Shown: piece by piece, positions 1 through 33,112 of the stretch | Layout of the letters: every line of letters begins with the position of its first letter | How positions within the stretch are numbered: position 1 is the first letter of the stretch | Position numbers and translations under genes: made by a program | NCBI GenBank assembly: GCA_902797855.1 | Contig: CADBUI010000012.1 | Location: 1 to 33,112 of the forward strand | Direction: 5' to 3' | Length of the DNA: 33,112 bases | DNA from: an uncultured Erysipelotrichaceae bacterium | GTDB lineage: Bacteria; Bacillota_I; Bacilli_A; RFN20; CAG-826 | Notes under the pieces: model-generated | Told to the model about the DNA's origin: nothing | Seen by the model: only the letters and a program-made list of their open reading frames with translations | The model's database searches: none

Positions 1-467
1 CCTGCATGTTCGAGAATATTAGTGACGGAATAAATTGGACCACTAGAAGGAAGGCCTAATAGGGATCTTATATTTTTGGCGTTTTCAGAAGCGCTATGAT
101 CATATGATAATTTCTTTGGTTTGAAGGTCTTAAAATTAATTAACCCAACAATATTCATCAAAGAAATACGATCGGCACATTTTTCTTCAATTTCCATTTT
201 AAGTAATTCAGTGTCTTTTTTTGATGCTTTTTGTTTTTTTCTAAAGCTGATATGGTCAAAAACCAATTTATTGTTATTTCTGGATACCAATTCAGCCCAA
301 GGCACACCTAAAACAGTCGCAATAGTTTTGCAGATTTCCTTGTTTGGCTCTCTTTCATCACTTTCATATAGTGAAATTGCCGCTTTTGTACAGCCCACCT
401 CTTTTGCCAATTGTTCAGACGTTAAGCCTTTTTTAAGGCGATAGTATTTAATTTTCTTTCCAACCAT
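1..467 (-). CDS. XRE-family HTH regulator with start of an ImmA/IrrE-type (COG2856) region, partial
   Basis: The gene is cut by the left edge; about 155 N-terminal residues are visible. Reading the minus strand from the ATG at 467 gives a start MVGKKIKYYRLKKG, then a canonical XRE helix-turn-helix (about residues 5-60, with LTSEQLAKEVGCTKAAISLYE and PNKE). A linker follows, and then a stretch ending in RSLLGLPSSGPIYSV, which is typical of the N-terminal side of ImmA/IrrE metallopeptidase fusions. The HExxH zinc motif would lie outside the window and is not seen. GAGGTG lies about 8 nt before the ATG and supports this start. A TTAACA-16-TAAAAT promoter lies upstream. Family members cleave or antagonise repressors in mobile elements, or act as stress regulators. 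The HTH call is firm; the peptidase part is inferred. Confidence 0.8.
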   Translation of the reverse strand, partial: MVGKKIKYYRLKKGLTSEQLAKEVGCTKAAISLYESDEREPNKEICKTIATVLGVPWAELVSRNNNKLVFDHISFRKKQKASKKDTELLKMEIEEKCADRISLMNIVGLINFKTFKPKKLSYDHSASENAKNIRSLLGLPSSGPIYSVTNILEHA

Positions 468-489
468 AATTCTCACCTCTGTAAACATT

Positions 490-520
490 TTAACATATTT
501 TTTAATTTTGTTAACACATT
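490..520 (-). promoter_or_regulatory. Sigma-A-like promoter of the XRE/ImmA gene
   Basis: On the minus strand TTAACA is followed after 16 nt by TAAAAT, shortly upstream of the GAGGTG ribosome site. A second TTAACAAA copy lies just upstream, so paired half-sites for self-regulation are possible but unproven. Confidence 0.5.
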
Positions 521-546
521 TTTGATTTGTTAATCGAAAACTAAAT

Positions 547-582
547 GCAACAATTCATTTCGCGCTGTTGCTTTTTTTCTTT
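547..582 (+). terminator. Orphan plus-strand terminator-like hairpin
   Basis: GCAACA (547-552) pairs with TGTTGC (566-571) and is followed by a run of seven T and TCTTTT. No plus-strand gene precedes it in the window; both flanking genes read leftward. The 13-nt loop makes it a weak hairpin. The rest of 468-733 shows only the promoter and the terminator listed separately, and no gene I can support. Confidence 0.35.
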
Positions 583-690
583 TCAAGTTGAATGTGAGAT
601 GTAGAATATCTTTTTTTAATATGATGATTGTGTGTCCTAACAAATTGGTATTTCAAACCCTTGCATTCACGCACAATTGGAAACAGAATA

Positions 691-718
691 AAGAAAAACA
701 CCCATAAGGTGTCTTTTT
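691..718 (-). terminator. Terminator downstream of the YitT gene, possibly bidirectional
   Basis: ACACC (698-702) and GGTGT (708-712) form a 5-bp stem. T-rich tracts lie on both strands (CTTTTTT rightward, TTTTTCTTT on the minus strand). It follows the stop of the YitT gene by about 20 nt. Confidence 0.65.
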
Positions 719-733
719 TATAGATTTAGAATT

Positions 734-1804
734 TTACTTAACAGGTCTTTGGTAGAATCTACCATAAACTTGAGTAAGAGCAGTTACTGAAATAAAGGCT
801 GTTGGATCAAGTCCTCTAGCGACTTTTAGAACTTCTTTTAATTCAACTGAAGAAACAATCATGTAGATGATGAGATGATCGCCTCCAGAATAGGCTCCTT
901 TACCTTTAACAATTGTCGCTCCATGAGGGATATTTGCGATGAGCATTTTTGGAAGTTCTTCAATGGATGTAATAATTTGAACTTGAACCTTCTTATTACG
1001 ATTATTGATAACATCAATGATTAGCATAACAGTAATTAAATAGACAGCTGAGAACATCGCAAGAGCGAACGCCATTTGCCATGAATTTAATGCGACAATA
1101 TTTCCATTAAAATTAATTGATGATTCCTTACCAGATACACCATAAATAATTGAGTAAGAAAGAATAATAACAGCGTTGATTAAGATTCCATATTTTCCTA
1201 CTGAAGTAGATTTTCTAAGGGAAATGTAATACGAAACGATATCAAATCCTCCAGCGGATGTATCAAATTTAAAGGCAATTGCACTACTTAAGCCAGTGCA
1301 GACGCCGGCGAAAAGTGCACGTGAAAGTAAACCACCATTATCAGCGACAAAGGCACCAATATGTGATAAGAATTTTGAGATTTCTGGATTGGAATTAAAT
1401 AGGTTTGAGAATAGGAAAACTGCACCGACATTAACAAGTGTACAAACAGCAAATCTAATACCAATTCCTTTAAAGGCAAGAACTAATAATGGAGCGTTTA
1501 TAGCAATATAGATAAATGTGTATAAACGTAGTCCTCCAATGGTAACTTGATTACCATTGTTAATAAGGGTAATAAGCTCTTCAAAGGTTTGAGAAAGACC
1601 TGAAGAACCACCACTAACAATTGAGATTAATTCAACTTTATCGGTTGGGTTAGGAGTCATAAAAACCGATAGTCCAAAAGCGAAAATTAAAGCTGAAATA
1701 ATAGACATAAAAACGCACACACCCCAATCGACTGTGTACTTAGCCCAGATATGATCCCAGCAGAAGGTTTCAAACTTTTGACGAAATGTTTTCTTTTTTG
1801 ACAT
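734..1804 (-). CDS. YitT family membrane protein with DUF2179 C-terminal domain
   Basis: The protein has 356 residues from MSKKKTF. It has about six hydrophobic segments typical of the YitT_membrane family, including the conserved SAGGFDIVSYYIS region. A C-terminal soluble domain contains RGAT-like (HGATIVKGKGAYSGGD) and DPTAFISV motifs, matching DUF2179. The molecular function of YitT proteins is unsettled; a transporter role is often proposed. An ATG at 1822 lies in the same frame, but an extended -10 box (TGCTACAAT, -10 at 813-818 in the 1800s) lies between it and 1804. A transcript from that box would begin at about 1805, so 1804 is preferred. No Shine-Dalgarno is seen. The gene is monocistronic and divergent from the thioredoxin-like gene. 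Confidence 0.85.
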   Translation of the reverse strand: MSKKKTFRQKFETFCWDHIWAKYTVDWGVCVFMSIISALIFAFGLSVFMTPNPTDKVELISIVSGGSSGLSQTFEELITLINNGNQVTIGGLRLYTFIYIAINAPLLVLAFKGIGIRFAVCTLVNVGAVFLFSNLFNSNPEISKFLSHIGAFVADNGGLLSRALFAGVCTGLSSAIAFKFDTSAGGFDIVSYYISLRKSTSVGKYGILINAVIILSYSIIYGVSGKESSINFNGNIVALNSWQMAFALAMFSAVYLITVMLIIDVINNRNKKVQVQIITSIEELPKMLIANIPHGATIVKGKGAYSGGDHLIIYMIVSSVELKEVLKVARGLDPTAFISVTALTQVYGRFYQRPVK

Positions 1805-1812
1805 CGCCCATA

Positions 1813-1821
1813 ATTGTAGCA
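1813..1821 (-). promoter_or_regulatory. Extended -10 promoter placing the YitT transcript start at its ATG
   Basis: On the minus strand TGCTACAAT ends 8 nt before the ATG at 1804. The -35 region is weak, as usual for extended -10 promoters. This predicts a leader of 0-2 nt. Confidence 0.5.
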
Positions 1822-1867
1822 TTATTAACTAAAAAGAATAGTAAAATGTAAAATCATGACCAAAAAG

Positions 1868-1881
1868 AGGCATTAATGCCT
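1868..1881. promoter_or_regulatory. Perfect 14-bp palindrome between divergent genes
   Basis: AGGCATTAATGCCT is a perfect palindrome located between the promoters of the YitT gene and the thioredoxin-like gene. It may be an operator for one or both. No regulator can be assigned. Confidence 0.4.
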
Positions 1882-1896
1882 AGCAAAAAAATCTTG

Positions 1897-1925
1897 TTGA
1901 GTCTATATTTATATAGTGCTAAAAT
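1897..1925 (+). promoter_or_regulatory. Sigma-A promoter of the thioredoxin-like gene
   Basis: TTGAGT (1897-1902), a 17-nt spacer and TAAAAT (1920-1925), with TGC directly before the -10 (extended -10). It lies 33 nt upstream of the ATG. Confidence 0.65.
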
Positions 1926-1958
1926 ATTCACGCTATCGCTTGAAGGAGGTAACACATT

Positions 1959-2738
1959 ATGGTCGTATTAAGTGCAATCGGCGCATTCTTTGGAAAGATT
2001 TGGAGATGGATCAAGGAAACAGCTTGGGTTCAACCTTTACTTATCGTTGGTATCATCTTTGGTGTTATTTTCTCTATTCCTTCAATTGTTAAAGGCGTTG
2101 AAGCCCTTAGCAACAACATTAATTCAAGCGAAGCATATTATCACAAATTTGAAAGATCACTCGTTAATGGTACTGAATCAGAAGCTGATAAAATCACAAG
2201 ACTTGTGAACAGTGTCATGGATGATAACTCTAAAAAAGAAGAAGTTCGTAATGAACTTGGTCAAAAATTCTTTCTTGCCTATGTAAGTGACGAATGTACA
2301 TCATGTGCAGAATCACGTGAAGGATTTGAAACATTTGAAAACAATTTCGCTAACTTTGTTAGTGATGCATCTGTTGAATTCAAGATGTATACCATCTTCA
2401 CTGATGAAGTTACCGATGACACCACCACCAACGAAACAGCATTCGTTAAATATATGGATAGAAACGCTAGTTTCTTTGAACAAGCTGCTGGTGTTGGTTA
2501 TTCAACCGATTACTTTATCAATGGCAAAATTTCCGAAACAGACCTTGGATACATTGAACAATGTGACCCAGTTAACTTCCTCACTCCAACCATCTTCCTT
2601 GTTGATTTAACTGATAAATCACCAAACCTTGGTGTTAGTGAAATCATGTTTGGAGTTACTGGTGACACCAATGTTGCGAAAGCTCAACTCTTAGCAGATT
2701 GCTGGCAACATAAAGGTGATTTCTCAAGCGAAAGATAA
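1959..2738 (+). CDS. Membrane-anchored thioredoxin-like protein with CTSC motif
   Basis: The protein has 259 residues. A basic N-terminus (KIWRWIKET) precedes one transmembrane segment at about residues 24-43, so the rest is probably extracytoplasmic. In the soluble part, FFLAYVSDECTSC places a CxxC at 113-116 after a predicted strand, and FLTPTIFLVD places a candidate cis-proline at 210. Spacing and context fit a thioredoxin fold with an insertion of about 60 residues. Two further cysteines (202 and near 248) occur. The ribosome site GGAGG lies 11 nt before the ATG. A likely role is thiol-disulfide exchange at the cell surface, but no family name is recognised. The terminator at 2753-2780 ends the transcript. 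Confidence 0.75.
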   Translation: MVVLSAIGAFFGKIWRWIKETAWVQPLLIVGIIFGVIFSIPSIVKGVEALSNNINSSEAYYHKFERSLVNGTESEADKITRLVNSVMDDNSKKEEVRNELGQKFFLAYVSDECTSCAESREGFETFENNFANFVSDASVEFKMYTIFTDEVTDDTTTNETAFVKYMDRNASFFEQAAGVGYSTDYFINGKISETDLGYIEQCDPVNFLTPTIFLVDLTDKSPNLGVSEIMFGVTGDTNVAKAQLLADCWQHKGDFSSER

Positions 2739-2752
2739 TTAACCTAGAAAAG

Positions 2753-2780
2753 AAAAAAGAACTCGGCTGAGTTCTTTTTT
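2753..2780. terminator. Bidirectional rho-independent terminator between convergent genes
   Basis: AAAAAAGAACTC, loop GGCT, then GAGTTCTTTTTT: a 6-bp GC-containing stem flanked by A and T runs. It can serve the rightward thioredoxin-like gene and the leftward coaD operon. Confidence 0.8.
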
Positions 2781-2794
2781 AATTACTAGAGTAA

Positions 2795-3271
2795 TTATTT
2801 CTTTTTATACATCTTCAATACTGAGGCAGGAACGAGTTTAGAAATATCTACTCCATTTTCATATAACTCATTAACTGCACTACTAGAAATGAACGCTTTC
2901 TCGTTATGAGACATAAAGAAGACGCAATCTATTGTTTGATCGATATATTCATTTGCAGCGGCAAGTTGGAATTCGTATTCAAAATCACTGACAGCTCTAA
3001 GTCCACGAATCATATGACTTGCTCCAACTTTTTTAGCGTATTGAACTGATAAGCCACTTGTGGAATCTACTTTTACATTACTTAATTTAAATTCTTTGAT
3101 AGCCTCTTCAATCATTTCTACTCTTTGAGCAGCATTAAATCTATGAGATTTACTAGCGTTATCTGCAACTAAAACAATAACTTCATCAAAAACTTTTGAA
3201 GCACGGATAAGAATATCCATATGTCCATTTGTGATTGGATCAAAGCTTCCAGGATAAATTGCTTTCTTCAT
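2795..3271 (-). CDS. coaD: Phosphopantetheine adenylyltransferase
   Basis: The 158-residue length is typical of bacterial CoaD. The enzyme transfers AMP from ATP to 4'-phosphopantetheine, the penultimate step of coenzyme A synthesis, in the cytosol. Visible motifs are PGSFDPITNGH (7-17, the GxFDPxTxGH nucleotidyltransferase signature), RGLR (89-92) and ISSSAV (128-133). It is the last gene of a ylbF-rsmD-coaD operon, 2 nt after the rsmD stop. Its ribosome site GAGGAA is embedded in the last codons of rsmD, which suggests translational coupling. The same gene order occurs in Bacillus. Confidence 0.97.
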   Translation of the reverse strand: MKKAIYPGSFDPITNGHMDILIRASKVFDEVIVLVADNASKSHRFNAAQRVEMIEEAIKEFKLSNVKVDSTSGLSVQYAKKVGASHMIRGLRAVSDFEYEFQLAAANEYIDQTIDCVFFMSHNEKAFISSSAVNELYENGVDISKLVPASVLKMYKKK

Positions 3272-3273
3272 TT

Positions 3274-3810
3274 TTATTTCCTCAATATATATATTTTAGC
3301 GAGACTATATTTATATTTCTTTATCTTTTTAAAACTTGATTCATCAAATTCTAAATCATTCTCACTTTCCACTACTAAGATACCACTTTCAGAAAGAATG
3401 TTATTTTCAATAATCTTATTTATTAATGATATATAGTCATATTCTTTATAGGGCGGATCAATAAAGATAATATCAAATTGTTCGTTGTTATTTTCTAAAA
3501 AAGAAAATGCATCCACTCCTAAAATGCGAACTTCATTCTCCACCTTCAGTGCGCGCGCGTTTTCTTTTAATGATGAAATTGATTCAAATGAATTATCGAT
3601 AAATACTACTTCACTTGCGCCTCTAGAAAGAGATTCAAAGCCATATGAGCCACTTCCTGCAAATAAATCGAGTATCTTTTTATTATCTAAATCGTAGCTA
3701 AGTGCAGAAAAGACCCCTGCTCTAACTCTATCCATTGTTGGCTTAGTGAGTGTTGAGTTAGGAGTGGATAATAGTCTAGAACGATATTTTCCACCAGTAA
3801 TTCGAATCAT
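3274..3810 (-). CDS. rsmD: 16S rRNA (guanine966-N2)-methyltransferase
   Basis: The protein has 178 residues. RsmD uses SAM to methylate G966 of 16S rRNA. It begins MIRITGGKYRSR. PTMDRVR at 24-30 is the family signature, the SAM-binding loop DLFAGSG is at 48-54, and the N-methyltransferase catalytic motif DPPY is at 118-121. The start lies 1 nt after the ylbF stop and the stop lies 2 nt before coaD, so this is the middle gene of a tight operon. Confidence 0.95.
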   Translation of the reverse strand: MIRITGGKYRSRLLSTPNSTLTKPTMDRVRAGVFSALSYDLDNKKILDLFAGSGSYGFESLSRGASEVVFIDNSFESISSLKENARALKVENEVRILGVDAFSFLENNNEQFDIIFIDPPYKEYDYISLINKIIENNILSESGILVVESENDLEFDESSFKKIKKYKYSLAKIYILRK

Positions 3811-3811
3811 A

Positions 3812-4165
3812 TTAACAACTATGTTTATTCTTAAATTCAGAGAATAATTCCTTATTTATATCTTCATATAATAGTCTCACTGCTTGATAGGCTTTATTAT
3901 ATTCTTTAACGATTTCAAGACTATCCAGTTCTTTTTTAGCTAGATATAAAGCTTTTTGAGCAGCTTCTACTTCTTTAGAATCTTCTTTAAAATGCTTTAA
4001 AGCATCTTCATATTCCATGGCCTTAATATCTTTTTGATAGGCTAGTTTCATTGCGAGTGGATCATTAGAAAGTTTCTTTTCCATTTCTAATAGATAAAGG
4101 ACACGCTCATCCTCTTCAATTCCTCTTTTAAGATCCACTAGTTTTTCGTAAAGAAGTTTGTCCAT
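3812..4165 (-). CDS. ylbF: YlbF/YmcA family protein
   Basis: The protein has 117 residues, almost entirely charged alpha-helix, and matches the Com_YlbF family in length and pattern (Leu/Lys/Glu heptads, DPLAMKLAYQ). In Bacillus subtilis YlbF belongs to the Y-complex that modulates RNase Y and affects competence and sporulation. Its position directly before rsmD and coaD, the same neighbourhood as in Bacillus, supports the call. No Shine-Dalgarno precedes the ATG. The gene is divergent from def and shares a compact promoter region. The symbol is by synteny, so moderate confidence. Confidence 0.8.
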   Translation of the reverse strand: MDKLLYEKLVDLKRGIEEDERVLYLLEMEKKLSNDPLAMKLAYQKDIKAMEYEDALKHFKEDSKEVEAAQKALYLAKKELDSLEIVKEYNKAYQAVRLLYEDINKELFSEFKNKHSC

Positions 4166-4174
4166 AGCAATATC

Positions 4175-4204
4175 TTAACAAATTTGTATCTTTTATGATA
4201 CAAT
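4175..4204 (+). promoter_or_regulatory. Promoter of def, predicted leaderless; overlaps ylbF promoter
   Basis: TTAACA (4175-4180), an 18-nt spacer, then TACAAT (4199-4204). Only 7 nt separate the -10 from the ATG at 4212, so transcription should begin at or next to the start codon. TTGTATC (4184-4190) and GATACAA (4197-4203) form an inverted repeat, giving the minus strand a matching GATACAA -10 candidate for ylbF. Confidence 0.6.
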
Positions 4205-4211
4205 TTGAAAC

Positions 4212-4778
4212 ATGGAAAAGTATTTTAAGATTGTTAAAGATAACGCTATCTCACTAAGAAGTAAGTCAGTTGAAGTCCCTACTCCTATTAGCGAAGATAT
4301 CATTTCTTTAGTGAATAAGATGCATGACTACTTAGTAGCATCTCAAGATCCTGAAATCTCAAAGAAATATAAAATTAGAGAAGGCGTTGGTTTAGCCGCT
4401 CCTCAAATCGGTAAAAATATCCGTGCTCTTGTAGTCTACTACAAACTCTACGATGAAAATGGAAACGAAAACGGTGAAGTTGATCATCGCTTAGTTAATC
4501 CAAAAATCATCTCTGAATCAGTGAGAGAATCTTATCTAGAAGGTGGAGAAGGCTGTTTATCAGTTGATGATGAACATCAAGGATATGTCTACCGTAAATT
4601 TAAGATTCAAGTTAAAGCCTTCGATGTTAGACAAATGAAAGATGTCATTATCACCGCTAGAGGATATGAAGCTATTGTCTTACAGCATGAAATCGATCAT
4701 CTTAATGGAATACTTTTCTACGACCACATCGATAAGAAAAATCCATTTATAGTTAAACCTGACTCAGTTAGGATATAG
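4212..4778 (+). CDS. def: Peptide deformylase
   Basis: The protein has 188 residues. It removes the formyl group from N-terminal formylmethionine of nascent proteins using a divalent metal. All three signature motifs are present: GVGLAAPQ (58-65), EGCLS with the metal-binding Cys (113-117), and QHEIDH with the two His ligands and catalytic Glu (158-163). Length and insertions fit the Gram-positive type 2 deformylase. There is no Shine-Dalgarno, and the -10 box lies only 7 nt before the ATG. A terminator follows immediately, so the gene is monocistronic. RNase J lies next to it, as is common in Bacilli. Confidence 0.96.
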   Translation: MEKYFKIVKDNAISLRSKSVEVPTPISEDIISLVNKMHDYLVASQDPEISKKYKIREGVGLAAPQIGKNIRALVVYYKLYDENGNENGEVDHRLVNPKIISESVRESYLEGGEGCLSVDDEHQGYVYRKFKIQVKAFDVRQMKDVIITARGYEAIVLQHEIDHLNGILFYDHIDKKNPFIVKPDSVRI

Positions 4779-4801
4779 GTTGCAGCGATGCAACTTTTTT
4801 A
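4779..4801 (+). terminator. Rho-independent terminator of def
   Basis: GTTGCA (4779-4784), loop GCGA, TGCAAC (4789-4794), then TTTTTT. It begins at the base after the def stop codon. Confidence 0.85.
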
Positions 4802-4830
4802 TTGTAAATTAATAATAAGTACAATATAAT
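4802..4830 (+). promoter_or_regulatory. Sigma-A promoter of rnjA-maf
   Basis: TTGTAA (4802-4807), a 17-nt spacer and TATAAT (4825-4830). A second TATAAT at 4855-4860 could give a shorter leader. Confidence 0.7.
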
Positions 4831-4883
4831 TAGCGTGCTTAAATAAATAACGAATATAATTCATTATTTCTTTGGAGGCTAAT

Positions 4884-6548
4884 ATGGAGATATCGAATTC
4901 CCCAATTTCTATTTATGCTTTAGGTGGCTTATGCGAAGTCGGAAAGAATACATACTGCATTGAAAGCGATTCTTCGCTCATTATTATTGATGCAGGTGTT
5001 AGATTTCCTGAAGCTAATCTACCAGGCGTCAGTTACGTAATTCCTGATTATTCAAAACTAAGGAATTCAAGACAAAAAGTTAAAGCACTTTTTATCACCC
5101 ATGGTCATGAAGACCATATTGGTGGTATTCCTTTCCTTGTTCAAAATCTCCATATACCAGTAATATACGCTCCAAAATTAGCCGCTGCTTTAATTAAACG
5201 CAAACTCACTGATATGCGTATTAAAGAAGAAGTCAACATAGTTGAATATGATTCTGATAGCGTATTCCACGTCGCAGAATTCACTGTTTCTTTCTTCTAT
5301 GTCACTCACTCTATTCCAGATGCTTATGGAATATGTGTAGACACTCCACAAGGAAGAATTGTGCACACTGGTGACTTTAAGATTGATTTAACCCCAGTTG
5401 GAAAGAAAATTGAACTTAATAAAATCGCTAGAATTGGAAGCGAAGGTGTTGATCTTCTTTTAAGCGATTCCACAAACGCTGAAATTGAAGGATATACTCC
5501 AAGTGAAACAAATGTTCTTCGTTCAATTAGAGAAATATTTGATAACACTCCTGGTAGACTTATTCTTTCAACATTCTCAAGTAACATCTCTCGTATCCAA
5601 CAAATTGTTGAAGTTGCAGTTGAACATGGTCGATACATCGCGATTGTCGGTAGATCAATGGAATATGTTGTCGAAGTCGCTAGAGCACTTGGTTATATTA
5701 AAATTCCAGATAAAAGTATCATCCCGATTGGTGATGTGAATAAATATAAACTTAATGAGATATGTATTCTCTGCACTGGTTCACAAGGTGAGCCAATGGC
5801 GGCTTTAAGCCGAATTGCAAACGGAGAACATAAAGAAGTAAGTATCGTTCCAGGTGACACGGTTGTCTTCTCTAGTAACGCTATTCCTGGAAATGGAATG
5901 CTTATTGAAAAAGTTGTTAATAAACTTGTTAGAGCAGGATGTGAAGTCCTCACTAATTCAGTTTTATTCGCGGTTCACTCCTCTGGCCACCCATCTAAGC
6001 AAGAACTTAGACTTATGCTTAGACTTGTTAATCCAAAATATTTTATGCCTATACATGGTGAATATCGTATGCTTAAGCTTCACGCTGATATCGCTGAATC
6101 ATTAGGCATGAAAAAAGAAAATATTTTTGTAATGGAAAATGGTGACTCGATTGAACTATTTGACCATAAGATTAAAAGAGGCATTCATTTCTCTGCTGAA
6201 CCTGTCTATATCGATGGAAATGATATTGGTGGGCTTTCTAGCGCAGTTATTAAAGATAGAGAAATCCTTAAGCAAGATGGATTAATCGCTGTCATTGTTG
6301 GAATTAATTCCAAAACTGGTGAAATTATCGTTCCTCCAAATGTCATCACAAAAGCGTTCTCTAATGATGATGAAACTTTAGTGAGTGATATCGAACAACT
6401 CACCACTAAGATTTTAGAAAAACTTATGGCAGAAAAAACAACCTTTAATGAAATTAAAACAAATATCAAAGAGCTTATTTCGAGATTTGTTTCACGTCGT
6501 ACTGAAAGGAGTCCAATGATTGTTCCTGTGGTCATGGATCAAAAATAA
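4884..6548 (+). CDS. rnjA: Ribonuclease J
   Basis: The protein has 554 residues and is a metallo-beta-lactamase/beta-CASP ribonuclease with 5'-3' exo- and endonuclease activity in mRNA decay and RNA maturation. The zinc motif HGHEDHIGG begins at residue 73, and further ligand motifs include HTGDFKID at 161-168 and SDSTNAE. The beta-CASP and C-terminal domains follow at normal length. An in-frame TTG at 4872 lies inside the GGAGG ribosome site, so the ATG at 4884 is chosen. maf follows after 2 nt. Paralogue choice (J1 or J2) is not decided by the sequence; the neighbouring def matches the Bacillus rnjA locus. Confidence 0.95.
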   Translation: MEISNSPISIYALGGLCEVGKNTYCIESDSSLIIIDAGVRFPEANLPGVSYVIPDYSKLRNSRQKVKALFITHGHEDHIGGIPFLVQNLHIPVIYAPKLAAALIKRKLTDMRIKEEVNIVEYDSDSVFHVAEFTVSFFYVTHSIPDAYGICVDTPQGRIVHTGDFKIDLTPVGKKIELNKIARIGSEGVDLLLSDSTNAEIEGYTPSETNVLRSIREIFDNTPGRLILSTFSSNISRIQQIVEVAVEHGRYIAIVGRSMEYVVEVARALGYIKIPDKSIIPIGDVNKYKLNEICILCTGSQGEPMAALSRIANGEHKEVSIVPGDTVVFSSNAIPGNGMLIEKVVNKLVRAGCEVLTNSVLFAVHSSGHPSKQELRLMLRLVNPKYFMPIHGEYRMLKLHADIAESLGMKKENIFVMENGDSIELFDHKIKRGIHFSAEPVYIDGNDIGGLSSAVIKDREILKQDGLIAVIVGINSKTGEIIVPPNVITKAFSNDDETLVSDIEQLTTKILEKLMAEKTTFNEIKTNIKELISRFVSRRTERSPMIVPVVMDQK

Positions 6549-6550
6549 TT

Positions 6551-7087
6551 ATGCTTATTTTAGCGAGTCAATCTCCAAGAAGAAAAGAACTACTTAAATT
6601 AATAGTGCCTGATTTTAAAATTATCCCTGCTGATGTTGATGAACATGTTCATGTTGCTCCTGAAGAACTTCCTGCAGCAGCATCTAAGCTAAAAGCTGAA
6701 GCAATTAAAAAAGATCATCCTAATGATGATGTGCTTGGTTGCGATACTGTCGTCATTATTGATGGTGAACTACTTGGTAAACCTAAAGATGAAGAAGATG
6801 CTTTTAATATGCTAAGAAAACTAAGTGGTAAAAAGCACGTTGTTATTTCTGGCTACACCTATATTAAAGGAAACAAAAGCATTACTCGTTCAGTTAAAAC
6901 GTATGTTTATTTTAATGAGCTAAGTGATGAGTTAATTTATCGCTATATTAAAAGTGGCTCCCCAATGGATAAAGCAGGAGCCTATGGAATCCAAGACAAA
7001 GAATATAATTTAGTCCACCACATCGAAGGTAGTTTATATAATGTTATTGGACTTCCAGTTGAAGATATAAAAGAAAACTGTTTCTAA
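6551..7087 (+). CDS. maf: Maf/YhdE family nucleoside triphosphate pyrophosphatase
   Basis: The protein has 178 residues. Maf proteins hydrolyse non-canonical or modified nucleoside triphosphates (house-cleaning) and some affect division. Motifs visible are ASQSPRRKELL (5-15), GCDTVV with the conserved Asp (63-68), GKPKDEEDA (77-85), SGKKHVVISGY, and GSPMDKAGAYGIQ. The gene starts 2 nt after the rnjA stop without its own Shine-Dalgarno, so translation probably depends on coupling. Its stop overlaps the stop of the convergent EIIB-like gene by 4 bp. Confidence 0.94.
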   Translation: MLILASQSPRRKELLKLIVPDFKIIPADVDEHVHVAPEELPAAASKLKAEAIKKDHPNDDVLGCDTVVIIDGELLGKPKDEEDAFNMLRKLSGKKHVVISGYTYIKGNKSITRSVKTYVYFNELSDELIYRYIKSGSPMDKAGAYGIQDKEYNLVHHIEGSLYNVIGLPVEDIKENCF

Positions 7088-7095
7088 AGAAACAG
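7078..7095. terminator. Hairpin at the overlap of convergent stops
   Basis: CTGTTTC (7078-7084), loop TAAA, GAAACAG (7089-7095): a perfect 7-bp stem spanning both stop codons. No T-run follows on either strand, so it may be an RNA 3'-end stabiliser or a weak terminator. Confidence 0.4.
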
Positions 7096-7488
7096 CTCCT
7101 TATATATTTTTGATGCATCACGCTTAATTACAAGCGTGATTTTATTTGACATTTTGATTAATGAATCCACACCATTTTCGTTTAGCATTTTTTCATCAAC
7201 AATATTGTAATTATTTAGCATCAAGACAATACGTGAACCATTTAAGGAATGTGCGACAATATTTTCTCTTCCACCAAGTCCTTCGAGGATTTTTGAAGTA
7301 TTCGCGCTTAATTTAATTTCTTTAGGAAGTACACTAGTAGGATCTTTCTTTCTTTTAATTAAAGCAATAATAAACAAAACTAAAACAGTAAGGAAGACTA
7401 CTCCTGCAATCCCTAAAGCAATATATATTCCATATGAACGTAGCCATTCATTAAAGGCATTAGTTTGTGAATCTTCTAAAATTAACAT
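7084..7488 (-). CDS. Membrane-anchored PTS EIIB-like domain protein, catalytic Cys missing
   Basis: The protein has 134 residues. A transmembrane segment lies at about 21-45 (ending IALIKRKK). A domain at 63-133 resembles the glucose-family PTS EIIB fold: ILEGLGGRENIV, then a strand, then IVDEKMLNENGVDSLIKMSNKITLVI. In true EIIB domains a phosphorylated Cys lies just after the ENI segment; here that region reads HSLNGSR with Asn83 near the Cys position, so phosphotransfer is not expected. It may be a regulator or scaffold. An upstream in-frame ATG at 7515 is rejected because AAGGTAA lies 7 nt before the ATG at 7488. A TTGCTC-17-TATTAT promoter overlaps the start of the divergent CYTH gene. 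Confidence 0.7.
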   Translation of the reverse strand: MLILEDSQTNAFNEWLRSYGIYIALGIAGVVFLTVLVLFIIALIKRKKDPTSVLPKEIKLSANTSKILEGLGGRENIVAHSLNGSRIVLMLNNYNIVDEKMLNENGVDSLIKMSNKITLVIKRDASKIYKELFL

Positions 7489-7510
7489 GAGTGTTACCTT
7501 GATATATAAT
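7482..7510 (+). promoter_or_regulatory. Promoter of the CYTH gene
   Basis: TTAACA (7482-7487), a 17-nt spacer and TATAAT (7505-7510). The ATG follows 16 nt later with no Shine-Dalgarno, so a leader of about 10 nt is expected. Confidence 0.6.
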
Positions 7511-7526
7511 ATCATAAGTAAATATT

Positions 7527-8102
7527 ATGAGCAAAAATATCGAAATTGAGGCTAAAACACTTATAAGTAAAGATGAATATGAATTATTGATCTCTTCTTT
7601 TATAAATGAAAACAATAAAGTGTTTAAACAACTTAATTATTATTTCTGTGAAAAAGATATATCTCCAAAGAACTCAAAACTCGCCCTTAGGATTAGAGAA
7701 GAAGGAACGCTTATTGAAGCTACTTTAAAATTAGAGTTAAGTGAAGGTAAACTTGAAATCAATCAAAGATTATCTAAAAAAGAATACGAATTATTTTTAA
7801 ATAATAAGAAATTTCCTAAAGGTGAAGTATATGATTATCTCAAAGATAATAAAATCACTAACCCAGACGATTTAGTAGTGTTTGCAACTCTCACAAATTA
7901 TCGACTAGATGTTAAATATAAAGACTCCTTAGTCTCCATTGATAAAAGCGAATACCTTGGCCACATCGATTACGAAATCGAATGTGAAGCAAGTTCTATG
8001 AAGCTTGCGAAGACTTTATTAAAAGAATTTTTAGCAAATAAAAAGATTCCCTATAAAGAGAATCGTATTTCAAAACTTAAACGAGTGAAGAAAGCTATTT
8101 AG
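7527..8102 (+). CDS. CYTH domain protein (YjbK-like triphosphate tunnel enzyme)
   Basis: The protein has 191 residues. The N-terminal EIEAK (6-10) is the ExExK metal/substrate signature of CYTH triphosphate tunnel metalloenzymes. ALRIREEG supplies the conserved tunnel arginines (R55, R57). LRIREE, EATLKLE, DKSEYLG and DYEIECE continue the alternating charged beta-strand pattern. Relatives act on triphosphorylated substrates such as inorganic triphosphate or thiamine triphosphate; the substrate here is unknown. The gene overlaps the 3' end of the convergent spx gene by 8 bp. Confidence 0.88.
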   Translation: MSKNIEIEAKTLISKDEYELLISSFINENNKVFKQLNYYFCEKDISPKNSKLALRIREEGTLIEATLKLELSEGKLEINQRLSKKEYELFLNNKKFPKGEVYDYLKDNKITNPDDLVVFATLTNYRLDVKYKDSLVSIDKSEYLGHIDYEIECEASSMKLAKTLLKEFLANKKIPYKENRISKLKRVKKAI

Positions 8103-8517
8103 TTTCGCATTCATCATCCCCACAGCAACTTTCAATATGTGGGCACGCCATTTCGGCAATCCTTCTAGCGTGTGGAATGAATGTTCTAATTTCTTCAGAA
8201 TTATAACCAACTTGCATACGTCTATCATCAAGCATGATAGGACGTTTTAACACTGATGGGTTTTCGCGAATAAACTTAATAAGTTCAGAGATAGTCATAT
8301 CATCAATATTAACGTTTTGTTCTTTGATGATTTTAGAACGGTTAGAAATAATATCATCCGTGCCATTTTCTGATTTAACAAGCATGTCTTTAAGTTCGTC
8401 TTCAGTTAAAGTGGACGCAAAAATATTCTTTTCACGATATGGGATTTTTTGTTCATCAAACCACTTTTTAACTTTGCGACAACTTGAACATGAAGGTGAA
8501 GTGTAAATCGTAATCAT
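8095..8517 (-). CDS. spx: Spx/ArsC-family transcriptional regulator with Cys-rich C-terminal tail
   Basis: The protein has 140 residues. Spx binds the RNA polymerase alpha C-terminal domain and responds to thiol stress. It shows the redox switch CSSC (C10, C13), GTDDIISNRS, Arg92 in the KRPIM segment, and VGYNSEEIRTFIP. After the usual end it carries an extra tail with C125, H127, C131, C132 and C137 that Bacillus Spx does not have; this could bind a metal or be a second thiol sensor. No Shine-Dalgarno is present. TTGAAC-16-TATAAT ends 9 nt before the ATG, so a leader of about 2 nt is expected. Confidence 0.92.
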   Translation of the reverse strand: MITIYTSPSCSSCRKVKKWFDEQKIPYREKNIFASTLTEDELKDMLVKSENGTDDIISNRSKIIKEQNVNIDDMTISELIKFIRENPSVLKRPIMLDDRRMQVGYNSEEIRTFIPHARRIAEMACPHIESCCGDDECETK

Positions 8518-8526
8518 AGCGACTTA

Positions 8527-8591
8527 ATTATAAAATAAATGTCTAAAAGTTCAATATAGTATTTTGCTATATTGATTTATGCTTGTTATAA
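8527..8591. promoter_or_regulatory. Divergent promoters of spx and the Cof phosphatase sharing an inverted repeat
   Basis: Leftward: TTGAAC (549-554 in the 8500s), a 16-nt spacer, TATAAT (527-532). Rightward: TTGCTA (8564-8569), a 17-nt spacer, TATAAT (8587-8592). A perfect inverted repeat TCAATATAG-N7-CTATATTGA spans 8551-8575 and overlaps both -35 boxes. It is a candidate common operator. Confidence 0.6.
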
Positions 8592-8603
8592 TTTGATAGA
8601 TTT

Positions 8604-9443
8604 ATGAATAAAGAAAAATATCTTATTGCCTTAGATATGGATGGCACTTTATTAAATTCAAAAAAGAAGATATCTTTTCTTACTAGACATTATTTAAAAA
8701 AGTTAGCAAAACAAGGTCACAAAATAATACTCGCTAGCGGTAGACCATCCAGGTCACTTAAGCCATATCATAGCTTACTTAAGTTAGACACTCCGATGAT
8801 TTGTTATAATGGTGCCTATGTCTTTGATCCAAATGATCCTAATTTCAAGCCTCGAATCTTTGCTTTTCCTAAGGAAATAGTTAAAGAACTTACGAACAAA
8901 CTAGAAAAATACACCGCGAATATAATGTGTGAAGATGATGTTAATATTTGGGTTGATAAGGAAGATAAATATTTAGCGAAATTCTTCTGGTATGACAACA
9001 TGGATATCACCTTTGGAGATTTAAGAAAAACTCTAAATAAAGATCCGATGACAATGATTGTCCAAATGACTAAAGAAGATGAAGAGGCAAAAAAAGATAT
9101 TGTTAATATCTGCTCTAAATATGAGGGACTATCTGCGAGATTTTGGACTGGTTCACCATATTTTGAATTATATTTTATTAAAACAAGTAAGGGTGCATCT
9201 ATATTAGATATTGCCTCTTATTATCACATTCCTCAAAAGAATATCATTGTCTTTGGGGATGCTGAAAACGATGTTGAAATGATAGATATCGCTGGTTATG
9301 GTGTTGCGATGGTAAATGGAAAAACCTCCGTTAAAGAAAAAGCCCCTATCATCTCAATTAAAAGCAATGATAAGAATGGAATTTATCACACTTTGAAAAA
9401 GATACTTAAAGGTGAATATATTTCTAAAAATAGATTTATTTAA
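8604..9443 (+). CDS. Cof-type HAD-IIB family hydrolase
   Basis: The protein has 279 residues. The HAD nucleophile motif DMDGTLL (Asp11, Asp13) is at the N-terminus, ASGRP carries motif II, a Lys-containing stretch (IKTSKGASI) carries motif III, and GDAENDVEM carries motif IV. The C2-type cap between motifs II and III is characteristic of the Cof family, which dephosphorylates sugar phosphates, pyridoxal phosphate or FMN; the substrate cannot be told. TATAAT ends 11 nt before the ATG and no Shine-Dalgarno is seen. The 3' end overlaps the convergent pseudouridine synthase by 8 bp. Confidence 0.9.
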   Translation: MNKEKYLIALDMDGTLLNSKKKISFLTRHYLKKLAKQGHKIILASGRPSRSLKPYHSLLKLDTPMICYNGAYVFDPNDPNFKPRIFAFPKEIVKELTNKLEKYTANIMCEDDVNIWVDKEDKYLAKFFWYDNMDITFGDLRKTLNKDPMTMIVQMTKEDEEAKKDIVNICSKYEGLSARFWTGSPYFELYFIKTSKGASILDIASYYHIPQKNIIVFGDAENDVEMIDIAGYGVAMVNGKTSVKEKAPIISIKSNDKNGIYHTLKKILKGEYISKNRFI

Positions 9444-10401
9444 GTTTGTTTAAAATATCAGATTCTACCTTTGGTAGATTAGAGATAAATTTACGATTAG
9501 ATAGGTAGGAGAGCACTCCACCGATCTTTTTAAATTCAATAGAGTAGGCATGCAAAAATTGATTTTCAAATCCATACATAGATTTGAACAATCTATTGGT
9601 CATGAAATTACCGTATTTACCATCACCTACGATTGGATGAGAAATGCTAGAAAGATGGACTCTAATTTGATGAGTGCGACCAGTAACTAGATTAACACTA
9701 ACAAGGGAATAACCCTCATATTGTTTAATAGGAGAAACAATCGATAATGCCTTTTGAGCGCCATCTTTAAGTTTCCCAACTTTAACTAGTCCACTATTAG
9801 AGTCTTTAATTAAAGGTAGATCAATCTCAATTCTGTCTTTTATATTACCCACCACTAATGCTTGGTAGGTTTTTTCAATTTCAATTTTATCTTTGAATAA
9901 TTCTTCAAGTTCCTGCAAAGCAGGAAGTGTCTTACCAAAAACAACTAAACCAGATGTATTTCTATCAAGTCTATGCGCGGGTGCAGGAGTGAACCCAGAA
10001 GTAACTTTTGGATTATATTCACCTTTAAAATATAGATAATTTAAGACTTCGTTAGATAAAGTTAAACGCTTTTCTAAACTATCACCATGGACAAGTAGTC
10101 CACGAGGTTTATCAACGATTAAGATATTTTCATCTTCATAGATAATTGGGTACTTTAAATCAGCTTTTCTAGCTTCTTTAGTTTTTACAAATTCCTTTAG
10201 TTGATCATCACTAACATAAATGGTGAGAGTTTCACCTTCACTTATGATGCAATCTTGTTTAACCCAATGTCCATTAATTTTGACATCTTTCTTACGGAAT
10301 AAACGATAAATAAAACTAAGAGGAGCCTCGCTTAAATACTTGCGAATATATTTATCTACTCTTTGATTAGATTCTTGTTTAGTAATTAAAATCTCTTTCA
10401 C
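9436..10401 (-). CDS. RluA-family (RluC/RluD-like) rRNA/tRNA pseudouridine synthase
   Basis: The protein has 321 residues. An S4 RNA-binding domain occupies about residues 12-65 (RVDKYIRKYLSEAP, KINGHWVK). The synthase domain has YEDENILIVDKPRGLLVH and the catalytic motif HRLDRNTSG (143-151, Asp146), then LVTGRTHQIRVHLSSISHPIVGD. The fold isomerises uridine to pseudouridine in structured RNA. The target is uncertain: RluC and RluD look alike at this level. The start is a GTG at 10401. There is no Shine-Dalgarno, and TATAAT ends 7 nt before the GTG, so the mRNA is predicted to be leaderless. Confidence 0.92.
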   Translation of the reverse strand: MKEILITKQESNQRVDKYIRKYLSEAPLSFIYRLFRKKDVKINGHWVKQDCIISEGETLTIYVSDDQLKEFVKTKEARKADLKYPIIYEDENILIVDKPRGLLVHGDSLEKRLTLSNEVLNYLYFKGEYNPKVTSGFTPAPAHRLDRNTSGLVVFGKTLPALQELEELFKDKIEIEKTYQALVVGNIKDRIEIDLPLIKDSNSGLVKVGKLKDGAQKALSIVSPIKQYEGYSLVSVNLVTGRTHQIRVHLSSISHPIVGDGKYGNFMTNRLFKSMYGFENQFLHAYSIEFKKIGGVLSYLSNRKFISNLPKVESDILNKLK

Positions 10402-10408
10402 GATAACA

Positions 10409-10437
10409 ATTATAATTGTTTGTTGATATTGCTACAA
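10409..10437 (-). promoter_or_regulatory. Promoter of the pseudouridine synthase gene, leaderless type
   Basis: Minus strand: TTGTAG (10432-10437), a 17-nt spacer, TATAAT (10409-10414), then TGTTATC and the GTG start. It overlaps the rightward tRNA-Ser promoter. Confidence 0.7.
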
Positions 10438-10451
10438 AGAAAACATATAAT
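10423..10451 (+). promoter_or_regulatory. Promoter of tRNA-Ser
   Basis: TTGATA (10423-10428), a 17-nt spacer and TATAAT (10446-10451), 10 nt before the mature tRNA. Confidence 0.75.
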
Positions 10452-10461
10452 TTAACAGCAC

Positions 10462-10552
10462 GGAAGATTACCCAAGAGGCTGAAGGGGTGGGCTTGGAAA
10501 GCTCATAGGTTCCGAAAGGGGCGCAAGAGTTCAAATCTCTTATCTTCCGCCA
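10462..10552 (+). tRNA. tRNA-Ser (anticodon GGA)
   Basis: The acceptor arms GGAAGAT (10462-10468) and ATCTTCC (10542-10548) pair fully, followed by discriminator G and an encoded CCA. The anticodon loop contains GGA, and a long variable arm (GGTTCCGAAAGGGGC region) is present as expected for class II tRNA-Ser. It is followed by its own terminator. Confidence 0.95.
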
Positions 10553-10565
10553 TTAATTAAAAATA

Positions 10566-10595
10566 GCGAGTTCAATTACGAAACTCGCTTTTTTT
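10566..10595. terminator. Bidirectional terminator of tRNA-Ser and the lipoprotein gene
   Basis: GCGAGTT (10566-10572) pairs with AACTCGC (10582-10588), followed by a long T-run on the plus strand and an A-rich flank that gives TATTTTT on the minus strand. It lies between convergent transcripts. Confidence 0.8.
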
Positions 10596-10600
10596 ATTTA

Positions 10601-12403
10601 TTAACGAGGACCATGTCCTCCTCCACCACCAGGACCACCTTGAGATGAACCTACTTTAGTTAATGTAGAGCTCATTGTAATTGAGGCGGATGAGGAAGAA
10701 CCGTTATAAATGCTATAGGTACTTCCTTGTTTTAAGCTAGGATGGGAGAAAATAATTTGATTGCAACTTTGCTTTAAAGTGTATGAAAATAATGGATTTT
10801 CAGTATCGCTACCAAGGGTGATAGCAATAAGCGCACCACTAGAGAAGGTGCTACCTTGATAGACAAATGTAGCCTGAGTCGCACTCATTTGTTCAGTCAT
10901 GCCACTTGTGGAACAGGCAAAGACAATTCCACCATTAAATTTAACTAAGTCTGAATCTAGTGAACCATTTCCACTACCAGGACCTTCAACAACAGTTCTT
11001 CCGCCATTAAAGATAAGCGATGTATTTGCATCTAATCCATCTCCAGATGCATAGACTCTTAAATATCCATCATTAATAGTGATATTGGTTTGAGAAACTA
11101 AATCACTAGCAGCGTTAATACCATCATCGTCTGAATTAGAAACAATGTTTGTTTCACTTCCATCAATAGTCACATTTGCACCTTCAAGTCCTTCATAAGA
11201 AGAATTAATAACGATAGATGCATTATTGATATTGAGGTTATAGTCAGCATGCACTCCATCATCAAGTGTTGAAAGCGTTAGATTAGCTCTAAGTAAATCA
11301 ACTTTTCCATAATTGGTATGAACACAGTCATCGAATGAATCTACGGTTAGTTTTGCTCCATGAGCAATACCAATACGGTAATCAGCATTTGTGGTCACTA
11401 CTGTGTCTTCAACACCATCACTATTTGAATCATATTCAAGTGCGCCTGCTTTAATTCCTTTAACTGAATTTGCTAGTGCATAATACGATGAAGATAGATA
11501 ATGGATTTCATCTTTAGCGACTCTTTTATAAGTTGATCCAGATTTAACAAACTTAAAATCATCAGTAGATAAACCATATGTTTCCATATTCGATGTGGAA
11601 TATGAAACAAATTCACCGATAGTTTTGATATTTTGTTCACCACCACTTACATAAACATATGTATCAGCTTGGATACCATCTCCATTAGTGTTTGCGGTGT
11701 ATTTAGTGTTAATTAATTTAACAAATCCTTCAGCGTCATTATAAGTAGTATTATCGCTACTTTCAGCTTGTATGCCATCTTTGATGGCAATACTAGAAAT
11801 ATTTGCACCATCAATAGTGACTGATTGAGCAGTTATTCCATGCGCAGCACCATTAACATTTAAAGTAATATCATTAATGAATAAATCTTTAGAAACTTTA
11901 AGTGCACTTTTTTGTTTAGAGGTGATATTTAAGCTACCACTACCTTGAATATGAACATATCCTTTAACGTGGAATGCGTTTGTGTCTAAGAAATCATTTT
12001 CAATTGTATTAACTGAATTATTTAATAAGACAACATATAGTTTAATTGCGTAACTACTACCAAAAGCAATTCCAGAAGATGAAGAAATAGATACTCCATC
12101 TAAATAGATATATACTTCACTATTTTTACTAGCAGTGATTGAAATAGATGGGTATTCACCCTTTAGGTAATAGTGACCTGCAGCACTTATAGTGTTATCA
12201 CTAAAAGAATCAAATGATGAAGGTATTTCGACATCTGAGTCTTTTGTGTAGTCACTATCGTAGTCGTTAGCGACTCCATCATCACTAATGCCACTTATTG
12301 GGTCAGTATCATAGTTATTTTCATCTAAATTAACATTGCTAGATGAACACCCGCATAGCATTAAAGCGCTAACTACGAGCAAAGGGAACGTTCTCTTTTT
12401 CAT
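10601..12403 (-). CDS. Carbohydrate-binding-domain (DUF4353/Cthe_2159-like) lipoprotein
   Basis: The protein has 600 residues. A lipoprotein signal peptide ends at the lipobox LCGC (Cys19), so it should be tethered outside the membrane. The mature part is rich in Ser, Asn, Asp and Gly and repeats short beta-strand turns with DG, DD and GI motifs (GIQAE, DGIQAD, DDGVHADY, EGLEGANV, DDGINAAS, GDGLDANT). This is the parallel beta-helix pattern of the Cthe_2159 family, which binds polygalacturonate-like polymers and calcium. The C-terminus is Gly/Pro/His-rich (GGPGGGGGHGPR). The start at 12403 is chosen because TAGGTG lies 6 nt upstream; a GTG three codons earlier lies within that site. Confidence 0.8.
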   Translation of the reverse strand: MKKRTFPLLVVSALMLCGCSSSNVNLDENNYDTDPISGISDDGVANDYDSDYTKDSDVEIPSSFDSFSDNTISAAGHYYLKGEYPSISITASKNSEVYIYLDGVSISSSSGIAFGSSYAIKLYVVLLNNSVNTIENDFLDTNAFHVKGYVHIQGSGSLNITSKQKSALKVSKDLFINDITLNVNGAAHGITAQSVTIDGANISSIAIKDGIQAESSDNTTYNDAEGFVKLINTKYTANTNGDGIQADTYVYVSGGEQNIKTIGEFVSYSTSNMETYGLSTDDFKFVKSGSTYKRVAKDEIHYLSSSYYALANSVKGIKAGALEYDSNSDGVEDTVVTTNADYRIGIAHGAKLTVDSFDDCVHTNYGKVDLLRANLTLSTLDDGVHADYNLNINNASIVINSSYEGLEGANVTIDGSETNIVSNSDDDGINAASDLVSQTNITINDGYLRVYASGDGLDANTSLIFNGGRTVVEGPGSGNGSLDSDLVKFNGGIVFACSTSGMTEQMSATQATFVYQGSTFSSGALIAITLGSDTENPLFSYTLKQSCNQIIFSHPSLKQGSTYSIYNGSSSSASITMSSTLTKVGSSQGGPGGGGGHGPR

Positions 12404-12431
12404 ACTTATCACCTACTTATTTATATAATAA

Positions 12432-12459
12432 ACATTAAAAAAGCCCCAATTGTTGGGGC
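12432..12459 (-). terminator. Terminator of the trpS-uracil permease operon
   Basis: Minus strand: GCCCCAA (453-459 in the 12400s), a short loop, TTGGGGC (443-449), then TTTTTTAATG. It is a strong GC stem with a T-run. Confidence 0.88.
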
Positions 12460-12475
12460 GAATTTTGCAAATTAT

Positions 12476-13921
12476 TTATTCTATTTCTTCTTCAATCTTA
12501 TTATGTTTTTCAATATATGAACATATTGCATAAGTAGCCATACCAAGAAGAAGCGAGAAGGCAATTGAAGTAATAGACACAAATCTAATTGGGGCAACTA
12601 ACTCACTGCCATCAAGTACTCCAAGGCGGTATGGGATTTGTAAGCTAAGTCCTCCAATACCCGCTATTAAGATAACTGATAAGGTAAACATATTCTTATG
12701 TTCATTTAAGTTAACTTGTTGAATCATCTTGAATCCACTAACAGCAATAAATCCATATAGTACTAGACACATTCCACCGATAACACACGAAGGAATAGTT
12801 CTAAAGAAAGATGTAAATGGGGTTAAAAACGCAACGACGATGCACATAATACATGCAACAATAATTGTTCTAATTGATGCATTCTTTGTAATAGCAATAC
12901 ATCCGACAGTTTCTCCATAGGTTGTGTTTGGGCATATTCCAAAGAAAGTACCGACAATTGAACCAACTCCATCACCCATAACTGTTCTAGATAATCCTGG
13001 TTCTTCATCAATTAGATTGCATCCAATAATATTTCCTAAGTTTTTATGATCGGCGATATGTTCAGAGAAGCTCACAAGTGAGATTGGAATAAAGGCAAGA
13101 GCGATTTCTGCTACTCCAAATGGATCAAGTGAAACATCATTTGTAACAATTTCATTAATTCCTTCAAGAAGCGAAAAGCGAGGATAATCAATAAAACTAG
13201 TTATTGAAATATTTGAGAAATCTTCGATTAATGGCGAGAAATCAATAATTATTAAATAAGGATTATTAATTGCTCTACCTATTAAAGTAAAGGTAAGCGC
13301 TAATAAATAACCAGCTAAAATACCAATTAAAAATGGAACAAGTCTAAAATGTTTAAAATGATTTTGAACAGTGAAAACAATGATGACAAAGAACGTTACA
13401 AGCGCACATAAAAGTGCTAATAAGTTATATGGAAATATATCTACACCGGTAACGGTTGCAAAATAGCCATCAGCCTTAACCATGTCTGCAGCTGCACTTC
13501 CTGCTAAGGTTAAACCAATTAAAGCAACAACTGGTCCAATTATAATTGGAGGAAACCATTTATCAATCCATTTTGTTCCTGCAAATTTAATAATAATTGA
13601 TAGCGCAATATAAACAGCGCCTGTAAATAATCCACCAAGAAGTATTCCTAAATAACCACATTGTCCATAGGCCATCGTTATCGCGCCTATAAAAGCAAAG
13701 TTACTAGAAATAATAACTGGGCTTTTTCTTTTAGTGATTAATAAATAGGTTATAGTTCCAAGCCCACAACCAAGTAAGGCTGCAGATATTTGTTCAGGTA
13801 GACCAACTAAAATTGGAACTAAAATAGTCGCGCCAACGATAGAAAGAAAATGTTGAAAACCACCCGCAATACAAATTGAGAGTTTTGGTTTATCGCTAAC
13901 GTTATATAACATTTTCGACAT
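12476..13921 (-). CDS. uraA: Uracil/xanthine permease (NCS2 family), uracil type
   Basis: The protein has 481 residues with about 12-14 hydrophobic helices. GGFQHFLSIVGATILVPIL is the start typical of UraA/PyrP, FSEHIADH carries the substrate-binding Glu/His region, and PNTTYGETVGCIAIT matches the second half-helix. It should be a proton-coupled uracil importer in the cytoplasmic membrane. The ATG lies 1 nt after the trpS stop, so the two genes form an operon under the trpS T-box, which is an unusual arrangement. No separate promoter was found between them. Confidence 0.93.
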   Translation of the reverse strand: MSKMLYNVSDKPKLSICIAGGFQHFLSIVGATILVPILVGLPEQISAALLGCGLGTITYLLITKRKSPVIISSNFAFIGAITMAYGQCGYLGILLGGLFTGAVYIALSIIIKFAGTKWIDKWFPPIIIGPVVALIGLTLAGSAAADMVKADGYFATVTGVDIFPYNLLALLCALVTFFVIIVFTVQNHFKHFRLVPFLIGILAGYLLALTFTLIGRAINNPYLIIIDFSPLIEDFSNISITSFIDYPRFSLLEGINEIVTNDVSLDPFGVAEIALAFIPISLVSFSEHIADHKNLGNIIGCNLIDEEPGLSRTVMGDGVGSIVGTFFGICPNTTYGETVGCIAITKNASIRTIIVACIMCIVVAFLTPFTSFFRTIPSCVIGGMCLVLYGFIAVSGFKMIQQVNLNEHKNMFTLSVILIAGIGGLSLQIPYRLGVLDGSELVAPIRFVSITSIAFSLLLGMATYAICSYIEKHNKIEEEIE

Positions 13922-13922
13922 T

Positions 13923-14921
13923 CTATCTTAATCCAACTTTACGATATACTTTAGCGAGTTTCTTTCTTGCTAAGAAGCTAGCTTTTTCAGCTCCTTTAGC
14001 TAAAATTTCATCAACAACTCCACTATTTTGGATTTCTTTAACTTTTGCCTGGAGTTTAGCAAGTTCGTCTACTACTACATCAGCGACTGCTTTTTTAAAG
14101 TTACCATATCCACCGTTTTCATATCGCTTAGCGATACTAGAAACGTCTTCATTAGTAAGAGCGGACATAATAGTAAGTAAGTTAGAGATACCAGGTTGAC
14201 TTTCTGGAGCGAATCTAACTTTATTTTCCATATCAGTCACTGCTGACATAATTTTCTTACGAGTGATATTTAAGTCTTCAAGAAGATAGATAGTACCTTT
14301 ATCAGATTCAGATTTAGACATCTTCTTAGAAGGATCACTAAGTGAATATACTTTCGCTCCTTTTTTAGCAAGTACTGGTTCAGGAACTTTAAATGTATCT
14401 CCATAGAAATGATTAAATCTAATAGCGATATCTCTTGTTAATTCAACATGTTGTTTTTGATCTACTCCAACTGGAACATAATCAGCGTCATATAAAAGAA
14501 TGTCTGCGGCCATTAAGGTTGGATAGATAAATATTCCTGTAGGAATTGAATCATTCGCGCCTAATTTAGCGGTTTTATCTTTAAACTGGGTCATACGGTG
14601 AAGTTCACCCATATTGGAATTACACGCCATAATATAGCCAAGTTCAGCGTGTTCATGAACATCGCTTTGTTTGAACAAAATAACTTTTTCTGGATCAAGT
14701 CCACAGGCTAAATAAATAGCGATTAAATCTTTTGTATTTTCTCTAAGTTCTTTAGGATCAATAGGTAAGGTAAGCGAATGGAGATCAGCAATAAAAACAA
14801 GCAAATCATATTCATCTTGATAAGAAACGAATTGTTTAATTGCTCCAATGTAGTTACCTAAAGTTAGTTTGCCAGTTGGCTTAATGCCACTTAACATTCT
14901 TTTTCTTTTATTCTCTTCCAT
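13923..14921 (-). CDS. trpS: Tryptophanyl-tRNA synthetase
   Basis: The protein has 332 residues and is a class I aminoacyl-tRNA synthetase charging tRNA-Trp. The HIGH-type motif TLGNYIG lies at 20-26 after SGIKPTGKL, and KMSKS lies at 200-204. The segment GVDQKQHVELTRDIA is typical of TrpRS. AGGAGG lies 8 nt upstream of the ATG. A complete T-box leader with a UGG specifier precedes it, so expression should rise when tRNA-Trp is uncharged. Uracil permease follows in the same operon. Confidence 0.96.
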   Translation of the reverse strand: MEENKRKRMLSGIKPTGKLTLGNYIGAIKQFVSYQDEYDLLVFIADLHSLTLPIDPKELRENTKDLIAIYLACGLDPEKVILFKQSDVHEHAELGYIMACNSNMGELHRMTQFKDKTAKLGANDSIPTGIFIYPTLMAADILLYDADYVPVGVDQKQHVELTRDIAIRFNHFYGDTFKVPEPVLAKKGAKVYSLSDPSKKMSKSESDKGTIYLLEDLNITRKKIMSAVTDMENKVRFAPESQPGISNLLTIMSALTNEDVSSIAKRYENGGYGNFKKAVADVVVDELAKLQAKVKEIQNSGVVDEILAKGAEKASFLARKKLAKVYRKVGLR

Positions 14922-14934
14922 TTTCTTTACCTCC

Positions 14935-15172
14935 TAAAAAAATAAATGCCTCAGATGATAAATCATCTAAGGACGCTTTCACGTGGTACCACCTTAGTTC
15001 AATTCTAATTAAATAGATTGCACTTTTCTCGATAACGGTGAGTGCCGTCTAAGCTACTAAATTCGCTTTGCCCTTAATAGTCCATATTATCTACTTATTC
15101 TTATCTAGCTTCCACCATCCTAGATTCTCTATAAAGACATCAGTAGTTTTTCTCTATCTCTTCGGTGTAGTT
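14935..15172 (-). promoter_or_regulatory. T-box riboswitch (tRNA-Trp) controlling trpS-uraA
   Basis: Minus strand: a stem I region (about 15172-15070) contains GGATGGTGG in its distal part and a specifier loop with UGG at 15084-15082 followed by A. The T-box/antiterminator AAGGTGGTACCACG is at 14995-14982. It pairs into a competing terminator formed by CCTTAGATGAT (from 14972) and ATCATCTGAGG (to 14949), followed by TTTATTTTTTT. UGG matches the downstream trpS. The whole non-coding stretch 14922-15244 is this leader plus the upstream terminator. Confidence 0.92.
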
Positions 15173-15213
15173 TTAATTCTATACCTTTTCAAATAATTGT
15201 CTAGATTTTCTAA

Positions 15214-15239
15214 TGAAAGAAAAAGCCACCGAAGTGGCT
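15214..15239 (-). terminator. Terminator of the two-TM protein gene
   Basis: Minus strand: AGCCAC, loop TTCG, GTGGCT, then TTTTTCTTTC. It directly follows the stop codon at 15245. Confidence 0.88.
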
Positions 15240-15244
15240 AGTTC

Positions 15245-15634
15245 TTACTTTGCTTTGTCGTCAACTGGAGTAGATTCTACTTCAATTGTTTGAACGGCTG
15301 GCTTAATTTCCATGCCTTCAGTTAACTGAGCGTTTAGTCTTTGTTGTCTTCTTATCGCTTTTTCAATATCTCTATCAGCGCTTCTAGCGAAATAGACAAG
15401 AGCGATAAGGGCGATTACTAGACCAGCGGCCAAAAGAATAATTCCCCAAATACGGAAATCAAGAACTATGTTCTTTTCAGCTTGTTTAATGAAGTTTTGT
15501 TCAAGGTTACCACCAAGGTGATGACCGATGATACCAAAGACCATCATAAATAAACCACCAAAACCAAGTATTCCCGCTAGGAAGTACCAGATTAGTTCTT
15601 TAAATTGTATTTTTTTCGAATTTTCTTTTTTCAT
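15245..15634 (-). CDS. Small two-TM membrane protein, unknown function
   Basis: The protein has 129 residues from MKKENSKK. Transmembrane segments lie at about 15-37 and 62-83. The C-terminal 45 residues are charged and hydrophilic (SADRDIEKAIRRQQR, then an acidic tail), probably cytoplasmic. No family is recognised. The in-frame ATG at 15652 is not used here because the -10 box TATATT (15643-15648) lies between it and 15634. TTGAAA-17-TATATT ends 8 nt before 15634, with no Shine-Dalgarno, so a leaderless transcript is likely. An 18-bp inverted repeat fills the promoter spacer. The upstream 285-aa gene reads in the same direction, so read-through is also possible. Confidence 0.7.
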   Translation of the reverse strand: MKKENSKKIQFKELIWYFLAGILGFGGLFMMVFGIIGHHLGGNLEQNFIKQAEKNIVLDFRIWGIILLAAGLVIALIALVYFARSADRDIEKAIRRQQRLNAQLTEGMEIKPAVQTIEVESTPVDDKAK

Positions 15635-15642
15635 ACTGAAGT

Positions 15643-15671
15643 AATATATCACTATATTTAGTGATTTTCAA
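15643..15671 (-). promoter_or_regulatory. Promoter with an operator-like palindrome in the spacer
   Basis: Minus strand TTGAAA (15666-15671), a 17-nt spacer, TATATT (15643-15648). ATCACTA-N4-TAGTGAT at 15648-15665 is a perfect inverted repeat occupying the whole spacer, so a bound repressor would occlude the promoter. Confidence 0.6.
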
Positions 15672-16529
15672 TTAGGCAGCTTGATTAGCTTTGGCTTGGA
15701 ATTCTTTGATTGATTCATCGAAATGTTTAATGAATTCATCATAAAGTGGTCTCCAAGCATTTTCCCATTTTTGAGTCTTATCTTTAGCGATTTGTTTCAC
15801 TGAAGTGAAAACTTCACCGAAATTCTTTCCTGTTGGAAGATCTCTACGACCGCTTGTCATTTCGATAAGAGCGAACTCTGGGTCGATAAGTTCATAATAA
15901 TCTGCACTGGTAAGTGGAGAATGTTGTCTAGTTGCGTTAATAAAACCAACAACTTTTTGAATATCACCTTGAATGAAATTAGATTGTGGGGTGATTTCAC
16001 CTTTAGCTTCTTGACGTGCTCTGTTATATTCTGCGAATAAACGATCAAGATCATCTAAAAGAAGCATATTGACGATACCACGGTAGAAATATTCAGTGGC
16101 AAGGAGAGCTTTGTCTAAAAGTTCATCATCATATAAGTTTTCTTTTCTAGCTGCTTGAACGTGAGCGACAATAACGTGTCTAACTTCTTCATAGACTGGA
16201 AGGACTGCTTCATATAAAGCGAGGTGTTGAGCTTGGTCAACTCTAATTTCACTTCCATCTCCAGCAAGTTTAACGATTGAAGAATCATCAGAATAAACTT
16301 CACTTAGAAGGTTTTGGATTTTTTCAACGAGTGCTTTGCCTGGTTCACCACTATTATCTAAACATGATTTAAGTGGAGTGTTTGCGGTAATTTCATTATT
16401 AATGATTTCTTTACGAGCTTTGTATGCGTTTAAATCATATTTGTCTTTCTTCATGACATATTCAAGGGTGTTAAGGATAACAACGTTGAAGCGAAGAAAA
16501 CTTGAAATTGCAATTGTGTAATTATTCAT
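15672..16529 (-). CDS. Unrecognised soluble, mostly helical protein
   Basis: The protein has 285 residues. I do not recognise the family. It has no clear transmembrane segment or signal peptide and is predicted mostly alpha-helical with many charged residues. Landmarks are VYEEVRHVIVAHVQAAR, LLATEYFYRGIVNMLLLDDLDRLF and a C-terminal segment WENAWRPLYDEFIKHFDESIKEF. The start follows the stop of the upstream Cof phosphatase by 2 nt, and AAAGGAAG at the end of that gene serves as ribosome site, so the two are translationally coupled. The two-TM gene lies downstream in the same direction. Confidence 0.75.
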   Translation of the reverse strand: MNNYTIAISSFLRFNVVILNTLEYVMKKDKYDLNAYKARKEIINNEITANTPLKSCLDNSGEPGKALVEKIQNLLSEVYSDDSSIVKLAGDGSEIRVDQAQHLALYEAVLPVYEEVRHVIVAHVQAARKENLYDDELLDKALLATEYFYRGIVNMLLLDDLDRLFAEYNRARQEAKGEITPQSNFIQGDIQKVVGFINATRQHSPLTSADYYELIDPEFALIEMTSGRRDLPTGKNFGEVFTSVKQIAKDKTQKWENAWRPLYDEFIKHFDESIKEFQAKANQAA

Positions 16530-16531
16530 TA

Positions 16532-17380
16532 TTAATTACTTCCTTTCTTAGCAATATATTTCTCGAGTTCCCAGAAATGTTTAATAACATGATTGGCGTA
16601 CTTCGAGACCGATAGTGGCGCCCTTTGCATACAATAACTGTTCTCGTAGAACTCGTTGAACATCGATATATCATTGCCAGAATCACCGACAACATATACA
16701 TCGCTGTGGTTTATCATAAGATAATTTGCATAATATTTCAACCCTGAAGCTTTTGAACAATCAAATGGTGATAATTCAATCATTTGTTCTGACCAACTAG
16801 CTTCCAAATCATTTGAATAGGCTTTGCGAATCTCTTTATTAGCCTGTAAGGCTTTTAGTTTGGCTTTCTTATTAATACCAAACATAATCATGACTTTATA
16901 AACTTTTCCACTTTTAATAGCGGAATCAAATTTCTTATCACTAATGAAGAATTTTTCACGATACACTCCTTGGAAGAAATACCAAATTTTGTATCCAAAT
17001 GTATACCACGCATCAGTAACTGATCTCTTTGAGATAAAGTTCTTATCTCCAGTCATAATCATGATGGCTTTTGGATGATATTTTTCTTTAATCTCATCTA
17101 AGATGATAGCAAGTCTATCCGCATCAAAAAATGATTCTTTTATCATCTTTCCATCGTGGATTATATATGAGGAATTACATCCAATAATATCAACAGGTCT
17201 ATCAATTTTACGAAGAACCTTTTCACAATATTCTTGGTTACGACCGCTTACTAGAGCGACTTTGTTTCCTTCATCAATCCATTTTCTAAGGAATTTTAAA
17301 GAACGATGAGAAATCATTCTCACTCTTCTTTTTGGATAAAATAGTGTGCCATCTAAATCAGTAGCGATAAGCTTAGCCAT
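16532..17380 (-). CDS. Cof-type HAD-IIB family hydrolase, second copy
   Basis: The protein has 282 residues. DLDGTLF carries the nucleophile Asp near residue 8, VSGRN is motif II, and VGDSGNDISMF is motif IV, with a C2 cap between. The family dephosphorylates small phospho-metabolites; the substrate is not deducible. It is distinct from the copy at 8604. The first gene of an operon with the 285-aa protein. TTGCGA-17-TACAAT ends 6 nt before the ATG with no Shine-Dalgarno, which predicts a leaderless mRNA. Confidence 0.88.
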   Translation of the reverse strand: MAKLIATDLDGTLFYPKRRVRMISHRSLKFLRKWIDEGNKVALVSGRNQEYCEKVLRKIDRPVDIIGCNSSYIIHDGKMIKESFFDADRLAIILDEIKEKYHPKAIMIMTGDKNFISKRSVTDAWYTFGYKIWYFFQGVYREKFFISDKKFDSAIKSGKVYKVMIMFGINKKAKLKALQANKEIRKAYSNDLEASWSEQMIELSPFDCSKASGLKYYANYLMINHSDVYVVGDSGNDISMFNEFYENSYCMQRAPLSVSKYANHVIKHFWELEKYIAKKGSN

Positions 17381-17386
17381 ACGTGT

Positions 17387-17415
17387 ATTGTATTACATAC
17401 GAAAGTAAATCGCAA
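17387..17415 (-). promoter_or_regulatory. Leaderless-type promoter of the second Cof phosphatase
   Basis: Minus strand TTGCGA (17410-17415), exactly 17 nt, TACAAT (17387-17392), then ACACGT and ATG. Confidence 0.7.
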
Positions 17416-17441
17416 AAGAAAAGAGCCATCATAATGATGGC
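17412..17441 (-). terminator. Terminator of hpf
   Basis: Minus strand GCCATCA (435-441 in the 17400s), loop TTA, TGATGGC (425-431), then TCTTTTCTTTT. Confidence 0.88.
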
Positions 17442-17457
17442 CCTTATAAATGATGAG

Positions 17458-18012
17458 TTATTTAAGTTCGTTCTCGGCTTGGAGAATTCCATATCCACCA
17501 TCTTGACGAGAATAGACAACTGTAATCTTGTTATCTTCTTCATCTAGATATAGGAAGAATGGGTGGTCGAGAGATTGCATTCTTGTAATAGCTTCATCAA
17601 TACTCATAGGTTCTAGATCAACACTCTTAACTCTAACAACCTCTTCGTTTTCAACTTCTTCTTCGATTGGTTCAATGTTTTCTAAAGCTAATGCTTTACC
17701 TAAACCAAGTTTGTCTCCACGAGAACGGTCCATCTTCGTTTTGAGTTTTCTCATTTGACCTTCAAGCTTATCGATTGCAACATCAACCGCTGCATATAAA
17801 TCAGGATCAGTTACTTCAGCGCGGAAATCCATTTGAGATGTAAAGATTGTGACCTCTACTTTAGCGCCTAGCTTATAAGATCTTACGACAACGCGGCAAG
17901 AAACATTATCGTTAATGATGAAATATTTATCCATACGTGAAAGTTTCTTTTCAACAGCATTACGGATTCCATCAGTAACTTCAATGTTTTTACCAATAAT
18001 TTGGTATTTCAT
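17458..18012 (-). CDS. hpf: Long-form ribosome hibernation promoting factor
   Basis: The protein has 184 residues. The N-terminal domain (1-100; IIGKNIEVTDGIRNAVEKKL, then FRAEVTDPDLYAAVDVAIDKLEGQMRK) is the YfiA/HPF ribosome-binding fold. The C-terminal domain (about 125-184; LEPMSIDEAITRMQSLDHPFFLYLD, VVYSRQDGGYGIL) is the dimerisation part found in long HPF, which joins 70S ribosomes into 100S dimers in stationary phase. GGAGAG lies 8 nt before the ATG. A terminator follows, so it is monocistronic. Confidence 0.95.
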   Translation of the reverse strand: MKYQIIGKNIEVTDGIRNAVEKKLSRMDKYFIINDNVSCRVVVRSYKLGAKVEVTIFTSQMDFRAEVTDPDLYAAVDVAIDKLEGQMRKLKTKMDRSRGDKLGLGKALALENIEPIEEEVENEEVVRVKSVDLEPMSIDEAITRMQSLDHPFFLYLDEEDNKITVVYSRQDGGYGILQAENELK

Positions 18013-18108
18013 TTAGTTACTCTCCTTTCCAAATTATCCTATGAGGATTATTTACACTTATATTATCGCATGAACTAGAGAAAATTTATAGTATAACTAT
18101 TACATTTT

Positions 18109-18137
18109 TTCAAAAAGAAAACTGGATAAATCCAGTT
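18109..18137 (-). terminator. Terminator of metK
   Basis: Minus strand AACTGGAT, loop TT, ATCCAGTT (18120-18137) followed by TTCTTTTTG. Confidence 0.82.
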
Positions 18138-18142
18138 AACTT

Positions 18143-19312
18143 TTATTTATTTAGAATCTTTTTGATTTTTTCAACTTGGTCAAGCTCTTCCCAAGGAAGA
18201 TTTAAGTCTTGTCTACCTAAATGACCATAGTTTGATATCTCTTGATATTTGAAATTAGGTTTTTGAAGTGAGAAATTTTTAATAATCATTCCAGGTCTAA
18301 GATCAAATACTTTTTCAATAGCTTCAAGAATCTTTTTGTCTGAATAATGAGCAGTGCCATAAGTTGAAATTCCAACAGAAACAGGTTCAGGTTTTCCAAT
18401 CGCATAACCGATTTGAACTTCAAGTCGATCCGCCGCTCCGGCAGCCACTAGATTTTTAGCGATATATCTAGCCATATACGCACCACTTCTATCAACTTTA
18501 GTTGGGTCTTTACCTGAGAAGGCACCACCACCATGGTGACCACTACCACCATAAGTATCAACAATGATCTTTCTACCAGTAACACCTGTGTCACTAGCAG
18601 GACCGCCAATAACAAATCTTCCAGTTGGGTTAATTAGGACTTTGAAATCACTATTTAATCCAAAGGATTTCACGACTGGAATCATGATTTTGTTTTTAAT
18701 ATAGTCTTTAAATTCTATTTCATCAAAATCAGGATCATGAGAAATTGACATTAAGACTGTATCAACTTTGATATTATCTGGATCGGTGTAGTCAATTGTA
18801 ACTTGAGATTTCATATCTGGACGAGCGTGTTTAAATTCACCAGATTTACGTAAGTTTGTTGCAATTCTAACAAGCTTATGGGCAATTGAAATCGCTAGTG
18901 GCATATATCCTTTAGTTTCGTTTGATGCATAACCAAACATAATGCCTTGGTCACCCGCTCCAATTTCCTCTGGTTTTTTAGCGTTTACCCCTTGAGCGAT
19001 ATCAGGTGATTGCTCTTGAACTTTGACATCAACCTTAACGGTTTTATCTGAAAAACCATATTCAGGTTTTGTGTACCCGATGTCCTTAAGGACATTTTTA
19101 ACTATTTGTTCATAATTTGGACGGGCAAGGGAAGTTATTTCTCCTCCAATAAGAACATAGTCTTTCGTGCAGAAAACTTCACAGGCTACTCTACTTTTTG
19201 GATCAATTGTTAGACAGTAATCTAAAATAGAATCTGCGATTTGATCTGCGACTTTATCTGGGTGTCCTTCTGATACACTTTCAGAAGTGAATAGATTTTT
19301 TTCTTTTAGCAT
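18143..19312 (-). CDS. metK: S-adenosylmethionine synthetase
   Basis: The protein has 389 residues, normal for MetK, which makes SAM from methionine and ATP in the cytosol. Motifs include SVSEGHPDK (12-20), GAGDQGIMFGYA (ATP-binding hexapeptide region), and the GGGAFSGKDPTKVDRS loop. The start at 19312 (MLKEKNLFTSE) is chosen: AGGAG lies just upstream, whereas the longer frame to 19345 would begin inside the riboswitch terminator. Expression is controlled by the SAM-I riboswitch upstream, which gives product feedback. Confidence 0.96.
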   Translation of the reverse strand: MLKEKNLFTSESVSEGHPDKVADQIADSILDYCLTIDPKSRVACEVFCTKDYVLIGGEITSLARPNYEQIVKNVLKDIGYTKPEYGFSDKTVKVDVKVQEQSPDIAQGVNAKKPEEIGAGDQGIMFGYASNETKGYMPLAISIAHKLVRIATNLRKSGEFKHARPDMKSQVTIDYTDPDNIKVDTVLMSISHDPDFDEIEFKDYIKNKIMIPVVKSFGLNSDFKVLINPTGRFVIGGPASDTGVTGRKIIVDTYGGSGHHGGGAFSGKDPTKVDRSGAYMARYIAKNLVAAGAADRLEVQIGYAIGKPEPVSVGISTYGTAHYSDKKILEAIEKVFDLRPGMIIKNFSLQKPNFKYQEISNYGHLGRQDLNLPWEELDQVEKIKKILNK

Positions 19313-19320
19313 ATTTTCTC

Positions 19321-19480
19321 CTAATAAAACAAAATGGCCTCCCACTAAGGGAAAGCCATTTTTAGGACTATCCGTATCTTATCGTTCAGAGAGTGGGATC
19401 TCTGCTAAGGAGAGCACTTACTATTTCTAGAGTTGCTACCGCGTTATTTCATCCTTATTACGCGATTCTTGATAAGACTT
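19321..19480 (-). promoter_or_regulatory. SAM-I (S-box) riboswitch with terminator upstream of metK
   Basis: Minus strand: CTTATCAAGA (from 19476) and its P1 partner GATAAGA (near 19383-19377) close the aptamer. Inside are GGATGAAA, GCGGTAGCAACTCT and AGTGCT, matching SAM-I core elements. The expression platform is a terminator at 19331-19362: AAAATGGC...TTCCC pairs with GGGAGGCCATTTT, followed by GTTTTATT. SAM binding should stabilise the aptamer and terminate transcription. Confidence 0.9.
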
Positions 19481-19490
19481 TGCGAGACAT

Positions 19491-19519
19491 ATTATATCTT
19501 TATAAGAATAATATATCAA
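19491..19519 (-). promoter_or_regulatory. Promoter of the metK riboswitch transcript
   Basis: Minus strand TTGATA (19514-19519), a 17-nt spacer, TATAAT (19491-19496). It ends about 15 nt before the aptamer. Confidence 0.75.
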
Positions 19520-19528
19520 CAATAATAA

Positions 19529-19783
19529 TTAACTATTTTTTAATGCTTTGGAAAGTTGGTCTGGACAAGAAGTTAATCCAGTTCTACTACCACGACATTT
19601 AATACCTTCAAGTCGTTTGATAGCTTCACTTACTTCCATACCTTCCACTAGCTTAGCGATACCTTGGAGATTACCGTTACAACCTCCCACTACTTCTAAA
19701 GAAACTACCTTACCATCTTCAACAGTAATGGTCATTTTTCTAGAGCAGACATTCTCTGGGAAATATTCAATAACTTTTCTCAT
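19529..19783 (-). CDS. TSCPD domain protein (TIGR03905-type)
   Basis: The protein has 84 residues. It has VCSRKMTITVEDG at the N-terminus, GGCNGNLQGI, GIKCRGSRTG and TSCPDQL at 71-77. The four cysteines (13, 35, 63, 73) are those of the family and probably bind a metal. Related domains occur at the end of some vitamin B12-dependent ribonucleotide reductases; stand-alone versions have no established function. It overlaps the pduL stop by 1 nt (TAATG), so it is the second gene of that operon. No terminator is seen before the metK promoter. Confidence 0.88.
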   Translation of the reverse strand: MRKVIEYFPENVCSRKMTITVEDGKVVSLEVVGGCNGNLQGIAKLVEGMEVSEAIKRLEGIKCRGSRTGLTSCPDQLSKALKNS

Positions 19784-20379
19784 TATTTAACGATTCTTCC
19801 GTAAACTTCACCAAAGGCACTTGAAGCATTGCATTCGTCAGTGTCAATATGCATCGCTAAAGCGAATTTTGGAGAAACTCTAATAACTGTATCTCCGAAT
19901 AATGTTTTTCTACCTTTACCAGTATCGACTTCAACAGTGACAATTTCACCATTTTTAACACCAAAGTTCACAGCATCTTCCGGAGTCATATGGATATGAC
20001 GTTTAGCGACAATAACACCTTCATCAAGGTCAACGCTTCCTGCTGGACCTCTTAATGTACATTTTCCACTTCCGGCGATATCTCCACTTTCTCTAACTGG
20101 AGCAGTGAGTCCTAAAGTACGAGCGTCTGTAAATGAAACTTCAACTTGATTGGCTTTTCTAACTGGTCCAAGAATTGATAGTTTTGCGCTTGGACGTGGA
20201 CCGGCTGGATCTTTTGTGTTATATCCGATAACTTCAACTTTATCAGTGGATGCGAATTGTCCTGGCTGAGAAAGCATTTTTCTTACTTCGAGTTCATGTC
20301 CTTTTCCAAAAAGGATTTCGAGAGTTTCCTGAGTGACGTGGACATGACGTGCACTTGTTTCAACGAGAATTTCTTTCAT
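19783..20379 (-). CDS. pduL: PduL-type phosphate acyltransferase (phosphotransacetylase)
   Basis: The protein has 198 residues. PduL interconverts acyl-CoA and acyl phosphate; stand-alone forms act as the phosphotransacetylase of acetate fermentation. The paired zinc/CoA motifs are visible: ARHVHV (His12, His14) and KRHIHM (His128, His130), with PGQFAS, GPRP and LGLTAPVRESGDIAGS between. No bacterial-microcompartment targeting extension is present, so a cytosolic housekeeping role is likely. AGAGG lies 8 nt before the ATG. With AdhE it accounts for two fates of acetyl-CoA in this window. Its -10 candidate is GATAGAAT. Confidence 0.93.
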   Translation of the reverse strand: MKEILVETSARHVHVTQETLEILFGKGHELEVRKMLSQPGQFASTDKVEVIGYNTKDPAGPRPSAKLSILGPVRKANQVEVSFTDARTLGLTAPVRESGDIAGSGKCTLRGPAGSVDLDEGVIVAKRHIHMTPEDAVNFGVKNGEIVTVEVDTGKGRKTLFGDTVIRVSPKFALAMHIDTDECNASSAFGEVYGRIVK

Positions 20380-20389
20380 TTTCTTACCT

Positions 20390-20407
20390 CTTAATACGTT
20401 AAGTATT
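20390..20407. promoter_or_regulatory. Overlapping inverted repeats at the pduL transcription start region
   Basis: CTTAA-TACG-TTAAG (20390-20403) and AATAC-N5-GTATT (20393-20407) overlap just downstream of a minus-strand TGTGATAGAAT extended -10. They could be an operator or a 5' hairpin. Confidence 0.35.
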
Positions 20408-20453
20408 CTATCACAATTAGATTGATAAATATAAAAAATTGCTTTTTTTCTTT

Positions 20454-20479
20454 CTTTATTTAAATAAAGTGGTTAAACT
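20454..20479 (+). promoter_or_regulatory. Palindromic promoter region of mgtE
   Basis: CTTTATTTAAATAAAG (20454-20469) is a perfect 16-bp palindrome. TAAACT (20474-20479) is a plausible -10 that lies 9 nt before the ATG. No Mg-sensing leader fits in the 85 nt available. Confidence 0.35.
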
Positions 20480-20488
20480 TTTAACGAA

Positions 20489-21961
20489 ATGGAAAACGAA
20501 TTAATCAGCACAGCTCAACTTGAAGAACTTATTGACGCTAAGAAGGTTAAAGACATACGTCAAATCTTTGAAAGTGTTCCAACAATTGATATTGCTGAGG
20601 CATGCGATGATATTGAAGATGTCAAAAAACTTGTCTTCATTTTTAAGTGCGTTAAAAGTGAATACACAGCTGAATTATTCACTGAACTTAATCCGGATGT
20701 TAAAGAAGAATTAATTCGTATCCTTTCTGATGATCAATTAGCAGATATTCTCGAGCAACAATTCACTGATGACTTAGTTGATGATATCGAAGATATGCCT
20801 GCTAACTTAGTTACTCGTATTTTAAGAAACGTTCCAAAAGAAAGACGTTCAACTATTAATAGACTACTTAACTATAAAGAAAACACAGCGGGCTCAATCA
20901 TGACCACTGAGCTTCTTTCTTTACTTGATACATTAACCGCCGATGAAGCTATTTCTAAAATTAGAAAAATTGGTAAAGAAAAAGAAACAATCTATACCTT
21001 ATTTATTATTGATAATAAGAGAAACTTAGTGGGCACTCTTGACTTAGATGATTTAATCTTCGCTAAAGGAGATGAAAAACTCGCTGATTTAATGAACCGT
21101 GACTTTGTCACTGTTAACGTTAATACCGACCAAGAAGAAGTCGCTAACATGGTGAAGCGTTATGACTTAAACGCCATCGCTGTTGTTAATAATGAAAATA
21201 GACTAGTTGGTTTATGTACCATCGACGATATCGTTGACGTTATCGAAGAAGAGGCGACCGAAGATGTTGCAGCTTTAGCTCACGTTACTCCACTTGAAGA
21301 TTCTTATTTAGACACTCCAGCGTGGAGAATGGCGATGAAGTGCGTTCCATGGATTGTTGTCCTTCTTATTTTAGGAACATTCACCACAATGGTGCTTGAT
21401 AAACTCCAAGGACAACAAGTCTTCTTAATGATGCCAATTCTTATCGCCTTCGTGCCTACACTTATGGATACAGGCGGAAATGCTGGTGGTCAAACAATCG
21501 CTTTAATGATTAGAGGACTCGCTACTAAAGAATTCACTCCTAAAGATTTCTTTAGAGTTATTCTAAAAGAAGCACTTTCAGCTTTAATGGTTTCAAGTGT
21601 TATCTTAGTGTTCTCATTTATATGGTTCACTATTGAACAATATACCGGAATTGTTCAAAACGTAGGTATTAATGGTTCCATTGATGGCGTAGCACCAACT
21701 ATTTGGAATGGAAAATGTTGGGATCCAGAAATCGCTGGTGAATTCGCAAAGTCCGTTATAAAAGTTTCCGCGACTGTTTCAATTACGTTATTCGCTGCAA
21801 GCTTTATTGCTAAAATCGTTGCTGTTTTGCTCCCTCTTGGAGTGGCAGCACTTAAAAAAGATCCAGCGATTGTTGCTCAACCACTACTCACAACAATTGT
21901 CGATGTTCTCGCCCTTATTTCATATCTTGGTATCGCTACACTAGCGTTCCAAGTATTATAA
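20489..21961 (+). CDS. mgtE: Magnesium transporter MgtE
   Basis: The protein has 490 residues. Its order is the standard one: an N-terminal superhelical domain (about 1-130, ending RNVPKERRSTINRLL), two CBS domains (about 135-255, beginning ENTAGSIMTTE and containing GLCTIDDIVDVI), a plug helix, and five transmembrane helices (about 285-490) with the conserved MDTGGNAGGQTIALMIRG. MgtE is a Mg2+-gated channel in the cytoplasmic membrane; the cytosolic domains sense Mg2+. There is no Shine-Dalgarno, and a candidate -10 lies very near the ATG. The H1-like gene follows after 21 nt. Confidence 0.95.
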   Translation: MENELISTAQLEELIDAKKVKDIRQIFESVPTIDIAEACDDIEDVKKLVFIFKCVKSEYTAELFTELNPDVKEELIRILSDDQLADILEQQFTDDLVDDIEDMPANLVTRILRNVPKERRSTINRLLNYKENTAGSIMTTELLSLLDTLTADEAISKIRKIGKEKETIYTLFIIDNKRNLVGTLDLDDLIFAKGDEKLADLMNRDFVTVNVNTDQEEVANMVKRYDLNAIAVVNNENRLVGLCTIDDIVDVIEEEATEDVAALAHVTPLEDSYLDTPAWRMAMKCVPWIVVLLILGTFTTMVLDKLQGQQVFLMMPILIAFVPTLMDTGGNAGGQTIALMIRGLATKEFTPKDFFRVILKEALSALMVSSVILVFSFIWFTIEQYTGIVQNVGINGSIDGVAPTIWNGKCWDPEIAGEFAKSVIKVSATVSITLFAASFIAKIVAVLLPLGVAALKKDPAIVAQPLLTTIVDVLALISYLGIATLAFQVL

Positions 21962-21982
21962 ATAATAAGAAAGGATTAATTT

Positions 21983-22321
21983 ATGGCTAAGAAAGAAGTT
22001 AAGAAAGCACCTGCTAAGAAAGCTGCTCCTGCTAAGAAAGCTGCTCCTGCTAAAAAGGCTGCTCCAGCAAAGAAGGCACCAGCAAAAGCTGCACCAAAAA
22101 GCGATGGTAAATTCTACACTGCTAGTAAAAACAAAGATAGTGGCATGTGGGAAATTAAACTCGCACAAACAAAAGGTGCTGCCGGTAAGGTTATTGCTAA
22201 ATTCAAAACCAAACCAGAAGCTGAAGAATACATCAACGGTTTAACCGCTAAAAATGGTCGTAAAGCCATCATCCATAATTCCAAGGGTGATTCAAAAGGC
22301 AAAGCCAAAAAAGTTAAATAA
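21983..22321 (+). CDS. Histone H1-like basic protein with a DUF2188-like domain
   Basis: The protein has 112 residues. Residues 1-40 are an Ala/Lys/Pro tail in which AAPAKK is repeated (18-nt DNA repeats), like the C-terminal tail of histone H1. Residues about 43-98 form a small alpha/beta domain (KFYTASKNKDSGMWEIKLAQ, VIAKFKTKPEAEEYI, KAIIHNSKGD) resembling DUF2188. The C-terminus is again basic. A role in DNA or RNA binding or compaction is likely but inferred. AAAGGA lies 7 nt before the ATG. The gene follows mgtE closely and has its own terminator. Confidence 0.75.
   Translation: MAKKEVKKAPAKKAAPAKKAAPAKKAAPAKKAPAKAAPKSDGKFYTASKNKDSGMWEIKLAQTKGAAGKVIAKFKTKPEAEEYINGLTAKNGRKAIIHNSKGDSKGKAKKVK
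22008..22080 (+). repeat. Tandem 18-nt coding repeat (AAPAKK)
   Basis: Three to four imperfect copies of an 18-nt unit beginning GCTCCTGCTAAGAAAGCT encode the basic tail of the H1-like protein. Copies diverge at third positions, so expansion is not recent. Confidence 0.75.
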
Positions 22322-22334
22322 ATTTAAAAATATT

Positions 22335-22370
22335 GGGTGAATTAATCTATGTTCACCCTTTATTTTTTAT
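22335..22370 (+). terminator. Terminator of the H1-like gene
   Basis: GGGTGAA (22335-22341) and TTCACCC (22352-22358), followed by TTTATTTTTT. Confidence 0.85.
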
Positions 22371-22378
22371 ATTTTCTC

Positions 22379-22407
22379 TTGTTAAGAAACAAACAAAAGT
22401 GTATAGT
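22379..22407 (+). promoter_or_regulatory. Promoter of tRNA-Leu(GAG)
   Basis: TTGTTA (22379-22384), a 17-nt spacer, TATAGT (22402-22407), 11 nt before the tRNA. Confidence 0.7.
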
Positions 22408-22418
22408 ATTAAACGTTC

Positions 22419-22503
22419 GCAGCGATGGCGGAACTGGTAGACGCGTACGTTTGAGGGGCGTATGGGGTGACCCGTGTGAGTTCGATTCTCATTCGCTGCA
22501 CCA
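22419..22503 (+). tRNA. tRNA-Leu (anticodon GAG)
   Basis: GCAGCGA (22419-22425) pairs with TCGCTGC (22493-22499), then discriminator A and CCA. The anticodon stem TACGT/GCGTA encloses TTGAGGG, giving GAG. A class II variable arm is present. The Fic toxin-antitoxin module begins about 90 nt downstream. Confidence 0.95.
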
Positions 22504-22517
22504 TTTAGATTGAAAAT

Positions 22518-22541
22518 GCGACTATGAAAGTCGCTTTTTTT
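22518..22541 (+). terminator. Terminator of tRNA-Leu
   Basis: GCGACT (22518-22523), a short loop, AGTCGC (22529-22534), then seven T. Confidence 0.88.
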
Positions 22542-22552
22542 ATTATTTATTA

Positions 22553-22574
22553 TGTATCGCAATTGTGATACAAT
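22553..22574 (+). promoter_or_regulatory. Operator palindrome overlapping the -10 of the antitoxin-Fic operon
   Basis: TGTATCGCAATTGTGATACA (22553-22572) is a 20-bp palindrome with one mismatched pair (G559/T566 in the 22500s). Its right half overlaps the extended -10 TGATACAAT. The antitoxin's own ribbon-helix-helix is the natural candidate ligand (autorepression). Confidence 0.65.
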
Positions 22575-22591
22575 TTTATTGAGGTATGGGT

Positions 22592-22912
22592 ATGGCAAAA
22601 ACGGAGACAGTACACACAAGAGTGACACATGAAATTAAAAAACAAGCAGACGAAATCTTTTCAAGATTAGGATTAACGACTAGTCAGGCAATTATGCTTT
22701 TTTTAACTGCAGTTGTTAATCATAATGGAATGCCTTTTGAACTCACTGTTCCAAAGGAAGAAGATGAAGATCTTAAGTTTGCTATTTCTGTCGCTACTGT
22801 AGATGGAGTACCTCCAACTAAAGAGGCACAAAAAATAATTAGACTCTATTCAAAAGGAGACATTGATTATGAAACTGCCCAATTTGCACTCGAAAGGATT
22901 TATAAACATTGA
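22592..22912 (+). CDS. RelB/DinJ-type antitoxin with VbhA-like C-terminal region
   Basis: The protein has 106 residues. Residues 1-52 are a RelB/DinJ ribbon-helix-helix: TVHTRVTHEIKKQADEIFSRLGLTTSQAIMLFL, then GMPFELTVP. Residues 61-106 resemble VbhA-type Fic antitoxins: an inhibitory-helix-like VATVDG at 67-72, then KEAQKIIRLYSKGDIDYETAQFALERIY. The canonical [S/T]xxxE[G/N] motif would here read with Val for Ser and Asp for Glu. The protein should bind its operator and neutralise the Fic partner. The ATG at 22592 has GAGG 7 nt upstream; the ATG at 22586 is too close to it. The stop overlaps the Fic start by 1 nt. RelB assignment is firm; the VbhA-like part is by motif reading. Confidence 0.82.
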   Translation: MAKTETVHTRVTHEIKKQADEIFSRLGLTTSQAIMLFLTAVVNHNGMPFELTVPKEEDEDLKFAISVATVDGVPPTKEAQKIIRLYSKGDIDYETAQFALERIYKH

Positions 22913-23649
22913 TGAAAGACCCATACGTTTACGAAGGAACCAACATTTTAAAAAACAAGTTTAATATCAAAGATGAGAAAGAACTTGATGAACTCGAATC
23001 TGCTTTTGTAGGATTAGCGATCGTTTCATTAAAAAGAAGTGATTTTAAGATTAACAGCATTCAAGATGTATTAAAGATTCATAACAAACTATTTTCAAAA
23101 GTTTATGATTGGGCAGGTAAACCAAGAACAATTGATATCTTCAAAAGAGAATCAATACTTGGCGATAAATCAATAGATTATGTCTTTGCCTCTTATATTG
23201 ATATTGCTCTTGATGAATTAAATACTGAATTTAAAGTTATCAACTGGAATAAATTAAATCCGAAAGAGAAAGTAGATAAAATCTGCTATTTTGTATCCGA
23301 GTTTTGGCACATCCATCCATTTAGAGAAGGTAACACCAGAACCACAGCGATGATGCTATATTATCTAATTAAGAAAGCTGGGCTACATATAAACACAGAT
23401 TTCTTATTAAAGAATGGATATTACTTCAGAAACGCTTTAGCGTTATCTTGTTTATATAGTTCATCAAAACCTGAATATCTACTTGGTATAGTTAAAGATT
23501 CAGTTACGTTAAAAAATATCGATGAAAACAAATACCAAACAATCGAAGGAATTGATGTTAGTAAATACGCTTATCAAAATCACACGGTTGAGAAACTTAA
23601 AACAATTAAGAAACCTAAAGATTGGAAGAAAAAAGAAGGCCTTATTTGA
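22912..23649 (+). CDS. Fic family toxin (Fic-motif protein), second motif Arg absent
   Basis: The protein has 245 residues. The catalytic loop HPFREGNTRTTA lies at 135-146, preceded by the beta-hairpin flap DWAGKPRTIDIFK (67-79) and the helical Fic core. Fic enzymes transfer AMP or other phosphate-containing groups to target proteins. Relative to HxFx(D/E)GNGRxxR, the first Gly after Asn is Thr142 and the last Arg is Ala146, so the usual gamma-phosphate contact and partner of the inhibitory Glu is missing, as in Doc. The catalytic His135 is intact. The ATG at 22912 shares its A with the antitoxin stop TGA. The end overlaps the convergent hydrogenase gene by 8 bp. Confidence 0.92.
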   Translation: MKDPYVYEGTNILKNKFNIKDEKELDELESAFVGLAIVSLKRSDFKINSIQDVLKIHNKLFSKVYDWAGKPRTIDIFKRESILGDKSIDYVFASYIDIALDELNTEFKVINWNKLNPKEKVDKICYFVSEFWHIHPFREGNTRTTAMMLYYLIKKAGLHINTDFLLKNGYYFRNALALSCLYSSSKPEYLLGIVKDSVTLKNIDENKYQTIEGIDVSKYAYQNHTVEKLKTIKKPKDWKKKEGLI

Positions 23650-25075
23650 CCTTCTTTTCAATGTTCGCAATTGATTCTTCGATTGTTCTTTCGGTTGATT
23701 GTTTTCCGTATTTATCAACTTCGGATTTATCGCGGAATTCATGGGTGAGACAGCATGGTCCACCAATACAACCACCAGAACACGCCATACCTTCAAGGAA
23801 ATTGAATTCTTTATTCATGCTGGCTTTTGATAGCATAAGTTTACAGTTATCAAGTCCATCAGCGCTTGTAGCTTTAAGTTCAAAATCTGAGTTTTGCTCT
23901 TTTAAAGCTTCGCTTACTGCATCAGCTAGTCCACCACATCTAGCGAATATTCTTCCGAAATATGAAGCGTTATAGAGTTTACCTTCTTCTAATGAAGCAA
24001 GATCAATATCTCGTGCGTCAATCATAGCTTGAAGTTCTTCAAATGTGATTACTGCATCAACATATGGTTTAACTTTTGGATCTTCAATTTCTCTTTTCTT
24101 AGAAACGCATGGTCCAATAAAGACTGTTTTAGCATTTGGATTATTTTCTTTTATCCATTTAGCGATAGTCGCCATTGGGGAAAGATTAGATGAGATATTA
24201 TCTGCGAGTTTTGGATAATATTTTTTAATTAATGAGACAAATGTTGGACAGCAACTTGAAGTTAAGAATCCTTTTTCAGCAAGTTCTTTAGCTTCTGCGA
24301 ACGCAACCATATCTGCACCTAAGGCAGCTTCAATTACATGAGAGAATCCTAGTTTTTCAATCGCAGTTACTACTTGTCCAAGTGAAGCATATTTAAACTG
24401 AGATGAGACTGATGGAGCAACGATTGCATACACTGGATATTTTTTAGAGAAATCACTATCTTTTAAGATATCTATCACATTAGTGATAAATGACTTATCC
24501 ATGATAGCTCCAAATGGGCATTGATAGACGCACGCACCACATTGAATACATTTACTATCATCAATATGTGCAGCATGATCTACGTCCATTGAAATAGCTT
24601 TAACTTTACAAGCTTGTTCACATGGTCTTTGATAATTTTGAATTGCGTTATATTGGCAGGCTTTCGCACACATTCCACAATTAATACAAACTTCTTTATT
24701 AATAACTGCTGAGTGAGTGACTGGGTCAAAACTAATAGCGCCTTTTCGACATGCACTTGAACATCTATGAGCGATACAACCTCGACATCTATTCGTGACT
24801 TCATATCCTCCAAGTGGACATTCATCACAGGCTATTTTGATAACTTCGACAACATTATTAATTTCTTTATTTCCACCTAATGCGAGTTTAATTCTTTCAA
24901 GTACGATTGCTCTTTCTTTATAAATACAACAACGCATTGTTGGTTTTGGTCCTGGAACAATTCGTTCAGGAATTTCTAAAGATTCTTTTGCTAAAGTACC
25001 GTTAAAATAGGCTCTAGCAATCTCTTTTAGGACTTTATATTTTAACTCTTGGACTCTGGTATCAAATTTGTTCAT
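23642..25075 (-). CDS. Monomeric [FeFe]-hydrogenase, group B-like
   Basis: The protein has 477 residues. The N-terminal half carries cysteine clusters for several 4Fe-4S centres: C97/C100/C105/C109, C130/C133/C136/C140, and C176/C179/C182/C186. The C-terminal half is the H-cluster domain with L1 SCCPTF (about 274-279), L2 GPCVSKKRE (321-329) and L3 EGMACSGGCIGG (428-439). These variants (SCCPTF rather than SCCPAW; EGMAC) match group B enzymes, whose in vivo role is not settled. It should reduce protons or oxidise H2 with ferredoxin. Maturases HydEFG are not in the window. AGAGG precedes the ATG; an extended -10 TGTGATACAAT lies upstream. Confidence 0.9.
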   Translation of the reverse strand: MNKFDTRVQELKYKVLKEIARAYFNGTLAKESLEIPERIVPGPKPTMRCCIYKERAIVLERIKLALGGNKEINNVVEVIKIACDECPLGGYEVTNRCRGCIAHRCSSACRKGAISFDPVTHSAVINKEVCINCGMCAKACQYNAIQNYQRPCEQACKVKAISMDVDHAAHIDDSKCIQCGACVYQCPFGAIMDKSFITNVIDILKDSDFSKKYPVYAIVAPSVSSQFKYASLGQVVTAIEKLGFSHVIEAALGADMVAFAEAKELAEKGFLTSSCCPTFVSLIKKYYPKLADNISSNLSPMATIAKWIKENNPNAKTVFIGPCVSKKREIEDPKVKPYVDAVITFEELQAMIDARDIDLASLEEGKLYNASYFGRIFARCGGLADAVSEALKEQNSDFELKATSADGLDNCKLMLSKASMNKEFNFLEGMACSGGCIGGPCCLTHEFRDKSEVDKYGKQSTERTIEESIANIEKKVK

Positions 25076-25099
25076 AGTCTAGCCTCTATTTCAAAAAGT

Positions 25100-25109
25100 A
25101 TTGTATCAC
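25100..25109 (-). promoter_or_regulatory. Extended -10 promoter of the hydrogenase gene
   Basis: Minus strand TGTGATACAAT with no good -35; the would-be -35 lies in the adhE terminator. Confidence 0.5.
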
Positions 25110-25111
25110 AA

Positions 25112-25153
25112 GTAAAGAAAAAGTCCCCTATATTCTTAAGAAAATAAGGGACT
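25112..25153 (-). terminator. Terminator of rex-adhE
   Basis: Minus strand AGTCCCTTAT pairs imperfectly with ATAGGGGACT across a TCTTAAGA loop, followed by TTTTTCTTT. Confidence 0.82.
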
Positions 25154-25163
25154 ATATACTTTA

Positions 25164-27779
25164 TTATTCGCCTTTGTAGGCTTTTTTAAGAATTACTTTC
25201 ATGTCTTCCACGAGTGGGACTCTTGGGTTACATGGTGAACATTGATCTTCGTAGGCAAGAACTGCAATACGGTCAATTTTATTATTCCATTCTTCTTCAC
25301 TCATGCCATAGCTAGCGAAGTTATCACTAAGTCCAATTTCAACTTGGAGATCATGACATGCTTTTGCAAGGGATTCAACACCTTCCTCAGGTGTATCAGC
25401 CTTTAAGCCAAGTAGACGAGCGATATCTTGATATTTCTTATCTGCACAATAGCAATTATATTTTGGCCATGTGGATAGTTTAGTTGGAACTTGTCCATTA
25501 TATCTAATGACATATGGAAGAAGCACACCACAGGTGTGACCATGGACTGTGTGGAACTCTGCACCTACTTTATGAGCAAGTGAGTGAGTCATACCTAAGA
25601 AAGCATTTGCGAACGCCATACCAGCAATTGTGGCAGCATTATGCATCTTTTCACGAGCTTCTAAATCATGCGGACCATCTTTAACTGCTCTTGGAAGATA
25701 TTTGAAGACAAGTTCAATGGCTTTAATAGCTAGACCATCAGTGAAGTCATTAGCCATGACACTAACATAGGCCTCAATTGCGTGAGTGAGAACGTCCATA
25801 CCTGTCATAGCTGTTGCTTTTGGAGGAAGATTTGTTGTAAATTCAGCATCAACAATCGCAACAGTTGGGGTAAGAGAATAGTCTGTTAATGGATATTTCT
25901 TATTATTTTTCTTATCAGAAATAACCGCGAATGGAGTGACTTCACTACCAGTTCCGGATGTTGTTGGAATACAAATTAAACGAGATTGTTTTCCAAGTTC
26001 TGGATATTTGAATGCTCTTTTACGAATATCCATAAATTTTTGTTTGAGGTCATCAAAGTTAACTTCTGGATGTTCATAGAATAACCACATACCCTTAGCG
26101 GCGTCCATGACTGAACCACCACCTAAAGCAATAATGACATCTGGCTTAAAGATTTTCATCATTGCTGCGCCTTTACGGACTGTTTCAATATCTGGATCTG
26201 GTTCAACATCACAGAATAACTGCATTTGAACTTTATTTCTTCTTAAGTTAAGTTGGTCTGCAACTTTCTTGAAGAATCCAAATTCCACCATTGAAGTATC
26301 AGTGACAATAAAGGCTTTATTGATATTTTTACATGATTGTAAATATTGAATTGAATTACGTTCGAAATAAATTTTCGAAGGAACTTTAAACCACTGCACT
26401 GTATTTCTCCTTTTACCTACTTTCTTAATATTAAGTAAGTTAACTGCGCTGACGTTACCGCCGATAGAGTTATGTCCATAACTACCACAACCAAGAGTTA
26501 ATGATGGTAAAAATGAGTTATAGACATTACCGATTCCACCAAAGGTGGCAGGTGAATTCCAAATGATTCTCATAGCTGGAACAAGTTCACCATATCGATC
26601 GGACATCTCTTGTTCTTTACAGTGAATAGCAGCAGAGTGACCTAAACCATTAAAGGAAACCATTTCAAATGCTTTTTGGAATCCTTCTTTTTCTCCTTCG
26701 ACTTTAAAGACTGCAAGCACTGGAGAAAGTTTTTCTCTAGAAATAGGTTCTTTTGGACCGACTTCTTTACATTCAATCGCGATGATAGAAGTATCTTCAG
26801 GAACTTTTACACCAGCTTGAGAAGCGATCCAATACGCGCTTTTACCAACGATATCTGGATTAAGTTTTCCGTTTTCCACTCCTTCATCACCTTCAGCAAA
26901 GCCGAACATGAATCTAGATAATTTCTTCTTTTCTTCTTTACTTGCAAAGTAAACTTTGAAACGTTTGAATAATTCAACTGCTTCAGAGTAGATTTCTTTA
27001 TCGATAATCACAGCTTGTTCAGAAGCACAAATCATACCATTATCAAATGATTTAGATAAAACGATATCATTCACTGCTTGTTCAACATTGCATGATTTAT
27101 TCATATATGCTGGAACGTTGCCTGCTCCAACACCCATGGCTGGTTTACCACAGCTATAAGCTGCTCTAACCATGGCGTTACCACCAGTAGCAAGAATTGT
27201 TGCGACTCCTGGATGGTTCATAAGAGCACTGGTTGCATCCATGGAAGGATGTTCAATCCATTGAATACAGTTTTCTGGGGCCCCGGCTTTAACAGCCGCA
27301 TCTCTCATGATAACCGCAGCTTCTTTTGAACATTGTTGTGCGCTTGGGTGGAAGGCAAAGATAATTGGGTTTCTAGTCTTTAAACAAATAAGTGATTTAA
27401 AGATGACAGTTGATGTTGGGTTAGTAACTGGGGTGATACCACAGATAACTCCAACAGGCTCAGCGATTTCTGTAATACCAGTGACTGGGTCTTCAGAAAT
27501 AACTCCAACTGTCTTAAGATGGCGCATATTATTCACAACATATTCGCAAGCGAATAAGTTCTTGGTAGCCTTATCTTCAAAGACACCGCGTTTTGTTTCA
27601 TTAATTGCGCTAGCGGCAAGTGTGCCGTGATGATCAAGACCAGCGACCGAACATTTAGCGACAATGTGGTCGATTTGATCTTGAGTTAATAACAAAAATT
27701 CATCGAGAGCTTTGGTAGCCTTCTTAACAAGCTCATCGACTTCTTTTTGAGGATCAATAACAGGTGTTTTCTTTTCCAT
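25164..27779 (-). CDS. adhE: Bifunctional aldehyde-alcohol dehydrogenase
   Basis: The protein has 871 residues, the full AdhE length. Residues 1-440 are a CoA-acylating aldehyde dehydrogenase (NGMICASEQAVI holds the catalytic Cys; GGNAMVRAAYSCGKPAMGVGAGN). A linker leads to an iron-dependent alcohol dehydrogenase (about 455-871; IALGGGSVMDAAKGMW, PTTSGTGSEVTPFAV, and GMTHSLAHKVGAEFHTVHGH with the Fe ligands). It reduces acetyl-CoA to ethanol and regenerates 2 NAD+, usually as cytosolic spirosomes. The ATG overlaps the rex stop by 1 nt, so Rex controls its own target operon. Confidence 0.97.
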   Translation of the reverse strand: MEKKTPVIDPQKEVDELVKKATKALDEFLLLTQDQIDHIVAKCSVAGLDHHGTLAASAINETKRGVFEDKATKNLFACEYVVNNMRHLKTVGVISEDPVTGITEIAEPVGVICGITPVTNPTSTVIFKSLICLKTRNPIIFAFHPSAQQCSKEAAVIMRDAAVKAGAPENCIQWIEHPSMDATSALMNHPGVATILATGGNAMVRAAYSCGKPAMGVGAGNVPAYMNKSCNVEQAVNDIVLSKSFDNGMICASEQAVIIDKEIYSEAVELFKRFKVYFASKEEKKKLSRFMFGFAEGDEGVENGKLNPDIVGKSAYWIASQAGVKVPEDTSIIAIECKEVGPKEPISREKLSPVLAVFKVEGEKEGFQKAFEMVSFNGLGHSAAIHCKEQEMSDRYGELVPAMRIIWNSPATFGGIGNVYNSFLPSLTLGCGSYGHNSIGGNVSAVNLLNIKKVGKRRNTVQWFKVPSKIYFERNSIQYLQSCKNINKAFIVTDTSMVEFGFFKKVADQLNLRRNKVQMQLFCDVEPDPDIETVRKGAAMMKIFKPDVIIALGGGSVMDAAKGMWLFYEHPEVNFDDLKQKFMDIRKRAFKYPELGKQSRLICIPTTSGTGSEVTPFAVISDKKNNKKYPLTDYSLTPTVAIVDAEFTTNLPPKATAMTGMDVLTHAIEAYVSVMANDFTDGLAIKAIELVFKYLPRAVKDGPHDLEAREKMHNAATIAGMAFANAFLGMTHSLAHKVGAEFHTVHGHTCGVLLPYVIRYNGQVPTKLSTWPKYNCYCADKKYQDIARLLGLKADTPEEGVESLAKACHDLQVEIGLSDNFASYGMSEEEWNNKIDRIAVLAYEDQCSPCNPRVPLVEDMKVILKKAYKGE

Positions 27780-28414
27780 TATTCATCTATCTCCTTTGTT
27801 TTTAATTTGTGTTCTAAAATTGCTAAAGAACTAGCGATGTTAATGTTTTCAACAACAACATCACTATTTATATTCAAGTGAACTGGAACAAAGTTCCATA
27901 TCGCTTTGATACCTGCATTAACGAGCATATTTGCGACTTGTTGAGCCACTTCACTAGTGACAACTAAAATAGCGATTTCAATACCTAATTCTTCGACCTT
28001 ATTTGCCATCTGATAAATACTATATATTTCTTTATTATTAATAGATTTACCAACAACTTTAGAATCAATATCAAAACCGCAGACAATGTTTAATCCGAAA
28101 TCCTCGAAGCCTTTATAGTTAATAAGCGCTCCACCAAGATGACCAACACCAACGATGGCAGCAGATTTCTTAGATGTATAACCTAAAAATGATTTGATAT
28201 CATCGATTAGTTCATTTATATCTCTTCCTAGTTTTGGTTTACCTTCGCTTTTTGTGACAACTTGTAAATCTTTGCGAACTTGCTCTTCGGAAAGTTTTAA
28301 AGCTTTAGCGATAGCAGGAGATGAAATAGTTGTTACACCACTATCTCTAAGCGCTATAAGGTGGTTTAGATATAAGGGATATCTTTCTAATTGTCTTTCA
28401 GATACTTTGCTCAT
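27779..28414 (-). CDS. rex: Redox-sensing transcriptional repressor Rex
   Basis: The protein has 211 residues. The N-terminal winged helix (about 1-75; RYPLYLNHLIALRDSG, ISSPAIAKALKLSEEQVRKDL) binds DNA and the Rossmann domain (GVGHLGGALINY, 89-100) binds NADH. High NADH releases Rex and induces fermentative genes. It is the first gene of rex-adhE. Two inverted repeats flank its promoter and are probably its autoregulatory sites. The usual Rex YKF-type NADH contacts are not checked here. Confidence 0.95.
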   Translation of the reverse strand: MSKVSERQLERYPLYLNHLIALRDSGVTTISSPAIAKALKLSEEQVRKDLQVVTKSEGKPKLGRDINELIDDIKSFLGYTSKKSAAIVGVGHLGGALINYKGFEDFGLNIVCGFDIDSKVVGKSINNKEIYSIYQMANKVEELGIEIAILVVTSEVAQQVANMLVNAGIKAIWNFVPVHLNINSDVVVENINIASSLAILEHKLKTKEIDE

Positions 28415-28417
28415 ATT

Positions 28418-28483
28418 TCAGTATTTTTTTACTGATTAGATTATATCATTAATATTTTAATATATCAATAATATTTTACTGAT
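28418..28483 (-). promoter_or_regulatory. rex-adhE promoter flanked by two candidate Rex operators
   Basis: Minus strand TTGATA (28463-28468), a 17-nt spacer, TATAAT (28440-28445). Site 1: ATCAGTA-N6-TATTGAT at 28464-28483, overlapping the -35. Site 2: TCAGTA-N6-TACTGA at 28418-28435, covering the transcription start. The half-site ATCA(G/A)TA differs from the common TTGTGA Rex half-site. Confidence 0.7.
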
Positions 28484-28490
28484 ATAAAAT

Positions 28491-28519
28491 TATAAAAGAA
28501 AACATCCCTTTGGGATGTT
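28491..28519 (-). terminator. Terminator of the LemA-like gene
   Basis: Minus strand AACATCCC, loop AAA, GGGATGTT (28501-28519), then TTCTTTTAT. It ends just before Rex site 1. Confidence 0.88.
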
Positions 28520-28524
28520 GATTC

Positions 28525-29091
28525 TTAAACAATTAAATCTTTCTTTCTAATTTTTGCGATTTTGAAGATGAGTCTAGTGCCCGGAACACGAATCCAATAA
28601 TTATATCCAAGTACATCTGAATTATATTTCGCGCATTTTTGACGATATGCATCTTCTAAATCTAGATACATATTTTTAATTAATTCGTATTCCTCATCTT
28701 TGATGAAATCTTCATTTCTATGACAGCGACTTGTAATTGAGTGACTAGCTTTAATAAATGAGAAGATTCTTTCATCGCGACTTTCTTTATCAAGCGCTTG
28801 GAAATCATTTACTCTTTCGAGTCTATTAACACCATTAATTTCATCTTGGCTAATTTCAATGTTATGTTTCTTTGCAAGCTCAATATATCGATGAAGTGTC
28901 TGGTGTCTTTCTTTTAAAAGCATATTAAGAGCATCACTTTCTCTTTTAAGAGCTTTCTTGAAAACATTATAAAAAGAGACAGCAAATATTAAGGCAATAA
29001 GCCACACACCCACTACTACTGAACCAACAATGATTAAGATAGTAATCCAGTTAGCGCTTAGCCAATCAGTGAATTGAGAATTAATTAACAT
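28525..29091 (-). CDS. LemA-like membrane protein
   Basis: The protein has 188 residues. One transmembrane segment lies at about 17-42, followed by a helical domain. The C-terminal AYRQKCAKYNSDVLGYNYWIRVPG is the LemA signature region, in which a YNxxVxxYN-like repeat precedes a Pro. LemA proteins have no settled biochemical role. The ATG at 29091 has GAGG 9 nt upstream. An overlapping ATG 4 nt earlier is out of frame. The gene is monocistronic, divergent from the HAD-ispD-S1-pgi set. Confidence 0.75.
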   Translation of the reverse strand: MLINSQFTDWLSANWITILIIVGSVVVGVWLIALIFAVSFYNVFKKALKRESDALNMLLKERHQTLHRYIELAKKHNIEISQDEINGVNRLERVNDFQALDKESRDERIFSFIKASHSITSRCHRNEDFIKDEEYELIKNMYLDLEDAYRQKCAKYNSDVLGYNYWIRVPGTRLIFKIAKIRKKDLIV

Positions 29092-29244
29092 CCATTGCTA
29101 CCTCAAAAATACTTTAAACATAATATAGTTTATCTCGTTTTAGGTCAATTGTTATAGGTTTTTTATAATAATGGGCAACTTATGCCCATCACTAAAATTG
29201 ACTTAGTGTAAACATTATGATAATGTTTTTTGCGAGGTGAGGAT

Positions 29245-30120
29245 ATGAAGAAAACTGCAATAATGGCTATCATGTACGATTTTGATAAAACACTTTGTAC
29301 AACAGATATGCAAAACTATGGTTTTATTCCAGCACTTAATATGACACCAGATGAATTCTGGGGTGCGACTGGAGAATTCTCCGCTAAAACAGGATGCGAA
29401 AGAATTCTTTCATATATGTATATGATGGTCAAACTTAGTAAAGAAAAAGGAATTAAACTAACTAAGAAATGGCTCAATTCACTTGGTGAAGGAATCGTTT
29501 ATTTCCCAGGTGTTGAAAAATGGTTTGATAGAATCAACAAATACGGCGAAGAAAGAGGAGTTAAAGTTGAACACTACCTCTGTTCCAGCGGAACAAAAGA
29601 AATTGTCGAAGGTTGTTCTATTGCTAAAAAGTTTAGAAAAATCTACGGTTGTGAATTCTATTTTGATCCAGAAACTGGTGAACCAATATGGCCAAAGCTC
29701 GCTATTAACTATACTCAAAAAACACAATACTTCTTTAGAATATCTAAAGGTGTTTATGATGTTAGTGACGATAATAGCGTTAACTCAAAAACTCAGAAAA
29801 GAAGAATTCCATATTCAAACATCGTCTATCTCGGTGATGGTATGACTGACGTTCCATGTATGGTTCTTGTTAAACAAAATGGTGGTAAATCTATCGCTAT
29901 CCACCAAAAGAAAGATACTAAGAACATGGCTAACTTAATTAAAGAAGGCCGTGTTAACTTCGCTTGCTTAGCAGATTATAGTGAAGGTAGTGATCTTGAT
30001 CAAACGATGAAGTTAATCATCGATAGAGTTGCTGTTGAACACTCTATCTCGATAAAAGAAAACGCTATTATTGAGAAAGTCAATAAAGCCGCTAAGAAAC
30101 TCACCCAAGAAGGAAAATAA
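29245..30120 (+). CDS. HAD-superfamily phosphatase (phosphoserine phosphatase-like)
   Basis: The protein has 291 residues. Motif I is DFDKTL (Asp12, Asp14), motif II SSGTKEI, and motif IV LGDGMTDVPCM. These are the HAD catalytic residues, with a helical C1-type cap between motifs I and II as in phosphoserine phosphatase-like members. The substrate is unknown. A TTG-initiated frame at 29230 is rejected because GAGGTGAGG lies immediately before the ATG at 29245. It leads an operon with ispD (1-nt overlap, TAATG). Confidence 0.85.
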   Translation: MKKTAIMAIMYDFDKTLCTTDMQNYGFIPALNMTPDEFWGATGEFSAKTGCERILSYMYMMVKLSKEKGIKLTKKWLNSLGEGIVYFPGVEKWFDRINKYGEERGVKVEHYLCSSGTKEIVEGCSIAKKFRKIYGCEFYFDPETGEPIWPKLAINYTQKTQYFFRISKGVYDVSDDNSVNSKTQKRRIPYSNIVYLGDGMTDVPCMVLVKQNGGKSIAIHQKKDTKNMANLIKEGRVNFACLADYSEGSDLDQTMKLIIDRVAVEHSISIKENAIIEKVNKAAKKLTQEGK

Positions 30121-30803
30121 TGAAAAGATTTGCCCTTATTCTTTTAGCGGGTGATTCTACTCGTTTTCATAGTGAAACTCCTAAACAGTTTTATCTAGTT
30201 GACGATAAACCACTTATCTATTACACAATTAAATCTTTTCAAGATGCTAAAAATATTGATGGCATCCTTTTAGTGAGCAAAGAAGAATATATTAACAAAG
30301 TTAAAGATATCATTGTTAAGTATAATCTCACTAAAGTTAAAGGAATTTGTGTAGGCGGTAATTCTAGACAAGAAAGTGTCTATAATGGACTTAATATGCT
30401 TAGTGAAGTTCTTTCAGCAAATGATATTGTCTTAATTCATGATGGCGCTAGACCACTTGTGAAAGAAGAATTAATTGATTCATTAATTAAATCTTTAGAT
30501 ACTTATCAAGGCGCCACCACTGCTATTTCAAGTAAAGACACAATCGCAATGGTGGATAACGTTCATATGGAAATGGTTGGAGTGCTTGATCGTAATCAAG
30601 TCTACCGCATCCAGACTCCACAAGCGTTTCGCTTTGGAATAATTAAAGAAGCACATGAAATGTATAAGGGTAAAAATGTCACAGATGACAGTCAACTTCT
30701 CCAAGGAGTTTTCCCAATTAAGATTGTTCCTGGAGATGACTCACTTGTGAAAATCACCACTATGGAAGATATAAAATATCTTAAGGTATTATTAGAAGAA
30801 TAA
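30120..30803 (+). CDS. ispD: 2-C-methyl-D-erythritol 4-phosphate cytidylyltransferase (IspD family)
   Basis: The protein has 227 residues. It has the cytidylyltransferase N-terminus LLAGDSTRFHSETPKQF (a variant of the usual AAGxGxR loop; Lys22 conserved), GGNSRQESVYNGL, IHDGARPLV and the C-terminal PGDDSLVKITTMEDI. IspD makes CDP-methylerythritol in the non-mevalonate isoprenoid pathway. The close relative TarI (CDP-ribitol) is an alternative, since no other MEP gene is in view. It overlaps the HAD gene by 1 nt, and an S1-domain gene follows 2 nt later. Confidence 0.85.
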   Translation: MKRFALILLAGDSTRFHSETPKQFYLVDDKPLIYYTIKSFQDAKNIDGILLVSKEEYINKVKDIIVKYNLTKVKGICVGGNSRQESVYNGLNMLSEVLSANDIVLIHDGARPLVKEELIDSLIKSLDTYQGATTAISSKDTIAMVDNVHMEMVGVLDRNQVYRIQTPQAFRFGIIKEAHEMYKGKNVTDDSQLLQGVFPIKIVPGDDSLVKITTMEDIKYLKVLLEE

Positions 30804-30805
30804 TT

Positions 30806-31150
30806 ATGTCTAAATTTAAAGTAGGAGATATCATTGAAGGAACCGTAATTGCTATTCGTAAATTCGGAGCAATTATGATTTTTGATAATGAACAAAAAGG
30901 TCTACTACATATTTCTGAAGTCGCTAATGCCTATATTAGAAATATCTCGAGATATCTAGTTATAGGTAAAACATATCAGGTGAAGATTCTTTCTATTGAA
31001 GATGATGGATTTTTAAAAGTCTCAATGGCGAAAATTAGCCAAGAAGAAAAAGATGCTTATCGAAATACATCACTTAAAAGAACACCTGTCGATAGCGAAA
31101 ATATTGATTTTACAGCTTTAAAAGAAAAGCTTGATGAATGGGTTAAATAA
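30806..31150 (+). CDS. S1 RNA-binding domain protein (YugI/CvfD-like)
   Basis: The protein has 114 residues. Residues 1-75 form one S1/OB-fold domain: KVGDIIEGTVIAIRKFGAIMIF, GLLHISEV, then VKILSIEDDGFLKVSM. A charged tail of about 35 residues follows. Such small S1 proteins associate with ribosomes and regulate translation or stress response. It starts 2 nt after ispD without its own Shine-Dalgarno and is followed by pgi after 11 nt. Confidence 0.88.
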   Translation: MSKFKVGDIIEGTVIAIRKFGAIMIFDNEQKGLLHISEVANAYIRNISRYLVIGKTYQVKILSIEDDGFLKVSMAKISQEEKDAYRNTSLKRTPVDSENIDFTALKEKLDEWVK

Positions 31151-31161
31151 GGAGAACGAAT

Positions 31162-32442
31162 ATGCTTAAACTTAATCTCGAACACTTAACAACAAAAATT
31201 GACTGGACTTCATATAGTGAAAAAGTTAGTAAAGTCCACGAAATGATTGAGAAAAGAAATGGTCCTGGTAATGACTTTTTAGGATGGCTTAAATATCCAA
31301 ACACATATGACAAAGTCGAACTCGAAAAGATTATCGAATGCGCGAAATATGTTCGTGAAAACTATGATGTTTTAGTTGTCTGTGGAATTGGGGGATCTTA
31401 CTTAGGCGCTCGTGCAGGTATCGAAGCACTTAATGGTCTACATTCTTTGAAGAAACCAGAGATTATTTTCCTTGGTCAAACATTCTCAAGCGATTATATT
31501 TATGAAACTCTTGAATACATTAAAGACAAGAAATTCGCTATCAACGTAATTTCAAAAAGTGGCACCACTACTGAAACTGCTATCTCCTTTAGATTACTAA
31601 AAGAACTTCTTGAAAAGAAAGTTGGTAAAGAGGCGGCTAGAAAAGCAATATTCGCTACTACTGATAAAGAAAAAGGTGCACTTCGTGATTTATCCACTAA
31701 AGAAGGCTATCAAACCTTTGTCCTTCCAGGAGATATCGGTGGTAGATATAGTGTCTTCACTGCAGTTGGACTATTCCCAATGGCAGTTGCAGGAATTGAT
31801 GTTAAAGCGCTTATGAGTGGCGCGAAAGAAGCAATGGATGAATTTAATAATTCAAAACTTCTTGAAAACAAAGCTTATACATACGCAGTTGTTAGAGACT
31901 ATTTCTATAGACACAATAAACCAGTTGAAATGTTTGTAACTTATGAACCAAGACTTGTTCAACTTGGTGAATGGTGCAAACAACTATTCGGTGAAAGCGA
32001 AGGTAAAGAACATAAAGGATTACTTCCTGATAGTGCAACCTTCTCAACCGATTTACATTCACTTGGTCAATTCATTCAAGATGGTTCACCAATATTGTTT
32101 GAAACAATTATCTATGTAAATAAACCAAATCACGATGTAATTATTCCAGAAGATAAGGATAACTTAGATGGTCTAAATTATCTAAAGGATAAACCACTCT
32201 CATTTGTTAATGAAAAAGCCTTTATGGGAACTCTTGAAGCTCATGAAGTAACAGGTAAAGTTCCTAACATGATTATTGAACTTGATAAGTTAGACGCAAA
32301 GGCACTTGGATATCTATTCTATTTCTTCATGAAAACATGTGCGATGTCAGCTTATTTACTCGACGTCAATCCATTTAATCAACCAGGGGTTGAAGTCTAT
32401 AAGAAAAACATGTTCCATTTGTTAGGTAAAAAGGGTTATTAA
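31162..32442 (+). CDS. pgi: Glucose-6-phosphate isomerase
   Basis: The protein has 426 residues, the short form found in Firmicutes. It interconverts glucose 6-phosphate and fructose 6-phosphate in glycolysis. Visible motifs are GIGGSYLGARAGIEAL (sugar-phosphate binding), SKSGTTTETAISFRLL (SIS-domain phosphate loop), GGRYSVFTAVGLFP and STDLHSLGQFIQDG. GGAGA lies 7 nt before the ATG. It is the last gene of the HAD-ispD-S1-pgi set. A weak hairpin AAGGG...CCCTT follows, but without a T-run. Confidence 0.96.
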   Translation: MLKLNLEHLTTKIDWTSYSEKVSKVHEMIEKRNGPGNDFLGWLKYPNTYDKVELEKIIECAKYVRENYDVLVVCGIGGSYLGARAGIEALNGLHSLKKPEIIFLGQTFSSDYIYETLEYIKDKKFAINVISKSGTTTETAISFRLLKELLEKKVGKEAARKAIFATTDKEKGALRDLSTKEGYQTFVLPGDIGGRYSVFTAVGLFPMAVAGIDVKALMSGAKEAMDEFNNSKLLENKAYTYAVVRDYFYRHNKPVEMFVTYEPRLVQLGEWCKQLFGESEGKEHKGLLPDSATFSTDLHSLGQFIQDGSPILFETIIYVNKPNHDVIIPEDKDNLDGLNYLKDKPLSFVNEKAFMGTLEAHEVTGKVPNMIIELDKLDAKALGYLFYFFMKTCAMSAYLLDVNPFNQPGVEVYKKNMFHLLGKKGY

Positions 32443-32460
32443 AATCCCTTAAATTGCTGA

Positions 32461-32490
32461 TTGACTATTTTATATCACAAATGATATATT
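32461..32490 (+). promoter_or_regulatory. Promoter of the tRNA Val-Tyr-Gln cluster, with a palindromic spacer
   Basis: TTGACT (32461-32466), an 18-nt spacer, TATATT (32485-32490). TATATCA-CAAA-TGATATA (32471-32488) is a perfect inverted repeat inside the promoter. Confidence 0.6.
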
Positions 32491-32523
32491 ATTAAGGCAC
32501 GCTTTAAGAAACGTGTAACGAGC

Positions 32524-32599
32524 GGATGTTTAGCTCAGTTGGGAGAGCATCGCCTTTACACGGCGGGGGTCAGGGGTTCGAGCCCCTTAACATCCACCA
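32524..32599 (+). tRNA. tRNA-Val (anticodon TAC)
   Basis: GGATGTT pairs with AACATCC, followed by A and CCA. The D arm is TAGCTCAGTTGGGAGAGC, the anticodon loop TTTACAC gives TAC, and the T loop is GGTTCGAGCC. Confidence 0.96.
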
Positions 32600-32617
32600 T
32601 CTTACTATCGTGTTCGT

Positions 32618-32701
32618 GGAGGAATAGCGAAGTGGCCAAACGCGGTTGACTGTAAATCAATTCCTTCGGGTTCGGTGGTTCAAATCCACCTTCCTCCACC
32701 A
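32618..32701 (+). tRNA. tRNA-Tyr (anticodon GTA)
   Basis: GGAGGAA pairs with TTCCTCC, followed by A and CCA. The anticodon loop CTGTAAA gives GTA, and the long variable arm TTCCTTCGGGTTC fits a bacterial tRNA-Tyr. Confidence 0.96.
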
Positions 32702-32705
32702 CTCT

Positions 32706-32780
32706 TGGGGTGTAGCCAAGTGGTAAGGCAATAGACTTTGACTCTATCATTCGCTGGTCCGATCCCAGCCACCCCAACCA
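32706..32780 (+). tRNA. tRNA-Gln (anticodon TTG)
   Basis: TGGGGTG pairs with CACCCCA, followed by A and CCA. The anticodon loop CTTTGAC gives TTG. It is the third tRNA of the cluster. Confidence 0.96.
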
Positions 32781-32787
32781 GATAATT

Positions 32788-32810
32788 AACACCATTATGG
32801 TGTTTTTTTG
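32788..32810 (+). terminator. Terminator of the tRNA Val-Tyr-Gln cluster
   Basis: AACACCA (32788-32794), loop TTA, TGGTGTT (32798-32804), then a T-run. Confidence 0.88.
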
Positions 32811-32943
32811 ATTCGTAAAAACTAAATAATGATACTTTTACAAAGTAAAAATTACAAAAAAATTAAAATTTTTCATAAAAGTATAGATTATTGAATTATT
32901 ATGTGTAATAATATCAAAGCGATTTTTTAAGAAATCGTGTCAT

Positions 32944-33020
32944 CTCCCCGTAGCTCAGTTGGCTAGAGCACTCGACTTTTAATCAAGGGGTCGGACGTTC
33001 AAATCGTCTCGGGGAGACCA
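32944..33020 (+). tRNA. tRNA-Lys (anticodon TTT)
   Basis: CTCCCCG pairs with CGGGGAG, followed by A and CCA. The anticodon loop CTTTTAA gives TTT. Upstream (32811-32943) is a very AT-rich spacer with no gene and no clear promoter; a 9-bp inverted repeat is noted under findings. Confidence 0.95.
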
Positions 33021-33026
33021 TTGACT

Positions 33027-33112
33027 GCCCAGGTGGCGAAATTGGTAGACGCAAGGGACTTAAAATCCCTCGAGTGAATAACTCATACCGGTTCAAGTCC
33101 GGTCCCGGGCAC
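33027..33112 (+). tRNA. tRNA-Leu (anticodon TAA), 3' end cut by the window
   Basis: GCCCAGG pairs with CCCGGGC with one A-C mismatch, then discriminator A and the first C of CCA at the window end. The anticodon loop CTTAAAA gives TAA. The long variable arm CGAGTGAATAACTCA marks tRNA-Leu. It lies 6 nt after tRNA-Lys, so the cluster continues beyond the edge. Confidence 0.93.

Follow-up and report, generated by a model that had tools for sequence, protein, structure and literature searches.

Histone H1-like proteins of bacteria, among them BpH1/HctA, Rv3852 and the tail of HupB, carry a basic segment rich in Lys, Ala and Pro. A literature search found no functional study of DUF2188 and no function for DUF1508, the two domain families that are of concern below. 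According to passages of one report, KPAA peptides of AlgP bind DNA in vitro (PMC9239181). Extensions of ribosomal proteins are described as common in bacteria in passages of another report, which also state that 11 of the 52 ribosomal proteins of Mycoplasma pneumoniae are extended, that most of these extensions are predicted to be disordered and that disrupting them affects fitness or survival (PMC9534751).

The stretch of DNA analysed here (the window; 33,112 nucleotides from an uncultured Erysipelotrichaceae bacterium) encodes a small protein of 11.8 kDa with a pI of 10.4, both computed from the sequence, in which a basic arm precedes a folded domain (Table 1). The gene lies between an mgtE-like gene, identified by Pfam, and tRNA-Leu(GAG). 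Only 21 nt separate the stop codon of the mgtE-like gene from the start of the open reading frame (ORF), and co-transcription of the two genes is possible. Behind the gene, positions 22322-22375 fold with a z score of -5.6, and none of 200 shuffled sequences folded equally well.

Table 1. Features of the gene for the arm-bearing DUF2188 protein and of its surroundings (positions in the window)
Feature	Position	Strand	Remarks
ORF, basic arm and DUF2188 domain	21983..22321	+	112 aa, ATG start
N-terminal Lys/Ala/Pro arm, residues 1-41	21983..22105	+	net +12, four APAKKA units
18-bp tandem repeat	22010..22074	+	3.6 copies, 89% matches; encodes most APAKKA units
Divergent DUF2188 domain, residues 43-112	22109..22318	+	net +12
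Ribosome-binding-like AAGAAAGGAT (AAAGGA) 5' of start codon	21967..21976	+	
Terminator-like hairpin and T-rich tract 3' of gene	22335..22368	+	
RelB-like gene, directly followed by Fic/Doc gene	22586..23649	+	Pfam E 5.2e-16 and 6.1e-14; likely a toxin-antitoxin pair
Iron-only-hydrogenase-like ORF	23642..25075	-	477 aa; named by eye
AdhE-like ORF	25164..27779	-	adjoins the hydrogenase-like ORF; named by eye

The initial annotation had described an H1-like Lys/Ala/Pro tail joined to a DUF2188-like domain and had suggested an unusual nucleoid or RNA-binding protein. Computed in full, the two-part anatomy is plain. The ORF is exact at 21983-22321, and Lys, Ala and Pro make up 88% of the arm (14, 16 and 6 residues respectively), while acidic residues account for 2 of 41. 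APAKKA begins at arm residues 9, 15, 21 and 27, and shuffling the arm 20,000 times never gave four copies. AlphaFold gives a pLDDT of 52-55 over the residue blocks 1-40, and the protein thus has the Lys/Ala/Pro-rich, disordered and basic segment found in H1-like bacterial proteins. In a set of 327 ORFs with 80 aa or more, taken from the window and from 19 stretches of the same bacterial family that were chosen for their DUF2188 genes and exclude the ribosomal operons with similar tails, DUF2188 proteins own all 17 of the 40-residue segments richest in Lys, Ala and Pro, the window protein being one of their owners.

The identity of the domain had to be established with its own relatives. Pfam alone falls short, since the DUF2188 model (PF09954) gives the window protein 15.6 bits, under the gathering cut-off of 22, whereas relative L016 reaches 67 bits with the same model. 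A profile of 50 relatives, built without the window protein and without its nearest relative in genome G100, gives the bare, tail-less domain a score of 39.1 bits (E 3.2e-11 for a database size of 1000); the highest score among 2,000 domain shuffles was 14.7 bits. With the window row included, DUF2188 was matched by all 15 rows of a first domain alignment (E<=1) and by all 51 rows of a second (E<=10, best 1.1e-22). By these profile scores, the window domain is recognized as a divergent DUF2188 homologue below the Pfam calling cut-off, and the domain assignment of the initial annotation is upheld. The copy in G100, another genome of the genus, is 75% identical, pairs with it in the domain tree and is the only other aligned row with the four-residue insertion seen in the window domain. 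At E<=1, Pfam returned no ribosomal protein family for the window protein. A match to the RNase H1 N-terminal hybrid-binding domain (PF01693, Cauli_VI; 16.1 against a cut-off of 21 bits, E 0.014) recurred in only 1 of the 15 and 1 of the 51 alignment rows and was treated as chance.

DUF2188 is widespread in the lineage. The domain profile matched (E<=1e-4) 158 of 196 sampled genomes of the bacterial family to which the window belongs, in 23 of 35 genera. In genomes of completeness >=85, DUF2188 reached E<=1e-5 in 151 of 192 from the order and in 151 of 392 from a sample of the phylum; two of 14 control genomes, those of Bacillus subtilis and Corynebacterium glutamicum, also have it. Among the best 80 of 112 matches, the named relatives come from uncultured Bacilli (many of them Erysipelotrichaceae or Bacillales, and several of rumen or faecal origin) and from Clostridia, including Candidatus Borkfalkia. 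Mollicutes-type genomes mostly encode the domain with little else attached, and a few of them have longer versions. Three DUF2188 domains occur in one protein in L167 and L168 (genomes G466 and G561), directly behind a gene that is YebC-like by eye. The window protein matched nothing among phages at E<=0.01. Its tail-less relative L094 matched 22 phage records at E<=10, 16 of them from Streptococcus phages; where annotated, these genes (for example in MK448781.1, Streptococcus phage Javan5) are mostly hypothetical.

Positive charge prevails in the domain. Across 90 distinct sequences, the window's included, the computed net charge averages +9.0 and is +5 or more in 97%, a value attained by 6.6% of 1,293 62-aa segments from the same bacterial family. 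Of 24 domains from distinct long fusion proteins, 22 carry +8 to +12, and the other two are L026 (+5) and the paralogue in the window's own genome (+4). Charge is also low in L131 and L132 (+2 each), and 18 single-domain proteins from outside the bacterial family range from +3 to +12.

A tentative reading, and the one preferred here, makes the window protein a small soluble accessory factor; its ligand would be a polyanion, RNA being the likeliest one, and its site of action probably the ribosome or its vicinity. Of its two parts, the DUF2188 domain of about 65 aa, which is folded and as a rule basic, would be the constant binding part, and the disordered lysine-rich arm would add non-specific electrostatic affinity and reach. 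The prevailing charge of the domain speaks for this reading, as do, among the data given below, the sharing of the arm motif, the net positive arms of most long-armed small relatives and the weak nucleic acid-binding neighbours of the predicted fold. Against it stand the less basic domains, the weakness of the fold matches, the relatives with a short or missing arm and the FtsH and flippase-like proteins that bear such tails. That the ligand is a nucleic acid, that the nucleic acid is RNA and that the site is the ribosome are steps we infer, the last of them from the arm motif that is shared with ribosomal proteins.

This sharing was computed directly. In the window's own genome, all 13 sites that code for APAKKA lie in six genes, namely those for uL22, uS17, uL5 and uS2 (identified by Pfam) and two DUF2188 genes, and the reversed pattern gave no hit. 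In eight further genomes, picked for having DUF2188 genes so that the share of DUF2188 is biased, all 38 sites lie in 22 genes (six named by Pfam, the rest by eye): 13 ribosomal, seven DUF2188, one trigger factor and one FtsH. The reversed pattern was found there once. A second motif, KPAAKK, was followed in the own genome and seven others, and its 13 sites, confined to four of these genomes, fall in 12 genes, named by eye: eight ribosomal genes, the trigger factor of the own genome, an FtsH, a DUF2188 membrane protein and a flippase-like membrane protein. The survey of such tails in the own genome covers these two exact motifs. Long extensions of Lys, Ala, Pro and Glu were seen there on uL22, uS17, uL5 and uS2 (by Pfam) and on trigger factor (by eye), at L227, L228, L231, L241 and L288. 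Since the exact motif of the arm is shared in the own genome with ribosomal proteins, joined by trigger factor for the second motif, 'RNA-binding' is the better half of the initial suggestion. With its net charge of 0, the uS17 tail shows that proteins with the motif in common do not necessarily bind alike.

The arm is the variable part of the family, being longer, shorter, of mixed charge or absent, and the domain is the constant part. Loss of the tail in orthologues, which the initial annotation had held to speak against its proposal, was found in part: the nearest relative, in G100, keeps a shorter basic arm (29 aa, +9), whereas L030, L094, L126, L130, L131 and L132 have only 2-5 residues before the domain, and other relatives have arms of mixed charge or, in the arm's place, a membrane anchor with a linker. 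Among 55 distinct small relatives of Bacilli type, 43 have at least 25 residues before the domain, and the remaining 12 have 5-24 residues with a net charge of -1 to +6. In 34 small relatives of Clostridia type, the segment before the domain measures 2-141 residues with a net charge of -3 to +17.

Such variation is what would be expected if the arm were a neutral by-product, in which low-complexity extensions of Ala, Lys, Pro and Glu grow by repeat slippage in highly expressed genes of this lineage and the domain alone matters. This possibility is somewhat doubtful, and it is compatible with another explanation of the domain. The 18-bp tandem repeat in the DNA, the varying length and charge of the arm and the presence of the same type of tail on FtsH and on uS17, where its net charge is 0, are consistent with it, as are the passages cited above on bacterial ribosomal extensions, common and, in M. 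pneumoniae, mostly predicted to be disordered (PMC9534751). The same source argues the other way where it states that disruption of the M. pneumoniae extensions affects fitness or survival. Also, the arm is net positive (+4 to +23) in 42 of the 43 long-armed small relatives of Bacilli type, which slippage alone would not keep; the exception, L075 (net -4), probably forms the end of a longer protein.

Computation also showed DUF2188 in use as a module at the C-terminus of membrane proteins and of an ABC ATPase. The paralogue in the own genome is a protein of 376 aa with about three predicted membrane segments, a long linker of Lys, Glu, Pro and Ala and DUF2188 at the C-terminus. Twenty long-frame relatives were picked, of which 15 are polytopic (3-11 membrane segments by hydropathy) and five are OppD/OppF-like ABC ATPases from one genus, one named by Pfam and the others by eye. 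In L033-L036, at 1,249-1,365 aa, two OppD/OppF-like ATPases are fused, long inserts are present and DUF2188 forms the C-terminus (one by Pfam, the others by eye), and L037, at 820 aa, looks like one half of such a fusion; these five come from five genomes. When ten long proteins were searched with Pfam, all ten contained DUF2188, the partners being ABC_tran with oligo_HPY, MFS_2 and DUF4234 in one protein each, and the other seven had no partner at E<=0.001. On the domain tree, which comprises 113 rows and 64 columns, is poorly resolved and was used only for repeated membrane fusions, these fusions account for seven changes, at least four of which are forced by starred branches. In this bacterial family DUF2188 thus serves as a portable module at the C-terminus, which was repeatedly joined to polytopic membrane proteins and, in one genus, to an OppD/OppF-like ABC ATPase. 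Outside the family, seven of 20 proteins have one membrane helix, at the N-terminus, which a linker joins to DUF2188, and several of the 20 lack a membrane segment (for example L171, 303 aa). In three genomes of one genus, a long frame of 357-544 aa with DUF2188, known by its length only, lies about 30-50 nt from a short-frame match on the same strand (G018:C4, G045:C18 and G066:C18).

The neighbours of the small gene change between genomes, and a conserved operon was considered and rejected; none that ties the gene to translation was found across the genera compared. The copy in G100 has neighbours other than an mgtE-like gene and tRNA-Leu(GAG). Directly behind the mgtE-like gene, G037 and G138 have tRNA-Leu(GAG), with no small gene in between. 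In these two genomes and in G120, the small gene lies near another tRNA cluster; a lipoprotein gene precedes it, and a NifU-like gene on the opposite strand comes after it (names given by eye). In the window's own genome, contig C20 ends 134 nt behind a lipoprotein-like gene (L156) whose stop codon is followed by a hairpin (by eye). In relatives of L156 a small DUF2188 gene follows, and a second small copy may lie in the assembly gap behind this contig; the own assembly yielded no NifU-like gene. In one subclade a BipA-like GTPase gene and the small gene are divergently oriented, an arrangement seen by eye at 14 of 80 loci and at none of the others.

A rather unlikely explanation, drawn from the fusions and from one set of neighbours, sees in DUF2188 a domain that docks, on the cytoplasmic side, to a protein partner or to anionic lipids, with the free, tailed proteins as its soluble counterparts. 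The polytopic and ABC ATPase relatives and the single-helix proteins described above point in this direction. In one Mollicutes-type genus, a cardiolipin-synthase-like gene follows in 12 of 32 neighbourhoods and a secA-like gene precedes in 8 of 32, the names being given by motif, BLAST or eye. However, these 32 neighbourhoods come from a single genus and are not independent, and the neighbours in other genera differ. Most small relatives, as well as some of the longer outside proteins such as L171, also lack a membrane segment. In the 12 neighbourhoods (L166, L176, L177, L178, L179, L182, L187, L195, L200, L201, L203 and L204), the phospholipase-D/cardiolipin-synthase-like gene starts 33-73 nt behind the DUF2188 match, and L166 looks like secA-DUF2188-cls.

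The predicted fold was compared with known structures. In the AlphaFold model, the window domain has strands at residues 44-49, 56-61 and 69-74, a helix at 77-91 and a strand at 94-97. The mean pLDDT of 70.9 for this model, and of 74.3 for a second one, denotes moderate confidence. A structure search with the window model gave a best Z of 5.5, with YegP tied for first. HVO_2922, NMB1088, Atu0232 and YegP, which we take to be members of the DUF1508 family, were among the top seven rows for the domain of a canonical relative (Z 3.8-4.4). Matches to DUF1508/YegP-like structures (Z 3.8-5.5 in all) are tied with unrelated rows. The predicted fold of the relative's domain also has weak neighbours among nucleic acid-binding domains (lambda integrase arm-binding, AP2 and dsRBD; Z 2.6-3.6), and the unrelated FERM, complex I and dimethylformamidase rows score as high or higher. 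The hits to a ribosomal protein and to AP2, integrase and dsRBD domains are too faint for any of them to be given a rank. Foldseek returned no match for the domain models at E<=0.001, and a sequence search of the PDB nothing below E 0.35.

A nucleoid-associated protein, whose arm would neutralize DNA as in AlgP or PhaF while the domain adds further DNA contacts, is an unlikely reading of these data. The composition of the arm resembles that of the KPAA domain of AlgP, and the structural likeness to the integrase and AP2 domains, faint as it is, agrees with DNA binding. So do an arm-DNA-binding model of Pfam that weakly matches 4 of the 51 alignment rows (best E 0.27) and a PHROG called integrase with a likewise weak match to L094 (E 7e-4). 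Several findings speak against it, namely that exact APAKKA occurs in the own genome only in ribosomal proteins and DUF2188 genes, that the arm lacks conservation and that DUF2188 is also placed on transporters and an ABC ATPase. The curated H1-like models are not matched either: NF038053, the NCBIfam model of the Burkholderia H1-like protein, gave no report for the window protein at E<=1 and scored L016 at 10.3 bits against a cut-off of 80, and the NCBIfam H1-like and Rv3852 models remained far below their cut-offs. The histone-like nature first suggested for the protein is thus partly supported, by the composition of the arm but not by membership of an H1-like family. A polyphosphate-binding or granule-organising protein like AlgP of Pseudomonas is very improbable, as the lysine-rich low-complexity tail shared with AlgP (described in passages of PMC9239181) is the sole point in favour and the domain is kept in proteins without such a tail.

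The preferred reading, an RNA-binding accessory protein near the ribosome, may be carried further. DUF2188 is distributed widely among Bacilli and is present even in Mollicutes-type genomes of 0.6-1 Mb, and the literature search yielded no function for it. Its occurrence on membrane proteins, on an ABC ATPase and in free basic-armed proteins offers this orphan domain a candidate ligand, RNA or the ribosome, and the arm motif, which elsewhere occurs chiefly in ribosomal proteins, would tie it to the translation apparatus. A more speculative proposal, which we consider improbable, is that DUF2188 is a ribosome- or RNA-docking module that the lineage appended, together with the arm wording of its ribosomal proteins, trigger factor and FtsH, to transporters and membrane proteins, so that membrane proteins become tethered to ribosomes or RNA. 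If true, Bacilli with reduced genomes would have a home-made link between membrane and translation, and the window protein would be its free soluble form.

Compared with known systems, the window protein combines familiar parts. With H1-like bacterial proteins such as AlgP and PhaF it has in common the disordered basic segment rich in Lys, Ala and Pro; its arm differs in being N-terminal, 41 aa long and placed on an unrelated fold. To DUF2188 it is homologous over the whole domain, from which the window copy departs by its insertion and by the basic arm. With DUF1508/YegP-like proteins it shares a predicted arrangement of three strands and a helix, although the match is weak, at 4-12% identity for the domain of the canonical relative. 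The wording of the arm, in APAKKA and KPAAKK, recurs in the same genomes on the extensions of ribosomal proteins (uL22, uS17, uL5, uS2, bL32 and uL23) and of trigger factor. In contrast to these extensions, the window arm is carried by a non-ribosomal domain, and it is almost purely basic while the uS17 tail is balanced.
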